From Actinocorallia sp. API 0066 (GTDB lineage Bacteria; Actinomycetota; Actinomycetes; Streptosporangiales; Streptosporangiaceae): DNA of 64,000 bases. Positions 1-64,000 of the stretch are shown one piece after another. The notes under the pieces are model-generated. The model ran no database searches and was not told where the DNA came from. It saw only the letters and a list, made by a program, of their open reading frames with translations. Location of the stretch: positions 186,001 to 250,000 of the forward strand of contig NZ_JAJLQY010000004.1 in assembly GCF_020991275.1 (NCBI RefSeq). The letters run 5' to 3'. Both the position numbers and the translations under genes were made by a program. Position 1 is the first letter of the stretch. Each line of letters starts with the position of its first letter.

Positions 1-567
1 CTCGACCACGACTGGCTCGCCGAGCTGGGCGAGCAACTGCCCGTCTTCCGGCCGCCCCTGGACGTCGCGAGCCTGCGCGGCGAGCCGGGCCTCGGGTCGG
101 TCGGCGAACTCGGCGTGACGGTCCGGTACCTGACGCCGCACAACAAGTGGTCGATCCACTCCGAGTACCAGGACAACCTGCTCATGCTGTCGCTCTCACG
201 CGGCGGCCCCACGATCTGGATGAGCCCGCAGGACGCCGCGAAGGTCGGCGTGCACGACAACGACTGGATCGAGGCGGTCAACGCCAACGGCGTGGTCGTC
301 GCCAGGGCCGTCGTCTCGCACCGGATGCCGGAGGGCACCGTCTACATGCACCACGCGCAGGACAAGCTGATCGACGTGCCGCTCGCCGAGACGTCGGGGA
401 GGCGCGGCGGGGTGCACAACTCACTGACCCGCATCCTCATCAAGCCCACCCACCTGGTGGGCGGCTACGCGCAACTGGCGTTCGCGTTCAACTACCTCGG
501 CCCCACCGGCAACCAGCGGGACGAGATCACCACCATCCGCCGCAGGAGCCAGGAGGTCGAGTACTGA
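1..567 (+). CDS. narG: Respiratory nitrate reductase alpha subunit, C-terminal part (cut by window edge)
   Basis: Catalytic molybdenum subunit of membrane-bound nitrate reductase, reducing nitrate to nitrite at the cytoplasmic face. Only the last 188 residues are present; the frame is open to base 1. The C-terminal Mo-cofactor-binding beta-barrel is recognisable: the segment around TVYMHHAQDK and the run RILIKPTHLVGGYAQLAFAF followed by GPTGNQRDE are near-signature for NarG. The stop TGA (565-567) shares its last base with the ATG of narH, so the two are translationally coupled in a narGHJI operon. Family identity is secure; active-site residues lie outside the window. Confidence 0.96.
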   Translation, partial: LDHDWLAELGEQLPVFRPPLDVASLRGEPGLGSVGELGVTVRYLTPHNKWSIHSEYQDNLLMLSLSRGGPTIWMSPQDAAKVGVHDNDWIEAVNANGVVVARAVVSHRMPEGTVYMHHAQDKLIDVPLAETSGRRGGVHNSLTRILIKPTHLVGGYAQLAFAFNYLGPTGNQRDEITTIRRRSQEVEY

Positions 568-2228
568 TGCGCGTGATGGCCCAGATGGCGATGGTGATGA
601 ACCTCGACAAGTGCATCGGATGCCACACCTGTTCCGTCACCTGTAAACAGACGTGGACGAACCGGACGGGCGTCGAGTACGTCTGGTTCAACAACGTCGA
701 GACAAGGCCGGGGCTCGGCTATCCGCGCACCTACGAGGACCAGGAGAAGTGGCGCGGTGGCTGGCGGCTCAACAAGCGCGGCAGGCTGACGCTGACAGCG
801 GGCGGCAGGGTCAGGAAGCTGCTCAGCATCTTCGCCAACCCCGTGATGCCGCGCCTTGAGGACTACTACGAGCCCTGGACCTACGACTACGCGACGCTCA
901 CCACCGCGCCGCTCCAGGAGCACCCGCCCGTCGCGCGGCCCAAGTCGCTCATCACCGGCGAGGACACCAGGATCACCTGGTCCGCGAACTGGGACGACGA
1001 CCTGGGCGGCGCGCTGGAGCACGCGCGCGGCGACGTGGTGCTGGCGAAGGTCTCCGAGCAGGTCAGGTTCGAGTTCGAGAAGACCTTCATGTTCTACCTG
1101 CCGCGGATCTGCGAGCACTGCCTCAACCCCAGCTGCGCCGCCTCCTGCCCGTCCGGGGCGATCTACAAGCGCACCGAGGACGGCATCGTGCTCGTCGACC
1201 AGGACAAGTGCCGTGGCTGGCGGATGTGCGTCACGGGCTGCCCGTACAAGAAGATCTACTTCAACCACCGGACGGGCAAGGCCGAGAAGTGCACGTTCTG
1301 CTATCCGCGCGTGGAGGTGGGCCTGCCTACGGTCTGCTCGGAGACGTGCGTGGGCAGGCTGCGGTACATCGGGCTCGTCCTCTACGACGCGGACAAAGTC
1401 CTGGAGGCGGCGTGCACGCCTGACGACACCGGCCTGTACGAGGCGCAGCGGAAGGTCTTCCTTGACCCGCACGACCCCGGCGTCCAGCGGGCGGCCGAGG
1501 AGGCGGGCATCCCGCACGACTGGATCGAGGCGGCGGGCCGCTCCCCCGTCTACGCGCTCATCAGCACCTACAAGGTCGCGCTCCCGCTGCACCCGGAGTA
1601 CCGCACCCTGCCGATGGTCTGGTACATCCCGCCTCTGTCGCCGGTGGTGGACGTCGTCCGGGACACCGGGCACGACGCCGAGGACACCGGGAACCTCTTC
1701 GCCGCCCTGGACGCGCTGCGCATCCCGATCGGGTACCTCGCGGAGCTGTTCACCGCGGGCGACCCCGAGCCCGTCGAGGCGTCCCTGCGGAAGCTGGCGG
1801 CGATGCGCGCCTACATGCGCGACATCAACCTGGGCCGGGAGCCCAATGAGCGGATCCCGCAGCGGGTGGGCATGTCCGGCGAGTCGATGTACGAGATGTA
1901 CCGGCTGCTGGCGCTCGCCAAGTACGACGAGCGGTACGTCATCCCGGCGGCGCACGCCGAGCAGGCACAGCGCCTTGAGGAGTCCGTGACGGAGTGCTCC
2001 CTGGACTACGAGGGCGGGCCCGGCATGGGCGGCTCGGGGCCGTTCGGGGAGACGTCCGGGCAGCCCGTGCCGGTCGCGGTGGAGAACTTCCACGTGCTCC
2101 GGGAGCGGCAGACCAGCGACACCGCGGCCGGACGGCTCGACCGGGGCGCGCGGGTCAACCTGCTCAACTGGGACGGCAACGGCAGGCCGGACGGGCTGTT
2201 CCCGCCGCGCGGAGGTGACGACGCGTGA
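567..2228 (+). CDS. narH: Respiratory nitrate reductase beta subunit (iron-sulfur electron-transfer subunit)
   Basis: Carries electrons from NarI hemes to NarG through one [3Fe-4S] and three [4Fe-4S] clusters on the cytoplasmic side. The 553-aa length fits the family. Cysteine motifs seen: CIGCHTCSVTC at residues 16-26, CEHCLNPSCAASCP, DKCRGWRMCVTGCPYKK and CTFCYPR...CSETCVG. The CRGWRMC form, with Trp in place of a Cys, is the [3Fe-4S] site of NarH. The start chosen is ATG 567, inside the narG stop; the frame is open further upstream but that stretch is out-of-frame narG. narJ begins 4 nt before its stop. Confidence 0.97.
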   Translation: MRVMAQMAMVMNLDKCIGCHTCSVTCKQTWTNRTGVEYVWFNNVETRPGLGYPRTYEDQEKWRGGWRLNKRGRLTLTAGGRVRKLLSIFANPVMPRLEDYYEPWTYDYATLTTAPLQEHPPVARPKSLITGEDTRITWSANWDDDLGGALEHARGDVVLAKVSEQVRFEFEKTFMFYLPRICEHCLNPSCAASCPSGAIYKRTEDGIVLVDQDKCRGWRMCVTGCPYKKIYFNHRTGKAEKCTFCYPRVEVGLPTVCSETCVGRLRYIGLVLYDADKVLEAACTPDDTGLYEAQRKVFLDPHDPGVQRAAEEAGIPHDWIEAAGRSPVYALISTYKVALPLHPEYRTLPMVWYIPPLSPVVDVVRDTGHDAEDTGNLFAALDALRIPIGYLAELFTAGDPEPVEASLRKLAAMRAYMRDINLGREPNERIPQRVGMSGESMYEMYRLLALAKYDERYVIPAAHAEQAQRLEESVTECSLDYEGGPGMGGSGPFGETSGQPVPVAVENFHVLRERQTSDTAAGRLDRGARVNLLNWDGNGRPDGLFPPRGGDDA

Positions 2229-2881
2229 GGGGCCGCCGCCGGACGCCCGCCGAGCCCGCCGCCGTCTGGCAGACCGCCTCGGTCCTGCTGCGCTACCCCG
2301 ACGACGCGCTCTATTCGTTCACCCCGGAGCTGCGTGAGGTGGCCGCGCGCCTTCCGGACGCCTCGGGCCGCCCGTTCACGCGGTTCCTCGACCACCTGGC
2401 CGCGACGCCGTCCGCCGAGCTGGCCGCCGCCTACGTGGAGACGTTCGACCACCGCAAGCGCGGGTGCCTGTACCTCACGTACTACGCCTACGGCGACACC
2501 CGCAAGCGCGGGATGGCGCTGCTGAGGTTCCAGCACGCCTACCGGATCGCCGGGTTCGTCTTCAGCGCGGAGGAGATCGCGGACTTCCTCCCGGCCGTCC
2601 TGGAGTTCGCCGCCCTCGACCGGGCCGGGCGCACCCTGCTTCTGGAGCAGCGGGCGGGGCTGGAACTGCTGCGCGGGTACCTCGCCGAGACGGCCTCGCC
2701 CTGGGCGGACGTCCTGGACGGCGTGCACGCGGCGCTGCCTCCGCTCACCGAACGGGCCCGTGAGGCCGCCCTCAGGCTCGCCGCGTCGGGCCCGCCGGAG
2801 GAGGAGGTCGGGCTCCCGGGATACGGGCCCGAGGCCGCCGCCCTCGCGGCACCGTCTTCAACCAGGGGAGCCAGCCTGTGA
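2225..2881 (+). CDS. narJ: Nitrate reductase molybdenum-cofactor assembly chaperone NarJ
   Basis: A cytoplasmic TorD/NarJ-type chaperone that holds NarG until the molybdenum cofactor is inserted and is not part of the final enzyme. 218 aa. The helical core includes the conserved region YVETFDHRKRGCLYLTYYAY and the following GDTRKRG; these are typical of actinobacterial NarJ. It starts with GTG inside the narH stop (GTGA overlap) and ends overlapping the GTG of narI by 4 nt, consistent with one transcript. The C-terminal 40 residues are Ala/Pro-rich, as in relatives. Confidence 0.95.
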   Translation: MRGRRRTPAEPAAVWQTASVLLRYPDDALYSFTPELREVAARLPDASGRPFTRFLDHLAATPSAELAAAYVETFDHRKRGCLYLTYYAYGDTRKRGMALLRFQHAYRIAGFVFSAEEIADFLPAVLEFAALDRAGRTLLLEQRAGLELLRGYLAETASPWADVLDGVHAALPPLTERAREAALRLAASGPPEEEVGLPGYGPEAAALAAPSSTRGASL

Positions 2882-3579
2882 CCGTCCTGCTGTGGGTCGT
2901 CCTGCCTTACGTCGCCATCCTTGTGTTCGTCCTCGGGCACGTGTGGCGCTACCGGTACGACAAGTTCGGGTGGACGACCCGCTCCTCGGAGCTGTACGAG
3001 CGGCGGCTCCTGCGGCTGGGCAGCCCCCTGTTCCACTTCGGCATCCTGTTCGTGCTGCTCGGACACGTCGGCGGCCTCCTCATCCCGGAGGCGTGGACGG
3101 ACGCGGCCGGGCTCAGCGAGACGGCCTACCACTGGATCGCCGTGGTGCTCGGCACGATCGCCGGGGTGCTGACGATCAGTGGGATGGCGATCCTCATCTA
3201 CCGGCGCCGGACGGTCGGCCCTGTGTTCATCGCCACGACCCGCAACGACAAGCTCATGTACCTCGTCCTCGCGGTGACGATCCTGTTGGGCCTCGGAGCG
3301 ACGTTCCTGGCCAACGTGGCCGCCGGGGGCTACGACTACCGGCACACCGTCTCGCCGTGGTTCAGGTCGGTGTTCCTGCTACGGCCCGACGCCCAGCTCA
3401 TGGCGCACGTGCCCGTCCTCTACCAGGCGCACGCGCTGAGCGCGATGACGCTGTTCGTCATCTGGCCGTTCACGCGGCTCGTGCACGTGCTCACCGCGCC
3501 GGTCGGCTACCTGACCCGGCCTTACATCGTCTACCGGTCGCGCACCCCTCGTCCGGCCCGGAGGGGATGGGCCTCCTGA
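2878..3579 (+). CDS. narI: Respiratory nitrate reductase gamma subunit (membrane cytochrome b)
   Basis: Membrane-anchoring diheme cytochrome b that oxidises menaquinol and passes electrons to NarH. 233 aa with about five hydrophobic helices. Candidate heme-ligand histidines lie in the second helix (segment FHFGILFVLLGHVGG) and in the late helix around HVPVLYQAHALS and TRLVHVLTAP. The GTG start overlaps the narJ stop. The downstream 94 bases to the next gene hold no obvious long hairpin. Its electron donor fits the menaquinone genes found near 52-56 kb. Confidence 0.96.
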   Translation: MTVLLWVVLPYVAILVFVLGHVWRYRYDKFGWTTRSSELYERRLLRLGSPLFHFGILFVLLGHVGGLLIPEAWTDAAGLSETAYHWIAVVLGTIAGVLTISGMAILIYRRRTVGPVFIATTRNDKLMYLVLAVTILLGLGATFLANVAAGGYDYRHTVSPWFRSVFLLRPDAQLMAHVPVLYQAHALSAMTLFVIWPFTRLVHVLTAPVGYLTRPYIVYRSRTPRPARRGWAS

Positions 3580-3673
3580 CGCCCCCGGAGACATTCCCGT
3601 CAGTCCCGGTGGGGTAAAGTCGGCGATGATTTGAGTACGTCGGTCTCATATCCCCCGGCGGAAGGTGACGGAC

Positions 3674-4552
3674 ATGACCATCGTCGAGACGGAACGCTCC
3701 CCCCGCACGCTGCGCTTCGAGGGCGCCTCGGGCAACACCGTCGTGGGCGACCTGTGGGGGCCGGAGCGGGGCGGCGTGCTGACGCTGCTGCTGCACGGCG
3801 GCGGGCAGACCCGCCACTCCTGGCGGCGCGCGGGCGCGGCGCTGGCCGAGGGCGGCGGGCGCGCGCTCGCCCTGGACGCCCGCGGCCACGGCGACAGCGA
3901 CTGGATCCCCGACGGCGACTACCGCGCCTCCGCCCAGGCGGCGGACGTGCTGCGGGTGCTGGAGCAACTCGGCGAGCCGGTGGTGCTCGTCGGCGCTTCC
4001 ATGGGCGGGTTGACGGGCCTGGCCGTCGCCGCCGAGGCGGGGCCGGAGCGCGCCTCCGGGCTCGTCCTCGTGGACATCGTGCCGGGCTTCGACGTGTCGG
4101 GCGGCGCGCGCGTCCAGGGGTTCATGCAGAGCCACCGGGACGGCTTCGCGAGCCTGGAGGAGGCCGCCGACGCCGTCTCGGCCTACCTGCCGCACCAGGA
4201 GCGGCCCAAGAGCCCCAACGGGCTGCGGCGCAACCTCCGCCAGCGCGAGGACGGCCGCTGGTACTGGCACTGGGACCCGGCGTTCCTCACCCCGCGCGTG
4301 GCCGACGAAGGCGAGTGGCGCAGGCACGTCGAGGGCCTGGAACGCGCCGCGCGCGACCTCTCGGTGCCGCTCGCCGTCATCAGGGGCGCGCTGTCGGACG
4401 TCGTGGGGGCGGCGGAGGTGGCCGCCTTCCTGGAGATCGCCCCGCGCACCCGGGTGGTGGAGCTGCGCGACGCGGGGCACACCGCCGCCGGATCGGACAA
4501 CTACGCCTTCACCCGGGCGGTCGTGGACCTGGTGCGCGATATGTCCGGCTGA
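3674..4552 (+). CDS. Alpha/beta-fold hydrolase
   Basis: Predicted cytoplasmic serine hydrolase of 292 aa; substrate unknown. The canonical pieces are visible: oxyanion-hole region LLLHGGGQTRHSW, nucleophile elbow VGASMGG (Ser in G-x-S-x-G), an acid near GALSDVV and the late His in DAGHTAAGSDN. An ATG at 3674 is preceded at about 8 nt by GGCGGAAGG, which favours it over an in-frame GTG at 3665. It follows narI by 94 nt and is followed after 12 nt by a 49-aa gene. The family includes esterases, lipases, epoxide hydrolases and haloperoxidase-like enzymes; nothing in the sequence picks one. Confidence 0.9.
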   Translation: MTIVETERSPRTLRFEGASGNTVVGDLWGPERGGVLTLLLHGGGQTRHSWRRAGAALAEGGGRALALDARGHGDSDWIPDGDYRASAQAADVLRVLEQLGEPVVLVGASMGGLTGLAVAAEAGPERASGLVLVDIVPGFDVSGGARVQGFMQSHRDGFASLEEAADAVSAYLPHQERPKSPNGLRRNLRQREDGRWYWHWDPAFLTPRVADEGEWRRHVEGLERAARDLSVPLAVIRGALSDVVGAAEVAAFLEIAPRTRVVELRDAGHTAAGSDNYAFTRAVVDLVRDMSG

Positions 4553-4564
4553 GACACTGGCGCC

Positions 4565-4714
4565 ATGGCCGACGAGAAGAACCGGTTCGCGCGTCTCCCC
4601 GAGCGCGTCCGCCCCGAGGACATGGTCGCCGCCCAGCCCGTCCTGGAGCACGGTGAGCCGCTGCCCGACCAGAAGGAGATCGACCGAGAGTGGGTCGTCC
4701 GCTGGTACGGCTGA
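4565..4714 (+). CDS. Small 49-aa hypothetical protein
   Basis: Short ORF starting ATG 12 nt after the hydrolase stop and ending TGA at 4712-4714. The product starts MADEKNRFARLPERVRPEDM and ends REWVVRWYG; it is charged, soluble-looking and lacks a membrane segment or cysteines. Codon third positions are strongly G/C, like its neighbours, and the close spacing suggests co-transcription with the hydrolase. No family is recognised and no function is proposed. It could be a chance ORF, but its sensible amino-acid composition and position argue for a real gene. Confidence 0.55.
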   Translation: MADEKNRFARLPERVRPEDMVAAQPVLEHGEPLPDQKEIDREWVVRWYG

Positions 4715-4776
4715 CCCGAGTGCGGCCGAGGGTGTGACGCACCCGGCACGACCTGGGACATCAGCCCCGGCCCGGA

Positions 4777-4799
4777 AATAGTCATCAACTGATACTATT
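4777..4799. promoter_or_regulatory. A/T-rich inverted repeat ahead of the MFS gene, candidate operator
   Basis: In an otherwise GC-rich spacer, 6-nt arms AATAGT and ACTATT enclose 11 bases (CATCAACTGAT), itself with ATC/GAT symmetry. It lies 38 nt upstream of the GTG of the MFS transporter, where a promoter and repressor site would be expected. The binding protein is unknown. Confidence 0.3.
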
Positions 4800-4836
4800 T
4801 ACCTCGATTCGTCTGCTTTTTCGTGATCGGGGTTCG

Positions 4837-6030
4837 GTGGGCGCAGGGAACGGGGGGCTCACCAGAGATGGCGCCACCTGGCTGGTGTACTTGCAGGTCG
4901 GCGTCTACGCCACGATGATCTACGGCCTGAGCGCGGCGCTGCCGCTGCTGCGGGCCGACCAGGGCACGTCACAGACCGTCGCCGGGCTGCACGGCACGGC
5001 CCTCGCGCTGGGCACGGTGCTCTGCGGGGCCGCGCTCGGTGGGCTGACCCGCCGCTTCGGGCGGCGGCGCGTCGTCTGGTGGGGGCTCGCGGTGATGAAC
5101 GCGGCGGTCCTGGCGATCGCGGCGCTGCCGCTGCTGCCCGTGACGCTCGCCGGGTACTGCCTCGCCAACTTCGCCGGATGCCTCGTCCTGTACGGCGGCA
5201 TGGCGGCGCTCAGCGACCACCACGGCGCCGCGCGCGGCCCGGCGGCCATCAGCGAGGCCAACGCCGTCGCGGTGACCATCGGGATCGGCGCGACGTTCGT
5301 GCTCAGCCTGCTCGCCCAGTCCGCCCTCGGGTGGCGGGCCGGGCTGCTGGTGCCGCCGCTGGTCAGCCTCGTGCTCGCCGCCGCGCTCGGCCGCCTGTGG
5401 GTGCGCGAGCGCCCGCCCACGGCCGTCTCCGACAGGGCGGGCGGGCCGCTCGGCGCAAGGTTCCGGATCATGGGCGTGGTGCTGCTCTGCGTCGCCGCCG
5501 TCGAGTTCTCCTTCGCCCTGTGGGGCGCCGAACTGTTCGCCGCGCGGACCGGCCTGACCGTCGAGGCCGCCGCGACCGGGCTGACCGCCTTCACCGCCGG
5601 CCTGGCCGCCGGACGGTTCGCCGGGGCCAGGCTCGCGCTCCGCTTCGCGCCCGCGCCACTGCTCGTCGGGGCGCTCGCGGTCACCGGGGCCGGATGGCTC
5701 GTCTTCTGGCTGGCGACCGACCCGCTGCTCGGGTACGTCGGCCTGGCGCTGTCCGGGCTCGGCGTGTCGCTGCACTTCCCGATGTGCGTGGCGATGCTCG
5801 TCGCCGCCGCGCCCGGCCGCACCGACCTCGCCAACGCGCGCGCCTCGGTCTTCGCCGGGCTGGGCGTCGGCCTCGGCCCGTTCCTCCTCGGCGCGCTCGC
5901 CGACGGCTTCGGCCCCCACCTCGCCTTCCTCGTCGTCCCCGCCCTCCTCGCCTTCGCGATCACCGGCGTCCTCTGGCAGCGCGGCCTGCCCTCCCCCGAC
6001 CCCGTCAAGACCCCCGTCCCCGCCGCCTGA
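4837..6030 (+). CDS. MFS transporter, about 12 transmembrane segments
   Basis: Secondary transporter of 397 aa in the cytoplasmic membrane. The first half carries the MFS loop 2-3 motif as GGLTRRFGRRRVVWWG, and hydrophobic segments repeat regularly to the end. The start is GTG 4837; no ATG lies in frame nearby. It resembles the CynX/NimT-like and general efflux groups more than nitrate/nitrite NarK, because the glycine-rich nitrate signature of NarK is not visible, so the closeness to narGHJI should not be read as proof of nitrate transport. Substrate unknown. It converges with the AprA-like gene 28 nt downstream. Confidence 0.88.
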   Translation: MGAGNGGLTRDGATWLVYLQVGVYATMIYGLSAALPLLRADQGTSQTVAGLHGTALALGTVLCGAALGGLTRRFGRRRVVWWGLAVMNAAVLAIAALPLLPVTLAGYCLANFAGCLVLYGGMAALSDHHGAARGPAAISEANAVAVTIGIGATFVLSLLAQSALGWRAGLLVPPLVSLVLAAALGRLWVRERPPTAVSDRAGGPLGARFRIMGVVLLCVAAVEFSFALWGAELFAARTGLTVEAAATGLTAFTAGLAAGRFAGARLALRFAPAPLLVGALAVTGAGWLVFWLATDPLLGYVGLALSGLGVSLHFPMCVAMLVAAAPGRTDLANARASVFAGLGVGLGPFLLGALADGFGPHLAFLVVPALLAFAITGVLWQRGLPSPDPVKTPVPAA

Positions 6031-6058
6031 CCCCTGGAGCGACACAGCGCCGGGCGGG

Positions 6059-8713
6059 TCAGGGGGTGAGGGCTCGGCGGGCGTAGGCGCGGACGTCGGC
6101 GTCGGGGTCGGAGACGGCGGCGGTGAGGGCCGCCGTGCGGGCCGGGGTGTCGGGGTGGGCGGTGAGGGCGATGACGGCGGCCTTGCGGACGTCCAGGTGC
6201 GGGTCGCGCAGGGCGGCGGCGAGTGCCGTCGTGTGGGCGGGGGCGGCGGACAGGGCGGTGGCGGCGCCCGCGCGGACCTCCCAGGACGGGTCGGACAGGG
6301 CGGGAACCGCGAGATCAGGAGCGCCGTCGAGGGCGGCGAAGCCCTTCAGGGCGGCGGCGCGGACGAGCGGGTCGGCGTCGGCGGCCAGCGCGGCGAGCGC
6401 GGGCGCGCCCTCCACGGCCGCCAGATGGCCGAGGCCGCCCGCGAGCGTGATCCTGACCTCACGGGCCGGGTCGGCGGCCGCGCGGGCCGCTCCGGCCGCG
6501 TCGTCCAGCGAGACGAGCCCGCGCACCGCCTGGACGCGCACCCGCTGGTCGCCGTCCTCCAGCGCCGCCGCGAACAGCGCGGCGTCGCCGAGCCGGAGCG
6601 CGCGCAGCACATCGACGCAGGCGGCGCGCACGACCGGGTCGCCGTAGGGGGCGCGCAGCGCGGCGGCCAGCTCCGGCGTCGGCGGGATCACCTCGACCAG
6701 CTCGCGCAGCGCGGTGGCGGCGGCGTGCCGCACCGAGGCGTGCCGGTCGCCGAGCGCCCCGGCGAGGACGGGCGCGAACCCCTCCGGCACCGTCTCGGTG
6801 AGCGTCGCGACGGCGGCCCGCCGCACCTTCGGGTCGCCGTCCGCCAGGTAGGGCGCGAACGCGGCGACGCCCGGAGACGTCTCGGCGAGGGCGAGCAGTT
6901 CAAGGATGCGCGGCGAGCGGGCCGCCGCGGGGGCGCCCCCTCCGGCGCGCACCTGCCCGGACGGCTGGAAGGTGGCGGGGGCGAACCGCGTCAGCACCTC
7001 GCGGTCCCTTCCCTCGGGCACCTTGAAGTCGTCCACCTCGACGCTGTAGGGGTGCACCGGCACCTTGACGAACTCCATCTCCCCCTCGGCCGTCCGCCTG
7101 ACGTTGAGGTGCGCGAACCAGGAGGCGTCGTCGCGCTCGGGCAGGTCGGCCCGGTCGTGGTAGAGGCCCCACCGGCTCTCCTCCCGGACGAGCGAGGCCC
7201 GCGTCGCCAGCTCCGCGCAGTCCCGGATGAACGTGACCTCCACGCACCGCATGAGCTCGTGCGGGGTGGCGCCGCCCATCGCGGCGATCTCCGCCGACAT
7301 CCGGGTGAACGCCTCGACCGCCAGCGCCAGCTTCGTCCCGGTCTTGGGCGGCGCGACGTAGTCGTTGACGAACCTGCGGAGCTTGTACTCGACCTGCTGC
7401 TGTGGCGGCCCGTCCGGGTTGCGCAGCGGCCGGTAGACGAGCTCGTGCGCGGCGGCGATCTGCGCCTCGTCGGGCTCGCCGTGCCGGAAGGAGGAGGCGG
7501 CGTCCGTCCCGGCCAGGTCGCCGAAGACGAACGCGCCGATCATGTAGTTGTGCGGGACGCACGCGAGGTCGCCCGCCGCGTACAGGCCGGGCACCGTGGT
7601 GCGGGCGTGCTCGTCCACCCAGACCCCCGACGCGGAGTGGCCGCCGCACAGGCCGATCTCGGAGATGTGCATCTCGATGTCGTGGGTGCGGTAGTCGTGG
7701 CCGCGTCCGGCGTGGAAGGTGCCGCGTGTGGGGCGCTCCGTGGTGTGCAGGATGCCTTCGAGCTGCGTGAGCGTCTCGTCAGGCAGGTGGGTGGTCTTCA
7801 GGTAGATCGGGCCGCGCGCGGAGTCGATCTCCCTCTTCACCTCCGCCATCATCTGGCCCGACCAGTAGTCGCAGTCCACGAACCGCTCGCCGCGCGCGTT
7901 CACCTGGTAGCCGCCGAACGGGTTCGCCACGTACGCGCAGGCCGGGCCGTTGTAGTCCTTGATGAGCGGGTTGATCTGGAAGCATTCGAGGCCGCTCAGT
8001 TCGGCGCCCGCGTGGTAGGCCATCGCGTACCCGTCACCCGCGTTGGCGGGGTTCTCGTACGTGCCGTACAGGTAGCCGGAGGCGGGCAGCCCCAGGCGTC
8101 CGCACGGGCCCGTCGCGAGGACGACGGCCCCCGCGCGCACCACGACGAACTCGCCTGTGCGGGTGTTGAACCCGGCCGCCCCGACGGCCCTGCCTTCGGC
8201 GGTGAGGACGCGCACCGGCATGACCCGGTTCTCGATCCTGATCCGCTCCCGCATCTCCCGCCTGCGCAGCACCCGGTAGAGGACCTTCTTGACGTCCTTG
8301 CCCTCCGGCATCGGTAGGACGTACGACCCTGAGCGGTGCACCCTGCGGACCGCGTACTCGCCGTGCTCGTCCTTCTCGAACTTGACGCCGTAGCCCTCCA
8401 GCCGCTTCACCATCGGGTAGCCGCGCGTCGCGGTCTGCCGGACGGTCCGCTGGTCCACGATGCCGTCGTTGGCCCTGGTGATCTCCGCGACGTAGTCCTC
8501 GGGCGTGGCCATGCCGGGGATGACGGCGTTGTTGACGCCGTCCATGCCCATCGCGAGCGCGCCGGAGTGCCTTACGTGCGCCTTCTCCAGCAGCAGCACA
8601 CGGGCGCCGTGCTCGGCCGCCGAGATCGCCGCCATGGTGCCTGCGGTGCCGCCGCCGACGACGAGCACGTCGCACTCCAGCTCGGTGCGGTCGGCGAGCG
8701 CGGGGATGTCCAT
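6059..8713 (-). CDS. AprA-like FAD-binding oxidoreductase fused to a C-terminal HEAT-repeat domain
   Basis: 884 aa. Residues 1 to about 590 are a fumarate reductase/adenylylsulfate reductase-type flavoprotein: Rossmann motif DVLVVGGGTAGTMAAISAAE near the N-terminus, then GLECFQINPLIKDYNGP and GLYAAGDLACVPHNYM, which resemble AprA more than succinate dehydrogenase. From about 620 to the end come roughly nine helical repeats (for example DGDPKVRRAAVATL, DRHASVRHAAATAL, DPSWEVRAGAATAL) of HEAT type. The start is ATG 8713, overlapping the ATPase stop by one base (TGATG). The operon also encodes a two-cluster ferredoxin, the natural AprB-like electron partner. The substrate is unknown; an oxyanion or organosulfur compound would fit the importer, but this is inference. 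Confidence 0.88.
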   Translation of the reverse strand: MDIPALADRTELECDVLVVGGGTAGTMAAISAAEHGARVLLLEKAHVRHSGALAMGMDGVNNAVIPGMATPEDYVAEITRANDGIVDQRTVRQTATRGYPMVKRLEGYGVKFEKDEHGEYAVRRVHRSGSYVLPMPEGKDVKKVLYRVLRRREMRERIRIENRVMPVRVLTAEGRAVGAAGFNTRTGEFVVVRAGAVVLATGPCGRLGLPASGYLYGTYENPANAGDGYAMAYHAGAELSGLECFQINPLIKDYNGPACAYVANPFGGYQVNARGERFVDCDYWSGQMMAEVKREIDSARGPIYLKTTHLPDETLTQLEGILHTTERPTRGTFHAGRGHDYRTHDIEMHISEIGLCGGHSASGVWVDEHARTTVPGLYAAGDLACVPHNYMIGAFVFGDLAGTDAASSFRHGEPDEAQIAAAHELVYRPLRNPDGPPQQQVEYKLRRFVNDYVAPPKTGTKLALAVEAFTRMSAEIAAMGGATPHELMRCVEVTFIRDCAELATRASLVREESRWGLYHDRADLPERDDASWFAHLNVRRTAEGEMEFVKVPVHPYSVEVDDFKVPEGRDREVLTRFAPATFQPSGQVRAGGGAPAAARSPRILELLALAETSPGVAAFAPYLADGDPKVRRAAVATLTETVPEGFAPVLAGALGDRHASVRHAAATALRELVEVIPPTPELAAALRAPYGDPVVRAACVDVLRALRLGDAALFAAALEDGDQRVRVQAVRGLVSLDDAAGAARAAADPAREVRITLAGGLGHLAAVEGAPALAALAADADPLVRAAALKGFAALDGAPDLAVPALSDPSWEVRAGAATALSAAPAHTTALAAALRDPHLDVRKAAVIALTAHPDTPARTAALTAAVSDPDADVRAYARRALTP

Positions 8714-9444
8714 CAGGTGGTCTCCAGGGTGGGGGCGCCGAGCGCGGCGAGGACACGCGCGCGGAGCGGGGCATCGACGTTGGTGCGGGGCCGCGGCACC
8801 TCGACGAGGTCGGCGAGGCCGCCGCCGCCCAGCACGGCGACCCGGTCGCCGAGCAGCAGCGCCTCGTCCACGTCGTGGGTGACGAGGACGACCGTGGTGC
8901 TCGCCGACCACACCTCGGCCAGGAGCCGCTGCATCTCGGCCCTGGTCTGCGCGTCCAGGGCGCCGAAGGGCTCGTCCATGAGGACGGCGCGGGGCCGCCC
9001 GGCGAGGGTGCGGGCGAGCTGGACGCGCTGGCGCTGGCCGCCGGACAGGTCGCGCGGCAGCCGCCCTTCCAGCCCGGCCAGGCCGACCCGGGCGAGCCAG
9101 GCGTCGGCGCGGGCGGCCCGCTGGGCGCGCGGCACGCCGCGGATCGCCAGCGGCAGCGCGACGTTGCGGCGCGCCGTCCGCCACGGCAGCAGCGCGTCGT
9201 CCTGGAACATGAGCGCGCGGTCGGCGGAGGTGCCCCTGACGGGGACGCCGTCAGCGAGGATGCGGCCTTCGCCGACCGTCAGCAGCCCGGCGAGAGCGCG
9301 CAGGAGCGTGGACTTGCCGCAGCCGGACGGGCCCGCGACCGCGAGGATCTCCCCCGCGGCGACGTCCAGGGTGAGGTCGCGGAGGACGGCCCTGGCCCCG
9401 TACCTCAGGGTGATGTCCTCCAGGCGGAAGGAAAGGCCGGTCAT
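8713..9444 (-). CDS. ABC transporter ATP-binding protein (nitrate/sulfonate/taurine type)
   Basis: 243-aa ATPase energising an importer with the permease and lipoprotein encoded just upstream. Walker A is GPSGCGKST at about residues 38-46, the signature is LSGGQRQRVQLARTL, Walker B is AVLMDEPFGALD and the switch His sits in VLVTHDVDEAL. The form matches SsuB/TauB/NrtD-like ATPases. The start is ATG 9444, overlapping the permease stop by 4 nt; the stop shares a base with the flavoprotein ATG, so transport and redox genes are coupled. Confidence 0.95.
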   Translation of the reverse strand: MTGLSFRLEDITLRYGARAVLRDLTLDVAAGEILAVAGPSGCGKSTLLRALAGLLTVGEGRILADGVPVRGTSADRALMFQDDALLPWRTARRNVALPLAIRGVPRAQRAARADAWLARVGLAGLEGRLPRDLSGGQRQRVQLARTLAGRPRAVLMDEPFGALDAQTRAEMQRLLAEVWSASTTVVLVTHDVDEALLLGDRVAVLGGGGLADLVEVPRPRTNVDAPLRARVLAALGAPTLETT

Positions 9445-10205
9445 CGTCGTGCCTCCGCGGGGAGCCAGCGGGTGGCGCGGCGGCCCAGCACCTCGACGGT
9501 GGCCGAGGTGAGGAAGCCGAGCAGCCCGATCGTGATGATCCCGACGATGACGCCCGGATAGTCCACGACGGTGTAGGCCGACCAGGTCCGGTAGCCGACG
9601 CCGAACTGACCGGAGATCATCTCGGCGGAGATGAGGCAGATCCAGGCGACGCCCATGCCCACCGACAGCCCGCCGAACACGCCGGGCAGGATGCCGGGCA
9701 GCAGCACGCTGCGCAGCACCCGCACCCGGCCGCCGCCGAGGGTGCGGACGGCCTCCTCCCAGGCGGTCGGCAGGGCGCGGACGGCGTGCCGGGTCGAGAC
9801 CATGATCGGGAAGAACGCGGCGGCGAACGTGATGAACACGATGCCCTGCTCGTTCGCCGGGAACAGCAGGATCGCGATGGGCACGAGCGCGATCGCGGGG
9901 ATCGGCCGGGCCAGCTCGACCAGCGGCAGCACGAGGTCCCCCGCGCGGCGTGAGCGGGCCACCAGGGCGCCCAGGAGGCCGCCGAGCACCGCGGCGAGCG
10001 CGAAGCCCGTCAGGATGCGCACGAGGCTCTGGGCGAGGTCCTGGTAGTAGACGGGCGTGGCGAGCTGCCGGGCGAACTCGGCGAGCACCTCGGCCGGTCC
10101 CGGGAACCTGTCGAACCGCAGGAGGAACACGACGTCGTTGGCGGTCAGCACGTGCCACAGGCCGAGGAAGGCGAGCGGGGAGACGGCGCGCAGCAGGATC
10201 CTCAT
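9441..10205 (-). CDS. ABC transporter permease (SsuC/TauC type)
   Basis: 254 aa with about six transmembrane helices and the binding-protein-dependent permease motif EEAVRTLGGGRVRVLRSVLL, the EAA loop that contacts the ATPase. The length and the helix pattern fit the NitT/TauT importer family for nitrate, sulfonates, taurine and thiamine precursors. The ATG start overlaps the binding-protein stop by 4 nt, and the stop overlaps the ATPase start by 4 nt. Substrate assignment depends on the binding protein and remains open. Confidence 0.94.
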   Translation of the reverse strand: MRILLRAVSPLAFLGLWHVLTANDVVFLLRFDRFPGPAEVLAEFARQLATPVYYQDLAQSLVRILTGFALAAVLGGLLGALVARSRRAGDLVLPLVELARPIPAIALVPIAILLFPANEQGIVFITFAAAFFPIMVSTRHAVRALPTAWEEAVRTLGGGRVRVLRSVLLPGILPGVFGGLSVGMGVAWICLISAEMISGQFGVGYRTWSAYTVVDYPGVIVGIITIGLLGFLTSATVEVLGRRATRWLPAEARR

Positions 10206-11563
10206 GCGTCCCGCACCGCCTCCTCGTAGGTGACCTCGCGGGCGCCCGGATGGTCGGCGCGGTGGGCGTCGGCGTTCTCCAGGGTGGCGAAGGGCAGGAG
10301 GGCGTCACCGTCGCGGAGCCACACGCTGTGGTCGGCGAACCAGCGGGTGCCGGTCAGCGCGTCAGGGACGTAGGCGGCGCGGATCTTCTGGCCCCTGCCC
10401 TGGGCGTCGCGGACGAACCGCAGGAGGGCGACCGGGTCGGCGACGGCGTGGGTGGCGTCCTCGCCTTCCAGCCAGACCTCTCCGGCCTTGGCGGGGTCGC
10501 CGGGAAGGGCCGCGCCGTTGGCGGTCTTGGCCGTGTCGGCCGCGTAGGCGGGGCCGTAGGCGTCGCGCACGTAGGAGTCGTTGAAGAAGGCGCCGATGTC
10601 CAGGGGCTGTTCGAGGACGCCGATGGACTTGAGGAAGGGGACGTCCTGCTCGAGCGCCGTCCGTTGGGCGGGCTTCAGGGTGACGTCGAAGGTGGCGATG
10701 CCGTTGGGGCCGTTGTAGAGGTAGACCGTCTCAGGCGAGAGGCCGGTCTCCTTGGCCACCGAGTGGGCCGCCTTCAGAGGGTTCTCGTGCAGGTAGGACG
10801 TCGCCTGGATCTGTGCCTTCAGGAACGCCCTGAGCACGTCGCCGCTCTCCTCGGCGAACTCCTGCCGGACGACGACGCCGTGGAACGTCGGGACGTCCAG
10901 GGCGCCGCCGTCGTAGAGCAGCCGCGCCTGCCCGGCCTGCACGAGCTGGCCCGGCCAGGCGACGAACTGGGCGAGCGCCGCCGCGCCGCCGGACTGGAGC
11001 GAGGAAGCGCCCACCGACGGCTGCTGGTTCTCGGTCTTGACGTCCTTGGCCGGGTCGAGCCCGAGCCGGTCGAGCGCCTGCACGAGGGTGCCGTGCCCGG
11101 CCGACCCGACGCTCGCCGACACCGTCTTGCCCTTGAGGTCGCGCAGCGTGCGGTCCTTGGACGCGGTGGAGACGACGACGCCGTTGAGCGCGCCGCGCAG
11201 GTTGTAGCCGGTGATCGACACCAGCTCGGTGCGCGCGTCTCCGCCCTGGGCCTGGGCGCGCGAACCGTTGATCAACAGCGGGTAGTCGCCCATCGAGCCG
11301 ATGTCGATCTTCCCGGCGAGCATCTCGGCGGTGATCGGCGCGCCCGACTCGTAGTCCTGCCAGACGACGCGGTACTTCTCGCCCAGGTTCTTCTCGAAGT
11401 AGCCGAGCGAGCGCAGCAGGGTCCCCGCCGTCACCGTGTTGATCGTCTTGGACTGGTAGCCGACGACGACCTCGATCCTGCCGTCGTCGGCGGCGTTGCC
11501 CGCGACCGTGCAGGCGGCGAGAGCGGGGGCGAGGAGGGCGGCGAGCAGAAGGTTCTTGTTCAA
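10202..11563 (-). CDS. ABC transporter substrate-binding lipoprotein (SsuA/TauA/NrtA family)
   Basis: 453 aa, longer than usual for the family (about 320-350). The N-terminus has a lipoprotein signal: positively charged start, hydrophobic stretch, lipobox LAAC with Cys18. The mature region VVVGYQSKTINTVTAGTLLRSLGY and MLAGKIDIGSMGDYPLLING is typical of NMT1/TauA-like binding proteins. The start codon is TTG 11563 with no strong ribosome-binding site; it is the only start that keeps the signal peptide. It follows the ferredoxin by 10 nt. The extra C-terminal 100 residues (from about 355) are not explained by the binding domain alone. Confidence 0.92.
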   Translation of the reverse strand: MNKNLLLAALLAPALAACTVAGNAADDGRIEVVVGYQSKTINTVTAGTLLRSLGYFEKNLGEKYRVVWQDYESGAPITAEMLAGKIDIGSMGDYPLLINGSRAQAQGGDARTELVSITGYNLRGALNGVVVSTASKDRTLRDLKGKTVSASVGSAGHGTLVQALDRLGLDPAKDVKTENQQPSVGASSLQSGGAAALAQFVAWPGQLVQAGQARLLYDGGALDVPTFHGVVVRQEFAEESGDVLRAFLKAQIQATSYLHENPLKAAHSVAKETGLSPETVYLYNGPNGIATFDVTLKPAQRTALEQDVPFLKSIGVLEQPLDIGAFFNDSYVRDAYGPAYAADTAKTANGAALPGDPAKAGEVWLEGEDATHAVADPVALLRFVRDAQGRGQKIRAAYVPDALTGTRWFADHSVWLRDGDALLPFATLENADAHRADHPGAREVTYEEAVRDA

Positions 11564-11573
11564 GGGGGCGGCC

Positions 11574-11801
11574 TTATCGCAGGAGGTAGGGGATGTCGAC
11601 GGTGACGGCGCCCGTGGGGCAGCGGTCGGCGCACGGGCCGCAGTACCAGCACTCGTCCACGTACATGTGGGCCTTGCCGGTCTCGGGGTCGAGCGCGAGG
11701 GAGTCCAGGGGGCAGACGTCGATGCAGAGGGTGCAGCCTTCGATGCAGAGGGCGGCGTCGATGGTCACCGGCACGTCGGCGCGGTGGGGGACGAGGGGCA
11801 T
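11574..11801 (-). CDS. Ferredoxin with two [4Fe-4S] clusters, probable electron partner of the AprA-like flavoprotein
   Basis: 75-aa soluble protein. Two full cysteine sets are visible: C19-x3-C23-x2-C26-x3-C30 (CIEGCTLCIDVC) and C51-x2-C54-x2-C57-x3-C61 (CWYCGPCADRCP), each followed by Pro as in bacterial ferredoxins. The combination of flavoprotein plus small two-cluster ferredoxin parallels AprA/AprB. Its ATG overlaps the stop of the GntR gene by one base. It is likely translated with the ABC genes that follow. Cluster spacing in the first set (x3 rather than x2) is AprB-like. Confidence 0.93.
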   Translation of the reverse strand: MPLVPHRADVPVTIDAALCIEGCTLCIDVCPLDSLALDPETGKAHMYVDECWYCGPCADRCPTGAVTVDIPYLLR

Positions 11802-12550
11802 CACAGGCTCCGGTGCAGGGTGCCGCGCATGGTCAGCCTGTCGCCCCGGAAGCGGATGTACTCCAGGTCGACGGGCCTGCCGTCGGCGAGATGGGTGAGC
11901 CGCTCGGCCAGGAGGAGCGCGGCGCCGCGCGGCGCCTCCAGGACGGCGGCGGAGTGCGGGTCGGCGTTGACGGCCTCGACGGTGAGGTCGGCGCGGCCGA
12001 GCGGCCCGGACAGCCGCTCGATGAGCACAAAGATGTCCTCGTGTTCGAGGTCCTCGGCCAGGAGCGCCTCGCCCAGTTCGGGCTCCAGGTACGTCTGGTC
12101 GAGGCTGAGCGGCACGTCGGCGAGTCGGCGCAGCCGCTCGACGTAGACGACCGGGGAGCCGTCCGGGAGGCCCAGCCGGGCGCTGATCGCGCGGGGCGGC
12201 GTGATGAGGCCGCCCGCGCGCAGCTCGTTGACGATCGATCCGTGCTCGCGCAGCGTCTCGTTCAGCCCGAGCAGCCGGTGCAGCCCGTGCGGGACCTTGA
12301 CGGCGGTGACGAGCGTGCCGACGCCCGGCAGCCGCTCCACGAGCCCCTCGGCGCGCAGGAGGTCCAGGGCGTCTCTGACGGCGTTGCGGGTCGTGCCGAA
12401 CTCGGCGACGATCCGCTCCTCCTTGGGCAGCACCCCGCTCTCGAAGGCGCCCCGCTGGATCTGGCACCGCAGTAGATCGGCCACCTGCCGGGCCCGATCC
12501 GCCCGCAGCCGCCTCGCGTCATTGAACTCAACCGCGCTGGTCACACCCAA
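11801..12550 (-). CDS. GntR/HutC-family transcriptional regulator with UTRA ligand domain
   Basis: 249 aa. An N-terminal winged helix (about residues 18-85, containing LPKEERIVAEFGTTRNAVRD and LLRAEGLVERLPGVGTLV) is followed by a UTRA domain (about 105-245, ending EYIRFRGDRLTMRGTLHRSL). As first gene of the operon it most likely controls its own transcript in response to the imported substrate or a product. The start is TTG 12550 or GTG 12544; neither has a clear ribosome-binding site, so a leaderless transcript is possible. Two copies of an ACACCCAAAA-type sequence lie at and upstream of the start. Confidence 0.92.
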   Translation of the reverse strand: MGVTSAVEFNDARRLRADRARQVADLLRCQIQRGAFESGVLPKEERIVAEFGTTRNAVRDALDLLRAEGLVERLPGVGTLVTAVKVPHGLHRLLGLNETLREHGSIVNELRAGGLITPPRAISARLGLPDGSPVVYVERLRRLADVPLSLDQTYLEPELGEALLAEDLEHEDIFVLIERLSGPLGRADLTVEAVNADPHSAAVLEAPRGAALLLAERLTHLADGRPVDLEYIRFRGDRLTMRGTLHRSL

Positions 12551-12943
12551 AAACTAGCAATCCGATAGGGAAACTCAGATAACAGCGGTGTCACGCCACC
12601 CCGACCCCCGCCCGACCCTGCGCGGACACCCAAAACTCGTGTACTTCCGCCACCCCCGCACCCCTTGCCCGACCCCCTCGCGGCACCGTCCAGCGGGCGG
12701 GCGGGTTCGCCGAGCCGACCGACAGAATTCCGATCTTGCGGGAGGACTCGGGCCGCCGGGAACCGGAGGTTTACGGCGCGGCGGCGTGCCCGGCTCGGGT
12801 TCCGGGCGGGCGCGGTCGATGATCTGCTGTGCACCGGGGTTGGGCCCGGTTGGGTAAGGCGCGGGTCAGGGCGGCTTTCACCGTGTGCCCTGCCGGGGAA
12901 CCTCCTTCGGGAGGAGTCAGGACAGGACCGGAGGAGGCGGCTG
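12551..12943. other. Divergent intergenic region with a direct repeat and a UUCG hairpin
   Basis: 393 nt between the GntR operon and the ferric-reductase-like gene. Seen: ACACCCAAAAACTAG at 12543-12557 recurs as ACACCCAAAACTCG at 12626-12639, a possible regulator site for the GntR operon; an AT-richer stretch at 12549-12583 that could hold its promoter; and a small hairpin near 12901. No gene with convincing codon use was found here. Confidence 0.4.
12901..12914 (+). promoter_or_regulatory. UUCG-loop hairpin next to the ribosome-binding site of the ferric-reductase-like gene
   Basis: CCTCC-TTCG-GGAGG forms a 5-bp stem closed by a UUCG tetraloop 16 nt before the Shine-Dalgarno GGAGGAGG (12930-12937). 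The CCTCC arm is also complementary to that Shine-Dalgarno, so two exclusive structures are possible. Regulatory use is inference. Confidence 0.3.
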
Positions 12944-14326
12944 ATGACGACGTCCGAGAAGGCCCGGCCCCGGGCGGCCCAGGTCGGCCGCTTCGGTTCG
13001 GCGGACCTGCTCGGCACGCTCGGCATCGCGTCCGTCGTCGCCGTCCTGTGGATGTGGACCCGCTACCACGGCCCGCAGAGCCTGACGTCCTGGGGCACCG
13101 CGCTGGGGTCGATGGCGCAGCTCGCCGGGCTGGTGGCGGCCGACCTCATGGTGCTCCAGGTGTTCCTGCTGGCGCGGGTCCCGTGGATCGAGCGGGCGTT
13201 CGGGCACGACAGGCTGATCCGCGGGCACCGCTGGATCGGGTTCACCGCGTTCTGGATGGTGCTCGCGCACCTGGCGCTGGCGACGGCGCACCGGTTCCGC
13301 CCCGGCGTGCCGGGCGCCGGGGAGCGCCTGTGGGACCTGTACGTGCAGCGGCACTGGATGCTGTTCGCGACGGCCGGGACGGCGCTCCTCGTCGTGGTCG
13401 TGCTGGCGTCGCTGCGGCCGGTGCGGCGGCGCCTGCGGTACGAGACGTGGCACCTGCTGCACCTGTACGCCTACCTGGGGATCGCGCTGAGCTTCCCGCA
13501 CATGGTCGCGCACGGCGCCGACTTCCACACGCCGCTGGCGCGCGTGTACTGGTGGGCGCTGTTCGGCTCGGCCCTGGCGGTGGCGGTGGTGTTCCGGATC
13601 GGGGTGCCGCTGTGGCGGTCGGTCTACCACCGGCTCCGGGTCACGGACGTGCGGATCGAGGCGCCCGGCGTCGTCTCGGTGACGATGACGGGCCGCCACC
13701 TCCACCGGATGCGGATCCGCTCGGGCCAGTACTTCATCTGGCGGTTCCTCGACGGCCCCGGATGGAGCCGGGGCAACCCCTACACCCTGTCGGCGGCGCC
13801 CAACCCGGACACGATGCGGATCACCGTCAAGGCGGCGGGAGACGGGTCGTCCAGGGCGGCGTGCCTGGCGCCGGGCATCAGGGTGCTCATCGAAGGCCCC
13901 TACGGGTCGCTGACGGCCGCGCGCCGCAAGCACGACAGGATCCTCATGATGGCCGCGGGCATCGGGGTGACGCCGATGCGGGCGCTGCTGGAGGACACCC
14001 CGTTCGAGCCGGGTGAGACGACGTTCATCTACCGGTACTCCCACCACGAGCACGCGGTCTTCGCCGACGAGATCCGGGAGATCGCCGACCGGCGCGGCGT
14101 CGTCCTGCACTTCCTGCCGGGACGGCGGCGCTCGGGCCTGTCGTGGCTGCCCGCCGGGTCGGGGCACCGGGACGACGCCGATGCGCTGCGGGAGCTCGTC
14201 CCGGACATCGCCCAGCGGGACGTGTTCGCGTGCGGGCCGTCCGCGTGGCTGGTGGCGGTGCGGCGCGCGGTGGCGCGGGCGGGGGTGCACCGCGACCACC
14301 TGCACACCGAGGAATTCGCCTGGTGA
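12944..14326 (+). CDS. Ferric reductase-like transmembrane flavoprotein (FAD/NAD-binding, NOX-like fold)
   Basis: 460 aa. The N-terminal half has about six membrane helices with paired histidines for two b hemes (segments HRWIGFTAFWMVLAHLAL and WHLLHLYAYLGIALSFPHM). The C-terminal half is a ferredoxin-NADP reductase module: FAD contact NPYTLSAAP, a pyridine-nucleotide loop AAGIGVTPMRALLE and the late DVFACGPSAW. No plant-type 2Fe-2S motif follows. It would move electrons from cytoplasmic NAD(P)H across the membrane, for example to ferric iron or oxygen. The ATG is preceded by GGAGGAGGCGG. A 51-aa membrane protein gene follows after 18 nt. Confidence 0.9.
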   Translation: MTTSEKARPRAAQVGRFGSADLLGTLGIASVVAVLWMWTRYHGPQSLTSWGTALGSMAQLAGLVAADLMVLQVFLLARVPWIERAFGHDRLIRGHRWIGFTAFWMVLAHLALATAHRFRPGVPGAGERLWDLYVQRHWMLFATAGTALLVVVVLASLRPVRRRLRYETWHLLHLYAYLGIALSFPHMVAHGADFHTPLARVYWWALFGSALAVAVVFRIGVPLWRSVYHRLRVTDVRIEAPGVVSVTMTGRHLHRMRIRSGQYFIWRFLDGPGWSRGNPYTLSAAPNPDTMRITVKAAGDGSSRAACLAPGIRVLIEGPYGSLTAARRKHDRILMMAAGIGVTPMRALLEDTPFEPGETTFIYRYSHHEHAVFADEIREIADRRGVVLHFLPGRRRSGLSWLPAGSGHRDDADALRELVPDIAQRDVFACGPSAWLVAVRRAVARAGVHRDHLHTEEFAW

Positions 14327-14344
14327 CCGGAAGGGACGGCGTCG

Positions 14345-14500
14345 ATGAACCGCGTCACGCTCTGGATCTGCGCGACCCTCGCGGCGCTCGCCCTGCTGTG
14401 GGCCTACCAGATGAACATGGCCGAGCCCGGCAAACCCAGCGATCCCCATCAGTTCAGCCACACGACGGCGCCACGGATAGGCGATCCGACGCGCCGTTAG
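14345..14500 (+). CDS. Small single-span membrane protein (51 aa) paired with the ferric-reductase-like gene
   Basis: Starts MNRVTLWICATLAALALLWA, a hydrophobic segment with a positive N-terminus, followed by a polar, His- and Pro-containing tail ending DPTRR. GGAAGGG lies about 10 nt before the ATG. It is 18 nt after the reductase, on the same strand, so co-expression is likely; the short tail could sit outside the membrane near the heme domain. It ends overlapping the convergent TetR gene by 4 nt. Family unknown. Confidence 0.65.
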   Translation: MNRVTLWICATLAALALLWAYQMNMAEPGKPSDPHQFSHTTAPRIGDPTRR

Positions 14501-15582
14501 CCCTGCGCCGCGCTCGCCGCCGCGTGGCAGGCCCCGTACCCGTCGGCGCGCGCCACGATCCGTCCCTCCCGCACCAGGACGGCCGCCTCCGTGGCGTCGC
14601 CGACGCCGCCCAGGCCCGCCGCCTCGGCGACGGCCCCCGAGGGGTCGTGCACGACCCTCAGTCGCGGCAGGGCGTACTCGGGGAAGGCGGCGCGCAGGCA
14701 TCCGACGGTCTCGGCGAGCGTCAGCCGGGCGAGCGGCCCGTACTCGCCGGGGTCGGCGCAGACGAGCGCGACGGTGACGGCGCCGGGCTCGGGCAGCGCC
14801 CGTACCGCCTCCTCCACCACGCCGAGACGGCGTAGGCCCAGGATCGCGACGACGCCGTCGTCCGAGAGGTCGACAGGAACGCCGCGTACGAGGTCGATCC
14901 CTGAGGGCGGAGCCCATACCTCGTCGGTGGGCCGTGCCTTGCCGACGTACGGAAGGTAGGGCGGATCCCATCTGTCGTCGCCCGGCTGCCCGGCCAGGAC
15001 GGCGCACGCCCGGACGACGTCGAACGGCTCGCCGAATCCGGGCGCGGCGGCGGCGAGGGTGTCGGCGCCGCGCAGCAGCGTCAGCGCGAGTTCGGCCTCC
15101 CTGACGCGCCTGCCCCGGAACGTCCTGCCGGGTTCGGTCCGCTCCAGGGCGAGGCCGAGCAGCAGCGCGTCGAGCGCCATGAGCCCCGCGTAGACGCGCC
15201 GGGCGCCCTCGTCCACCAGGATCTCGGGCAGGGCCTCGGCGCCGAGCCTGGACGCCGTGCCGGGGCCGTCCAGCGCGAGCGGCAGCCGCTCCATCCGGGC
15301 GCGGGCGAAGGCGGCGAGCGCGGCGGCCGGGTCGGCGCCGCCCTCCGCCGCGCCGGGGCGCGAAAGCGCCGCCTCGGCTTCGGCGGCCAGCACCTCGAAG
15401 TACAGGGCGCGCTTGCCGGGGAAGCCGGAGTAGACGGCGCCCCGGGTGAGCCCCGCCCGCACGGCGATCCCATCGACGGTCGTACCCCGGTACCCCTCGG
15501 TGAGGAACTCCTCGCGTGCCGCCGCGAGCACCCGCCTACGGGTCTCGGCCTGGCGTTCGCCCCTGCTCGTCCCGTCCGTCAC
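14497..15582 (-). CDS. TetR-family regulator with a thioredoxin-fold-like C-terminal extension
   Basis: 361 aa, well above the roughly 200 aa usual for TetR. The HTH is at about residues 10-60 (RRRVLAAAREEFLTEGYRGT, then IAVRAGLTRGAVYSGFPGK). After the ligand domain, the last 110 residues (ALVCADPGEYGPLARLTLAE, LRVVHDPSGAVAEAAGL, AAVLVREGRIVARADGYG) read like a redoxin/thioredoxin fold that lacks a CxxC pair. The start chosen is GTG 15582, with GGAGGGAGAAGG just upstream; an upstream in-frame ATG at 15648 lies inside a palindrome and is unlikely. It may sense a redox signal or a thiol compound, which is inference. Confidence 0.87.
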   Translation of the reverse strand: MTDGTSRGERQAETRRRVLAAAREEFLTEGYRGTTVDGIAVRAGLTRGAVYSGFPGKRALYFEVLAAEAEAALSRPGAAEGGADPAAALAAFARARMERLPLALDGPGTASRLGAEALPEILVDEGARRVYAGLMALDALLLGLALERTEPGRTFRGRRVREAELALTLLRGADTLAAAAPGFGEPFDVVRACAVLAGQPGDDRWDPPYLPYVGKARPTDEVWAPPSGIDLVRGVPVDLSDDGVVAILGLRRLGVVEEAVRALPEPGAVTVALVCADPGEYGPLARLTLAETVGCLRAAFPEYALPRLRVVHDPSGAVAEAAGLGGVGDATEAAVLVREGRIVARADGYGACHAAASAAQG

Positions 15583-15621
15583 GCGCCTTCTCCCTCCGAC
15601 GGCCGGGCCCGCCAGAACGGC

Positions 15622-15662
15622 GATGCCCTCACCAGATGATGACGTCATCTGGTGAGGGCATC
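15622..15662. repeat. Near-perfect 18-bp inverted repeat, operator or transcription terminator
   Basis: Arms GATGCCCTCACCAGATGA and TCATCTGGTGAGGGCATC are exact complements separated by TGACG; the centre also contains the palindrome ATGACGTCAT. It sits 40 nt upstream of the TetR start and 7 nt downstream of the FAD dehydrogenase stop. There is no T-tract. As a TetR operator it would be autoregulatory; as a hairpin it could end the dehydrogenase transcript. Both uses may combine. Confidence 0.6.
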
Positions 15663-15669
15663 CTACGGG

Positions 15670-17454
15670 TCAGGCGGTCGCGGCCGCCGCCGCGCGGCCC
15701 GCCTGGCGGCCGGAGAACAGGCAGCCGCCCAGGAAGGTGCCCTCCAGTGACCGGTAGCCGTGCACCCCGCCTCCGCCGAACCCGGCGACCTCGCCCGCCG
15801 CGTACAGGCCGGGCACGGGCGTCCCGGCGGCTGACAGGACGCGTCCCGACAGGTCGGTCTGGAGCCCGCCGAGCGTCTTGCGGGTGAGGATGTTGAGGCG
15901 CACCGCGATGAGCGGGCCCTTTTTGGCGTCGAGGAGCTTGTGCACGCCGGCGGTCCGGCTGAGCTGGTCGCCGGGGTAGCGCAGCGCGTTGCGGATGCCC
16001 ATGACCTGGACGTCCTTGGTGTAGGCGTTGTCCACCTCGCGGTCGCGCGCCTCGATCTGGCGGCGCAGGTCGGCGAGTTTGATGAGGTTCGTCCCGGTGA
16101 GCCGGTTCATCCCCGCGACGAGTTCCTCCAGCGTGTCGGCGACGACGAAGTCCGCGCCGTGCCGCATGAAGTTCTTGATCGGCTCGGGGGTCTGCCAGGC
16201 CCGCGAGAGCGTCAGCGGGATGTTCTTGTTCGTCAGGTCCGGGTTCTGCTCCGAGCCGGACAGCGCGAACTCCTTGCCGATGATCTCCTCGGTCAGGACG
16301 AACCAGGAGTAGTCATACCCGGTCCCCAGAATCCGCTTGAGCGTGGAGATGGTGTCGTAGCCGGGCAGGTCGGGCGCGCCGAACCGGCGGCCCTCGGCGT
16401 CGAACCACAGCGACGACGGCCCCGGCAGGATCCGGATCCCGTGGTTCGCCCAGACCGGGTTCCAGTTCCGCAGGCCCTCGGTGTAGTGCCACATCCGGTC
16501 CCGGTTGACGACCCTGCCGCCCGCCGCCTCGGTGATGCCGAGCATCCTGCCGTCCACGTGCGCCGGAACGCCCGCCACCATGCGCGCGGGCGGGGCGCCG
16601 AGCCAGTCGGGCCAGTTCCGCCGGACCAGGTCGAGGTTCCCGCCGATGCCGCCCGAGGTGACGATGACGACGGGCGCGCGCAGCTCGAAGTCCCCGACGA
16701 CGGTCCGGGAGCTGGCCACGCCGCGCGGCGCGGCGCTCGGCTCCAGGACCGATCCGCGCACCCCGTCGACCGCGCCGCCGGTGACCGTCAGTTCGTCCAC
16801 GCGGTGCCGGAACCGGAGCGTCACCCTGCCCTTGGCGACGGCCGCGCGCACCCGCTTCTCGAACGGCTCGACGACGGCGGGGCCCGTCCCCCACGTCACG
16901 TGGAAGCGCGGCACGGAGTTGCCGTGGCCGTCGGCGAGGCCGCCGCCGCGCTCGGCCCAGCCGACGAGCGGGAACCAGCGCACGCCCATCCTGTGCAGCC
17001 ACGACCGCTTCTCGCCCGCCGCGAAGTCGAGGTACGCCTCGGCCCAGCGGTAGCCCCAGTAGTCCTCGCCCGCCGGGTCGTCCACGCCCCGGTCGAAGGC
17101 GGCGGCGCCGAGCCAGTCCTGGCGGGCGAGGTCCAGCGAGTCCTTGACGCCCATGAGGCGCTGTTCGTCGGAGTTGACGAAGAACAGGCCGCCGAAGGAC
17201 CAGAACGCCTGGCCGCCGATGTTGCTTTCGGGTTCCTGGTCGAGGAGGATCACCCGGCGTCCCGCGTCGGCGAGTTCGGCGGTGGCGACGAGCCCCGCGA
17301 GCCCCGCGCCGACGACGATGACGTCGGCGTCCGCGGCCCCGCCCGGCGCGCCCGCCGCACGCGCGTTGGACGCGGAGGCCAGCGCCGCGGTGGTGGCCGC
17401 GACCGCGCCGCCCGCGAGCGCCTGCCGCCGGGAGAGGGAGACCTCGGAGTCCAT
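15670..17454 (-). CDS. Tat-exported FAD-binding dehydrogenase (fumarate reductase/3-ketosteroid dehydrogenase-like)
   Basis: 594 aa. The N-terminus has a twin-arginine signal, SLSRRQALAGGAVAATTAAL, ending near ASNARA, so the enzyme is predicted to be exported folded with FAD. FAD motif DVIVVGAGLAGLVATAEL follows; late motifs TRKTLGGLQTDLSGRVL and GLYAAGEVAGFGGGGVHGY are typical of the FAD-dependent FRD/KstD superfamily, where the flavin is bound between the two halves. The start is ATG 17454 with AAAGGG about 6 nt upstream. The TetR gene follows downstream on the same strand. Substrate unknown. Confidence 0.9.
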   Translation of the reverse strand: MDSEVSLSRRQALAGGAVAATTAALASASNARAAGAPGGAADADVIVVGAGLAGLVATAELADAGRRVILLDQEPESNIGGQAFWSFGGLFFVNSDEQRLMGVKDSLDLARQDWLGAAAFDRGVDDPAGEDYWGYRWAEAYLDFAAGEKRSWLHRMGVRWFPLVGWAERGGGLADGHGNSVPRFHVTWGTGPAVVEPFEKRVRAAVAKGRVTLRFRHRVDELTVTGGAVDGVRGSVLEPSAAPRGVASSRTVVGDFELRAPVVIVTSGGIGGNLDLVRRNWPDWLGAPPARMVAGVPAHVDGRMLGITEAAGGRVVNRDRMWHYTEGLRNWNPVWANHGIRILPGPSSLWFDAEGRRFGAPDLPGYDTISTLKRILGTGYDYSWFVLTEEIIGKEFALSGSEQNPDLTNKNIPLTLSRAWQTPEPIKNFMRHGADFVVADTLEELVAGMNRLTGTNLIKLADLRRQIEARDREVDNAYTKDVQVMGIRNALRYPGDQLSRTAGVHKLLDAKKGPLIAVRLNILTRKTLGGLQTDLSGRVLSAAGTPVPGLYAAGEVAGFGGGGVHGYRSLEGTFLGGCLFSGRQAGRAAAAATA

Positions 17455-17501
17455 GGGAGCCCTTTCGTCGGGTGTGCCGGGGCTCACAGCGAACCAAGGC
17501 A

Positions 17502-17515
17502 ACCAAGCGCTCGCT
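17502..17515. promoter_or_regulatory. KstR2-like palindrome upstream of the FAD dehydrogenase
   Basis: ACCAAGCGCTCGCT matches the AnCAAGnnCTTGnT palindrome, used by KstR2-type TetR regulators, with one mismatch. It is 48 nt upstream of the dehydrogenase ATG, at a promoter-like distance. Which regulator binds is unknown; the neighbouring TetR is a candidate. Confidence 0.3.
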
Positions 17516-17570
17516 AGTGCGGAGGGGACAACAAACCGATAACAGCGCGGACTCGGGCGAACCCATGAAA

Positions 17571-17583
17571 GAAAATGGTTATC
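17571..17583. promoter_or_regulatory. Zur/Fur-like box ahead of the permease/TIGR03943 pair
   Basis: GAAAATGGTTATC, an imperfect palindrome in an A/T-rich pocket, differs at two positions from the actinobacterial Zur core GAAAATGATTTTC. It lies 42 nt before the GTG start of the permease. Zinc control fits the His-rich partner protein, but binding is inferred. Confidence 0.35.
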
Positions 17584-17624
17584 GAACCCGCTGTCCGACC
17601 GTGGCCGACCAGAGAGACGACACA

Positions 17625-18626
17625 GTGACCGCAGCCGAGCACACCCAGGACCACGCACCGCCGCGCCGACGTGACGACACCCCCGGCGCGTCCGCCCTCT
17701 ACCTGCTGGTCTCGATCGTCGCGCTGCTCGTCCTCGCGCGTATCCACCTCGCCCCGCACGTCACCCACGCGGGCCTCCAGGCGTGGTCGACCATCTTCGT
17801 CGCCATCTGCGTGCAGGCCCTCCCGTTCCTCGTCTTCGGCGTGCTGCTGTCGGCCGCGATAGCCACGTTCGTCCCCGCCGAGACCTGGACGCGGCTCCTC
17901 CCCCGCCGCGCGGCCGCCGCCGTGCCCGTCGCGGGGGCGGCGGGCGCGGTGCTGCCGGGCTGTGAGTGCGCGTCGGTGCCCGTCGCGGGCAGCCTCATGG
18001 CACGCGGCGTCGCACCCGCCGCCGCGCTGACGTTCCTGCTCGCCGCCCCCGCGATCAACCCGATCGTGCTCGTGGCGACGGCGGTGGCCTTCCCCCGGCA
18101 GCCCGAGATGGTCGCCGCGCGGTTCGGCGCGTCCCTCGCCGTCGCGGTGCTCGTCGGCTGGATCTGGGCGTGGTTCGGCAAGGGCGCCTGGATCCGGATC
18201 CCTGAGCGGCCCGACCATGACGGAAGCAAGTGGGAGGCGTTCCGGCAGGCGATGCGGCACGACCTGATGCACGCGGGCGGGTTCCTCGTCGTCGGCGGGG
18301 CCGCCGCCGCGACGATCAACACCGTGGTGCCGCCGTCGTGGCTGACCGGGCTCGGCGGGATCGGCTGGGCGTCGGTGCTGACGCTGGCGTTCCTCGCCGT
18401 CCTGATGTCGCTGTGCTCGGAGGCCGACGCGTTCGTCGCGGCGAGCCTCACCGCGTTCTCCCCGACGGCCAAGCTCACGTTCCTCGTCGTCGGGCCGATG
18501 GTCGACCTCAAGCTCATCGCGATGCAGACCGGCATCTTCGGCCGCGCCTTCGTGATGCGCTTCGTCCCGCTCACCTTCGTCCTCGCCGTCGCGGTGAGCG
18601 CGCTCGTCGGAGGGCTGTTCCTGTGA
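17625..18626 (+). CDS. COG0701-family permease
   Basis: 333 aa with about eight hydrophobic segments. Conserved points include VLPGCECASVPVAGSLMARG (a Cys-x-Cys in a loop near the membrane), FLLAAPAINPIVLVAT and a second-half repeat with LCSEADAFVAASLTAFSP, the two-repeat build of the COG0701/DUF318 permease family. It is paired with a TIGR03943-family gene that overlaps by 4 nt (GTGA), a pairing widespread in Gram-positive bacteria. The start is GTG 17625, after AGAGAGACGA; an in-frame GTG at 17601 is an alternative. The transported species is not established; metal ions are often suspected. Confidence 0.85.
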   Translation: MTAAEHTQDHAPPRRRDDTPGASALYLLVSIVALLVLARIHLAPHVTHAGLQAWSTIFVAICVQALPFLVFGVLLSAAIATFVPAETWTRLLPRRAAAAVPVAGAAGAVLPGCECASVPVAGSLMARGVAPAAALTFLLAAPAINPIVLVATAVAFPRQPEMVAARFGASLAVAVLVGWIWAWFGKGAWIRIPERPDHDGSKWEAFRQAMRHDLMHAGGFLVVGGAAAATINTVVPPSWLTGLGGIGWASVLTLAFLAVLMSLCSEADAFVAASLTAFSPTAKLTFLVVGPMVDLKLIAMQTGIFGRAFVMRFVPLTFVLAVAVSALVGGLFL

Positions 18627-19354
18627 CCCGGGCCACCCAGAACGTCGTCATGGTCCTGCTCGGCGGGGCCGTCCTGTGGATCACCCTCGTCACCGGCGAG
18701 GCGATCAACTACGTGAAGCCGGGCTTCCGGCCGCTGCTCGTCGCGGCCGGTGTCGTCCTCGTGGTGCTGGGCGCGGTCGGGGTGCGCCGGGAGTGGCACG
18801 ACGACCGGGGCGGCACGGAGGCGGGGCACGCAGGGCACCACCACGGGCACGGCGGCCCGAGGGTGGCGTGGCTGCTGTGCCTGCCGGTCTTCGCGCTCTT
18901 CGCCCTCGCCCCGCCCGAACTCGGCGTCTACACCGCCGAGCGGTCCGACCCGCGCATCGCGACCGTGCCGCCGCCGCTGGACGACTCCTACGCGCTGCCC
19001 GAAGGCGGGCCCGACCCGCTGCCCATGTCCATCCCCGAGTTCATGGGACGGTCCTTCGAGGCGCAGATCGGCGGCCAGGCCACCCTCACCGGACGGCGCC
19101 TGGAGCTGACCGGCTTCGTCACGACGGGCGAGGACGGCCGCTGGTACCTCAACCGCCTCCAGCTCAACTGCTGCGCCGCCGACGCGAGCACCCTGCGCGT
19201 CACCGTCTTCGGCGTGCCCAAGCCGCCCAAGGGCCAGTGGGTGGACGTCGTGGGCGTCTGGCGGCCCGCGGGCACCCCGGACGGCACCGGCGTCTACGAG
19301 TTCCAGGCGGAGTCGGCCACCAAGACCGGCAAACCCGACAACCCGTACGCCTGA
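18623..19354 (+). CDS. TIGR03943-family (DUF1980) putative permease partner, His-rich
   Basis: 243 aa. Two N-terminal membrane segments (about residues 8-30 and 36-55), a histidine-rich linker (HAGHHHGHGG), a third span near 80-100, then an extracytoplasmic domain with LTGFVTTGEDGRWYLNRLQL followed by NCCAADASTL. The adjacent His cluster and Cys pair suggest metal binding. It always accompanies a COG0701 permease in known genomes, as here, where the genes overlap by 4 nt. With the upstream Zur-like box, a role in zinc supply is a reasonable inference but unproven. Confidence 0.85.
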   Translation: MTRATQNVVMVLLGGAVLWITLVTGEAINYVKPGFRPLLVAAGVVLVVLGAVGVRREWHDDRGGTEAGHAGHHHGHGGPRVAWLLCLPVFALFALAPPELGVYTAERSDPRIATVPPPLDDSYALPEGGPDPLPMSIPEFMGRSFEAQIGGQATLTGRRLELTGFVTTGEDGRWYLNRLQLNCCAADASTLRVTVFGVPKPPKGQWVDVVGVWRPAGTPDGTGVYEFQAESATKTGKPDNPYA

Positions 19355-19389
19355 GTCACCTCCGCGCACCCGTCTGTGATGATGGAAGG

Positions 19390-20148
19390 GTGCCGGAAGG
19401 GGACAGCGTATGGCGGGCCGCGAGGACGCTGCGCGCGGTGCTCGCCGGAAGGGAACTGCTGGAAGCCGACCTGCGGGTACCGCGGCTGGCCACGGCCGAC
19501 CTGTCCGGCCGCGTCGTCCGCGACGTCGTGCCGCGCGGCAAGCACCTGCTCGTCCTCATGGACGGCCTGGTGCTGCACAGCCATCTGCTCATGGACGGCT
19601 CCTGGCGCGTCTACCGGCCGGGCCAGCGCTGGACGGGCGGTCCCGGCCACCAGATCCGCGCCGTGCTGCGGACGGAGGCGGGCACGGCGGTCGGGTACCG
19701 GGTGCACGAGCTGCGGCTGGTCCGCGACGCCGCCGAGGTCGTCGGGCACCTGGGGCCCGACCTGCTCGGGCCCGACTGGGACGCCGACGCGGCGGTCCGC
19801 AACCTCACGGCCGACCCGTCGCGGCCGATCGGCGAGGCGCTGCTGGACCAGCGGAATCTGGCGGGGATAGGCAACATCTACAAGGCGGAGGTCCTGTTCG
19901 CCGGGCGGACCCACCCCGACACCCCCGCCGGACGGGCCGACCTGCCCGCCTTGGTGGACCTGGCGCACCGGCTGCTCACCGCCAACCGGGACCGGCCGCG
20001 CCGGATCACCACGGGCTCGCCGCGCGACCCCCTCGCCGTCTACGGGCGGGCGCGGCGGCCGTGCCTACGCTGCGGGACGCCGATCCGCGCGGCGGGCCGG
20101 GACGACCGGATCACCTACTGGTGTCCGGCGTGCCAGCCGCCGCCTTGA
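19390..20148 (+). CDS. nei: Endonuclease VIII-like DNA glycosylase (Fpg/Nei family)
   Basis: Base-excision repair glycosylase/AP lyase removing oxidised pyrimidines. 252 aa. The start is GTG 19390, which puts the catalytic Pro2-Glu3 directly after the initiator (VPEGDSVWRAARTL), as required for the N-terminal proline nucleophile. The H2TH region is at LLDQRNLAGIGNIYKAEVLF, and a C-terminal zinc finger is CLRCGTPI...YWCPACQ. GATGGAAGG precedes the start. The gene ends overlapping the convergent PARG gene by 38 nt. Length and the EGD start fit actinobacterial Nei rather than Fpg (which reads PELPE). Confidence 0.93.
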   Translation: MPEGDSVWRAARTLRAVLAGRELLEADLRVPRLATADLSGRVVRDVVPRGKHLLVLMDGLVLHSHLLMDGSWRVYRPGQRWTGGPGHQIRAVLRTEAGTAVGYRVHELRLVRDAAEVVGHLGPDLLGPDWDADAAVRNLTADPSRPIGEALLDQRNLAGIGNIYKAEVLFAGRTHPDTPAGRADLPALVDLAHRLLTANRDRPRRITTGSPRDPLAVYGRARRPCLRCGTPIRAAGRDDRITYWCPACQPPP

Positions 20149-20932
20149 CGGACCCGGCGAAGCGGCGCGCGAACGCGAGGTACTGCGGGGTGGTGCCGTC
20201 CGGGTCCCAGACGGCCATGGTGACGCGGGCGAACGCGCCGGAGAACGGGCCGTCGAGCAGGTCCGCCCAGATCCCGGCGACCTCCTCGGGGTCGTTGCGG
20301 AACACGCCGCAGCCCCACGCGCCCAGCACGAGCGAGGTGTGCCCGTACCCGGCGGCCAGCGCCAGCACCTTGGCGGCGCGGGCCCGCAGCACGTCCGACA
20401 CGTCGGCGCCGGGGCCGAGGACGCCCCGGTTGGGCGCGGGCGAGGTCAGGAACGCCACGTCGTACGGCTCGGGCAGCAGCGCGCCGGACTCGGCGCGGAA
20501 CACCGGGACGCCGGGCGAGTAGATCATCCGGTCGGAGTAGCGGGCGTCGCGGGCGGCCCGGTGCGTGTTGTAGAAGTCGGCCTGGAAGCGGCGCAGCGTC
20601 GGGTAGAGCGCCGAGGCGCGGGCCAGCGCCTCCTCCTGGGCGTGCGCGCCGCGTAGGAATCCGCCTCCAGGGTTCTTGGCTGACGCGAAGTTCAGGGCGG
20701 CGACGCCGGGGCCGAGCCTGCGCGCGGCCTCCAGGGTGGTCTCGCGGGTCACCTCGACGGCGGTGGTGTGCTCTCCGGTGCGCGGCTCCGGGAACTCGTC
20801 CGGCTGGTGCAGGCGGGCGGCGGCGACGGCGCGCGCCACGTCCAGCGGGACGGTCGCGCCGTCCACCTCGTAGCGGCCCGCCTCCAGGATCGCGACGGTC
20901 TGCTCGGCGATGGCCTTCCGATTCAATCTCAT
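20111..20932 (-). CDS. Bacterial-type poly(ADP-ribose) glycohydrolase (TIGR02452 family)
   Basis: 273 aa. The PARG signature GGG-x7-QEE is intact: GGGFLRGAHAQEE at residues 89-101, with the catalytic glutamates at 100-101 in a macrodomain-like fold. Downstream YSPGVPVFR and LVLGAWGCGVFRNDPEEVA are also family-typical. It would hydrolyse ADP-ribose polymers or other ADP-ribose conjugates in the cytoplasm. No poly(ADP-ribose) polymerase is visible in this window. The ATG start at 20932 follows AATCGGAAGG-like sequence poorly, but the N-terminus aligns with the family. It converges with and overlaps the Nei gene by 38 nt, linking two DNA-damage functions. Confidence 0.93.
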   Translation of the reverse strand: MRLNRKAIAEQTVAILEAGRYEVDGATVPLDVARAVAAARLHQPDEFPEPRTGEHTTAVEVTRETTLEAARRLGPGVAALNFASAKNPGGGFLRGAHAQEEALARASALYPTLRRFQADFYNTHRAARDARYSDRMIYSPGVPVFRAESGALLPEPYDVAFLTSPAPNRGVLGPGADVSDVLRARAAKVLALAAGYGHTSLVLGAWGCGVFRNDPEEVAGIWADLLDGPFSGAFARVTMAVWDPDGTTPQYLAFARRFAGSVKAAAGTPDTSR

Positions 20933-20987
20933 AGTGAGAACATCTCATCGACGCCCGTCCGGGGCAAGCGGTTTTCCCACGCGCTCG

Positions 20988-21015
20988 GGGCCTCCCGCCG
21001 GACGGCGGGAGGCCC
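20988..21015 (-). terminator. Intrinsic-type hairpin downstream of the secreted protein gene
   Basis: GGGCCTCCCGCC and GGCGGGAGGCCC form a perfect 12-bp stem with loop GGAC, 16 nt past the stop of the minus-strand gene ending at 21031. No U-tract follows, as is common in high-GC actinomycetes. Confidence 0.55.
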
Positions 21016-21030
21016 ACGCGCGCACCGCCG

Positions 21031-21825
21031 TCAGGCCCGGCGCTTGCGCACCCCGTTGAACTCGAAGTCGTAGATCGTGTCGTTGATCCGCAGGCCGTCC
21101 ACCGCGCCGACGAACGCGTTGTCGCGGCCCTTCTGGAACTGGACGCTGTAGGTGATCACCGCGTTGGGCAGCGCCGCCTTCAGCTCCGCGAACGTGCACG
21201 GGTCGGTCGGTTCGCAGTTGATGGCCGGACCCGTCGGGCCCGTCGCGAACCAGGCGCTGCCGTCCGCCGCCGCGTCATAGCGCTGCCAGACGTTGAGCGC
21301 CGGGGTGTCGGGCGCGGACGGGCTCGTGGAGTCCTGCGGCAGGTAGCCGATCGTGGAGTAGTCCACCCCCGTCGTGAGGTTCGGGTCGATCTCGAAGGAG
21401 ATGCCCGGAAGGGCGGCGCCCGTGGTGTCCATGCCCGTGAAGATGGAGTACTGGAGGGTCCGGATCGAACTGAGCCGGACGCCCGCGTACTCCTTCTCGT
21501 TGCCGAACGCCACCTTCTCCGCCGTCAGCACGTCGCCGGGGACCTGCGGGCCCGCCACGATGATGCCGAGGCTGCCCCTGCCGTAGGGCGGGTCCTGCCG
21601 TGCCGCGTTCTGCGTGGGACTCGTCCGCCCCCACGGGCCGAACCGCAGGTCGGCGGTCGGCGAGCCGAGCGTGTTGCGCCCGATCACCCCCCACCTGTCG
21701 GTGTAGACCCAGTTTCCCTTGTCCGCGTCGCCCTCGGCCGCCACGGCGGCGGTGCCCGGCGCCGCCAACCCGGCCAGAACGGCCACGGTCGCGATCCATG
21801 CCAGCCGTCTTCTCACCCTCAACAA
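21031..21825 (-). CDS. Secreted protein of unknown function
   Basis: 264 aa with a Sec-type signal: RVRRRLAW start, a hydrophobic core to about residue 25, then a cleavage-like AAVAAEG. The mature part is aromatic and Thr/Gly-rich (WVYTDRWGVIGRNTLGS, VWQRYDAAADGSAWF) with one likely disulfide pair (CEPTDPC), suggesting a beta-sandwich ectodomain. No catalytic motif is seen. The start is uncertain: TTG 21825, TTG 21822 or GTG 21816 all keep the signal; GAGGGGGG lies just before the two TTG codons. It appears monocistronic, with a hairpin behind it. Confidence 0.75.
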   Translation of the reverse strand: MLRVRRRLAWIATVAVLAGLAAPGTAAVAAEGDADKGNWVYTDRWGVIGRNTLGSPTADLRFGPWGRTSPTQNAARQDPPYGRGSLGIIVAGPQVPGDVLTAEKVAFGNEKEYAGVRLSSIRTLQYSIFTGMDTTGAALPGISFEIDPNLTTGVDYSTIGYLPQDSTSPSAPDTPALNVWQRYDAAADGSAWFATGPTGPAINCEPTDPCTFAELKAALPNAVITYSVQFQKGRDNAFVGAVDGLRINDTIYDFEFNGVRKRRA

Positions 21826-22043
21826 AACCCCCCTCGACCGGCCCGCGGGCCGTCTTCACCAGGACTCCGGTCGGTCCGGGCGGTTCATCCCCCCGCCGTT
21901 CGCGCGGCAAATCCGCGGCAGGCCATTTGGCCAATTCTTTAGTTGACATTTCGCCCACGGTCCGAACAATCGCCCGGCCCGCGGGTATGCAGTGTCTTCG
22001 AACGGGCCGAAGATCAGCACGACCGACGGGGGCACCGAGGCAG

Positions 22044-22775
22044 ATGCACGCCATTCCCGCGCCGAACCGGCGCACCACGCTCTCCGCCTGCCTGCTGGCC
22101 GCGCTCGGCCCGCTGGCGGCCCGCCCGGCGGCCGCCGTCCAGCCGCCCGCGCCCGAGGGGCCGCACGTCGCGCTGAGCCCCGCCGAGGCGTGGCGGCGGC
22201 TGCGCAAAGGCAACGAGTACTGGGTGGGCGACCGGATGCGCCACCCCGACCAGAGCAGCAGGCACCGGCACGACCTGGAACGGGCCCAGCACCCCTTCGC
22301 CGTCGTGGTGACGTGCATCGACTCACGGCTGTCCCCCGAGCTCGTCTTCGACCAGGGCATCGGCGACCTCTTTGTCGTCCGCACCGGCGCGCACACCGTG
22401 GACGGCCTGGTCAGCGGATCCATCGAGTACGGGCCGCTGCAGGACGGCACACCACTGATCGTCGTCCTCGGGCACCAGCGGTGCGGCGCGATCCTCGCCG
22501 CCGTCCAGGCGCTCGACGCGGGCCGCAGGGCGCCGGGCCACCTCGCCGACGTGGTGGAGGCGCTGCGGCCCGCCGTCACCGCGGCGCGCCGGACGGGCGG
22601 CGACCTCGTGGAGGCGGCGGTCCGGCACCAGATCACCCGCACCGTGCGCTCCCTGGACCGCAACCCGGCGCTCAGGCCCCGGATCGACGCGGGCGGGCTC
22701 GGCCTCGTCGGCGCCTACTACGAGTTGGGCACGGGCCGCCTCAACGTCCTGCACACGCGCGGCTTCCAGCCCTGA
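22044..22775 (+). CDS. Exported beta-class carbonic anhydrase
   Basis: 243 aa. Zinc-site residues of beta carbonic anhydrases are intact: C91-x-D93-x-R95 in TCIDSRLSPEL, and H144/C147 in GHQRCGAI; the Asp-Arg dyad is present. Unlike most beta enzymes it begins with a signal peptide, with a twin-arginine-like start (APNRRTTLSACLLAALG) and a cleavage-like ARPAAA near residue 31. It would hydrate CO2 outside the membrane or at the cell wall. The ATG is preceded by ACCGAGG. It converges with the alcohol dehydrogenase, 17 nt apart. Confidence 0.92.
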   Translation: MHAIPAPNRRTTLSACLLAALGPLAARPAAAVQPPAPEGPHVALSPAEAWRRLRKGNEYWVGDRMRHPDQSSRHRHDLERAQHPFAVVVTCIDSRLSPELVFDQGIGDLFVVRTGAHTVDGLVSGSIEYGPLQDGTPLIVVLGHQRCGAILAAVQALDAGRRAPGHLADVVEALRPAVTAARRTGGDLVEAAVRHQITRTVRSLDRNPALRPRIDAGGLGLVGAYYELGTGRLNVLHTRGFQP

Positions 22776-22792
22776 CGGTAAGGCGGCGACGG

Positions 22793-23851
22793 TCAGGGGA
22801 GGGTGACGACGGCGCGGCCCTGGAGGGTGCCGTCATGGAGCGCCTTGTAGGCGGCGTCCACCTCGCTGAACGGATAGAGGGTGACGTCGTTGCGGATGTC
22901 CCCCGAGGCGGCCAGGGCGAGGACGTCACGGAGGTCCGCCTGGGACGAGCCCTGGAACGTGAACACCTCCGCGTCGTTGGGGAGTGTGCCGAACCAGGGG
23001 CCGTCCAGGCCGCCGCCGCCCGCGCCGACCAGGCCGAAGGAGCCGCCGGGCGCGAGCGAGGCGAGGCCGGTGCGCAGCGTCGCGGTCGCGCCCACGAAGT
23101 CGAGGACGGCGTCGGCGCCGTGGCCGCCGTCGGTGAGGGCGCGGATCGCGAGGGGCACGTTCTCGGCGTCGCCGGGCAGCGTCTCGTGCGCGCCCAGTTC
23201 GGCGGCGCGGGCGAGCTGCGCCGGGTCGGTGTCCACCGCGACGACCCGGGCGTCGGTGAGCCGCCGCAGGAACTGGACCGCGAACCCGCCGAGGCCGCCC
23301 ACCCCGATGACGACGGCGGTGCCTCCGGCGGGGACGCGCGGAAGCACCCGGCGCACCCCGTGGAAGGACGTGGCGCCCGCGTCGGTGAAGACGCCCGCCG
23401 TCACCGGGTCCAGGGCCGGGTCCAGGGGGACGAGGAACCTGGCGTCGTCCACGAGGACGTATTCGGCGAGCCCGCCATCGCGCCCGTAACCACGGCCGTA
23501 GGGGCGTTCGGGGCACACGCTGTCGAGGCCGCGCTCGCAGAACCGGCAGACGCCGCAGGAGGCGGGCGAGACCAGGGCGACCGGGTCGCCTTCGGCGTAG
23601 CCGCTGACGTCGCTTCCCGTCGCGGCGACGTACCCCGCCGTCTCGTGTCCGAGGGTGAACGGGACCTGCCAGCCGAGCAGCTCGCCGATCTCGCCGGGCA
23701 GCTCGATCATGGTGAGGTCGGAGTGGCACAGCCCGCACCCCGCGACCTTCACCAGGACCTCGGACGGGCCGGGTTCGGGCACCGGGACCTCGACCGTCGT
23801 GGGCCGCTCCGTCCACGCGCCGATCCGGTAGGCGGCCATCGTCTGTGCCAT
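22793..23851 (-). CDS. Zinc-dependent alcohol dehydrogenase (MDR family)
   Basis: 352 aa, cytoplasmic. Catalytic zinc ligands Cys (GCGLCHSD) and His-Glu (TLGHETAGYV); structural zinc cysteines in SCGVCRFCERGLDSVC; the nucleotide-binding motif VVIGVGGLGGFAVQF, followed by Asp in VVAVDTDP, suggests NAD(H) preference. The architecture matches class AdhA/AdhP-like enzymes oxidising primary alcohols. GGGAGGGAACACC precedes the ATG. It appears monocistronic, so substrate assignment has no support from neighbours. Confidence 0.93.
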   Translation of the reverse strand: MAQTMAAYRIGAWTERPTTVEVPVPEPGPSEVLVKVAGCGLCHSDLTMIELPGEIGELLGWQVPFTLGHETAGYVAATGSDVSGYAEGDPVALVSPASCGVCRFCERGLDSVCPERPYGRGYGRDGGLAEYVLVDDARFLVPLDPALDPVTAGVFTDAGATSFHGVRRVLPRVPAGGTAVVIGVGGLGGFAVQFLRRLTDARVVAVDTDPAQLARAAELGAHETLPGDAENVPLAIRALTDGGHGADAVLDFVGATATLRTGLASLAPGGSFGLVGAGGGGLDGPWFGTLPNDAEVFTFQGSSQADLRDVLALAASGDIRNDVTLYPFSEVDAAYKALHDGTLQGRAVVTLP

Positions 23852-24188
23852 GGTGTTCCCTCCCGTGCCGATCTTCTCCAGGAGGTCATATCAGTCGCAT
23901 GCCCAGGTACCTCAACAACGACCCCGGCGGCGTGGGCCGCCACCGGCTGTTCGGAGCTGGCCGAAAGCCCAGAAACTCTCCTAGAGTGACTGATCCTGTG
24001 AATTCTGCAACATTGGCTGCTCGAAGTGATTTAATCATCACTCATCGTTGCCGATCGGTACATGTCCGGTCGGTCTCCCCCCGAGGACCGCGCGGACCGA
24101 CAGGGTCGGCCCCGGGGCGGCGGACGGCGCTTCGGAGCGCGCCGCGCCGTCGCGGGCGCGCGGTCGCGAACACGCCAGGAGTTGACTC
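23852..24188. other. Divergent intergenic region (337 nt)
   Basis: Separates the alcohol dehydrogenase and the VOC protein gene. AT content rises between 23966 and 24050, where promoters for one or both genes are likely. AGTGAT (24026-24031) and ATCACT (24038-24043) form an inverted repeat with spacer TTAATC, a possible operator. A short ORF reading from 23899 has poor composition and is not called as a gene. Confidence 0.35.
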
Positions 24189-25160
24189 ATGCAGGTTTCC
24201 AGGTTCCTGCGCGCGCTGATGCTGGGCGTCGTGCCCGCGCTCGCGCTGGCGCTGCCGGGCTCGGCGCTGAAGGACCGAACCACCCCCGCACCGGCCGACA
24301 AGCACAGAGTGCCCGCGCCGCTCGGCACCCCCCACCACGTCGGCTTCGCCGTCGCCGACGCCGCCGCCGCCGTCAAGCGGCTGCGGGCGGGCACCGGCAA
24401 CCGGTTCACGCCGGTGCGCGTGTCCCGGCCCGTCGTCACCGTGCCGGGGGCGGGAACGGGACGGGTCGAGATCCGCAGGGCGCGGTCGCTGCGCGGCGCC
24501 CCGCACATCGAGCTCATCGAGTCCGCGGCGCCGGGCCCATGGCGGGCTGCCGCCGACCGGGCACGGCCGTTCCTGTCCTACACCGTCCGCGACGTGGACC
24601 AGGCGGGCGGACGGCTTACGTACGCGGGCCTCCGCAAGGTCGCCTCCAGCGACGCGTTCTCCTTCTGGGAGGGCGTCGGCGGCGTCCTCGTCCAGCTCAT
24701 CGAGGACGGCGCCGCGCCATGGGGCGACGACGGCCGTCCGTCCGGGCTCGACCTCGGCCGCGTCCGCAACCTCTCGATCCTCCCGTGCGCCCCCCGCGCG
24801 GTGAAGGACCAGCTGACGGCCCTGTCCGGGATCACCTGGACCCCTGCCGTCTCCTACGACATGCCGTGGACGCTCGGCGACGGCACGACCGTCACCGTGC
24901 ACGAGACCGTCCAGCTCGGCACCGCGCTCGACCCGTACGTCAGCATCGTGACCCAGGCCCCGGCGCTGCCCGGAAACGCCTGCTCCGACGGCCGGACCCC
25001 GTTCTATCCGGTGTTCCTCACCGCCGACGTCACCGCCGCGTCGGCGCAGCTCCGGAAGGCGGGCTTCACCCGGCTCGCCGCGTCGTACCCGCTCGTCGGG
25101 CTCTACCGCGCGGTCGGCATCTCCGTCGAGGTGGCGCACGTCAGCTTCCTCCCGGCCTAG
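24189..25160 (+). CDS. Secreted VOC/glyoxalase-fold protein
   Basis: 323 aa. A Sec signal (VSRFLRALMLGVVPALALAL) is followed by a VOC-type two-module fold: HHVGFAVADAAAAVKRL with the beta-alpha-beta opening, FWEGVGGVLVQLIE closing the first half, then FPVFLT-like TADVTAASAQLRKAGF in the second. Metal-binding His and Glu are not all evident, so a binding rather than catalytic role is possible. AGGAG lies 8 nt before the ATG. Extracellular VOC proteins are uncommon; function unknown. Confidence 0.78.
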   Translation: MQVSRFLRALMLGVVPALALALPGSALKDRTTPAPADKHRVPAPLGTPHHVGFAVADAAAAVKRLRAGTGNRFTPVRVSRPVVTVPGAGTGRVEIRRARSLRGAPHIELIESAAPGPWRAAADRARPFLSYTVRDVDQAGGRLTYAGLRKVASSDAFSFWEGVGGVLVQLIEDGAAPWGDDGRPSGLDLGRVRNLSILPCAPRAVKDQLTALSGITWTPAVSYDMPWTLGDGTTVTVHETVQLGTALDPYVSIVTQAPALPGNACSDGRTPFYPVFLTADVTAASAQLRKAGFTRLAASYPLVGLYRAVGISVEVAHVSFLPA

Positions 25161-25169
25161 CGCGCACAC

Positions 25170-25209
25170 GGCTCCGGCGCCCCCGTGACGTCAAGGGGGC
25201 GTCGGAGCC
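25170..25209. terminator. Bidirectional terminator hairpin between convergent genes
   Basis: A 15-bp stem with a single G-T wobble: GGCTCCGGCGCCCCC pairs with GGGGGCGTCGGAGCC around loop GTGACGTCAA. It lies 9 nt after the VOC gene stop and 7 nt after the stop of the efflux gene on the other strand. Confidence 0.6.
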
Positions 25210-25216
25210 CATCACC

Positions 25217-26587
25217 TCACGCCGAGACGGTCGAGACGTCCTTCTTCCCCTTCTGGTCCTTGCGCACCCCGAGGGCGACCGCGATGACGGAAGCCCCGAT
25301 CAGCGTGATCAGGCCGTTGACGACGAACGCGGTGTGCAGGCCGGTCAGCATCGACGCGGACGCCGTCGCGATGGCCGACATGATCGGGATGCCCGCCGTC
25401 AGCGAGACCTGCTGGGTCATGGTGGCCAGGCCCGTCGCGAGGCCCTGGTCGCTGTCGGGCACACCGGAGGTCGCGGTGCCGAAGAACGCGACGATGCCGA
25501 GCGCGTGTCCGAACGCGCCGAGCGTGGCGAACACGAGGGTGAGCACGAGCCCCGTCGTCCGTGTGTCGCCGAGTGTGACGAGGGCGAGCGCGAACGCCCC
25601 CTGGAGGGCGAGGCCGGTGACGAGCCCGCCGGTCAGCCCCACCCGGGCGATGAGCCGTGGCGCGACGATCCCGCCCAGGAACGCGCCGGCGCCGGTGACG
25701 CCGAAGACCAGTCCGGTCGCGAACGCCGACAGGTCGAGCACCTCCTGGAGGTAGATCGTCAGCAGGAAGATCACCGACGACTCCATCGCGAACACCAGGA
25801 GCCCTCCGGCGTTGCCCCACCGGACCGTGGGGCGGCCCAGCACGCGCGGCGAAGCCAGCGGCGCGGCCGCCCGCCGCTCGATCAGCGCGAAGGCGGCGAG
25901 CAGCACCACGCCGACGGCGATCGCCCACCGCTCGACCGTGATCCCGTAGATCAGGGCGAGGAGTCCGAGGCTGACGGTGAGCGCGCCCGGCACGTCCAGG
26001 CGGGGCCGCTGCGGGTCGCGGCTCTCCGGCAGCAGCAGCGGGCCGAGCACCAGCACCGCGACGGCGATCGGCACGTTCACCAGGAACGCCCAGCGCCAGC
26101 TCAGCGCGTCGGTGAGGATCCCGCCGAACAGCGCGCCCGCGGTGAACCCGGCCGACATCAGCGCCCCGTTGAGGCCGAGCGCCCGGTTCCGCAGCGGCCC
26201 CTCCGGGAACGTCACCATGAGCAGCGCGAGCGCGGCGGGCGTCGCGACGGCGGCGGAGACGCCCTGCACGACACGTCCGGCCAGCAGCGTCCCGGGGTTC
26301 TGCGCGAACCCGCCGATCAGCGACCCGACGGCGAGCAGCACCATGCCCGCGAGGAACACCCGGCGGCGGCCCAGCAGGTCGGCGACCCGGCCCGACAGCA
26401 GCGTCAGGCCGGCCGCGGGCAGCGCGAACGCCGTCGCGATCCACTGGAGGTCGTCGAGCCGGAACCCGAGCCCGGAACCGATGACGGGCATCGCCACGTT
26501 CAGGATCGAGAAGTCGATGGCGAGCATGAACTGCACGCCGAGCAGCACGATGAGCACGGTCCGTTGCCGTGTGGTCAGAGGAGTCAC
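25217..26587 (-). CDS. MFS drug-efflux transporter, 14-segment DHA2 (EmrB/QacA) type
   Basis: 456 aa in the cytoplasmic membrane. Early motifs MLAIDFSILNVAMPVIG and GRVADLLGRRRVFLAG (MFS loop) and motif C-like GGILTDALSWRWAFLVNVP are typical of proton-drug antiporters of the DHA2 group. GTG 26587 is the first plausible start; the reading frame stays open further upstream, but there the sequence overlaps the divergent regulator's promoter. The divergent XRE gene 111 nt away is the likely local regulator. Substrates unknown. Confidence 0.9.
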   Translation of the reverse strand: MTPLTTRQRTVLIVLLGVQFMLAIDFSILNVAMPVIGSGLGFRLDDLQWIATAFALPAAGLTLLSGRVADLLGRRRVFLAGMVLLAVGSLIGGFAQNPGTLLAGRVVQGVSAAVATPAALALLMVTFPEGPLRNRALGLNGALMSAGFTAGALFGGILTDALSWRWAFLVNVPIAVAVLVLGPLLLPESRDPQRPRLDVPGALTVSLGLLALIYGITVERWAIAVGVVLLAAFALIERRAAAPLASPRVLGRPTVRWGNAGGLLVFAMESSVIFLLTIYLQEVLDLSAFATGLVFGVTGAGAFLGGIVAPRLIARVGLTGGLVTGLALQGAFALALVTLGDTRTTGLVLTLVFATLGAFGHALGIVAFFGTATSGVPDSDQGLATGLATMTQQVSLTAGIPIMSAIATASASMLTGLHTAFVVNGLITLIGASVIAVALGVRKDQKGKKDVSTVSA

Positions 26588-26697
26588 GCGGACCAGCCTG
26601 CGCGGGTCGCGCGCGCGTACCCAGAGCCCCGCGGGGCGCACCACACGGGTTCCTACCACCGCGAGGGTCAGGCTCGCGGCGCCGTCCGGGGGACACA

Positions 26698-27600
26698 ATG
26701 GACGGCATGGAACAGCTCGGGGATTTCCTGAAGTCGCGGCGCGCCCGCATCACCCCGGAAGAGGCGGGTCTGGTCAACTACGGGGGCCGACGAAGGGTGC
26801 CCGGTTTGCGCCGTGAGGAGCTGGCGCAGCTCGCCGGGGTCAGCATCGCCTACCTGACCCGGCTGGAGCAGGGCCACTCGCAGAACGCGTCGGACGCGGT
26901 GCTCGACGCGCTGTCGTCGGCGCTGCGCCTGGACGAGGGCGAGCGCGACCACCTGTTCAACCTCGCCAAGGCCGGGCGTCGCCGCAAGCGCCGCCGCAAG
27001 TGCGAGCAGGCGTCCCCTATGGTGCGGCGGCTCATCGACGCGATGGCCGACATCCCCGTCGTCGTGCTGGGCGGCCGTACCGACGTGCTCGCGTGGAACA
27101 CGCTCGGGCACGCGTTCTTCGCCGGGCACCTCGACCCGGAAAGCCCCTACCGGCCCGACGAGCGGCCGCACATGGCCCGGCTGATCTTCCTGGACCCGCA
27201 CACCCGCGACCTGTACGCCGACGGCTGGGAGGGCAAGGCGCGCGAGTGCGTCCGGTCGCTGCGGTACGCGGCGGGCCGCGACGGCGACGACCCGGCGCTC
27301 GCGTCGCTCATCGGCGAGCTGTCGGTGCACAGCGCGGAGTTCACCCGGCTGTGGGCGGCCCACGAGGTCAGGGACTGCGGCGGGGTCGAGCGCGTCTACC
27401 GGCATCCGCTCGTCGGCGAGGTCACCCTGGCCCAGGAGGTCGCCGCGCTCGACACCGTCGCGGTGGAGCGGCTCGCGCTGTACCACGCGGAGCCCGGATC
27501 CCCCTCGGCGGCGGCGCTGAGCCTGCTCAGGCAGCTCGCCGAGGGCGGCGGCAGGGCCCGGGAAGGCGCCGGGCCCCACTCGCGTCAGCGCACGGTGTAG
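26698..27600 (+). CDS. XRE-family regulator with MmyB-like C-terminal domain
   Basis: 300 aa. The HTH lies at about residues 38-75 (RREELAQLAGVSIAYLTRLE, then QGHSQNASDAVLDALSSAL). The C-terminal 180 residues (SPMVRRLIDAMADIPVVVLG, VLAWNTLGHAFF, HPLVGEVTLAQE) match the MmyB-like ligand-binding PAS-type domain that binds fatty-acid-like ligands. Alternative start ATG 26707 begins MEQLGDFL, closer to relatives. Divergent from the efflux gene, it probably represses it. It overlaps the convergent P450 gene by 16 nt. Confidence 0.92.
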   Translation: MDGMEQLGDFLKSRRARITPEEAGLVNYGGRRRVPGLRREELAQLAGVSIAYLTRLEQGHSQNASDAVLDALSSALRLDEGERDHLFNLAKAGRRRKRRRKCEQASPMVRRLIDAMADIPVVVLGGRTDVLAWNTLGHAFFAGHLDPESPYRPDERPHMARLIFLDPHTRDLYADGWEGKARECVRSLRYAAGRDGDDPALASLIGELSVHSAEFTRLWAAHEVRDCGGVERVYRHPLVGEVTLAQEVAALDTVAVERLALYHAEPGSPSAAALSLLRQLAEGGGRAREGAGPHSRQRTV

Positions 27601-28769
27601 CTGGTAGGCAGCGAGGCGAAGCCCCGGTTGTTGGACGAGCCGACGCGCGCCGCGTTCGCGTCGTCGATCTCGTAGTCGGCGATCACCGAGCTGAGGGTCT
27701 GCAGCGCGATCCGCGTCTCCAGCCTGCCGAGGATCGAGCCCATGCAGTGGTGGCGGCCGTGGCCGAACGCCAGCGAGCCCGACGTGTCACGGCCCAGGAC
27801 GAACGCGTCGGCGTCCTCGAAGACGGCGGGGTCGTGGTTGGCGGCGCCGACCATGAGCAGGATCCGGGACTCGGCGGGGATCGTCACCCCGCGCACCTCC
27901 ACCTCGGTGGTGGTGGTGCGGGCGATGGTCTGCGACGGCGGGTCGTAGCGCAGCGCCTCCTCCACCCAGTCGTCGATCCGGCCGCCGAGCGCGAGCGCCT
28001 TCTGGTCGGGGTGCGACCAGGCGGCGTGCCAGGCGTTGCCGAGCAGCAGCATGGTCGTCTCGATGCCCGCGCCGACCAGGAGGATGAGGATGGAGACGAC
28101 CTCCTCGGGGGTGAGCCTGTCGTCGCCCTCGGCCGCGTCGAGCAGGCCGGACAGCAGGTCGTCCTTGCGGATCTTGGCCCGGTCGATGGTCAGCTCGGTG
28201 TAGTAGCCGACGAGCGCGCCGACCGCCGCCATCGCGGACGGGGGCAGGTCGCGGACGGGCCCGCCGTCGGGCTCCCGGTACATGATGGCCATGCCGAGCT
28301 CGCGGATGCGGTCCCTGTCCTCCTCGGGGACGCCGACGAGCTCGGAGATGACGTCGGTGGGGAAGCCTCCGGCGAAGTGCATCAGGTCGAAGGTGTCGCC
28401 CGAAAGCAGCGGCTCAAGGTGGGCCCTGGCGATCTCGCGGAGGCGCGGTTCGAGCGCCTGCACGCGCTTGTTGGTGAACGCGCTCTGCACGAGGGACCGC
28501 AGGCGGGTGTGCCGGGGCGGGTCCATCGCGACGAACGAGAAGATCTGCTCGGCCTGCGGCCCCCAGAACGCGGGCTCCAGGCGCAGCCCGTTCTTGCTGG
28601 AGTACCGCTCGGAGTCCTTCAGCGCGGCGACGACGTCGGCGTGCAGGGACAGCGCGTAGAAGTCGTCCTCGTCGTTGCGGTAGACGGGCGCCTCCTCGCG
28701 CAGCCGCTTGTACACCGGGTACGGGTCGTTCTGGATGGCGAAGTCGAACGGGCTGTAGTGCAGGTCCAT
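27585..28769 (-). CDS. Cytochrome P450
   Basis: 394-aa soluble bacterial monooxygenase. Heme-thiolate motif FGHGRHHCMG with Cys342; I-helix oxygen-activation motif GAGIETT at 233-239; K-helix E271-A-L-R274. No fused reductase; it would need ferredoxin and reductase from elsewhere. The start is ATG 28769 with AGAAGG 8 nt upstream; the frame is open 22 codons further. The C-terminal SSNNRGFASLPTSYTVR is a common ending of actinobacterial CYP families that act on polyketides, terpenes or steroids, but no biosynthetic backbone gene is present nearby. It is divergent from a methyltransferase gene. Confidence 0.95.
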   Translation of the reverse strand: MDLHYSPFDFAIQNDPYPVYKRLREEAPVYRNDEDDFYALSLHADVVAALKDSERYSSKNGLRLEPAFWGPQAEQIFSFVAMDPPRHTRLRSLVQSAFTNKRVQALEPRLREIARAHLEPLLSGDTFDLMHFAGGFPTDVISELVGVPEEDRDRIRELGMAIMYREPDGGPVRDLPPSAMAAVGALVGYYTELTIDRAKIRKDDLLSGLLDAAEGDDRLTPEEVVSILILLVGAGIETTMLLLGNAWHAAWSHPDQKALALGGRIDDWVEEALRYDPPSQTIARTTTTEVEVRGVTIPAESRILLMVGAANHDPAVFEDADAFVLGRDTSGSLAFGHGRHHCMGSILGRLETRIALQTLSSVIADYEIDDANAARVGSSNNRGFASLPTSYTVR

Positions 28770-28860
28770 ACGCGTGCCTTCTGGGACGAGGGGTGGTCGA
28801 ATGCCGGGTGTCATGACGATCATGTACCAATCCACCGGAAATTACTGGAGAATGCCGTTC

Positions 28861-29679
28861 GTGGACTTCGATGAGGTGCCGCTGGGCATCGACGCGTCAC
28901 GCGCGCACCCCGCGCGGCGCTACGACTACTGGCTGGGCGGCAAGGACAACTTCGTGGTGGACCGCGAGTCCGCGAAGATGATCGCCGGGTCGTTCCCCAC
29001 CATCCGGATGTCGGCCATCGAGAACCGCAGGTATCTGCACCGGGTCGTCCGCTTCCTGGCGGGCGAGGCCGGGATCCGCCAGTTCCTCGATGTCGGCGCG
29101 GGCCTGCCGTCGGCGGGCAACGTGCACGAGATCGCCCAGGAGATCGCGCCGGAGAGCTGTGTCGTCTACGTGGACAACGACCCGATCGTGCTCGTGCACG
29201 CGCGGGCGCTGCTGCGGAGCACCCCCGAGGGCAGGACGGCCTACCTGCACGCGGACCTGCGCGACCCCGGCACGATCCTGTCGATGCCGGACCTCAAGCG
29301 GACCATCGACCTCGACAAGCCCGTCGCGCTGATGCTGCTGGCCGTCCTGCACTTCCTCGACGACGACGAGGAGGCGCACCGCGTCTTCCGGGTGCTGCGC
29401 GAGGCGCTCCCGTCCGGCAGTTACATCGCGCTCAGCCACGCCTCGACCGACGACCTCGCCCCCGACGTCGACCTCGCCGAGCGCGAGGAGCTGAACCGGC
29501 GCGCGGGCATCCCGTTCCGGCTGCGCCACTCCAGCGAGCTCGCCGAACTGTGCGCGGGCCTGGAACTGGTGGAACCGGGCGTCAGCGCGCTGTCGCTGTG
29601 GCGGCCGAACGTGCCGCCGGAGCAGCGGCCGCGGATCGAGAACGTCTGCATGCACGGGCTCGTCGCCCGCGTCCCCTGA
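28861..29679 (+). CDS. DUF574-type SAM-dependent methyltransferase
   Basis: 272 aa. The opening GIDASRAHPARRYDYWLGG, with KDNFVVDRE following, is the actinobacterial DUF574 (Methyltransf_19) signature; the SAM motif is FLDVGAGLPSAGNVHEIA and the acidic loop is VVYVDNDPIV. The start is uncertain: GTG 28861 has GGAG 10 nt upstream; ATG 28852, 28822 or 28801 are in frame but poorly spaced. These proteins are abundant in actinomycetes with mostly unknown substrates. Flanked by two P450 genes, both on the other strand. Confidence 0.92.
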   Translation: MDFDEVPLGIDASRAHPARRYDYWLGGKDNFVVDRESAKMIAGSFPTIRMSAIENRRYLHRVVRFLAGEAGIRQFLDVGAGLPSAGNVHEIAQEIAPESCVVYVDNDPIVLVHARALLRSTPEGRTAYLHADLRDPGTILSMPDLKRTIDLDKPVALMLLAVLHFLDDDEEAHRVFRVLREALPSGSYIALSHASTDDLAPDVDLAEREELNRRAGIPFRLRHSSELAELCAGLELVEPGVSALSLWRPNVPPEQRPRIENVCMHGLVARVP

Positions 29680-29688
29680 CCCCGGCCG

Positions 29689-30882
29689 TCACCAGGTGAC
29701 GGGCAGCGCGCCGACGCCGTAGACGAACTGCTCGTGCCGGTAGTCCACGCCGTCCGGCGGGACGGCGAGGGCCAGGCGCGGCAGCCGTTCGAAGAGCCGG
29801 GGCAGCGCGACGTTCATCTCCAGCCGGGCCAGGGCCGCGCCGACGCACAGGTGCATGCCGTACCCGAACGCGACGTGGTGGCCCTGCGCGCGGCGCGCGT
29901 CGAACGCGTCGGGGTCGCCGGTGAAGTGCGCGGCGTCCCGGTTGGCGGCGGCCACCGAGACGATGACGCCCTCCCCCGCGCCGATCGTCACCTCACCGAC
30001 GCGCACGGGTTCGCGCGCGACCCGCGCCAGGCCGAACTGGATGACCGACAGGTAGCGCAGGAGTTCCTCGGTGACGGCGGCCGCGGCGGCGGGCCCGTCG
30101 CGCAGCACGGCGAGCTGCTTCGGCGAGCGCAGCAGCGCGACGGTGCCGAGCGACAGCATGTTGGCCGTCGTCTCGTGCCCGGCGACGAGCAGCAGCCGCG
30201 CGACGAGCATCAGCTCCTCCTCGGTCAGCTCCCCCGCCCGGACGCGCGGGGCGAGCCTGCCGAGCAGGTCGTCGGAGGGCGCGGCGACCTTGGCGGCGAC
30301 GAGGTCGCCCAGGTAGTCGCCGAGAAGCTGGATCGCGGCGACGGCGCGCACCGGGTCGGCGGTGTTGAGCAGCTCCACGCTGCACCGCTGGAAGAACGCG
30401 TGGTCGGCGTAGGGCACGCCGAGCAGCCTGCAGATCACCAGGGACGGCAGCGGGAGCGTGAAGTCGGCGACGAGGTCGGCGGGCGGGCCCTGCCCGATCA
30501 TCCCGTCGAGCAGGCGGTCGGTGAGCGCGACGATGTCGGGCCGCAGCGCGTTGACCCGCCGCACGGTGAACTCGCCGTAGAGCATCCGCCGCATCCTGGC
30601 GTGCTCGGCGTCGTCCATCCTGAGGAAGGACAGGGCGCCCTTCACCGGGGGCACCGCAAGCAGCCTCGGGAAAGCCGGATGGGTGTCGTCGGAGCTGAAC
30701 CTGCGGTCGGCCAGCACGGCGCGCGCGTCGGCGTGCCTGCACACCAGCCACGGGGTGGTGCCGTCGGCCATCCTGACGCGCAGCGGCGGGCCCTCCCGGA
30801 ACCCGGCGAACTCCTCGGGCGGATCGAGCGGATCGGTGCGCAGCGTCGGCAGGGTCGGCATCTCGTCACGCGGGTCGCCCAT
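29689..30882 (-). CDS. Cytochrome P450
   Basis: 397 aa. Heme motif FGYGMHLCVG followed by AALARLEM, I-helix LVAGHETT, and an ExxR within ELLRYLS. It resembles the CYP105/CYP107-like soluble actinobacterial P450s. ATG 30882 is preferred because GAGAGG is 8 nt upstream; GTG 30888 two codons earlier is too close. It converges with the methyltransferase gene, 9 nt apart. It shares only general identity with the P450 at 27.6-28.8 kb, so this is not a recent duplication. Substrate unknown. Confidence 0.95.
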   Translation of the reverse strand: MGDPRDEMPTLPTLRTDPLDPPEEFAGFREGPPLRVRMADGTTPWLVCRHADARAVLADRRFSSDDTHPAFPRLLAVPPVKGALSFLRMDDAEHARMRRMLYGEFTVRRVNALRPDIVALTDRLLDGMIGQGPPADLVADFTLPLPSLVICRLLGVPYADHAFFQRCSVELLNTADPVRAVAAIQLLGDYLGDLVAAKVAAPSDDLLGRLAPRVRAGELTEEELMLVARLLLVAGHETTANMLSLGTVALLRSPKQLAVLRDGPAAAAAVTEELLRYLSVIQFGLARVAREPVRVGEVTIGAGEGVIVSVAAANRDAAHFTGDPDAFDARRAQGHHVAFGYGMHLCVGAALARLEMNVALPRLFERLPRLALAVPPDGVDYRHEQFVYGVGALPVTW

Positions 30883-31009
30883 CGGCACGTCCTCTCAGCC
30901 ACCCCGAAGGTAAACCGGCCGCATCCGATCGACAAGACTCTCAAATCGGGAATCCCAAACCTCGATAACCGGAGGTGGCCAGACGACAGGGACCATCGCG
31001 ATGCGGTAT

Positions 31010-31034
31010 TTTTCCGGTCGATAAGACCGGAAAA
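31010..31034. promoter_or_regulatory. Perfect 10-bp inverted repeat just before the TauE/SafE gene
   Basis: TTTTCCGGTC and GACCGGAAAA flank spacer GATAA. It ends 16 nt before the GTG start and immediately before the ribosome-binding region CTGGGAGGG, so it could be an operator over the promoter or a leader hairpin. AT-richness compared with surroundings supports function. Confidence 0.45.
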
Positions 31035-31050
31035 CTGGGAGGGCGCCGCG

Positions 31051-31839
31051 GTGGAGACCCACCTGCTCGGGTTCGCCGCCGGGGCGCTCATCTCCGTCGT
31101 CACCGCGCCGGTCGGGGTGTCGGGGGCGGTGTTCCTGCTGCCCGTCCAGCTCAGCGTGCTCAACGTGCCGAACCCGGCGGTCACGCCGACCAACCTGCTC
31201 TACAACGTGGTGTCCGGGCCCGGCGCGCTGCTGCGGTACCGCAGACGCGGCCAGCTCGGCGGGCCGTTGACGCGGCTGCTCGTCCTCGGGACGCTGCCGG
31301 GCGTCGTCGTCGGGGCGATCCTCCGGGTGTTCGCGGTGCCGGGGCCACAGGCGTTCCGCATCCTCGTGGGGGCGTTCCTCCTGCCACTGGGACTGTGGCT
31401 CTGCTACCAGACGCTCCGCCCCGCGCGTAAGGGAGGCGCTTCCGGGACGGCACGGGAACCGTCGCCCCGGACGATCACCGGCATGGCGATGGGCGTCGGG
31501 GTGATCGGCGGGATCTACGGGATCGGCGGCGGCTCCATCCTCGGGCCGATCCTCGCGGGCCGCGGCATCCCCATGACCAGGGTCGCGCCCGCCGCGCTCG
31601 CCTCCACCTTCGTCACGTCGATCGTCGGAGCGCTCACCTACCTTGTGCTGTCGTTCTTCACCTCCGGCGACATCGCGCCGCACTGGACGCTCGGCATCGC
31701 CTGCGGGCTCGGCGGGCTCGTCGGCGGCTACCTGGGCGCCCGGCTCCAGCCCCGCATGCCGGAGAAGGCGCTCCGGCTGCTGCTCGGTGTGCTCGCCTGC
31801 GCCCTCGCCGTCCTCTACCTGGTGCAGGGCCTGACCTGA
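31051..31839 (+). CDS. TauE/SafE-family membrane permease
   Basis: 262 aa with about eight membrane segments in two repeats; the N-terminal GALISVVTAPVGVSGAVFLL and the second repeat GVIGGIYGIGGGSILGPILA show the Gly-rich family motif. Members export sulfite, sulfoacetate or other organosulfur anions, or act in their uptake. GTG 31051 follows GGGAGGG at about 9 nt. It stands alone with a 10-bp inverted repeat upstream and a hairpin downstream. It might connect with the sulfonate-type importer at 9-11 kb, but no sequence evidence links them. Confidence 0.9.
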   Translation: METHLLGFAAGALISVVTAPVGVSGAVFLLPVQLSVLNVPNPAVTPTNLLYNVVSGPGALLRYRRRGQLGGPLTRLLVLGTLPGVVVGAILRVFAVPGPQAFRILVGAFLLPLGLWLCYQTLRPARKGGASGTAREPSPRTITGMAMGVGVIGGIYGIGGGSILGPILAGRGIPMTRVAPAALASTFVTSIVGALTYLVLSFFTSGDIAPHWTLGIACGLGGLVGGYLGARLQPRMPEKALRLLLGVLACALAVLYLVQGLT

Positions 31840-31868
31840 CGGCCCGCCCGCGCCCCTGACGCGCGCGG

Positions 31869-31906
31869 GCCCCGCCCCCCGGGGTCGGCTGAAAGGGGGG
31901 CGGGGC
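31869..31906. terminator. Strong GC hairpin between convergent genes
   Basis: A perfect 12-bp stem, GCCCCGCCCCCC with GGGGGGCGGGGC, around a 14-nt loop, followed on the plus strand by GGTT. It lies between the TauE gene and the roadblock operon, both ending here, so it probably terminates both. Confidence 0.6.
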
Positions 31907-31924
31907 GGTTCCGGCGCGGGAGCG

Positions 31925-32296
31925 TCAGACCTCGACGTTCTCCTCGATGCGCTTGAGGTGGTGCCTGGCCAGCGCCAGGTTGGCCCGCCCCCGGTCCAGC
32001 GCCGCGTACATGAACAGGCCCTGCCCGCTGCGGCTCCGGAGCGGCCGGATGATGTGGTACTGCTTGTCCAGCGTGATCAGGATGTCCTCGATCGACTCCT
32101 TCAGGCCGAGCTGCTCGATCGTGCGCATCTTCGACCTGACGACCTCGGTGTTGCCCGCCGCCGCGATCTGCAGGTCGAGCGCCTTGGAGCTACCGAGCAC
32201 GCCCAGCGCCATGCCGCTGCTGTAGTCGACGATCGCCGCGCCGAGGGCGCCATCGATCGACATCATCTCCTTGAGCGACTGGTCCAGGTTCGACAC
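31925..32296 (-). CDS. Roadblock/LC7-domain protein (last gene of roadblock operon)
   Basis: 123 aa, a single roadblock/LC7 fold. Visible: SLKEMMSIDGALGAAIVDYS start, conserved middle GNTEVVRSKMRTIEQLGL, and C-terminal YAALDRGRANLALARHHLKR. In bacteria such proteins often dimerise and act on Ras-like GTPases. The start is GTG 32296, with AAAGGA 7 nt upstream. It lies within the 3' end of the preceding gene (107-nt overlap in another frame). Partner GTPase unknown. Confidence 0.85.
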   Translation of the reverse strand: MSNLDQSLKEMMSIDGALGAAIVDYSSGMALGVLGSSKALDLQIAAAGNTEVVRSKMRTIEQLGLKESIEDILITLDKQYHIIRPLRSRSGQGLFMYAALDRGRANLALARHHLKRIEENVEV

Positions 32297-32684
32297 TGAT
32301 GGTCCTTTCGACGGTGGTTTCCGGAACGATGGCGGCGATGGCCCGTGCGACGGGCCTGGCCTCCAGATGGAGCCGACCGAGGGTGACCTCGGGACCGGCC
32401 AGGATCGCCAGGGCCGCGCGCGGCCCCGCGGCGTAGATCGCGACGTGTCCGCCGCGGTTGCGGATGACGACCTCCTCGAAGTCGCCGTCCGCGGCGGTGC
32501 GGGCGACACGGTCGGACAGGGAGAGCTCGGTGGCGGCCATCGCCGCCATCCCCTCGGGTTCGAGGGAGTCGGGCAGGTCGCTGGCGACGAGGAACCCGTC
32601 GCAGGTCGCGACCAGGGAGCCGGTCATGTGCGGCACCCTCAGGCGAAGCGCGTGCAGTTCTCTCCAGATCCGGTCATCACTCAT
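32190..32684 (-). CDS. Roadblock/LC7-domain protein with out-of-frame C-terminal tail
   Basis: 164 aa. Residues 1 to about 125 form a roadblock domain (HMTGSLVATCDGFLVASDLP, GMAAMAATELSLSDRVART, GHVAIYAAGPRAALAILAG). The last roughly 36 residues are Arg/Gly/Gln-rich because the frame reads through the start of the next gene. The ATG at 32684 overlaps the PATAN gene stop by 4 nt. Such a long overlap is unusual for this operon, where others overlap by 4 nt; a sequence error or a recent loss of the natural stop would explain it. Confidence 0.8.
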   Translation of the reverse strand: MSDDRIWRELHALRLRVPHMTGSLVATCDGFLVASDLPDSLEPEGMAAMAATELSLSDRVARTAADGDFEEVVIRNRGGHVAIYAAGPRAALAILAGPEVTLGRLHLEARPVARAIAAIVPETTVERTISVEPGPVAQGDDVDRWRPRRGDRRLQQRHGAGRAR

Positions 32685-33487
32685 TCCAGCTCCCTCAGCG
32701 CGTCGTGCAGCCGCGCCAGCAGTTCGAGATCGGCATGTGCCCATTTCGCCGGGAACGCCCCGTCGCGGGGCTGGGACTCCCAGCGGGGCGCGCCCCCGAT
32801 CCGGGGGGCGGGCGCCCCGTCTTCCGCTCGGGCTCCCCCGTCGTCGGATCCGGGCGGCCGGACCAGCGCCGAGGCGACCAGGCCCCGGACGGCGAGGACA
32901 CACCCGAAGCGGGTCCGTCCGAGCTCCCGCGCGAGCCCGGACGGGGTCTTGCGCCCGTCGGCGTTCAGCAGGATCTCCGCCTGGAGACCCGTGAGGATCA
33001 CCCGCTGGCGGGACACCCTGCGGAGCGGCCGGACGGGCTCGTCATCGGCCAGCGGCGACGGCCACGCCGCGTCCAGCAGGACCCGGCGCCGCCGGATCTC
33101 CACGCACAGCGTCACCGGATCCACGGCGAGGCACTCCGGCCAGTAGGGCGCCTTGCCGTCCTCGAAGCGCGGCTCGTGCCCCGAGCGGGCCAGGAAGAAC
33201 GCGGCGTCGAAGAAGTGGATGAGGGCGTGCGCCTCGAACTCGGCGGCGCCGAGCCGGGCCGGGCTCGCGGGGCCATGCCCGGGGCCCTGGGCGCGCAGCA
33301 GCTCCCAGCCCTGCTCGGTCAGCCGCCCGGACGCCGTCAGCAGCTCGCGCAGGCTCGGCGTGTGCGCCGTCTCGGCGTGCACGACGGCGCCGTCGACGAG
33401 GTGGAACGCGCCGTCGTCGCCGAGCGAGAGGGTGCCGGTGGCACCCGCCTCCGCGAGGCTCTCCAGGCGCGCGCGGACCGTCCTCAT
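32681..33487 (-). CDS. PATAN/DUF4388-like protein
   Basis: 268 aa. The first 60 residues (GATGTLSLGDDGAFHLVDGA, VVHAETAHTPSLRELLTASG) resemble the PATAN (DUF4388) domain found in two-component-linked signalling proteins. The middle has HFFDAAFFLARSG and the end is helical (LELLARLHDALRELE). It is joined to roadblock genes on both sides by ATGA overlaps, suggesting a shared complex. No DNA-binding or GTPase motif is seen. Its exact family is uncertain. Confidence 0.75.
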   Translation of the reverse strand: MRTVRARLESLAEAGATGTLSLGDDGAFHLVDGAVVHAETAHTPSLRELLTASGRLTEQGWELLRAQGPGHGPASPARLGAAEFEAHALIHFFDAAFFLARSGHEPRFEDGKAPYWPECLAVDPVTLCVEIRRRRVLLDAAWPSPLADDEPVRPLRRVSRQRVILTGLQAEILLNADGRKTPSGLARELGRTRFGCVLAVRGLVASALVRPPGSDDGGARAEDGAPAPRIGGAPRWESQPRDGAFPAKWAHADLELLARLHDALRELE

Positions 33488-33861
33488 CCGGCCGCCAGGT
33501 CGCGCAGCACGTCCCGCAGCCGGTGCCGGGCCAGCGCGACGTTGCCCCGGCTGCGGTCCAGCACCACGTGCAGGCACAGCCGGGCGTCGGTGGCGGTGGT
33601 GACGAGCGCCAGCAGGTGGTGGCCCGCCGCGCCCGTGACGGTGATCTCCTCGATCTCGTCGCCGGTGGCGGCCGCGGCGAACGCGGGCTCGGCCAGCACC
33701 ATCCGGACCAGGTCGGCGGCGCCCGCCGCCCGCTCGGCCGCCTCGTCGGCGGTCATGCCCGCCGACGCGACCGCGAGGCCGGTGGCGGCGTCGAGGAGGG
33801 TCGCGGCGCGCACCCCGGGGATCGCCATGACGAGCGTCAGGCAGTCCTCCATCGCCGGCAC
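33484..33861 (-). CDS. Roadblock/LC7-domain protein (first gene of roadblock operon)
   Basis: 125 aa: MEDCLTLVMAIPGVRAATLL opening, GDEIEEITVTGAAGHHLLAL, and RSRGNVALARHRLRDVL near the end fit a roadblock domain related to the two downstream. The start GTG 33861 follows AAGGGGGG; in-frame GTG codons at 33885 and 33882 would overlap a palindrome and are less likely. It leads a four-gene unit roadblock-PATAN-roadblock-roadblock that lacks the histidine kinase, DUF742 and GTPase genes of classical conservons. Confidence 0.83.
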   Translation of the reverse strand: MPAMEDCLTLVMAIPGVRAATLLDAATGLAVASAGMTADEAAERAAGAADLVRMVLAEPAFAAAATGDEIEEITVTGAAGHHLLALVTTATDARLCLHVVLDRSRGNVALARHRLRDVLRDLAAG

Positions 33862-33884
33862 CGCACCCCCCTTGGTGATCACCA

Positions 33885-33906
33885 CCGAGAATTTCGGAAA
33901 TCTCGG
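33885..33906. promoter_or_regulatory. Inverted repeat upstream of the roadblock operon
   Basis: CCGAGA and TCTCGG enclose ATTTCGGAAA, itself near-symmetric (TTTC/GAAA). It is 24 nt upstream of the chosen start of the first gene and AT-rich compared with surroundings, a likely promoter/operator position. Confidence 0.3.
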
Positions 33907-34036
33907 AGTGATCGGAGGCTATCGGCGCGGAACCGGCGAACTCCCGCCTTCACCGTCAACCGTTATGAGGTACCAACAAGTACATTTCTCCCGGTAGGGG
34001 CGGGTTCAAGGATCGTACGCCGGGGTGGAACGACCC

Positions 34037-34819
34037 TCATCCGATGAGGTCGATAAGGTCCGCCACCGAGTCGACGATCCGTGACGGACGGTAGGGGAAC
34101 CGTTCCACCTCGTGCCGCCTGGTCACCCCGGTGAGCACGAGCACCGTCTCCAGGCCCGCCTCCATGCCCGCGACGACGTCGGTGTCCATCCGGTCGCCGA
34201 TCATCGCGGTGGCCTCGCTGTGCCCGTCCACCTGGCGGATGGCGCTGCGCATCATCAGCGGGTTCGGCTTGCCGACGAAGTACGGCTCCACCCCCGTCGC
34301 CCTGGTGATCATCGCGGCGACGGCGCCGCACGCGGGCAGCGAGCCGTCCTGGGACGGGCCGATCGGGTCGGGGTTGGTCGCGATGAACCGGGCGCCCCGC
34401 TCGATCAGCCGCACCGCGCGGGTGATCTGGTCGAAGCTGTAGTTCCGTGTCTCGCCCAGCACCACGTACTCCGGGTCGAGGTCGGTGAGGATGTAGCCGA
34501 CCTCGTGCAGCGCCGTGGTCAGCCCCGACTCGCCGATCACGTACGCGGTGCCGTGCGGCCGCTGGTCGGTGAGGAACTTGGCGGTGGCCAGCGCCGACGT
34601 CCAGATCATCTCCGGCTTGATGTCGAGCCCGGCGGCGGCCAGCCGGGCCGACAGGTCGCGCGGGGTGTAGATGGAGTTGTTGGTGAGGACCAGGAGGCGC
34701 TTGCCCGCCCCCAGGACCTTCGCGATGAAGGCGTCCGCCCCCGGCACGGGCTTCCCCTCGTGCACGAGGACCCCGTCCATGTCCGACAGCCAGCACTCGA
34801 TGGGCTTACGCTCGCTCAT
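34037..34819 (-). CDS. HAD-superfamily IIA hydrolase (NagD-like phosphatase)
   Basis: 260 aa, soluble. HAD motif I is [12 protein letters not shown] (nucleophile Asp and acid Asp), motif II is LVLTNNS, Lys is in VGKPNPLMM and motif III is [17 protein letters not shown]. The IIA subclass with a C2 cap includes NagD, phosphoglycolate phosphatase and pyridoxal phosphatase. The start ATG 34819 is taken; in-frame GTG 34840 is an alternative. It stands alone with about 125 nt to azlD. Likely housecleaning phosphatase for sugar phosphates; substrate not determinable. Confidence 0.92.
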
Positions 34820-34944
34820 GCCCGCATTCTCGCAGCTCACCGATCATGCCGACAATGCGCTAACCCCCGCCCGACCCCTCCCCCGCCCGCCGGACCGAAC
34901 CGGGCAGCTCCCCCAGGCGACGCGGTCGGTGGGCCGCGTGCGTT

Positions 34945-35250
34945 TCAGGGAACGCCCAGAAGGCGCAGCCCCGCGGTAACACCCGCGGCGGCCAGCACCA
35001 CGACGACAAAGGACGCCCTGCGCCAGGCGAGGACGGCCGCGACCGCGACGCCGGTGGGCCGCGCCCAGCCCGCGAAGTGCTGGCCCTCGGCAAGAGCCGA
35101 GGTGGCGGCCAACGCCACCAGCAGCACCACGGCGACGGCGGCCAGCGGAGCCCGCAGCCGCTCCAGGTCGAACCTGCGGGCGGCGAGCGGCCCCGCGAGG
35201 CGAAAGGCATAGGTACCCACGGCGAGCACAAGCACGGCGAGCAGCGGCAT
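34945..35250 (-). CDS. azlD: AzlD-family branched-chain amino acid exporter subunit
   Basis: 101 aa with three to four membrane helices; the opening MPLLAVLVLAVGTYAFRLAG is typical of AzlD. It pairs with AzlC, which precedes it by 11 nt, forming a small-subunit/large-subunit exporter of branched-chain amino acids and analogues. AAGGAGTCC precedes the ATG at 35250. The final helix is short and ends near the stop, so the full family length is present. Confidence 0.88.
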   Translation of the reverse strand: MPLLAVLVLAVGTYAFRLAGPLAARRFDLERLRAPLAAVAVVLLVALAATSALAEGQHFAGWARPTGVAVAAVLAWRRASFVVVVLAAAGVTAGLRLLGVP

Positions 35251-35261
35251 GACGGACTCCT

Positions 35262-36035
35262 TCAAGGCACACCGGACTGTGTCTGATCGGCCCTGGGCTG
35301 TGTTTGATCGGGCCCAGGGGCAGCCACTTCACGACCCCGACTCCGTCGGAAGCGCCCACCCCTGGGGCCGTCGTGGGCCAGGAGGGGCAGGGCGGCGGCG
35401 AGCGCGAGCAGTACCGGTACGCCGGGGGGCAGGAACGGGACGGCGGCGAGCGCCAGCAGGGTGCCCGCCAGGGCGGCGAGCCGGACCCGGCGTTCGGTGA
35501 GCGCGGGCATGATGAGGGCCAGCAGCACGGCGGGGAACGCGGCGTCGAGGCCGAGCGCGTTCACGTCCTCCAGCACGCTTCCGGCGTACGCGCCGACGAG
35601 GACCGACAGGTTCCAGACGACGAACAGGGCGATCCCGCACACCCAGTAGGCCAGGCGGCGCTGCCGGGCGTCCTCGTGCCGGAAGGTGAACGCGGCCGTC
35701 TCGTCGGTGAGGAGCTGGGCGCCCAGCAGCCGCCGCCACCACGGGCCCTCGTACACGTCGGCGACGGCGAGGCCGAACGGCAGCAGCCGCGCGTTGAGCA
35801 CGAGGCCGGTGACCACCGCGGTGGCGGCGCCGCCCCCGGCGAGCACGATGCCCAGCGCGGCGAACTGGGCGCCCCCGGCGAACACCAGCACCGACATCAC
35901 GACCGGCACCCAGAGCGGGATCCCGCCCGCGAGCGCGATCGCACCGAAGGACACCCCGACCAGGGCGTCGGCGACGCACACCAAGCCGATGTCGCGGAGC
36001 GTGCCGCGATCCATCGTCCGCCATATCGAACGCAT
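35262..36035 (-). CDS. azlC: AzlC-family branched-chain amino acid exporter subunit
   Basis: 257 aa with about seven hydrophobic segments. The region DALVGVSFGAIALAGGIPLW, the polar loop LVLNARLLPFGLAVADVY and TDETAAFTFRHEDARQ are recognisable AzlC features. ATG 36035 is chosen because the N-terminus MRSIWRTMDRGTLRDIGLV looks like relatives; ATG 36014 is an alternative. Its 5' end nearly meets the divergent XRE gene (36046), so both promoters must overlap coding or leader sequence. The C-terminal 30 residues are polar and may be an extension. Confidence 0.9.
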   Translation of the reverse strand: MRSIWRTMDRGTLRDIGLVCVADALVGVSFGAIALAGGIPLWVPVVMSVLVFAGGAQFAALGIVLAGGGAATAVVTGLVLNARLLPFGLAVADVYEGPWWRRLLGAQLLTDETAAFTFRHEDARQRRLAYWVCGIALFVVWNLSVLVGAYAGSVLEDVNALGLDAAFPAVLLALIMPALTERRVRLAALAGTLLALAAVPFLPPGVPVLLALAAALPLLAHDGPRGGRFRRSRGREVAAPGPDQTQPRADQTQSGVP

Positions 36036-36045
36036 GTCCACTAGA

Positions 36046-36708
36046 ATGAACAACGCCGAGCCGTTCGTCAAATCGAACGGGAAGACCGCCACGGCGAACG
36101 CGCGCCGAGCGCGTCCCCGAGCGCCGGGCGACACCGAGGAGCCGACGATCAGCGAGCCAGCCGACATCATCACGACCATCGCCGCCTCGCTGCGCCGCGA
36201 GCGCGAACGCGCGGGCCTGTCCCTCGCCGAGCTCGCCCGGCGCGCCAGACTCGCCAAGTCCACGCTCTCCCAGCTGGAGTCGGGCGCCGGGAACCCGAGC
36301 GTGGAGACGCTGTGGGCGCTCAGCCTCGCGCTTGAGGTGCCGTTCAGCAGGCTGGTCGAACCGCCGCTGCCCGACGTCCACGTGATCCGCGCCGAGGAGG
36401 CCGCCTACACCAGGTCCGAGGAGGCGCCCTACCGCGTCGCCCTGCTGTCGCCCTGCCCGCCCGGCGCGCGGCGCGACGTGTACCGCGTGCTGGCCGAGCC
36501 CGGCGCGGCGCGGGTCACCACCACCCCGCACCAGGCGGGCGTGCGCGAACACGTCGTCCTCTGCACGGGCCGCGCGCTCGTCGGGCCGCTCGACGCGGCG
36601 GTCGAGCTGGGCCCCGGTGACTACGCGGCCTACCCCGGCGACATCCCGCACCTGTTCCGGGCGCTGGAGGCGGGCACGGCCGCGGTGATGGTCATCGAGC
36701 ACCGCTGA
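36046..36708 (+). CDS. XRE-cupin transcriptional regulator divergent from azlCD
   Basis: 220 aa. After a basic N-terminus, the HTH spans about residues 45-95 (LRRERERAGLSLAELARRAR, LAKSTLSQLESGAGNPSVET). The C-terminal half is a cupin (EHVVLCTGRALVGPLDAAVE, LGPGDYAAYPGDIPHLFRAL) likely sensing a small ligand. This XRE-cupin/AzlCD arrangement is common and implies control of amino-acid export. The start is ATG 36046 or 36034; neither has a ribosome-binding site and TAGAAT lies at the start, suggesting a leaderless message. Confidence 0.9.
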   Translation: MNNAEPFVKSNGKTATANARRARPRAPGDTEEPTISEPADIITTIAASLRRERERAGLSLAELARRARLAKSTLSQLESGAGNPSVETLWALSLALEVPFSRLVEPPLPDVHVIRAEEAAYTRSEEAPYRVALLSPCPPGARRDVYRVLAEPGAARVTTTPHQAGVREHVVLCTGRALVGPLDAAVELGPGDYAAYPGDIPHLFRALEAGTAAVMVIEHR

Positions 36709-36815
36709 CGCCGGGTTTCAGCCCCGACGACGACAGGTAGGAAATCGACTACCGAGAGTCGTCACCGTCCGGTCCGCGCCCGGACGGACGCGCCGGACGT
36801 GCCGGAGGGGGCGCC

Positions 36816-37166
36816 GTGGAGGGCAACGAGATCCGCAGCCTGCTGCACCCGTTCCTGCTCCTGCTCATCTACGAGCGGCCCGGCCACGGCTACGAGCTGA
36901 TCGAGCGGCTCTCCCGGCTCGGCGTGCCCGACGTCGAGCCCGGCCACGCCTACCGGCTGCTGCGCGGCATGGAGCGCACCAGGCTCCTCACCTCCAGCTG
37001 GGAGGCGTCCGACAACGGCCCCGCCCGCCGCCGCTACGAGCTCACCCCCGAGGGCCTCGCCGACCTCGAGTCCTGGATCCCGCGCCTCGCCGGATTCGGC
37101 CAGATCCTCGACTCCTGCCTGGCCCGCTGGTTCCGCGCCTCCGGCCTCACCGAACGGACCCGCTGA
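36816..37166 (+). CDS. PadR-family transcriptional regulator at the head of the hydrogenase plus arm
   Basis: 116 aa. A winged helix of PadR type: SLLHPFLLLLIYERPGHGYE, LIERLSRLGVPDVEPGHAYR, the wing around RRRYELTPEGLADLESW, and a short C-terminal dimerisation helix ending in a FRASGLTERTR tail. The start is GTG 36816 with GGAGGGGGCGCC before it. The next gene (SIS) starts one base after its stop, so it is likely part of the hydrogenase accessory transcript and may control it. Similar small PadR-like proteins accompany group 1h hydrogenase clusters. Confidence 0.85.
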   Translation: MEGNEIRSLLHPFLLLLIYERPGHGYELIERLSRLGVPDVEPGHAYRLLRGMERTRLLTSSWEASDNGPARRRYELTPEGLADLESWIPRLAGFGQILDSCLARWFRASGLTERTR

Positions 37167-37167
37167 C

Positions 37168-37881
37168 ATGCCCGCCCCCACCCCGAAGGCCCAGCCGACA
37201 CCCCCACCCGTCACTCACGGGCCCGGCCCCGGTGCGCCGCCCAACACGGTCAACACGATCAAGGACGAACGGGCACGCCTAGGGGCACCCGACACCGTCG
37301 AGGACGGGGTGGAGCGGGTCTGGGAGCTGGTCGGGGAGCGGGCGGAGGCGGGGCGGGCGCTGGGGCGGGACGCGGCGCGGCTGGCGCTGGTGTGCCGGGC
37401 GATGGCCGAGCGGTTCCGGCGCGGGGGCACGCTGCTGGCGTTCGGCGACGGGCTCGCGGCGGCGGACGCGGCGCACATCGCCGTCGAGTTCACCCATCCG
37501 GTGATCGTGGGGAAGCGGGCGCTGCCCGCGGTGTCGCTGCACGCGGACGCGTCGGTGCTGGGGGCCGCGGCGGCGCGCGGGCCGCACGAGGCGCTGGCCG
37601 CGCGGCTGCGGCCGCTGGTCGGGCGGCGGGACATCGCGCTCGGCCTCTCGCCGGACGGCGAGAGCCAGGCCGTCCTGCGCTGCCTCGCCGCCGCCCGGGA
37701 CGCGGGCGCGCTGACCGTCGCCCTCGTCGGCGCCGAGGGCGGCGCCGCGGTCGAGGCGGCCGACCACGTGCTCACCGCGGCGTCCACCGACCCGCTCGTG
37801 GCCCGCGAGATCCACGTCACCGCCTATCACGTGCTCTGGGAGCTGGTGCACGTGTTCCTCGAAGGGCAGGACACCCCATGA
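37168..37881 (+). CDS. SIS-domain protein, degenerate GmhA-like paralogue (hydrogenase cluster)
   Basis: 237 aa. A phosphosugar-isomerase SIS fold: TLLAFGDGLAAADAAHIAVE aligns to the GNGGSAADAQHIA phosphate loop of GmhA but has Asp-Gly-Leu-Ala in place of Asn-Gly-Gly-Ser. A later LGLSPDGESQAVLRCLAAA replaces the usual TSGNS, and HVTAYHVLWELVHVFL ends the fold. Residues 1-40 are Pro-rich and probably disordered. The loss of phosphate-contact residues suggests a structural or regulatory role, perhaps with the canonical SIS protein two genes on. ATGA overlap with the HypC-like gene. Confidence 0.82.
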   Translation: MPAPTPKAQPTPPPVTHGPGPGAPPNTVNTIKDERARLGAPDTVEDGVERVWELVGERAEAGRALGRDAARLALVCRAMAERFRRGGTLLAFGDGLAAADAAHIAVEFTHPVIVGKRALPAVSLHADASVLGAAAARGPHEALAARLRPLVGRRDIALGLSPDGESQAVLRCLAAARDAGALTVALVGAEGGAAVEAADHVLTAASTDPLVAREIHVTAYHVLWELVHVFLEGQDTP

Positions 37882-38126
37882 CCGACCCGGCCGCGCACTG
37901 CGCCGGCGAGACCTGCGTCACCTGCTCCGACACCGCCGTCGCGGTCCGCGTCCGTGAACTCCGCCCCGGCGGCCTCGCCCTCGTGGACACCGAGGCGGGC
38001 CCCGAGGAGATCAGCGTGGCCCTCGTCGACGCCCGCCCCGGCGACACCGTCCTCGTGCACGCCAAGGAGGCCATCGCCCTCCTCACCACCCCGCCGAACG
38101 AAAGCGAAGGGGGTGAGGCGCGATGA
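37878..38126 (+). CDS. HypC/HupF-like hydrogenase assembly protein, variant
   Basis: 82 aa. The fold core (TAVAVRVRELRPGGLALVDT, ISVALVDARPGDTVLVHAKE, AIALL) is that of HypC, the chaperone that carries the Fe(CN)2CO precursor with HypD. Unlike canonical HypC, which begins Met-Cys, the cysteines here lie at 8, 13 and 16 (HCAGETCVTCSD) after an N-terminal extension. A canonical HypC is also encoded at 43.5 kb, so this copy may serve a separate step. It is linked to both neighbouring SIS genes by ATGA overlaps. Confidence 0.85.
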   Translation: MTDPAAHCAGETCVTCSDTAVAVRVRELRPGGLALVDTEAGPEEISVALVDARPGDTVLVHAKEAIALLTTPPNESEGGEAR

Positions 38127-38836
38127 GCGGGGTCGAGGCGCTGTATCCGTTCCTGTACTCGGGGGCGAAAGGGGGTGATGAGGCGCTGGTGGCGGACGTC
38201 GAGCGGTCGACGGCGGAGAAGGCCGCCGAGGCGGCCGCGCTGCGGGCGTCGCTGGCGGAGCGGTTCGCTTCCGCGCTGGTGGGTTGTGCGGAGGCCGTCG
38301 CGGCAGCCCTGGAGGAGGGCGGGCGGCTGCTCGCGTTCGGGAACGGCGGGAGCGCCACGGACGCGCAGGCGTTCACCACGCTGCTCGCGGCTCCCCCGCC
38401 GCCGCTGCCCCCGCTGCCCGCGCTCGCGCTGGCGCAGGACACGGCGGCGCTGACGGCGCTCGCCAACGACGTCGGCTACGAGGTGGTGTTCGCCCGGCAG
38501 ATCGCGGCGCTGGGCCGTCCCGGCGACGTGGCCGTGGCGTTCTCGACGAGCGGCGGGTCCGCGAACGTGCTGCGCGGCCTCACGGAGGCGGGCCGGCGCG
38601 GCCTGGTGACGGTCGGCTTCGCCGGGTACGACGGCGGCCCGATGGCCGCCCCCGGCGTCGTGGACCACCTGTTCGTCGTCCCGTCCTCCTCGGTCCACCG
38701 CGTCCAGGAGGCACAGACGACCCTGTACCACGTCCTGGGCACCCTCATCCGCGACCGCCTCGACGTCTCGGCCACGGCACCCGGAGACGACGTGCCGGAC
38801 GGGGTCGGGACGGGTGGGCCGGAGGCCGCCGGGTGA
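38123..38836 (+). CDS. SIS-domain protein, GmhA-like (hydrogenase cluster)
   Basis: 237 aa. Canonical phosphosugar site: LLAFGNGGSATDAQAFTTLL and AVAFSTSGGSANVLRGLTEA are intact, unlike the SIS protein two genes upstream, and the C-terminal HRVQEAQTTLYHVLGTLIRD is present. The family includes D-sedoheptulose-7-phosphate isomerase (GmhA), but no heptose pathway genes are seen here, and SIS genes recur in group 1h hydrogenase clusters, so a role tied to hydrogenase maturation is inferred; substrate unknown. It overlaps the HypC-like and HypF genes by 4 nt each. Confidence 0.86.
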   Translation: MSGVEALYPFLYSGAKGGDEALVADVERSTAEKAAEAAALRASLAERFASALVGCAEAVAAALEEGGRLLAFGNGGSATDAQAFTTLLAAPPPPLPPLPALALAQDTAALTALANDVGYEVVFARQIAALGRPGDVAVAFSTSGGSANVLRGLTEAGRRGLVTVGFAGYDGGPMAAPGVVDHLFVVPSSSVHRVQEAQTTLYHVLGTLIRDRLDVSATAPGDDVPDGVGTGGPEAAG

Positions 38837-41115
38837 CGGGGGCGCGGGCCCGGGTGCGGATCCGGGTGGAGGGGATCGTGCAGGGCGTCGGGTTCCGGCC
38901 GTTCGTGCACGAACTCGCCGGACGGCATGGGATCGCCGGTTTTGTCGGCAACGACGCCGAAGGTGTGTTCGCCGAGGCGGAGGGCGAACCCGGCCCGCTC
39001 GACGCGTTCGTCGCCGACCTCAACCGGTGCGCGCCGCCCCTCGCCGTCGTCGAACGGGTCGTCGCGATCCCCGCCGAACCGGTCGGAACACTCGGGTTCG
39101 CCATCGTGCCGAGCACGTCGAGCACGCCGGGCAAGGCGAGGTCGGCCCTGGTGTCGCCCGACACCGCGACCTGCGCGGACTGCCTGCGCGAGATGGCCGA
39201 TCCGGCCGACCGGCGGCACGGGTACCCGTTCACCAACTGCACCGCCTGCGGCCCCCGCTACACGATCACCACCGACGTTCCCTACGACCGCCCCAATACG
39301 ACGATGCGGGACTTCGCCCTGTGCGCGGACTGCGCGCGTGAGTACGCGGACCCCGCCGACCGCCGCTTCCACGCGCAGCCCGTCTGCTGCCCCGCGTGCG
39401 GCCCCTCCCTCAGCTTCCTGGACGCCGAAGGCAAGCCCCTCGAAGGCGACCCCCTGGAGACGGCTGCCTCCTGGCTGCGCGCAGGCAGGATCCTCGCCAT
39501 CAAGGGGCTCGGCGGCTATCACCTTGCGGTCCTCGCCTCGGACGGGCCCGCCGTGGCCCGTCTCCGGGAGCGCAAGCGGCGCGAGGAGAAGCCGTTCGCC
39601 GTCATGGCGCCGAGCCTGGCGGCGGCCCGGACGCTCGTGGAGATCGACGACGCCGCCGCTGCCGTGCTCACCGGCCCGCGCCGTCCCATCGTGCTGCTCC
39701 CCCGGCTGCCCGGCGCCGGGGTCGCGGAAGAGGTGGCGCCCGGAGCGCCGGAACTGGGCGTCCTGCTGCCCTACACGCCGCTGCACCATCTGCTGGCCGC
39801 GCGGGTGGCCGCGCCGTTCGTGCTGACCAGCGGCAACCTCTCCGACGAGCCGATCGAGCACAACGACGAGGCGGCGCTCGCCCGGCTGGGCCCGCTCGCC
39901 GACGCGCTCCTCACCCACGACCGCCCGATCCACGCGCGCGCCGACGACTCGGTGGTACGCCTCGTCAGAGGCCGGGAGGTGCCTTTGCGGCGCTCGCGCG
40001 GCAGCGCCCCCGCCCCGCTGACGACGCACCGTCCCTTCGCGCGGCCCGTCCTCGCGTGCGGGCCCGAGCTGAAGAACACCTTCTGCCTCGCGCGGGGCTC
40101 ACGCGCGTTCGTCTCCCCACACGTCGGCGACCTGGAGAACCACGCGACGCTGACCGCCTACGCCCAGGGGATAGCGCGCTACAGGCGGCTGTTCGGGATC
40201 TCGCCGGAGGTCGTCGCGCACGACCTGCATCCGGAGTACCTGTCCACGAAGTACGCGCTGGAGCTGGCCGAAGCCGAGGGACTGGAGCTCGTCGGGGTGC
40301 AGCACCACCACGCCCACGTCGTGTCGTGCCTCGCCGACAACGGCGTGGCCGGGCCCGTCCTCGGGATCGCGTTCGACGGGCTCGGCTACGGCCCGGACGG
40401 CACCCTGTGGGGCGGCGAGGTCCTCGTCGCGGACGCGGCGGGCTACCGGCGCGCGGCCCATCTCGCGCCCGTCCCGATGCCGGGCGGCGCGGCGGCGATC
40501 CGCGAGCCCTGGCGCATGGCCGCCGCGTACCTGGACGCCGCCTACGCCGGAGACGTCCCCGAGCTGCCCCTCATGGCCCGGCACGCCGACCGCTGGTCCG
40601 CCGTGACGTCGCTGGCCCGCTCCGGCACGCACGCCCCGCTCACGTCCAGCGCGGGCCGTCTCTTCGACGCCGTCGCCGCCCTCGCCGGGCTCCGCGACAC
40701 CGTCCGCCACGAGGGCCAGGCCGCCATCGCCCTCCAACACGCCGCCGACCCCTCGGAGCCCGGCTCCTACCCCATCGACATCTCCGACGGCGACCCCATG
40801 GTCCTCTCCTGCGCCCCCCTGATCCGCGCCGTCACCGACGACATCCGCAGGTCCACCCCGCCCCCCGTCATCGCCGCCCGCTTCCACAACGCCCTGGCAG
40901 AAGCCGTCCTCACCACCGCCAGAACCCTCCGCTCCCGCACCGGCCTCACCACCACCGCCCTCACCGGCGGCGTCTTCCAGAACCCCCTCCTCCTCACCAC
41001 CCTCACGACCGCCCTGGAAACCTCCGGCTTCCACGTCCTCCTCCACCACAGAGTCCCGCCCAACGACGGCGGCCTCTCCCTAGGCCAAGCCGTCATAGCC
41101 GCAGCTCACGCCTGA
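38833..41115 (+). CDS. hypF: Hydrogenase maturation carbamoyltransferase HypF
   Basis: 760 aa, cytoplasmic. It activates carbamoyl phosphate and transfers the carbamoyl group to the C-terminal cysteine of HypE for cyanide synthesis. Domains in order: acylphosphatase (VRIRVEGIVQGVGFRPFVHE), two zinc fingers (CADCLREM...NCTACG and CADCAREY...CCPACG), YrdC-like (ILAIKGLGGYHLAVLASD), and the Kae1-like C-terminal domain (VGVQHHHAHVVSCLAD, GIAFDGLGYGPDGTLWGGE). All catalytic regions are intact. The GTG start overlaps the SIS gene stop. It ends 178 nt from convergent hypE, with degenerate repeats in between. Confidence 0.97.
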   Translation: MTGARARVRIRVEGIVQGVGFRPFVHELAGRHGIAGFVGNDAEGVFAEAEGEPGPLDAFVADLNRCAPPLAVVERVVAIPAEPVGTLGFAIVPSTSSTPGKARSALVSPDTATCADCLREMADPADRRHGYPFTNCTACGPRYTITTDVPYDRPNTTMRDFALCADCAREYADPADRRFHAQPVCCPACGPSLSFLDAEGKPLEGDPLETAASWLRAGRILAIKGLGGYHLAVLASDGPAVARLRERKRREEKPFAVMAPSLAAARTLVEIDDAAAAVLTGPRRPIVLLPRLPGAGVAEEVAPGAPELGVLLPYTPLHHLLAARVAAPFVLTSGNLSDEPIEHNDEAALARLGPLADALLTHDRPIHARADDSVVRLVRGREVPLRRSRGSAPAPLTTHRPFARPVLACGPELKNTFCLARGSRAFVSPHVGDLENHATLTAYAQGIARYRRLFGISPEVVAHDLHPEYLSTKYALELAEAEGLELVGVQHHHAHVVSCLADNGVAGPVLGIAFDGLGYGPDGTLWGGEVLVADAAGYRRAAHLAPVPMPGGAAAIREPWRMAAAYLDAAYAGDVPELPLMARHADRWSAVTSLARSGTHAPLTSSAGRLFDAVAALAGLRDTVRHEGQAAIALQHAADPSEPGSYPIDISDGDPMVLSCAPLIRAVTDDIRRSTPPPVIAARFHNALAEAVLTTARTLRSRTGLTTTALTGGVFQNPLLLTTLTTALETSGFHVLLHHRVPPNDGGLSLGQAVIAAAHA

Positions 41116-41279
41116 CCTCCCATGGCACCGCTCCGCAGGCCGAGCCGCCGTAGCAGCCGCCCATCCACGGCTCCGGTCGCCAGGGCCAGGCAGTCGTAGC
41201 CGCCACGCGCCCCTGACCTCTCGGGGGCCGCGTTTCCCGGGGCGGGCCGTCATGGCCGCCCGGCGCCTCTGGCTTCCCG
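41092..41279 (+). repeat. Three imperfect 31-nt repeats over the hypF 3' end and intergenic region
   Basis: The pattern GTCRTRGCCGC-N9-CTGRCYTCYC occurs at 41092-41122 (covering the last codons and stop of hypF), 41193-41223 and 41249-41279; copies 1 and 3 also share the downstream CCC(A/G)TGGCA. They look like degenerate copies of the hypF terminus. Intervals are 101 and 56 nt. Assigned by eye. Confidence 0.45.
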
Positions 41280-41293
41280 TGGCAGCCGATCCG

Positions 41294-42373
41294 TCAGCAG
41301 ATTCGGGGGAGGGGGTCGCCTACCAGGACGTCGACTATTCGGGTGCCGCCGAAGGTGGTGTTGAGGAGGACCAGGGCGGAGGGGTCCTCGGTCACCCGGC
41401 CTATCTGGGTGGCGTCGGCGGAGAGGGGGTGGGAGCGGAGGGCGGTCAGGGCGGTTTCGGCGGCGGTAGCGGAGACGACAGCTACGAAGCGGCCCTCGCA
41501 GGCCACGTAGAGGGGGTCGATGCCCAGAAGTTCACAGGCGCCCGCGACGGGGGGCTGGACCGGGACGGCCGGTTCGTCGACGGTGATCGTCAGACCGGCG
41601 GCCCTGGCGATCTCGTTGAGGACGGTGGCGACGCCGCCGCGCGTCGCGTCGCGCATCACGCGGACGCCGTCCGGGACGGCGTCGAGCAGCGCCGCGACGG
41701 GCCCGTTCAGGGGCGCGGTGTCGGAGCCGAGGTCGGCGGCGAGGTCGAGTTCACCGCGCGCGAGCATGATGGTGACGCCGTGCTCGCCGATCGGCCCGGA
41801 CACCAGGATCGCGTCGCCGGGCCGTACCGCGCCGGGGCCGAACGTGCCCGGCCGGTCCAGCACCCCGACCCCGGCGGTGGTGATGTAGCACCCGTCGCCC
41901 TTGCCCCGCTGGACGACCTTCGTGTCACCCGTCACGATCGCGACCCCCGCGCGCGCGGCGGCCTCGCCCATCGACGTGGCGATCCGCCGCAGGTCCGCCA
42001 CCGGAAACCCCTCCTCCAGGACAAAAGCGGCGGACAGGTGCGACGGCCGTGCCCCGGACACCGCCAGGTCGTTGACCGTCCCGTTCACCGCGAGGTCCCC
42101 GATGTCGCCGCCGGGGAAGAACACCGGCGACACGACGAAGGAGTCCGTCGTCATGACCAGGCGCGGCCCGCCCGTCCCGAGAGCGACGACGGCGCCGTCC
42201 CCCAGCGCCTCCAGGGCCGGGTTGGCGAAGGCGGTGACGAACACGTCGTCCACAAGGGTCTGGGTGGCCTTGCCGCCCGCCCCGTGCGCGAGCGTGATCC
42301 GCTCCTCGCGGACCTTCGGGGCGCGGCGCCGGGCGCGGGCGATCCGGTCGAGGACCTGCTGTTCGGTGGTCAT
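41294..42373 (-). CDS. hypE: Hydrogenase expression/formation protein HypE
   Basis: 359 aa. It dehydrates the carbamoyl group received from HypF on its C-terminal cysteine to thiocyanate, supplying CN ligands for the NiFe site. The C-terminus ends PRIC with the acceptor Cys as last residue. N-terminal ATP-binding features (ERITLAHGAGGKATQTLVDD, FFPGGDIGDLAVNGTVND, VTGDTKVV) are those of the PurM/AIR synthase-like family. The ATG at 42373 overlaps the hypD stop by 4 nt. Last gene of the long minus-strand hydrogenase operon. Confidence 0.97.
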   Translation of the reverse strand: MTTEQQVLDRIARARRRAPKVREERITLAHGAGGKATQTLVDDVFVTAFANPALEALGDGAVVALGTGGPRLVMTTDSFVVSPVFFPGGDIGDLAVNGTVNDLAVSGARPSHLSAAFVLEEGFPVADLRRIATSMGEAAARAGVAIVTGDTKVVQRGKGDGCYITTAGVGVLDRPGTFGPGAVRPGDAILVSGPIGEHGVTIMLARGELDLAADLGSDTAPLNGPVAALLDAVPDGVRVMRDATRGGVATVLNEIARAAGLTITVDEPAVPVQPPVAGACELLGIDPLYVACEGRFVAVVSATAAETALTALRSHPLSADATQIGRVTEDPSALVLLNTTFGGTRIVDVLVGDPLPRIC

Positions 42374-43497
42374 GCGTGGGTCGCCTCCCGGACGCGGTCC
42401 CTGGTGAACCGCCCGTAGTTGTAGTAGGCGGCGCAGGCCCCTTCGGAGGAGACCATGCACGTGCCGATGGGTGTCTCCGGGGTGCAGGCGGTGCCGAACA
42501 CCTTGCACTCCCACGGCTTGATGACGCCCTTGAGGACCTCGCCGCACTGGCACGCCTTGGGGTCGGCGACCCGGATGCCGGGCAGCGCGAACACCTTCTC
42601 GGCGTCGTGCGCGGCGTACTCGTCGCGCAGCCGGAGCGCGGAGTGGGAGATGAAGCCGAGGCCGCGCCACTCGAAGTGCGGCCGCAGCTCCATGGTCGTG
42701 GCGATGGCCTCCAGCGCGCGTGTGTTGCCCTCCCACGGGACGACGCGCGTGTACTGGTTCTCCACCTCGCACCGGCCGTCCGTGAGCTGCTGGAGCAGCA
42801 TGGCGACGGATTGCAGCAGGTCGAGCGGCTCGAACCCCGCGCAGACGAGCGGCCTGCCGTACCGCTCGGCGATGAACTCGTAAGGCCGACAGCCGATGAC
42901 TGTCGAGACGTGGCCGGGCCCGAGGAACCCGTCGAGCCGCAGGTCCGGCGAGTCGAGGATCGCCTTGATCGCCGGAATGATGGTGACGTGGTTGCAGAAG
43001 ACCGAGAAGTTGGCGATCCCCTCGGCGGCGGCCCGCAGCACCGTGACGGCCGTGGACGGCGCGGTCGTCTCGAATCCGATGGCCATGAACACCACACGCC
43101 GGTCCGGGTTCTCCCGGGCGATCTTGAGCGCGTCCAGCGGCGAGTAGACCATCCGGATGTCCGCGCCCTCGGCCTTCGCGTCCAGGAACGAGCCCGTGCC
43201 TCCGGGCACCCGCAGCATGTCGCCGAACGAGGTGAGGATGACGTCCGGCTCATGGGCGATCGCGATGGCGTCGTCCACCCGGCCCATCGGGATGACGCAC
43301 ACCGGGCAGCCGGGCCCGTGGACCAGCTCGACGGCCTCGGGCAGGTGGTCTTCGATCCCGTGCTTGTAGATGGTGTGGGTGTGGCCGCCGCACACCTCCA
43401 TGAACTTGTAGTGCCTGCCGGGTTCGCACAGCGCGGCGATCCGCCCCGACAGCGCCCGTGCCTTGTCCGCGTCGCGGTACTCGTCGACGAACCGCAT
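42370..43497 (-). CDS. hypD: Hydrogenase formation protein HypD
   Basis: 375 aa. An Fe-S protein forming the HypC-HypD scaffold on which Fe(CN)2CO is built. Conserved motifs: FMEVCGGHTHTIYKHGIEDH, HGPGCPVCVIPMGRVD, GFETTAPSTA, VIGCRPYEF, and C-terminal cluster cysteines in ACQCGEVLKG, ECKVFGTACTPETPIGTCM. The length is normal. It starts ATG 43497, 28 nt after hypC, and overlaps hypE by 4 nt. Confidence 0.97.
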   Translation of the reverse strand: MRFVDEYRDADKARALSGRIAALCEPGRHYKFMEVCGGHTHTIYKHGIEDHLPEAVELVHGPGCPVCVIPMGRVDDAIAIAHEPDVILTSFGDMLRVPGGTGSFLDAKAEGADIRMVYSPLDALKIARENPDRRVVFMAIGFETTAPSTAVTVLRAAAEGIANFSVFCNHVTIIPAIKAILDSPDLRLDGFLGPGHVSTVIGCRPYEFIAERYGRPLVCAGFEPLDLLQSVAMLLQQLTDGRCEVENQYTRVVPWEGNTRALEAIATTMELRPHFEWRGLGFISHSALRLRDEYAAHDAEKVFALPGIRVADPKACQCGEVLKGVIKPWECKVFGTACTPETPIGTCMVSSEGACAAYYNYGRFTRDRVREATHA

Positions 43498-43525
43498 GCC
43501 CCCGCGCCCCCTCGGTCCCTAGATG

Positions 43526-43798
43526 TCAGGTGATGTCGGATTCGGCGAGCGCGTCGAGCTCGTCGGTGTACGCCTGGCCCAGCCCCTCAAGGAGCTTGAG
43601 CGTCGCGGCCGCCTCCGCCTCGTCGATCCTCGACATGGCGAAGCCGACGTGCACGAGCACCCAGTCGCCGGGCCGCACGCCGTCCGGGCCGAGCAGCCCC
43701 ACGCTGATGGGCCGCCGCACCCCGGCGACCTCGACGAGGGCGAGGTCCTCCCGGTCCGGCAGGAGTTCCACGATCTCCCCTGGAATGCCCAAGCACAT
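43526..43798 (-). CDS. hypC: Hydrogenase assembly chaperone HypC (canonical)
   Basis: 90 aa beginning MCLGIPGEIVELLPDREDLA; Cys2 is the ligand used to bind the iron precursor with HypD and to contact the large subunit. The OB-fold core DWVLVHVGFAMSRIDEAEA is typical. In this operon it precedes hypD and hypE, so the CN/CO assembly module is contiguous. A second, divergent HypC-like protein is encoded on the plus arm at 37.9 kb. Confidence 0.96.
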   Translation of the reverse strand: MCLGIPGEIVELLPDREDLALVEVAGVRRPISVGLLGPDGVRPGDWVLVHVGFAMSRIDEAEAAATLKLLEGLGQAYTDELDALAESDIT

Positions 43799-43813
43799 CG
43801 GCTCTGCCGCCTC

Positions 43814-43927
43814 TCACATCCGCCTCATCCTGAGGTAGCGCCGCAGCGCCGGAAGCTCCTTCACGAACACCGTCAGCGCGACGGCCGTCATCAGCGCGGC
43901 CATCACGATCCAGAGTCGTCGCACCAC
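43814..43927 (-). CDS. Small 37-aa membrane protein in the hydrogenase operon
   Basis: Sequence VVRRLWIVMAALMTAVALTV then FVKELPALRRYLRMRRM: one hydrophobic span with a positive N-terminus and a strongly basic C-terminus. GGAAGGGGGAC lies directly before the two GTG codons (43927, 43924). It overlaps the end of the preceding gene by 25 nt and is followed 15 nt on by hypC. Short proteins of this shape recur in actinobacterial hydrogenase clusters (DUF6893-like, by recollection). A role as a membrane tether is inference. Confidence 0.7.
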   Translation of the reverse strand: MVRRLWIVMAALMTAVALTVFVKELPALRRYLRMRRM

Positions 43928-44499
43928 CGTCCCCCTTCCCCGAGGCGGGTGAAGAACGCCTCGATCTCCGGCCCGACCAGGGAGCCCCCGGACAGGCCCT
44001 TCCAGGTGCCGCGCACGACGGCCACCAGCCGGTGGCAGTCGGTGACGGGCACGAGCCACTGCTCGTCGGCCCCGCGCAGCGTGTTGACGAGCAGCGCTTC
44101 CACTCTCGGCGCGAGCCCCGCGAGCGGCGGGCAGGCGGCGACGGCGGCCGACCACGCCTCGGGGTCCACCTCCCAGCCGGTGGCCCCGGCCGGGCTGGGA
44201 TACCGGGCGGTGACGGCGCCGTCGTGGCCCACGGTGAAGAACGCGAGGCCGACCGGGACGCCGAGGTCGGCGGCGCGCAGCCCGGTCAGCCGGACGCGCC
44301 GCTCCGGCACCGGCCGGTAGTGCCCGGTGCCCTCCCCGAACAGCAGGACACACGCCCTGCACGCGCACAGGAGCCCGTCGTCCCGCTCGTCCAGGACGTG
44401 CGGATGTTCCGCGCCGACGGGCGTGCCGCACAGCCCGCACGTCTCGGCCTGCGGCGCGGCGGCCCGGCGCATGAGCCGGTCGAGCGTCCGCCAGCTCAC
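43903..44499 (-). CDS. Zinc-ribbon protein of unknown function (DUF5947-like) in the hydrogenase operon
   Basis: 198 aa. Near the N-terminus C21-x2-C24 (ETCGLCGTP) and C47-x2-C50 (CACRACVLLF) form a zinc-ribbon-like pair, with H32 and H34 between. The rest (LGVPVGLAFFTVGHDGAVTA, WEVDPEAWSAAV, TDCHRLVAVVRGTWKGLSGG) has no known catalytic motif. GTG 44499 is preceded by GGGGAGGACCGCC and overlaps the NifU-like gene stop by 4 nt. The name DUF5947 is from recollection of similar genes beside group 1h hydrogenases; function may be cofactor delivery or assembly, but is unknown. Confidence 0.82.
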   Translation of the reverse strand: MSWRTLDRLMRRAAAPQAETCGLCGTPVGAEHPHVLDERDDGLLCACRACVLLFGEGTGHYRPVPERRVRLTGLRAADLGVPVGLAFFTVGHDGAVTARYPSPAGATGWEVDPEAWSAAVAACPPLAGLAPRVEALLVNTLRGADEQWLVPVTDCHRLVAVVRGTWKGLSGGSLVGPEIEAFFTRLGEGGRWCDDSGS

Positions 44500-45008
44500 G
44501 GCGGTCCTCCCCGCAGCGCCTCCACGGGGACGAACGCGGGCTCGCCGCTGCGCAGGTCGACCGACGCGAGTTCGGGCGCGGTGGCCAGCACCGCGTCCCG
44601 TACCACGTCCTCCAGCGGCCCGCTGCCGCACCCACGCGCCCCGCTAAGCCGGATCCGCGCGACGTCCCCCGCGACGCCCTCAAGCCGCGCCTCAGCCCCG
44701 CCGAGGACCGGCCGGAGCCGGGCCAGCGCCCGCTCGATCCGGGTCTCCAGCGGCTCGGGGTGGACGCCGTGCAGCACGAGCAGGTGCCCGACGAGCTCGT
44801 CGGCGGCGAGCGCGTCGCAGAGCGCCCGCTCCCCGCCGATCCGGTCGACGACGCGGGCCAGCGCCTCCCCGTACACCTGGGTGAGGAGGGCGACGGCGTC
44901 CAGCGCGCGGGCGGCGGTCGCGCCCGGCATCGCCTCCAGCGCGCCGACCTCCGCCTCGATCCCCGCGAGCCGTTCGGCGACCGCCTCGTCGTCGAGCCGC
45001 TCACCCAT
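44496..45008 (-). CDS. NifU C-terminal-like protein lacking the CxxC pair
   Basis: 170 aa. The C-terminal half aligns in pattern with the NifU/Nfu scaffold domain (VAGDVARIRLSGARGCGSGP, LEDVVRDAVLATAPELASVD), which normally carries C-x2-C for a transient Fe-S cluster; here only one cysteine (ARGCGSG) remains. The N-terminal half is a helical region not seen in Nfu. It starts 8 nt inside the large-subunit gene. Such proteins co-occur with group 1h hydrogenases. A scaffold or delivery role for the small subunit's unusual cluster is possible; without CxxC classical scaffolding is doubtful. Confidence 0.8.
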   Translation of the reverse strand: MGERLDDEAVAERLAGIEAEVGALEAMPGATAARALDAVALLTQVYGEALARVVDRIGGERALCDALAADELVGHLLVLHGVHPEPLETRIERALARLRPVLGGAEARLEGVAGDVARIRLSGARGCGSGPLEDVVRDAVLATAPELASVDLRSGEPAFVPVEALRGGPP

Positions 45009-46797
45009 GGGTGGCGCCGAACATCGGCGAGTGCGTCTTCTTCAGCGTCCTGCCCTTGCCGAGGTACATGTGGACGCCGCAGGGCAGGCACGGGTCGAAG
45101 CTGCGGACGGCCCGCATGATGTCCACGCCCCTGAAGTCCTCCTGGCCGTTCTCCTCGAAGATCGGCATGTCCTGGACGGCGTCCTCGTACGGGCCGGGCG
45201 TGCCGAAGCTGTCGCGCGGGCTGCCGTTCCACGGCGTCGGCGGGTACGGGTGGTAGTTGGCGATCTTGCCGTCGCGCACCACGAGGTGGTGGGACAGCAC
45301 ACCGCGCACCGCCTCGTGGAAGCCGCAGCCGATGGCCTCGTCCGGCACCTTGAACGGCTCGAAGACCTTCGTGTCGCCCGCCTTGACGAGCTTCAGCGCC
45401 TCCTCCACGAAGTGGACGGCCATCGCGGCCGCGTACGCCACGAAGTAGGAGCGCGCCCGGTTCCGCTCAAGCGCGTTGGACCACAGCGGGATCCGCCACT
45501 CCAGCGTCGTCTCCGGCAGCTCCGTGCCGCGCGGCAGCGAGATCCGGACGCTGGAACCGGTGGACCGCACGTACGGGGTGTCGACCATGCCCGCGAGGGC
45601 CGTCGTGTAGAGGCGGGCGAAGGCGCCGCCGCCCGTGTCGAGCGCGAGGTGGTCGCCGGTGGCCTTGTCGTACCAGCGGGGGCTCATCACCCAGCTGTAC
45701 TTGCCTTCGAAGTCGCGCTTCTGCGGCGCGGGGGTCGTCGTCTGGTTCCACGGGTGGCGCATGTCCACCGGGTTGCCGAGCGGGTCGCGGTCGACGAACT
45801 TCTCGCCGCCCTCCCAGTCGTCGTAGTAGGAGCTGCCCAGAAGGATGCGGATGCCGAGGTTGATGTCCACCAGGTTGGTCGTGAGCAGCTGGCCGTCCAC
45901 GACGACGCCGGGCGTGACGTACATGGCCTTGCCCCACGTGTCCATCGTCTCGTACCGGTAGTCGACGACGTTCGGGTCCTGGAAGGAGCCCCAACAGCCC
46001 AGCATGACCCTTCGACGGCCGACCTCCTCGTAACCGGGCAGCGCCTCGTAGAAGAAGTCGAAGACGTCGTCGTTCATCGCGACGGACTTCTTGAAGAAGT
46101 CCACGACCCGCATCAGCCGCGTCAGGTAGTCGGTGAAGACCGACGGATTCGGGATGGTGCCGACGCCGCCCGGATAGACCGTCGACGGGTGCACGTGCCT
46201 GCCTTCCATGAGGCAGAACATCTCCCGGGTGACCCGGCTTATCTTCAGCGACTCCTTGTAGACCTCGCCTTCGAACGGGTTGAACGCCTCCATGATGTCG
46301 CCGATCGTCCGGTATCCGTGGATCGCGGAGTTCGGCGCGGCGGTCTCCCTGGCCCGGCGCAGCACGCTCGGGTTGGTGTCCTTGACCATCGCCTCGCAGT
46401 AGTCCACAAAGACGAGGTTGTCCTGGAAGATCGTGTGGTCGAACATGTACTCGGCGGCCTCGCCGAGGTTGATGATCCACTCGGCGAGCGGCGGGTTCTT
46501 GATCCCGTAGGCCATGTTCTGCGCGTACACCGAGCACGTCGTGTGGTTGTCGCCGCAGATCCCGCAGATCCGGCTGGTGATGAACCCGGCGTCGCGCGGG
46601 TCCTTGCCGCGCATGAAGACCGAGTAGCCGCGGAACATCGACGACGTCGCGTGGCACTCGGCCACCCTCCGGTTCGCGAAGTCGATCTTGGTGTAGACGC
46701 CGAGGTTCCCGACGATGCGCGTGATCGGGTCCCAGGACATCTCCACGAGCTGGCCCGGCCTGGTCTGCCGGGCCGCCCTCGGATCGGTGATGGCCAT
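45001..46797 (-). CDS. hhyL: [NiFe] hydrogenase large subunit, group 1h-type (high-affinity uptake)
   Basis: 598 aa catalytic subunit holding the Ni-Fe(CN)2CO site. L1 motif RICGICGDNHTTC with Cys78 and Cys81; L2 motif DPCLPCGVH with Cys570, Cys573 and His576. Twenty-two residues follow His576 and should be removed by the maturation protease encoded three genes upstream. The opening EMSWDPITRIVGNLGVYTKI and overall features match actinobacterial group 1h (former group 5) enzymes that oxidise atmospheric H2. It starts 27 nt after the small-subunit gene and overlaps the NifU-like gene by 8 nt. Confidence 0.96.
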   Translation of the reverse strand: MAITDPRAARQTRPGQLVEMSWDPITRIVGNLGVYTKIDFANRRVAECHATSSMFRGYSVFMRGKDPRDAGFITSRICGICGDNHTTCSVYAQNMAYGIKNPPLAEWIINLGEAAEYMFDHTIFQDNLVFVDYCEAMVKDTNPSVLRRARETAAPNSAIHGYRTIGDIMEAFNPFEGEVYKESLKISRVTREMFCLMEGRHVHPSTVYPGGVGTIPNPSVFTDYLTRLMRVVDFFKKSVAMNDDVFDFFYEALPGYEEVGRRRVMLGCWGSFQDPNVVDYRYETMDTWGKAMYVTPGVVVDGQLLTTNLVDINLGIRILLGSSYYDDWEGGEKFVDRDPLGNPVDMRHPWNQTTTPAPQKRDFEGKYSWVMSPRWYDKATGDHLALDTGGGAFARLYTTALAGMVDTPYVRSTGSSVRISLPRGTELPETTLEWRIPLWSNALERNRARSYFVAYAAAMAVHFVEEALKLVKAGDTKVFEPFKVPDEAIGCGFHEAVRGVLSHHLVVRDGKIANYHPYPPTPWNGSPRDSFGTPGPYEDAVQDMPIFEENGQEDFRGVDIMRAVRSFDPCLPCGVHMYLGKGRTLKKTHSPMFGATHG

Positions 46798-46824
46798 CGG
46801 TGGTCCTTCCGTGGGTCGGGCGGC

Positions 46825-47889
46825 TCAGTGCCGCGTGGCCTGCCGGTGGTAGCCGCTGGTGAGCTTGTCGCCCGGGTGCCGCCACTTCGGCTCCCGGTTG
46901 GCCGTGTGGTTGGTGAGCGCGCGCATCCGCCGGATGAACGCCCCGTACGGCTTGATGAGCGTGGACGACAGGGACGCGCCCGGAGGCATGTCCATGAAGG
47001 GCATGAACTTGTCCGGGAACCCCGGCATGGTGCAGGCGATGCAGATGCCTCCGACGTTCGGGCAGCCCCCGATCCCGGCCATCCACCCGCGCTTGGGCAC
47101 GTTGCAGTTGACGACCGGCCCCCAGCACCCGTCCTGCACCAGGCACTTGGAGGAGTTGTAGTCCGGCGCGAAGTCTCCCTGCTCGTAGGAGGCCGCCCTG
47201 TCGCATCCGTCGTGGACGGTCTGCCCGAACAGCCACGTGGGCCGTCCGAGGTCGTCCAGCGGAGGCACCGGCGCGGAACCCGCCGCGTAGTAGAGCAGCC
47301 AGGTCAGCGACTCCATGAAGTTGTCGGGCTGGACCGGGCAGCCGGGGATGTTGATGATCGGCAGGCCGCCCGCCGAGCGGAAGTCGGCGCCCAGGTAGTC
47401 CATGAGGCCCATCGACCCCGTCGGGTTGCCCTCCATCGCGTGGATGCCGCCGAACGTCGCGCAGGTACCGACGGCGACGACGGCGAACGCGCGCGGCGCC
47501 AGCGCGTCGATCCAGTGGTCGAGGGTGAGCGGCTCCCCGGTGACGAGGTCGTTGCCGAACGACGTCCAGTAGCCGTCCCCGTTGATCCGCTCGTTGGGGA
47601 CGGAGCCCTCCAGCACAAAGATGAACGGCGTGAGCTCGTCGGACGCCGCGGCCCGGAACGGGCCGAGGAACTCCTCGCCGCCGAGCGTCGGCGACAGCAC
47701 CTTGTTGTGCAGGTGCACCTTCGGCAGTCCCGGGATGAGGCCGGTGATGACGTCCTCGATGGCGGGCTGCGCGGCGGCGGTGATCGACACGGTGTCGCCG
47801 TCGCAGCTCATGCCCTCGGAGATCCACAGCACGTGGATCTCGCTGATCCCCTCGCGGGCCGTCTCGTCCCGCGTCGTAGCGGTGCTCAT
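46825..47889 (-). CDS. hhyS: [NiFe] hydrogenase small subunit, group 1h-type with Cys/Asp proximal cluster ligation
   Basis: 354 aa electron-transfer subunit. The N-terminus reads HVLWISEGMSCDGDTVSITA: Cys29 and Asp32 occupy the place of the usual CxxC, the three-Cys-one-Asp proximal [4Fe-4S] pattern of group 1h enzymes linked to oxygen tolerance. Further ligands are visible in VAVGTCATFGG, NIPGCPVQPDN, VHDGCDRAA, SKCLVQDGCWGPVVNC and GGCPNVGGICIACTMPGFPDK. There is no twin-arginine signal, so the enzyme is cytoplasmic or membrane-associated from inside. ATG 47889, 13 nt after hypA. Confidence 0.96.
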   Translation of the reverse strand: MSTATTRDETAREGISEIHVLWISEGMSCDGDTVSITAAAQPAIEDVITGLIPGLPKVHLHNKVLSPTLGGEEFLGPFRAAASDELTPFIFVLEGSVPNERINGDGYWTSFGNDLVTGEPLTLDHWIDALAPRAFAVVAVGTCATFGGIHAMEGNPTGSMGLMDYLGADFRSAGGLPIINIPGCPVQPDNFMESLTWLLYYAAGSAPVPPLDDLGRPTWLFGQTVHDGCDRAASYEQGDFAPDYNSSKCLVQDGCWGPVVNCNVPKRGWMAGIGGCPNVGGICIACTMPGFPDKFMPFMDMPPGASLSSTLIKPYGAFIRRMRALTNHTANREPKWRHPGDKLTSGYHRQATRH

Positions 47890-47902
47890 GGCACGCCTCC
47901 CC

Positions 47903-48259
47903 TCACCCGCCGGTCCCGGCGGGCTCGTCCACGGTGATCGACTCCAGGAACGCCTCCTCCTCCCCGGTCGCCTCCACGTCCAGCGCGCCGCAGTGCGCGC
48001 AGGCGGTCAGGCCCAGCGCGCCGTCGGCCCTGCCCTCGGTGCCGCAGGCGCGGCAGCGCACCTCGGCGAGCTCCTGCACCAGCTCCACCGACGCGTCGGC
48101 GGCGAGTGTCCCGGCCGCCGCCATGCGGAAGCCCTGCTCGATCACGGCGGGGTCCACCGGATGGCCGGTGACGCGCACCCGCACCGCGCGCACCCTCCGG
48201 TCGCCCGCGCGCTTCAGCGCCGCCTCGACGATCCCCTCGCACAGTCCCAGTTCATGCAC
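47903..48259 (-). CDS. hypA: Hydrogenase nickel incorporation protein HypA
   Basis: 118 aa. It delivers nickel to the large subunit. The start GTG 48259 gives V/M-His2-Glu3 (MHELGLCEGIVEA), the N-terminal nickel site; an upstream extension lacks it. The zinc site has Cys69, Cys72, Cys87 and Cys90 (CRAC...CAHC). It overlaps the protease gene by 8 nt. HypB, the GTPase that usually accompanies HypA, is not present in this window. Confidence 0.95.
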   Translation of the reverse strand: MHELGLCEGIVEAALKRAGDRRVRAVRVRVTGHPVDPAVIEQGFRMAAAGTLAADASVELVQELAEVRCRACGTEGRADGALGLTACAHCGALDVEATGEEEAFLESITVDEPAGTGG

Positions 48260-48764
48260 CGGCCGGTTCCTCTCGTTCCGTCCGCGCCGCTTCGGCGCGG
48301 GCCACGTCACCTACCAGGCGGACCGCCTCGTCCACCGCCGCCCGCACGGGCTCGGACAAGCCCATGCCCTCCTCCAGCGACGCCGGGCGGCAGCCGACCA
48401 CAAGGACCCGGTCCACCTCGCCGCCGAGCCTGCGCAGCAGCCGCAGCACGGCGAGCGGATGCATGCCGTGCGCGTCCACCGCCGCGTCGTCGTCCGCGCC
48501 CAGGTCGTCGGCGCCGACCTCAAGGACGGCGAGGGTTCCGGGCGGGCCTTCCAGCGGCACGGCGTCGACCATGACGAGGGTGTCCGTGGTGCCTTCCAGG
48601 AGTTCGTAAGCGAGGTGGACGCCTCTGATGCCGTAGTCCACGGCGCGGACACCTTCCGGCAGGGTGGCCGGGTCGATCCCGCGCAGCACGTCGACGCCGA
48701 ACCCGTCGTCGCCCAGGAAGACGTTGCCTATGCCCGCCACCAGGACGCGGCGTGACGCGCTCAT
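48252..48764 (-). CDS. Hydrogenase maturation protease (HybD/HyaD type)
   Basis: 170-aa endopeptidase that removes the large-subunit C-terminal extension once nickel is bound. Metal-sensing residues match HybD: acid at GIGNVFLGDDGFGVDVL (Asp20), Asp67 in LVMVDAVPLEG, and His99 in DAHGMHPLAV. The ATG 48764 overlaps the preceding gene stop by 4 nt. The target should be the extension after His576 of the adjacent large subunit. Confidence 0.95.
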   Translation of the reverse strand: MSASRRVLVAGIGNVFLGDDGFGVDVLRGIDPATLPEGVRAVDYGIRGVHLAYELLEGTTDTLVMVDAVPLEGPPGTLAVLEVGADDLGADDDAAVDAHGMHPLAVLRLLRRLGGEVDRVLVVGCRPASLEEGMGLSEPVRAAVDEAVRLVGDVARAEAARTEREEPAGA

Positions 48765-50098
48765 CGGGCGGCCTCGCCCTGCGCGAGGGGTTCGACCTCG
48801 TCGGGGGCGAAGTAGCGGAACCTGCCGTACCAGCGATCGAGGTCGGCGGCTGGGTCGTCCTCCAGGGTGACGGCCAGATGGGTGGCGTCGTCCATGTCGG
48901 CCAGTACCTTCTCCACCCGCGCGGTGCGGCCCTCCAGGAACCTGTCCTGCGGGTCGGTGCCCCGGCGGCGCGGACGCAGCCGCACCCGGCTGCCCGCCGT
49001 CAGCCGGACGCCCGCGACGACGACGGACGCGTCGGCCTCCGGCTGCTCCGGCCGCTCCAGCGCGCGGAGCGCGCCGTGCAGCCGCTCGAACACCTCGGGC
49101 GGCATCGCGTCCACCCGGTCCAGGATCGCGGCGGCCCGCGCGTCGGTGGCGCGCGCCTCGCGCTTCTCGGCGTCGGTCAGGGTGAGCGTGCGCAGCGACA
49201 GGATCTCGTCGATCTCGCCGGAGTCGTGCAGGTCGCCGGGGCTCTCCGGCGCCACCTTCGGGTGGTCGTACAGCAGGATCGGCGACGACAGGACGAGCGC
49301 GTCGTCCCGCGCGGCCAGGACGGGGAACGTATGGACGTTCGCGCAGCCGCGCACCGCAGGGGCCGCCCACTCGGGCGGATCGAGAAGCGAGACGAAAGCT
49401 CCGCCCTCCACGGCCAGAAGCAGGTGGCATGCCAGCGGCGAAAACCGCAGCGCCTCCTCACGCGGCGTTCCGGGCGCGACCCCTTCGGCGGCGTTCTCCA
49501 CCCGGACGCTGAGCCGCGCGAGCGGGCCGTCGGGGCCCTCCCCGGCGGGCTCGGCGCTGATCCGCGCGGTCGCCTGGAGCCGCCACCTCGTGCGCACCAC
49601 ACGTCCGGCAAGGCCGCCGTCCGCCCTGGCGACCTCCTGCGCGTCCCGGCCTCCGGGGACGGTGAACGTCAGCGTCTCCTCCGAGCCGAGCACAAACGTG
49701 AAGGGGAACTCGCGGGGCACCGCCTCGTCGAAGGGGACCTCACGGCGTTCGCCCGCGTCGAGATCCTCCGCCGGGCGGTAGCGGCCGTCGACAAGCTCCT
49801 CGACGGTCTTGCGCTGGAGTTGCAGGAAGCGCAGCACGCCGTGCACGCGGACGCCCTCCGGGGCCCGCACCAGGCACTGCGTCCGCTGCCACCAGCCCTC
49901 GGCGGAGCCCGCGACACCGGTGTCGTCGGGGCCGCGCGCCCTCGTCCACGCGCGCGGGGTGAGCACGCCGAACTGCCAGCGCACCCGGTTCTTCCCGGAC
50001 GACCGCCGGTACGGGTACAGGAGGTAGCCCTCGTACAGGATCGCGTCCGCGACCGCGCGGACGGGCCCGAAGGCGTCGTACGCCGGTTCCGTCGTCAT
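48761..50098 (-). CDS. Unknown 445-aa protein leading the hydrogenase operon
   Basis: Soluble-looking. The N-terminus has AVADAILYEGYLLYPYRRSS and GKNRVRWQFGVLTPRAW; mid-region REFPFTFVLGSEETLTFTVP and CHLLLAVEGGAFVSLLDPPE; C-terminal GSRVRLRPRRRGTDPQDRFL and YFAPDEVEPLAQGEAAR. No known motif is recognised. The ATG 50098 is chosen because GGGGAGGGGCGGGG precedes it; 18 codons earlier another start exists. It is the first gene of the minus arm and overlaps the protease gene by 4 nt, so it is made with the hydrogenase in every cell that expresses it. Large accessory proteins of this size occur in the same place in other group 1h clusters. Confidence 0.85.
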   Translation of the reverse strand: MTTEPAYDAFGPVRAVADAILYEGYLLYPYRRSSGKNRVRWQFGVLTPRAWTRARGPDDTGVAGSAEGWWQRTQCLVRAPEGVRVHGVLRFLQLQRKTVEELVDGRYRPAEDLDAGERREVPFDEAVPREFPFTFVLGSEETLTFTVPGGRDAQEVARADGGLAGRVVRTRWRLQATARISAEPAGEGPDGPLARLSVRVENAAEGVAPGTPREEALRFSPLACHLLLAVEGGAFVSLLDPPEWAAPAVRGCANVHTFPVLAARDDALVLSSPILLYDHPKVAPESPGDLHDSGEIDEILSLRTLTLTDAEKREARATDARAAAILDRVDAMPPEVFERLHGALRALERPEQPEADASVVVAGVRLTAGSRVRLRPRRRGTDPQDRFLEGRTARVEKVLADMDDATHLAVTLEDDPAADLDRWYGRFRYFAPDEVEPLAQGEAAR

Positions 50099-50361
50099 AC
50101 CCCGCCCCTCCCCGCCCCGCGCGCTCACGATGAGTACCCGGTTCGTCCCCATGGGTGACGTTCTCCGTTCTAGCCGGTGGCCGGGGACGCGGGTAAGTGG
50201 CGGTGCCCGCTAGGTGCGGAAACCACCTAGTCGGTGGAGGAACGAACTCCTTCTGTGGGTTGATCGGAATGCCCTAGGATCTTCCGGCGAAGGGGGAGAT
50301 CACCATCGGAGCGCACGCCCGCCGCCGGATCGGCGGCAAGACCTGGCACGTCGCCGTCGCG

Positions 50362-50844
50362 GTGGCCGTCGTCGCGGCGACGGCGGGCGCTTTCGGCGTC
50401 GCCGGGTTCGGCGACGACACCGAGGACCTCGCCATCGCGCCCGAACGGCCCGCCGCCGCCACCGCGACGACGAGCATCGTGCCGAGCACGGCCCCGCAGC
50501 TCGCCTCGCAGTCCCCCAAGCCCGTCGCGCCGCCCTCCCCCACCGAGACGCCGACGTCGCAGGCCCCGCCCTCGCAGCCGCCCGCACCGCCCTCCTCCGT
50601 GCCGCCGCCGCCCGACCCGAACCTCAGGACCGTCCCCGACGTGGTGGGCCTCTCCGTCGACGAGGCGGCCGCGCGCCTGGCCGCCGCGGGCTTCGGCTAC
50701 GGCACCGTCTGCGTGCGCGGCCGCTCGGGCCGGGTCGTCGCCCAGAACCCCACCCCCGGCCGCGAGTGGACGGCGGGCGGCGAGGTCGCCATCGTCGTCT
50801 CCGGGCGCTGCCACGGCGGCGGCTGGGACAACGACCGCCACTGA
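50362..50844 (+). CDS. PASTA-domain protein with N-terminal membrane anchor
   Basis: 160 aa from GTG 50362. A Pro/Ser/Thr-rich linker (SPTETPTSQAPPSQPPAPPS) connects the anchor to one C-terminal PASTA domain (RTVPDVVGLSVDEAAARLAA, RVVAQNPTPGREWTAGGEVA), a module that binds peptidoglycan fragments or beta-lactams. The GTG lies inside the hydrophobic segment; in-frame sequence upstream codes for HARRRIGGKTWHVAVAVAVV, a proper cytoplasmic flank, but has no ATG/GTG/TTG before a stop at 50275. AGGGGGAG at 50291-50298 with an ATC at 50305 suggests non-canonical initiation or a base error. Confidence 0.8.
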   Translation: MAVVAATAGAFGVAGFGDDTEDLAIAPERPAAATATTSIVPSTAPQLASQSPKPVAPPSPTETPTSQAPPSQPPAPPSSVPPPPDPNLRTVPDVVGLSVDEAAARLAAAGFGYGTVCVRGRSGRVVAQNPTPGREWTAGGEVAIVVSGRCHGGGWDNDRH

Positions 50845-50854
50845 CGGCTCACAC

Positions 50855-50901
50855 ACTCCCTCAAGTGTCCTACTTTGACATCCCAGGGTAATTGAGGGAG
50901 T
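50855..50901. promoter_or_regulatory. 10-bp inverted repeat and TGAGGG-type repeats before the HTH gene
   Basis: ACTCCCTCAA (50855-50864) and TTGAGGGAGT (50892-50901) are exact complements with a 27-nt spacer, followed by CTGAGGG and CTGAGAG in direct orientation up to the start of the HTH gene. The layout suggests autoregulation by the MerR/excisionase-like protein. A terminator for the PASTA gene is a less likely reading, given the long loop. Confidence 0.4.
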
Positions 50902-50929
50902 CTGAGGGCTACTGAGAGAGTGGGGCGGG

Positions 50930-51355
50930 ATGGAGCAGCGGTACTACTCGGTCGAGGAGGTCGCCGAGGTGCTCGGGCTGCACGTCAAGACCGTGCGGGC
51001 GCACATCAAGGACGGGCGGCTGCGGGCGGCCCAGCTAGGCAGGCGGTACAGGGTGAGCGCGGCCGATCTCGCCGCCTTCACCGGCACGCCCACCGCGCCC
51101 GAGCCCGCGCCCACGCCGCACGTCGAGGTGTCGGCGACCGCGCGGATCGAGGGGATCTCCCCCGAGGAGGCGCGCCGCGTCACCGCCGCGCTCACCGCCT
51201 CCGTCTCCGGCCGCGACCTCCAGGGCCCGCCCCTGCGCGTCCAGACGGCGCACGACGCGGGCCGGGCCGTCCTCACCGTGCTCATCCTCGGTGGCCCCGC
51301 CGACACGGCGGCGCTGCTCAGGTTCGTCGAGGCGCTGGCCGCCAACCCCCGCTGA
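50930..51355 (+). CDS. Excisionase/MerR-like helix-turn-helix protein
   Basis: 141 aa. Residues 5-52 are the winged HTH of the excisionase/DNA-binding family (YYSVEEVAEVLGLHVKTVRA, HIKDGRLRAAQLGRRYRVSA, ADLAAF). After a Pro-rich hinge the C-terminal 85 residues (ARIEGISPEEARRVTAALTA, GRAVLTVLILGGPADTAALL) form an alpha/beta domain of unknown type, probably for dimerisation or ligand sensing. The DUF4180 gene follows after 36 nt on the same strand and is the likely co-regulated partner. No integrase is present, so a prophage role is unlikely. Confidence 0.87.
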   Translation: MEQRYYSVEEVAEVLGLHVKTVRAHIKDGRLRAAQLGRRYRVSAADLAAFTGTPTAPEPAPTPHVEVSATARIEGISPEEARRVTAALTASVSGRDLQGPPLRVQTAHDAGRAVLTVLILGGPADTAALLRFVEALAANPR

Positions 51356-51391
51356 CCGCCCGGCGCGGCACCGGGAAGACAAGGAGTCCCC

Positions 51392-51763
51392 ATGTCCGAG
51401 ACCGCTCCCCCCGTCGCCGTGGACGTGCACGGCACGGACGTCCTGTTCTGCCCCGTCGAGGGCGCGCCGTTCGCCGACGTCGCGGAGGTCATCGGCGACG
51501 CGTGGGCCACCGGCGCGTCCTGGGTCGTGGTGCCGGTCGGGCGGCTGCTTCCGTCCTTCTTCGACCTGGCGACGCGCGAGGCGGGCGAGATCGTGCAGAA
51601 GTTCGTCAACTACCGCCTCGGGCTGGCCGTCGTCGGCGACCTCACGCCCTATCTGGAGGCCAGCAACGCGCTACGGGCCTTCGTGGGCGAGGCCAACCGG
51701 GGCGCCCACACCTGGTTCCTTCCGGACGAGGACGCCTTCCGCGCCCGCCTCCTCCCCCGCTGA
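51392..51763 (+). CDS. DUF4180-domain protein
   Basis: 123 aa, soluble. Core: FCPVEGAPFADVAEVIGDAW, SWVVVPVGRLLPSFFDLATR, EAGEIVQKFVNYRLGLAVVG, GEANRGAHTWFLPDEDAF. This matches the DUF4180 family, whose members are often encoded with a small HTH regulator as here. AAGGAG precedes the ATG at 7 nt. Function unknown; the family contains no known catalytic motif. Confidence 0.88.
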   Translation: MSETAPPVAVDVHGTDVLFCPVEGAPFADVAEVIGDAWATGASWVVVPVGRLLPSFFDLATREAGEIVQKFVNYRLGLAVVGDLTPYLEASNALRAFVGEANRGAHTWFLPDEDAFRARLLPR

Positions 51764-51803
51764 CCATCCGGGCCGGATCGGACACGTGCCGCACGGGACG
51801 GAA

Positions 51804-51838
51804 GTCACCCAGGGCAACGTAAAGGAGCCCTGGGTGAC
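51804..51838. terminator. Stable hairpin after the DUF4180 gene
   Basis: GTCACCCAGGG and CCCTGGGTGAC form an 11-bp perfect stem (plus one more C-G pair) around an 11-13-nt loop, 41 nt past the stop. It may end the plus-strand transcript and, read from the other side, that of menD. Confidence 0.5.
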
Positions 51839-51880
51839 ATCGTGGTTTCTGGGACCCGGCGGGCGCCACGGGCCCGGAAG

Positions 51881-51897
51881 CCCTTGTGGGACAAGGG
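51881..51897 (-). terminator. Hairpin downstream of menD
   Basis: CCCTTGT-GGG-ACAAGGG, a 7-bp stem with a 3-nt loop, 35 nt past the menD stop. Weak by itself; it may act with the stronger hairpin further on. Confidence 0.3.
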
Positions 51898-51931
51898 AAG
51901 CCGCCGCCTTTACGCAGTAAGACGGTCTGTG

Positions 51932-53596
51932 TCAGACGGCTGCCTTGACCGCCTCGTGGGCGGCCTGCCGCATCCGGGCGTGGAGCAGCGCGTTCTTCTC
52001 CCGGTCGGTCTTGGCCTCGATGACCCGCAGCCCGTCCCCCGACAGCGCCCGCGCCAGCCCCGACGCCGAGTCCAGCCGGGTGTACGGGAGCCCGTACGCG
52101 GCGGTGATCCGCTCCAGGTCCACCCCGTGCGGGGTGCCGAAGACCCGCTCGAACGGCTCGCGCAGCGACGCCTGCGGCAGCAGCGAGAAGATCCCGCCGC
52201 CGTCGTTGTTCACCACGACGATCGCCAGGTCGGGCCGTGGCTCGCGCGGCCCGATGACGAGGCCGTTCTGGTCGTGCAGGAAGGCGAGGTCGCCGAGCAG
52301 CGCGTAGGAGCGGCCGCTGTGCCCGAGCGCCAGGCCGATCGCGGTCGAGACGAGCCCGTCGATGCCCGACGCGCCCCGGTTCGCCATGATCCGCAGCCCG
52401 CGCCGGGGCCGCATCGTCTGGTCGAGGTCGCGGACCGGCATGCTCGCCGACGTCAGCAGCAGCGAGCCGCCCGGGATCGTCGCCGCCAGGTCGCGGGCGA
52501 GGCGCGGCTCGGTGACCTCGTCGTCCGCGTCCAGGACGTCGTCCACGGCGGCGCCCGCCGCCTGGTCCACCGCGCGCCACGCCTTCAGCCAGCCGTCGTC
52601 CCCCGACACCACGGGGATCTCCACCTCCTGTGCCACCTGGGTCGCCGACCGCACCGGGTCGGGCCAGCGGGTCAGCGAGGGCGTCACCACGATGTGCCGC
52701 TGGGCGCGCCGCAGCATGCCGAGCAGCGGCTTGGACAGGCCGGGCTTGCCGAGGGTCACGACGACCTCGGGCTGGTGCGCCTCGATGAACTCAGGCACGC
52801 CCAGGAGGAAGTGGTAGGACGACATGGCGTGGTCGCCGTACCTGCCGTTGCCGATCGGCTCCGACAGCACCGGCCAGCCCGCCATCGACGCGGCGGCCAC
52901 GTACCGTTTGACGTTCACCGCGCCGTCCCCGACGACGAGCACGCCGCGCCGGGTCGGCGGCACGTGCAGCACCGAGCCGGGCGCGCTCTCGCGGACCTTG
53001 GTCCACACCCCGGTGTCGCCCGCGTCCAGCGGTTCGCACCAGCCGTCGTCGCCGCCCGGGATCAGCGGCTCCCGGAACGCCACGTTCAGGTGCACGGGCC
53101 CCGCGTCGGGGTAGAGCGCGGCGGCGTAAGCGCGGCTCGCGGTGGAACGCCAATAGGCGACCATCCCCGGACGCTCCTCAGGCACGCCGACCTCACAGGT
53201 CCAGCGGACCGCGCCGCCGTACAGCTTCACCTGGTCGATCGTCTGGTTCGCGCCGGTACCGCGCAGTTCCGGCGGCCGGTCGGCGGTGAGCACCACGAGC
53301 GGCACCGCCGACTCCGACGCCTCGATCACGGCGGGGTGGAAGTTCGCGGCCGCCGTCCCGGAGGTGCAGGCGAGCGCCACGGGACGGCCCGTGCGCTTGG
53401 CCAGGCCGAGCGCGAGGAACGACGCGGAGCGCTCGTCCACCCGCACGTGCAGGCGCAGCCTTCCGGCGCGCTCGGCGGCGTCGAAGGCGAGCGCCAGAGG
53501 GGCCGAGCGCGAACCGGGGGCGAGGACCGCGTCGGTCATCCCGCCCCGCAGCAACTCGTCCACCAGGACCGTCGCCAGCGCCGTCGCCGGATTCAT
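51932..53596 (-). CDS. menD: 2-succinyl-5-enolpyruvyl-6-hydroxy-3-cyclohexene-1-carboxylate synthase
   Basis: 554 aa, thiamine-diphosphate enzyme joining 2-oxoglutarate and isochorismate in menaquinone synthesis. N-terminal FVLAPGSRS-type motif is present as DAVLAPGSRSAPLALAF; the cofactor Glu region is VDERSASFLALGLAKRTGRP; the ThDP/Mg motif is GDLAFLHDQNGL followed by VVNNDGGGIF. The length is normal. The ATG 53596 overlaps the menC stop by 4 nt, so menB, menC and menD form one minus-strand operon. menF and menH are not in the window. Confidence 0.96.
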   Translation of the reverse strand: MNPATALATVLVDELLRGGMTDAVLAPGSRSAPLALAFDAAERAGRLRLHVRVDERSASFLALGLAKRTGRPVALACTSGTAAANFHPAVIEASESAVPLVVLTADRPPELRGTGANQTIDQVKLYGGAVRWTCEVGVPEERPGMVAYWRSTASRAYAAALYPDAGPVHLNVAFREPLIPGGDDGWCEPLDAGDTGVWTKVRESAPGSVLHVPPTRRGVLVVGDGAVNVKRYVAAASMAGWPVLSEPIGNGRYGDHAMSSYHFLLGVPEFIEAHQPEVVVTLGKPGLSKPLLGMLRRAQRHIVVTPSLTRWPDPVRSATQVAQEVEIPVVSGDDGWLKAWRAVDQAAGAAVDDVLDADDEVTEPRLARDLAATIPGGSLLLTSASMPVRDLDQTMRPRRGLRIMANRGASGIDGLVSTAIGLALGHSGRSYALLGDLAFLHDQNGLVIGPREPRPDLAIVVVNNDGGGIFSLLPQASLREPFERVFGTPHGVDLERITAAYGLPYTRLDSASGLARALSGDGLRVIEAKTDREKNALLHARMRQAAHEAVKAAV

Positions 53597-54510
53597 GCTC
53601 TCCCCGCTTCCTCCGCGCGTCGCCGCCAGGCCGTCGGGTCCACCTCGTAGCGCGCGAGCGCAGCGAGATCGACCTCGGGCCTGCGGACGGCGATCTCCCC
53701 GTCCACGGCGACCAGGGGGTCGCCGGTCACATCCCCGTCGAGCAGGCTGAGCGTGGCGAGCCCGCACGCGTAAGGCAGGTCGGGCAGGGCCGCCGCCAGC
53801 GCGACGCCCGCCGCGAGCCCCACCGACGTCTCCACCGCGCTCGACACCACCACAGGCAGGCCGATCGCCTCGGCGATCGCCAGCGCGGGCGCGACGCCGC
53901 CGAGCGGCTGCACCTTGAGCACGGCGATGTCGGCGGCCTCGGCGGCCACCACCCGGAAGGGGTCGTCGGCGCGCCGGATCGACTCGTCGGCGGCGACGGG
54001 CACCTCGACCCTGCGCCGCACCCGCGCCAGCTCCTCGACCGTCGCGCACGGCTGCTCGACGTACTCCAGGTCGAACGCGTCGAGCAGTTTGACCATCCGG
54101 ACCGCCCGCTCGACGTCCCAGGCGCCGTTCACGTCGATCCTGACGCGTCCGCCGGGGCCGATCGCGTCCCGGACCGCCTCGACCCGCGCGAGGTCGTCAG
54201 CATCGGCCTGGCCGCGTTCGGCGACCTTGACCTTCGCGGTGCGGCAGCCGCTCCCGGCGGTGATCTCCCACGCCCGCCCGGGCTCGACGGCCGGGACCGT
54301 GACGTTCACCGGCACCCGGTCGCGGACCGGCGCGGGGAACCCCGTGTCAGCGGCCTCCCGCGCGGCGGCGAGCCACCGGGCGGCCTCGGCGGGCCCGTAC
54401 TCGGCGAACGGGGAGAACTCCCCCCACCCGGCCGGACCCTGGATCAGGGCGCCCTCCCGGCGCGTCAGGCCACGGAACCGGACGCGCATCGGGATGGCGA
54501 AGGCGCGCAT
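53593..54510 (-). CDS. menC: o-Succinylbenzoate synthase
   Basis: 305 aa, enolase superfamily. It dehydrates SHCHC to o-succinylbenzoate. Catalytic Lys-x-Lys is visible in CRTAKVKVAERG; metal ligands follow in RIDVNGAW, YVEQPCATVE and VAADESIRRADD; a late Lys is in IAVLKVQPLGG. The start ATG 54510 overlaps the menB stop by one base (TGATG). Some actinobacterial MenC homologues also racemise N-acylamino acids, but the men context settles the role here. Confidence 0.95.
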   Translation of the reverse strand: MRAFAIPMRVRFRGLTRREGALIQGPAGWGEFSPFAEYGPAEAARWLAAAREAADTGFPAPVRDRVPVNVTVPAVEPGRAWEITAGSGCRTAKVKVAERGQADADDLARVEAVRDAIGPGGRVRIDVNGAWDVERAVRMVKLLDAFDLEYVEQPCATVEELARVRRRVEVPVAADESIRRADDPFRVVAAEAADIAVLKVQPLGGVAPALAIAEAIGLPVVVSSAVETSVGLAAGVALAAALPDLPYACGLATLSLLDGDVTGDPLVAVDGEIAVRRPEVDLAALARYEVDPTAWRRRAEEAGRA

Positions 54511-55409
54511 CAGCCGTACCAGGGGTAGGCCGACCAGTCGGGGTCCCGCTTCTCCAGGAACGAGTCGCGGCCCTCGGCCGCCTCGTTCGTCCCGTAGGCC
54601 AGGCGGGTCGCCTCCCCGGCGAACACCTGCTGGCCGACGAGGCCGTCGTCGATGAGGTTGAACGCGAACTTCAGCATCCGCTGCGCCGTCGGCGACTTCG
54701 CGTTGATCTTGCGGGCCCACTCCAGCGCCGTCTTCTCCAGCTCGGCGTGCGGCACGACGGCGTTGACCATGCCCATCCGGTGCGCGTCCTCGGCGGTGTA
54801 GGTCTCGCCCAGGAAGAAGATCTCGCGCGCGAACTTCTGGCCGACCTGACGGGCCAGGTAGGCCGAGCCGAACCCTCCGTCGAAGCTGGCGACGTCCGCG
54901 TCGGTCTGCTTGAAGCGGGCGTGCTCGCGCGAAGCGAGGGTGAGGTCCGACACGACGTGCAGGCTGTGCCCGCCGCCCGCGGCCCAGCCGGGCACCACGC
55001 AGATGACGACCTTGCCCATGAACCGGATGAGCCGCTGCACCTCAAGGATGTGGAGGCGGCCCGCCCTGGCGGGGTCGATGCCCGCGGCCGTCTCGGACTC
55101 CGAGTACTTGTAGCCGTCCTTGCCGCGGATGCGCTGGTCGCCGCCCGAGCAGAACGCCCACCCACCGTCGCGGGGGGACGGCCCGTTGCCGGTGAGCAGG
55201 ATCACCCCGACGTCGGCGCTGAGCCTGGCGTGGTCGAACGCCCGGTACAGCTCGTCGACGGTGTGCGGCCGGAACGCGTTGCGCACCTCTGGCCGGTTGA
55301 AGGCGATCCGCACCGTCCCCTGGTCCACCGCCCGGTGGTAGGTGATGTCCGTGAAGCCGAACCCGTCGACTTCCTTCCACGCGGTGGGATCGAATATCTC
55401 GGAGACCAT
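54510..55409 (-). CDS. menB: 1,4-Dihydroxy-2-naphthoyl-CoA synthase
   Basis: 299 aa, crotonase superfamily. It closes the naphthoquinone ring from o-succinylbenzoyl-CoA. Features: RPEVRNAFRPHTVDELYRAF, the extra loop with GGWAFCSGGDQRIRGKDGYK, oxyanion-hole glycines in VPGWAAGGGHSLHVVSDLTL, then DADVASFDGGFGSAYLARQV. The ATG at 55409 is 57 nt from the divergent menE start, so the men genes share a short divergent promoter region. First gene of menBCD. Confidence 0.96.
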   Translation of the reverse strand: MVSEIFDPTAWKEVDGFGFTDITYHRAVDQGTVRIAFNRPEVRNAFRPHTVDELYRAFDHARLSADVGVILLTGNGPSPRDGGWAFCSGGDQRIRGKDGYKYSESETAAGIDPARAGRLHILEVQRLIRFMGKVVICVVPGWAAGGGHSLHVVSDLTLASREHARFKQTDADVASFDGGFGSAYLARQVGQKFAREIFFLGETYTAEDAHRMGMVNAVVPHAELEKTALEWARKINAKSPTAQRMLKFAFNLIDDGLVGQQVFAGEATRLAYGTNEAAEGRDSFLEKRDPDWSAYPWYG

Positions 55410-55466
55410 GAGCCTATTCAACCGTCTTTTGGTCCCGCCTTCGCCCGGAGGTAGCCTGATCACGAT

Positions 55467-56609
55467 ATGAGAGCTCTGCGTGCGGTTGTGCTGCCGCCGG
55501 GGCCCCGGCTGCTGGAGGCGCTCACGGGGGCGCTGGACGGGGCGGGGCCCGCGGTGCTGCCGATCGCGCCCGGCCTGCCGGGTCCGGCGCTCAGGGGGCT
55601 GCTGGAGGCGGCGCGGCCGGAGGCGGTCGTGGACGAGCACGGGGTGCACCCGCTGCCGGACGCCGCGCCGACGGACGCGGCGGTCCTGATCGCCACGTCG
55701 GGGTCCACCGGGCGGCCGAAGATCGTGGAGTTGACGGCGGGCGCGCTGGAGTCGTCGGCGCGGGCGACGCTGGCCCGGGTGGGCGGCTGGGACGCCCCCT
55801 GGCTGTGCTGCCTGCCGACGTCGCACATCGCGGGCGTCCAGGTGCTCGTCAGGGCGCTGCTGGCCGGTACTCCCCCGGTGATCCACCCTGGGTTCGACCT
55901 GATGGAGGTCGCCAAGGCGGGCGAGGCGCACGTGTCGCTCGTCCCCACCCAGTTGCGGCGGCTGCTCGACGTCGGGGCCGACCTGTCGTCCTACGCCTCG
56001 ATCCTGCTGGGCGGGGCCGCCGCGCCCGCCGCGCTGCTGGCCGAGGCCCGCGCGCGGGGCGCCAGGATCTTCACCACCTACGGGATGAGCGAGACGAGCG
56101 GCGGCTGTGTCTACGACGGGGTGCCCCTGGAAGGCGTCGAGGTCTCCCTGGACGACGACGGCCGGATCACCCTCGCCGGTCCCGTCCTGTTCTCCGGCTA
56201 CCGGTTCGGGCCCGCCAGGACGGGCCGGTGGTTCGCGACCCAGGACCTCGGGGCCTTCGAGGACGGCAGGCTCCGCGTCCGTGGCCGGATCGACGACGTG
56301 ATCAACACCGGCGGCGAGAAGGTCGTCGCGGGCGAGGTCGCCGCCGTCGTCTCCGCGCACCCGTCGGTCCGCGACGCCGTTGTGGTGGGCCGCGACGACC
56401 CCGAGTGGGGCTCCCGGGTGACGGCCGTCGTCGTCGCCGACGGGCCCGTCACGCTCGCCGAGCTCCGTGATCTCGTCAAGGCCGAACTCCCGGCCCACGC
56501 CGCCCCGCGCGAGCTGGAGATCCGCGCCGAACTCCCCCTGCTGCCCTCGGGCAAGCCGGACCGCGCGGCCCTGCGCCGTCCGGCTGACCCCGGCGCCAGC
56601 TCCACCTGA
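55467..56609 (+). CDS. menE: o-Succinylbenzoate-CoA ligase
   Basis: 380 aa, ANL-family adenylating enzyme making OSB-CoA for MenB. P-loop-like IATSGSTGRPKIVE, the A5-type motif TTYGMSETSGGC, hinge motif DDVINTGGEKVVAGEVAAVV, and C-terminal catalytic Lys in LPSGKPDRAALR. It is shorter than typical ANL enzymes (about 480-550), as usual for actinobacterial MenE. The start ATG 55467 is divergent from menB; a GGAGGT lies 14 nt before it. It ends 234 nt before the sigma factor gene. Confidence 0.94.
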   Translation: MRALRAVVLPPGPRLLEALTGALDGAGPAVLPIAPGLPGPALRGLLEAARPEAVVDEHGVHPLPDAAPTDAAVLIATSGSTGRPKIVELTAGALESSARATLARVGGWDAPWLCCLPTSHIAGVQVLVRALLAGTPPVIHPGFDLMEVAKAGEAHVSLVPTQLRRLLDVGADLSSYASILLGGAAAPAALLAEARARGARIFTTYGMSETSGGCVYDGVPLEGVEVSLDDDGRITLAGPVLFSGYRFGPARTGRWFATQDLGAFEDGRLRVRGRIDDVINTGGEKVVAGEVAAVVSAHPSVRDAVVVGRDDPEWGSRVTAVVVADGPVTLAELRDLVKAELPAHAAPRELEIRAELPLLPSGKPDRAALRRPADPGASST

Positions 56610-56843
56610 CGCGCCGGTGAGAGTCCCACCACACCGGTGAACCCCCGGCGGCGCCCGGGAATCATACGTATTACCCGGACGTTATGGATAACGCCGGACA
56701 GGACCGACCGGGTCCGCGCGGGGCCACAAGCCCCTGTTTCTGTGCGTTTTTGCTGGTCGGGAACATCCTGGACATGGTCCACCGTTTCGGATACGTGCCC
56801 AAAAGGCATAATTCGGATCCTGCAGAAGGGAGGGTCGGACCCT

Positions 56844-58178
56844 ATGCCTCGCAAGGCTTCAGCGGCCCCGACCGCGGACAACGGCGCGTCGGCCCACCTT
56901 GAGGAGCTGTTGGCGCTCGGCAAGTCCCGGGGCCACCTGTCGCTCACCGAGGTCCGCCGGGCGTTCGAGGAGGCGGGTGTCTCCGCCACTCGTGGCCGGT
57001 CCCTGCTCAAGGAGCTCACCGACAGCGGCGTCCGCCTCGGCGACGACGGCTCGGACCCCGCTCCGGCCGGGCCCAAACTCCGCGCCGCGGGCACCGCGAC
57101 GCGCACCCGGAAGACCACCACCCGCAAGACGGCGACGGCCCCCGCCGCGGGCACCACCGCCGCGAAGGCCGCCGAACTCGGCGACGACGACTCCGAGTTC
57201 GACCCGAACGCCGAGGAGGAGGGCGTCGAGGAGGTCAGCACCAGGGACCTCGACGACAACACCTCGGTGATGGGCGACTCCGTCCACACCTACCTCAAGG
57301 CCATCGGCCGCCGTCAGCTGCTCACGGCCGAACAGGAGGTCGACCTCGCCAAGCGGATCGAGGCCGGCCTGTACGCCGAGCACAAGCTGGAGGAGGCCCC
57401 GCCGAACATGTCGCCCGGCCGGCGCGCCGAGCTGGAGTGGATCGCCGAGGACGGCAACCGCGCCAAGGCGCACATGCTGGAGGCGAACCTGCGCCTCGTG
57501 GTGTCGGTCGCCAAGAAGTACTCCGACCGCGGCCTGTCCCTGCTGGACGTCGTGCAGGAGGGCAACCTCGGCCTGATCCGCGCGGTGGAGAAGTTCGACT
57601 ACACCAAGGGCTACAAGTTCTCCACCTACGCGATGTGGTGGATCCGCCAGGCGATCCAGCGCGGCTTCGCCGACTCGGCCCGCACCATCCGGCTGCCCGT
57701 CCACGTGCTGGAGCTGCTGTCCAAGCTCAGCCGGATCGAGCGGGACATGCACCAGCGGCTCGGCCGCGAGCCCACCCCGGAGGAGCTGGGCGAGGAGATG
57801 GGCAAGAGCCCCGAGCAGGTGCGGGAGCTGCTGCGCACGAGCCGCCAGCCGATCAGCCTGGACTCCACCATCGGCGAGGACGGCGAGACGCGCATCGGCG
57901 ACCTCATCGAGGACACCGACAGCGTCGAGGCGTCCGAGCTGGTCGACCGCCAGCTCATGGCCGACCAGCTGCGCCGCGCCCTGGCGGTGCTGTCGCCGCG
58001 CGAGGCCAAGATCATGTCGATGCGGTTCGGGCTGTACGACGGCACACCGCGCACGCTCGACGAGATCGGCAAGCACCTCGGCCTCACCCGCGAGCGGATC
58101 CGCCAGTTGGAGAAGGAGTCGCTGTCCAAGCTGCGGCACCCCAGCAACGCCCAGCCGCTCCTGGACTTCGCCGTCTGA
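56844..58178 (+). CDS. RNA polymerase sigma-70 factor, HrdB-like
   Basis: 444 aa. N-terminal domain HLEELLALGKSRGHLSLTEV and AFEEAGVSATRGRSLLKELT resembles the region 1.1 equivalent of actinobacterial HrdB. Regions: 1.2 (DSVHTYLKAIGRRQLLTAEQ), 2 (LRLVVSVAKKYSDRGLSLLD, KGYKFSTYAMWWIRQAIQRG), 3, and 4 (RTLDEIGKHLGLTRERIRQL). It is either the principal sigma factor or a close HrdB paralogue; HrdB is usually about 500 aa. The start is ATG 56844 with GAAGGGAGGG upstream. The 234-nt leader has AT-richer patches (56663-56695) suitable for its promoter. Confidence 0.94.
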   Translation: MPRKASAAPTADNGASAHLEELLALGKSRGHLSLTEVRRAFEEAGVSATRGRSLLKELTDSGVRLGDDGSDPAPAGPKLRAAGTATRTRKTTTRKTATAPAAGTTAAKAAELGDDDSEFDPNAEEEGVEEVSTRDLDDNTSVMGDSVHTYLKAIGRRQLLTAEQEVDLAKRIEAGLYAEHKLEEAPPNMSPGRRAELEWIAEDGNRAKAHMLEANLRLVVSVAKKYSDRGLSLLDVVQEGNLGLIRAVEKFDYTKGYKFSTYAMWWIRQAIQRGFADSARTIRLPVHVLELLSKLSRIERDMHQRLGREPTPEELGEEMGKSPEQVRELLRTSRQPISLDSTIGEDGETRIGDLIEDTDSVEASELVDRQLMADQLRRALAVLSPREAKIMSMRFGLYDGTPRTLDEIGKHLGLTRERIRQLEKESLSKLRHPSNAQPLLDFAV

Positions 58179-58217
58179 GCGAGGCCCGAGCGGTCCGGAC
58201 GGGCCCCGCGCGTCCCC

Positions 58218-58913
58218 TCAGCTGAGGGCGAACGCGCGGGCGCCGACGCGTGCCTCGTCGAACCGCCGCAGCACCAGCGCCGCCAGCTCGGGATGCGCCC
58301 CGAGCGGCGGCGCGACGGCGTCCGCGCCGGTCGCGACGAGCCTGCCCTGGAAGAACCCGGGCGCGAGAAGGTAGGAGGCGACCGCGACGCTGCGGGCGCC
58401 TCCGGCTCTGGCCCGCGCCACCACGTCGGCGAGCTTCGGCCCCGGACCGCCCACGAACCCGAACGGCACCTGCCTGCCCAGCCTGCGGCCGAGCATGCGG
58501 GCGGCCGCCGCGACGTCGGCGACGCCGCGCGGGTCGGTCGATCCGGCGGCGCCCAGGACGACCGCGTCGGCCTCGGCGGCGTCGCCCAGCCGTTCGGCGA
58601 GCACGCGGGTGAGCGCCGCGTGCGGGCCCAGCGGACGGGCGACGGCCGCCTCCGCGCCCGCGGCGGCGAGCTGCGCGGGGATGTCCACAAAGACGTGGTA
58701 GCCCCGGCCGAGCAGCAGCGGCACCGCGAAGACCTGCCGCCCCGGCGGCAGCGCCGCCACGGCCGCGGCCACCGACGGCCGGGTGATCTCGGCGTAGGAC
58801 TCGGCGACCGCGAGGTCCGGCCGTGCCTCGCGCACCAGCGCGAGCAGGCCGCGGATCGCGGCCGCGCCCGCCGGGTCACGGGTGCCGTGCGCCACCCCGA
58901 GCAGCACCGCCAT
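58218..58913 (-). CDS. cbiX: CbiX-type sirohydrochlorin chelatase
   Basis: 231 aa. It inserts iron (or cobalt) into sirohydrochlorin; iron gives the siroheme needed by NirB. The two-repeat CbiX fold is visible: LLGVAHGTRDPAGAAAIRGL (His in the first strand), VPLLLGRGYHVFVDIPAQL, then VVLGAAGSTDPRGVADVAAA and SYLLAPGFFQGRL in the second half. The ATG 58913 shares one base with the stop of the regulator gene, so it belongs to the nirBD operon. Placement after nirBD and the HemD-like gene supports siroheme rather than cobalamin use. Confidence 0.93.
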   Translation of the reverse strand: MAVLLGVAHGTRDPAGAAAIRGLLALVREARPDLAVAESYAEITRPSVAAAVAALPPGRQVFAVPLLLGRGYHVFVDIPAQLAAAGAEAAVARPLGPHAALTRVLAERLGDAAEADAVVLGAAGSTDPRGVADVAAAARMLGRRLGRQVPFGFVGGPGPKLADVVARARAGGARSVAVASYLLAPGFFQGRLVATGADAVAPPLGAHPELAALVLRRFDEARVGARAFALS

Positions 58914-60106
58914 CAGGCGAGCGCCTCGCGTCCCGGCTCGCACGCGAGGCGGTAGCCGCGCTTGACGACGGTCTCCACGATGCCGGTCCGGCCGAGACCG
59001 CGGCGCAGCCGTGCCACCGCCATCTCGACCGCGTGCTCGTCGGCCTGCGGACGTCCGTCGCGCGGGCTGGTCCAGCTGGAACCGGCCGCGACGACGCGGG
59101 ACGGCAGCACCCCGCACAGCTCGGCCCGCGACACCACGTGTCCGGGCCGCCGGGCGAGCGCCCGCAGGATCGCCATCGGGGCCGGGGCGATCGGCCGCAA
59201 CTGGCCGTCGAGCACAACGGCGTGCCCGCGCAGCTCCAGGGCGTGGCCGCGCACGTGCAGGCGCCGCGCCCTGCGCGCGGGCAGGTCCTCGACGATCGCC
59301 CGGACCAGCGCGCCGATCCTGGCGCGCTCCGGCTGGATCGTGGGCACGCCGCGCTCGGTCAGCGCGAACGCCGTCACCGGGCCGACGCACGCCGCCACGA
59401 CGTGGGTGCGCAGCGCCTCGATGAGGGCGTCCTCCAGACCGTCCTCGGCCGCCACCGCGAGCGTCGCGGTGACGGCGGGGGCGCTGGTGAAGGTGATCGC
59501 GTCGACGGTGCCCGCGACGGCCTGGCCGACGAGGCGGCGCAGCGGCGTCGAGTCGTCGGTGCGCGACCAGCGGTAGACCGGCACCTCGATGACCTCCGCG
59601 CCCTGGCCGCGCAGCGCGTCGGTGAACTCCGGCAGCGGCTCCCCGTACAGCTGGACGGCGATGCGGCTGCCGCGCAGGTCGAACTCCAGGAGGTGCTTGA
59701 GCACCTCCTCGCAGCTCTCCGACTCCGGCGACCACGCCTCGGTGACGCCCGCCGACCGGATCGCGCCGCGCGCCTTGGGGCCGCGCGCCAGGATCGGGAC
59801 GCTGCCGAGCTTGTCCAGGAGGCTGTCGCGCAGCCCCCAGCCGTCGGCGGTCTCCAGCCAGGCGCGGAACCCGATGCCGGTGGTGACCACCACGTAGTCC
59901 AGCGGGCGGCTGATGCACTCCTCGGTCGCCTGGAGCAGCTCCGCGTCGTCCTGGAGCGGCACGAGCCGGATCGCCGGGGCGTGCACCACGCGGGCGCCCC
60001 GTCTCTCCAGGAGCGCCGCGAGTTCCTCATGGCGGCGGGCCGCCGTCACCCCGACGGCGAACCCCGACAGGGGTTCACTGGTCAGCACACCCGCCTGAAT
60101 CGTCAC
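58913..60106 (-). CDS. nnaR: NnaR-like regulator: uroporphyrinogen-III synthase (HemD) domain fused to a winged-helix DNA-binding domain
   Basis: 397 aa. Residues 1 to about 265 match uroporphyrinogen-III synthase (SGFAVGVTAARRHEELAALL, LDYVVVTTGIGFRAWLETAD, DAITFTSAPAVTATLAVAAE). Residues about 290-390 form an OmpR-type winged helix (APMAILRALARRPGHVVSRA, ELCGVLP, AVEMAVARLRRGLGRTGIVE, TVVKRGYRLA). This architecture and its place between nirD and cbiX match NnaR, the nitrate/nitrite assimilation regulator of mycobacteria and streptomycetes. GTG 60106 overlaps the nirD stop by 4 nt. It may still contribute to siroheme synthesis, but catalysis is not certain. Confidence 0.92.
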   Translation of the reverse strand: MTIQAGVLTSEPLSGFAVGVTAARRHEELAALLERRGARVVHAPAIRLVPLQDDAELLQATEECISRPLDYVVVTTGIGFRAWLETADGWGLRDSLLDKLGSVPILARGPKARGAIRSAGVTEAWSPESESCEEVLKHLLEFDLRGSRIAVQLYGEPLPEFTDALRGQGAEVIEVPVYRWSRTDDSTPLRRLVGQAVAGTVDAITFTSAPAVTATLAVAAEDGLEDALIEALRTHVVAACVGPVTAFALTERGVPTIQPERARIGALVRAIVEDLPARRARRLHVRGHALELRGHAVVLDGQLRPIAPAPMAILRALARRPGHVVSRAELCGVLPSRVVAAGSSWTSPRDGRPQADEHAVEMAVARLRRGLGRTGIVETVVKRGYRLACEPGREALA

Positions 60107-60441
60107 GTCATCACTTCCACTCGGTCGCCGTTGAGCCTGATGGAAAAAATCGGGACGGAGGTGTCCGGGTCGTCCAGGCACCGTCCGGTGGTCAGGTCGA
60201 AGACCTGCTTGTACATCGGGGAGGCCACGGTCGGCACGCCGCCGCGGCTCCCGAGGATGCCCCGGGACAGCACGTACGCGTTGCTGAAGGGGTCGTGGTT
60301 CGACAGGGCGTACAGCTCCCCGTCGAAGGTGCGGAAGATCGCCACCTGGACGCCGCCGACGAGCGCGCAGACGCCGCGCTCGGGCGTGATCCGGTCGAGG
60401 GAGCAGACGTCGATCCAGGTCGAGACGGCGGTCGCGGTCAC
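60103..60441 (-). CDS. nirD: Nitrite reductase small subunit NirD (Rieske-like fold)
   Basis: 112 aa. A partner of NirB for NADH-dependent nitrite reduction to ammonium in the cytoplasm. The fold resembles Rieske proteins: VQVAIFRTFDGELYALSNHD and GVPTVASPMYKQVFDLTTGR, LDDPDTSVPIF; the Rieske Cys/His ligands are missing, as in NirD. The GTG 60441 overlaps nirB by 4 nt (GTGA). Confidence 0.95.
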   Translation of the reverse strand: MTATAVSTWIDVCSLDRITPERGVCALVGGVQVAIFRTFDGELYALSNHDPFSNAYVLSRGILGSRGGVPTVASPMYKQVFDLTTGRCLDDPDTSVPIFSIRLNGDRVEVMT

Positions 60442-62957
60442 TGGCTGATCACCTCCAGGTGGGGTCCGGCCACCAGGACCGGCTTGATCTGGTCACGCTC
60501 GACCTCGAAGGAGATGCTGGGGTCGGGCGTCTCGGGGGCGTTGACGAAGGAGACGAACCTGGCCATCCGCTCCGGGTCCTCCAGGGTCTCCCGCCATTCG
60601 TCGCCGTAGGACTCGACGTGCCGCGCCATCGCGGCGTCGAGTTCGGCGCAGATGCCCAGGCGGTCGTCGATGATGACCTCGCGCAGGTAGTCGAGGCCGC
60701 CTTCGAGGGACTCCATCCACACCGAGGTGCGCTGGAGCCGGTCGGCGGTCCTGATGTAGAACATCAGGAACCTGTCGATGTAGGTGAGGAGCTGCTCGTC
60801 GGTGAGGTCGCTGGCGAACAGGTCGGCGTGCCGGGGCCGCATGCCGCCGTTGCCGGACAGGTAGAGGTTCCAGCCCTTCTCGGTGGCGATGATGCCGAAG
60901 TCCTTGGACTGGGCCTCGGCGCACTCGCGGGCGCAGCCGGACACCGCGGACTTGAGCTTGTGCGGGGCGCGCAGGCCCCGGTAGCGCAGCTCCAGCTTGA
61001 TCGCCATGCCGACGGAGTCCTGGACGCCGTAGCGGCACCAGGTGGAGCCGACGCAGGACTTCACCGTCCGCAGCGACTTGCCGTAGGCGTGGCCGGATTC
61101 GAACCCGGCGTCCACGAGGCGCTTCCAGATCTTGGGGAGCTGCTCGACGCGGGCGCCGAACAGGTCGATCCGCTGACCGCCGGTGATCTTGGTGTAGAGG
61201 CCGAAGTCGCGGGCGACCTCGCCGATGACGATCAGCTTGTCCGGGGTGATCTCCCCGCCCGGGATGCGCGGAACGACCGAGTAGGTGCCGTTCTTCTGCA
61301 TGTTGGCGAGGAAGTGGTCGTTGGTGTCCTGCAGGGCCGCCTGCTCGCCGTCCAGAATGTGGCCGTTGCCGAGCGAGGCGAGGATCGACGCGACGGTCGG
61401 CTTGCAGATGTCGCAGCCGCGGCCGGTGCCGTGCTCGGCGATCAGCCTGCTGAACGTGCTGATCTGGCGGACCCTGATGATGTCGAACAGCTCGGCGCGG
61501 GAGTAGGCGAAGTGCTCGCACAGCGCCCGGCTGACCTCGATGCCGGCGGCCGCCAGCTCGGCGTCCAGCAGCTTCTTCACCAGCGGCACGCAGCTTCCGC
61601 AGCTGGTCCCGGCGCGGGTGCAGCTCTTGACGGCGGCCACGTCGCGCAGCTCGTGGTCGCGGATGTCGCAGCGGATGTCGCCGGCCGTCACGTTGTTGCA
61701 GGAGCAGATGACGGTGCCCTCGGGCAGGTCGCCGCCCGCGGCCTCGGTGCCGCCGAACAGCATCTGCTCGGGCTCGCCCGGCAGGGACGCGCCGACGTAG
61801 GCGCGCAGCGTCGAGTACGCCTCGGCGTCGCCGACGAGCACGCCGCCCAGCAGCGTCTTGGCGTCGTCGCTGACGAGCAGCCGCTTGTAGACGCCCGCGA
61901 CGGGGTCGGTGTAGGTGACGCCGAGCGCGTCGGCGAACGGGTCGCCGAAGCTGGCGACGTCCACGCCCATCAGCTTGAGCTTGGTGGACAGGTCCGCGCC
62001 CTCGAAGGCGGCGGTGCTGTCGGGGTTCACCAGGCGGTCGGCGACGACCTCCGCCATCGAGAAGCAGGGGCCGACCAGGCCGTAGACCATGCCGCCGATC
62101 AGGGCGCACTCGCCGATCGCGTAGATCGCGGGGTCGTCGGTGCGGCACGCGGAGTCCACCGTGATGCCGCCGCGCTCGCCGACGGTGAGGCCGCTGCTCC
62201 TGGCCAGCTCGTCGCGCGGCCTGATGCCCGCGGAGAACACGACGAGCTCGGCGGGGACCTCCTTGCCGTCCTGGAGGACGACCTTGCTGACGGCGCCGTC
62301 AGGCCCGGCCTCCAGGCGGGTGATGGGGGTTCCCGCGTGCACGTCCATGCCGAGGTTCTCGATGTGGCGCCTCAGCATGGCGCCGCCGCCCTCGTCGAGC
62401 TGGCGCGGCATCAGCCACGGCGCGACCTCGACGACACCGCTGTCCAGGCCGAGCCCCTGGAGCGCGCGGGCTGCCTCAAGACCGAGCAGGCCGCCTCCGA
62501 TGACCGCGCCGGACGCCTTGTCGGCGGCGTAGTCGCGCATCGCGTCCAGGTCGTCGATGGTGCGGTAGACGAAGACGCCGGGCAGGTCCTTGCCCTCGAT
62601 CGGCGGGACGAACGGCGACGAGCCCGTGGCCAGCACCAGCGCGTCGTAGCCGAAGCGGCGGCCCGAGGCGGTGACGGCCTCCCGGGCGGCGCGGTCGATC
62701 TCCACGACCCGCTCCGCGCAGTGCACGTCCACGTCCGCACCGGGGGACGGGTAGGCCAGGTCGGCGCCTTCGAGGTGGGTGGTCAGCGCGACGCGGTCGT
62801 AGGCGGGGCGGGTCTCCTCACCGATGACGGTGATCTTCCAGTGCGGGCCGGTGGCGGCGCCGTCCCGTTCGCGCAGCGCCTCGACGAGCCGGTGCGCGGC
62901 AGGGCCGTAGCCCACCACCACCAGCCTCTTGCGGGAAACGACTCCTCCGTGATCCAT
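60438..62957 (-). CDS. nirB: NADH-dependent nitrite reductase large subunit NirB
   Basis: 839 aa, cytoplasmic; reduces nitrite to ammonium for assimilation. Order: FAD/NAD domains (RLVVVGYGPAAHRLVEALRE; second Rossmann SGAVIGGGLLGLEAARALQG), BFD-like [2Fe-2S] domain (VICSCNNVTAGDIRCDI...CTRAGTSCGSCVPL), then the siroheme/[4Fe-4S] domain with SCVGSTWCRYGVQDS and SGCARECAEAQSKDFG for the cluster cysteines. All key residues are present and the length is typical. Likely under GlnR control from the upstream boxes, and NnaR from the operon. Menaquinone is not involved; it uses NADH. Confidence 0.97.
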   Translation of the reverse strand: MDHGGVVSRKRLVVVGYGPAAHRLVEALRERDGAATGPHWKITVIGEETRPAYDRVALTTHLEGADLAYPSPGADVDVHCAERVVEIDRAAREAVTASGRRFGYDALVLATGSSPFVPPIEGKDLPGVFVYRTIDDLDAMRDYAADKASGAVIGGGLLGLEAARALQGLGLDSGVVEVAPWLMPRQLDEGGGAMLRRHIENLGMDVHAGTPITRLEAGPDGAVSKVVLQDGKEVPAELVVFSAGIRPRDELARSSGLTVGERGGITVDSACRTDDPAIYAIGECALIGGMVYGLVGPCFSMAEVVADRLVNPDSTAAFEGADLSTKLKLMGVDVASFGDPFADALGVTYTDPVAGVYKRLLVSDDAKTLLGGVLVGDAEAYSTLRAYVGASLPGEPEQMLFGGTEAAGGDLPEGTVICSCNNVTAGDIRCDIRDHELRDVAAVKSCTRAGTSCGSCVPLVKKLLDAELAAAGIEVSRALCEHFAYSRAELFDIIRVRQISTFSRLIAEHGTGRGCDICKPTVASILASLGNGHILDGEQAALQDTNDHFLANMQKNGTYSVVPRIPGGEITPDKLIVIGEVARDFGLYTKITGGQRIDLFGARVEQLPKIWKRLVDAGFESGHAYGKSLRTVKSCVGSTWCRYGVQDSVGMAIKLELRYRGLRAPHKLKSAVSGCARECAEAQSKDFGIIATEKGWNLYLSGNGGMRPRHADLFASDLTDEQLLTYIDRFLMFYIRTADRLQRTSVWMESLEGGLDYLREVIIDDRLGICAELDAAMARHVESYGDEWRETLEDPERMARFVSFVNAPETPDPSISFEVERDQIKPVLVAGPHLEVISQ

Positions 62958-62979
62958 GGACAGATATTCGGAACGGCGC

Positions 62980-63058
62980 GTTTCGCGTCAGGGTCCCCAT
63001 TGTCACCCCTGTGTTAAAACACGCTCACGTCGAGACATCGCTGTTGTCATGACGTGAC
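62980..63058 (-). promoter_or_regulatory. GlnR-like binding boxes upstream of nirB
   Basis: On the minus strand two runs with the 11-bp period of GlnR sites (GTnAC-n6-GaAAC): GTCAC-n6-ACAAC-n6-GTCTC-n6-AGCGT at 63021-63058, and GTGAC-n6-GACCC-n6-GAAAC at 62980-63006. Matches are partial but spacings are exact. GTGTT-AA-AACAC lies between (63011-63022). GlnR control of nirBD is known in streptomycetes and mycobacteria; binding here is inferred. Confidence 0.4.
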
Positions 63059-63156
63059 CAAGAATCGGACTTTTTCCGCATTCGTCAACAAAAACCGGAA
63101 ACCCGCCGTGACGAGGGGTCACAGCGGGTCCGCGGAGTTGAACCGTTTCAGCGGCC

Positions 63157-64000
63157 TCAGGGGCCGTCGAGCATCAGCGGCAGCAACGGATCGGGCAGAC
63201 CGGTCGGCTCCACCCGTACCGCCCACACCGCCGGGGCGGGCTCCTGGCCGTCGCCGGCGAGCGGATGCGCCGGGCCCGCGCCGCCCCACGGGAACGGCAG
63301 GCACACCGTGTCCTCACGGAGCGTGTCGCTCAGCCGGGCCCGCGCGATCACCACGCCGCGCCGCCCCGACACCCGGACCGTCGCGCCGGGACCGATCCCC
63401 AACCGCTCGGCCAGCTCCGGATGCAGCTCAAGGTAAGGCGTGTCCTCAAAGGGGGCGTGCGTGCCTCCGGGCTGCCGCTCGGCCGTCAGATACAGCGGAT
63501 AGCGCGCGTCCACCTCTTCGGCGGCGCCAGGCTGGTCCACCGCTGTGAACCGTGCCCTCCCGTCCGGGGTGGCGAACCCGTCAAGGAAGGGCCGGGGCGT
63601 GCCCGGATGCGCCGGATCGGGGCACGGCCTGAAGACGCCGCCCTCCACGTCGATCCGCGCGTAGGTGATGCCCGCGTAGTCCGCGCTCCCCCCTGACGAC
63701 GCCCTGCCCAGCTCGGCCAGGACCTCCTCCGGATCCGCGCTCCACTCCCCCGGGCCGTCCAGGCGGGAGGCGAGATCGCGCAGCACCTCCAGCTCGGTGC
63801 GCACACCCTCCGGCGGCGCCATCACCCGCTCACGCCGCAGCACCCTGCCTTCCAGCGTCGTGACGGTCCCGGACACCTCGTTCCAGTGCGCGGTCGGCAG
63901 CACCACGTCAGCGCGGCGCGCCGTCTCCGACAGCGTGTGGTCGGCCACGACGAGCAGATCCAGGCCGTTCAGCCGCTCCTCCACCGCCGCCGGACGGGGC
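63157..64000 (-). CDS. Molybdopterin oxidoreductase, probable assimilatory nitrate reductase, C-terminal part (cut by window edge)
   Basis: At least 281 residues, open to base 64000. It contains the late part of domain III (DHTLSETARRADVVLPTAHW, EVSGTVTTLEGRVLRRERVM) and the C-terminal molydopterin dinucleotide-binding barrel (YPLYLTAERQPGGTHAPFED, ERLGIGPGATVRVSGRRGVV, LREDTVCLPFPWGG). Located just upstream of nirB on the same strand, with regulatory boxes between, it is most likely the NasA/NarB-like enzyme that makes nitrite for NirBD; formate dehydrogenase-like relatives cannot be excluded from this fragment alone. Stop TGA at 63157-63159. Confidence 0.87.
   Translation of the reverse strand, partial: PRPAAVEERLNGLDLLVVADHTLSETARRADVVLPTAHWNEVSGTVTTLEGRVLRRERVMAPPEGVRTELEVLRDLASRLDGPGEWSADPEEVLAELGRASSGGSADYAGITYARIDVEGGVFRPCPDPAHPGTPRPFLDGFATPDGRARFTAVDQPGAAEEVDARYPLYLTAERQPGGTHAPFEDTPYLELHPELAERLGIGPGATVRVSGRRGVVIARARLSDTLREDTVCLPFPWGGAGPAHPLAGDGQEPAPAVWAVRVEPTGLPDPLLPLMLDGP

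Follow-up and report, generated by a model that had tools for sequence, protein, structure and literature searches.

A four-gene operon in a 64,000-nucleotide stretch of the Actinocorallia sp. API 0066 genome (the window) encodes three roadblock proteins (g1, g3 and g4) and one PATAN protein (g2). On balance, we favor, by a little, the reading that this operon is a regulator or scaffold for small Ras-like GTPases, which would be supplied in trans by the conservons of the genome. As judged from sequence comparison, this is the likeliest reading of a conserved unit that has no local GTPase and whose g2 and g4 families lie beside GTPases elsewhere. The CvnC-like half of g2, the LPxR motif, the relocating tail and the unlinked GTPases of the genome itself also point to it. 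The original prediction had named either an unlinked GTPase or a GTPase-independent complex; both still stand, with the balance of evidence on the side of an unlinked GTPase.

The operon and its four proteins

Three LC7-domain proteins and a PATAN-like protein had been predicted at this locus, and our analysis bore this out, with four overlapping genes in tandem (Table 1).

Table 1. Features of the roadblock-PATAN operon in the window
Feature	Position in window	Strand	Description
Operon g1-g2-g3-g4	33861-31925	minus	Four tandem genes: roadblock, PATAN protein, roadblock, roadblock
g1	33484..33861	minus	Roadblock protein, g4 paralogue; 125 aa from GTG 33861
g2	32681..33487	minus	268 aa; N-terminal PATAN/DUF4388 domain, then CvnC(DUF742)-like winged helix, disordered linker and amphipathic helix at the C-terminus
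g2 C-terminal helix	32684..32728	minus	ELLARLHDALREL and flanking residues; resembles CvnC C-terminus; CvnC-trained matrix score 15.2
g3	32190..32684	minus	MglB/CvnB-type Robl_LC7 protein; Pfam Robl_LC7, E=1.2e-14
g4	31925..32296	minus	Roadblock protein, 123 aa; member of a deeply conserved subfamily that Pfam Robl_LC7 mostly misses

The GTG start of g1 is preceded by AAGGGGGG, with an alternative ATG at 33852, and g4 also starts with GTG, preceded by AAAGGA. The g1/g2 and g2/g3 junctions are 4-bp overlaps (ATGA). The overlap of g3 with g4 is 107 bp long (32190-32296), because g3 lacks the stop codon at or near the g4 start where g3 of relatives terminates. The overlapping stretch, read out of frame by g3, makes up its last ~35 codons, and the roadblock domain of g3 is complete despite this run into g4. 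A same-genus relative (locus L042) has no g3 at all, and therefore g3 looks dispensable in the genus. The genes called near the operon in the window include no histidine kinase, and no GTPase was found in or beside it. A scan for sigma-70 promoters and terminators, a kind of scan that fits actinomycetes poorly, found nothing, and the PADLOC defence-system models gave no match.

The genome has a second locus (L126, C12:462011-463581) with the order g4-g3-g2, without g1 and without a GTPase. The neighbours of the operon in the window are not conserved with it, including a nearby methyltransferase-like gene between two P450-like genes (27585-30882). Genes resembling HypF, HypE, HypD and HypC (hydrogenase maturation) in sequence lie at 38866-43798 in the window, downstream of SIS-domain-like genes.

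The roadblock fold was recognized in g3 by Pfam, in g4 by its structural model and in g1 by homology to g4. The g4 protein falls below the Pfam cut-off for Robl_LC7. Its AlphaFold model (pLDDT 91) matches MglB and Ragulator roadblocks with a TM of about 0.8; profile comparison gave weak LAMTOR5 matches, and the g4 family had no convincing homologue among PDB sequences. Relatives of g4 with 46-82% identity over the length are found in Actinomycetota, Chloroflexota, Pseudomonadota, Acidobacteriota, Myxococcota and others. The g1 protein alone gave no Pfam match. The g1 and g4 families aligned with each other at E=7.6e-33 (hhalign), and by this alignment g1 is a clear paralogue of g4. In the tree, all g1 proteins fall on one side of a branch with support 100*, therefore the g1/g4 pair is old. 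Profile comparison of g3 with g4 detected no relationship.

The window g2 alone matched DUF4388/PATAN weakly (E=0.054, below the cut-off). DUF4388 was detected in 16 of the 19 g2 family members (best 3.9e-8), and distant g2 relatives in GTPase-containing loci matched it up to 9e-21; g2 is thus assigned to DUF4388 at the family level. The AlphaFold model of g2 (pLDDT 85) contains a low-confidence linker (218-248) and a terminal helix (254-267), and a fold search of the PDB with this model gave nothing significant. The C-terminal half of g2 aligned with CvnC (DUF742) of its own genome with E=1.5e-5 and probability 80, in a pairwise hhalign comparison only, and winged helices match easily. The aligned region takes in the winged helix as well as the helix at the very C-terminus. 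The Pfam DUF742 model matched one of the 19 family members, weakly. The kinase, DUF742 and the GTPase had all been noted as missing. Our results agree for the kinase and the GTPase. For DUF742 the absence is not clean, given the alignment of the g2 C-terminal half with CvnC and the LPxR of the g2 family.

Distribution and relation to known systems

Searches for g4 recovered it from 108 of the 151 genomes in the order and, class-wide, from 75 of 297. The set as a whole is conserved in soil actinobacteria. Nonomuraea, Nocardia, Thermocatellispora, Planosporangium and Streptomyces share the arrangement g1-g2-g3-g4; in a second locus type g3-g2-g1 is split against a divergent g4. Because of this recurrence, the gene set is more than a chance arrangement. 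No MglA-type GTPase was found within six genes in any of the 68 actinobacterial g4 entries that have g1 or g2 within six genes (0/68; the loci are a sample and not independent, with many from Streptomyces). Among the remaining g4 entries from actinobacteria, 4 of 22 have such a GTPase within six genes (Demequina plus three more divergent cases); in Pseudomonadota, 14 of the 15 entries do. No flanking gene that could hint at function is common to most loci; a few are common within sub-groups, which are for the most part related Streptosporangiaceae or Streptomyces. A g3-g1-like-g4 order in Comamonadaceae was rejected as a g1 case, because its middle 121-aa protein fell below the threshold with a better g1 model. 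PATAN and the g4 subfamily are also linked by domain fusion, in single ORFs of the type receiver-PATAN-g4 (L112:2423-3631 and L098:7143-8357) with no GTPase nearby.

The tree of g3-type proteins separated four groups cleanly: operon g3 (57 rows, support 94), conservon CvnB (15 rows, 99*), Group 3 (8 rows, 97*) and the roadblocks of PATAN-GTPase triads (16 rows, 91). It was built on 135 columns with some long branches excluded, and the branching order among the groups is unsure. The separate g3 clade and the gene neighbourhoods fit the exclusively orphan actinobacterial MglB clade described by Wuichet and Sogaard-Andersen (PMC4316618), which is likewise MglB-type, actinobacterial and without flanking conservon genes. 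This clade probably includes the operon g3, matched by description and not sequence by sequence. The four-gene set and its tails are not described in the text on the orphan clade in that paper (PMC4316618).

The conservons (cvnA-D; MglA Group 2) and the operon have in common a roadblock protein and, as far as the alignment of g2 with CvnC suggests, a winged helix of CvnC type followed by a similar helix at the C-terminus. Most g2 relatives also have the LPxR of CvnA in their tails. In contrast to conservons, the operon has no histidine kinase and no GTPase, contains a PATAN domain and encodes three roadblocks, two of them from another subfamily; its g3 lies outside the CvnB clade, and the conservons examined have nothing that corresponds to g1 or g4. 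The Group 3 MglA systems of Pseudomonadota are described as a receiver-like/winged-helix protein, MglA and one or two MglB (PMC4316618). Like the operon here, they combine a g4-type and a Robl_LC7 roadblock with a winged-helix protein in a single operon, but they include a GTPase. Homology of g2 to their receiver-like/winged-helix protein was considered and rejected (hhalign probability 0.5%, no detectable homology). The triads found in other families of the class (L189-L204) resemble the operon in having a protein of PATAN, winged helix, linker and terminal helix beside a Robl_LC7 roadblock. They differ in that a GTPase is present, g1 and g4 are missing and their g3 forms a separate branch. 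The eukaryotic Ragulator (LAMTOR1-5) also combines several roadblock subunits with a partner that has a flexible segment; this is an analogy only: the operon has no Rag GTPases, and its complex and scaffold role are putative.

A relocating C-terminal tail

The tail of g2 was scored with a 13-residue matrix trained solely on seven CvnC C-termini. The window g2 reached 15.2, compared with control lines of 7.8 (99%) and 13.4 (99.9%). Sixteen of the 29 g2 proteins from four-gene operons were above the 99% line and one was on it, and the remainder scored 4.0-7.5. The LPxR motif occurred in 15 of 28 non-redundant g2 tails versus 52 of 1153 control ORFs (Fisher 9e-13), and in 17% of shuffled tails. 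The window g2 retains the helix and has no exact LPxR. LPxR is present in most conservon kinases of this genome, and has been described for the C-termini of conservon kinases (PMC4316618).

The tail is also found outside g2. In loci reduced to g1+g4 or g1+g3+g4, g1 carries a fused tail, and 7 of 9 of these were over the 99% line versus 0 of 37 short g1 proteins. In 13 Streptomyces loci of the second type (within L078-L108), a separate, disordered and low-complexity ORF lies between g2 and g3 and ends LPVR...PSLDMLRRVRRGLRALPESD or nearly so, with a CvnC-like C-terminal helix. This ORF was first noticed when one such sequence scored best among 1364 supposed control ORFs; simple gene calling misses it in most of these loci. 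By its matches in relatives, the conservon-type tail is portable, being located at the end of g2, fused to g1 or in a stand-alone ORF. The LPxR arginine was discussed in 2015 in connection with a missing arginine finger (PMC4316618). That LPxR is kept in loci without a GTPase favors docking at least as much as catalysis.

GTPases elsewhere and the possible roles of the operon

The Actinocorallia genome encodes seven MglA-type GTPases, each of them part of a conservon with CvnB and CvnC. In the order, 148 of 151 genomes have MglA-type GTPases, so co-occurrence within the order is uninformative because nearly all genomes have them. In the class, they were found in 73 of the 75 g4-bearing genomes and 106 of the 222 others (counts that ignore phylogeny). 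Every genome seen with an operon-type g2 (strong g2 match) also has conservon GTPases. With a threshold of E<=1e-5, g4 was found without any MglA-type GTPase in four Arthrobacter/Paenarthrobacter genomes, one betaproteobacterium and one acidobacterial MAG, always as a solo gene and never as the four-gene operon. The solo g4 of Arthrobacter/Paenarthrobacter (L097, L103, L104 and L116) has a conserved position after a gene that is SerB-like as judged from its sequence.

A class-wide search with the g2 family found distant relatives adjoining GTPases. In 16 of 20 loci, most of which were picked for GTPase proximity, a PATAN protein lies directly beside a GTPase, and 15 of these are triads of roadblock, PATAN protein and GTPase. 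The 16 GTPase-adjacent PATAN proteins end in SL[LM]LRL[IM]AGVRGL. Proteins of the g2 and g4 types thus adjoin GTPases elsewhere, and it is the four-gene operon of actinomycetes that stands out as the exception.

In the mechanism that we favor, the four proteins would form a cytosolic roadblock complex. The old paralogues g1 and g4 would probably pair as a heterodimer, g3 would be the MglB/CvnB-like roadblock of the complex, and g2 would be its adaptor, with the PATAN domain, the CvnC-like winged helix and a flexible tail bearing the CvnC-type helix. The roadblocks may present GTPase-binding surfaces, and the g2 tail may dock onto a roadblock or a GTPase. The complex would then regulate or scaffold one or another of the conservon GTPases in trans, perhaps with a GAP- or GEF-like effect. 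For the conservon GTPase MfpB, a GEF and a GAP have been reported, namely MfpC, a homologue of CvnC, and MfpD, a homologue of CvnB, respectively (PMC13015309, PMC13343842), which makes a role of the operon in the nucleotide cycle plausible. As the operon has the same attachment tail as GTPase-signalling operons, it probably works with GTPases encoded elsewhere. Several results count against action in trans. Each of the seven GTPases of the genome is already provided with a CvnB and a CvnC of its own; the window g2 has no exact LPxR, and its match to CvnC is a pairwise hhalign result only; and g4 is kept in the Arthrobacter, betaproteobacterial and acidobacterial genomes without a detected MglA-type GTPase.

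These last genomes also speak for a GTPase-independent complex, in which the roadblocks and the PATAN/winged-helix protein form a stable adaptor or a transcription-regulating assembly without a Ras-like GTPase. The constant absence of a local GTPase (0/68 loci), the winged helix predicted in g2 and the fusion of g4 to receiver and PATAN modules with no GTPase nearby (L112, L098) are in line with such a complex. However, the GTPase-free genomes carry the solo g4 and not the four-gene operon, conservon GTPases accompany every operon-type g2 seen, and the conservon-type tail has been retained; we regard this reading as possible but rather unlikely. It is doubtful that the roadblocks are a pure Ragulator-like scaffold without any Ras-like GTPase, in which the conservon-type tail would be a roadblock-docking peptide and not act on GTPases. 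The tail of g2, and also of CvnA and CvnC, could be a mere docking peptide for roadblocks, which would make the operon a self-contained docking assembly whose LPxR and helix do not act on a GTPase. Its presence in loci that have no GTPase, in operons encoding roadblock proteins, and its shifts between g2, g1 and a separate ORF agree with this, but this helix is also the end of CvnC, a family reported to act as GEF, and of the PATAN protein in the triads that contain a GTPase, and we find this explanation improbable.

The operon could also be a conservon remnant that has locally lost its kinase and GTPase. It has CvnC-like and LPxR-like pieces in common with conservons, and the genome contains two closely related units of conservon-type kinase and CvnB without CvnC/CvnD (L139, C23 near 33 kb; L140, C12 near 397 kb). 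Against this stand the separate clades of operon g3 (94) and conservon CvnB (99*), the 68 operon-type loci without a single GTPase, and the lack of conservon counterparts of g1 and g4. The absence of the GTPase thus held when set against simple local loss, which is therefore rejected on the neighbourhoods and the distinct g3 clade, and the remnant reading, refuted by the same evidence, is very improbable.

Orphan MglBs made up 328 of 749 prokaryotic MglBs in the 2015 survey, which reported none of them as characterized (PMC4316618). PATAN genes near MglB/MglA, orphan actinobacterial MglB and LPxR in conservon kinases were already known from it (PMC4316618). The open-access papers searched contained no earlier description of the four-gene set, of g1 and g4 as a subfamily pair, of the part of g2 that resembles CvnC or of the relocating tail; descriptions elsewhere are possible. 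The gene set outlined by our analysis is widespread and probably contains the orphan MglB clade of actinobacteria. It offers two handles, a roadblock pair that looks obligate and a conservon-type tail that is portable. Should the operon act in trans on the GTPases of conservons, it would add a regulatory layer across conservon boundaries in Streptomyces and relatives; if it does not, it would represent a GTPase-free use of roadblock proteins.
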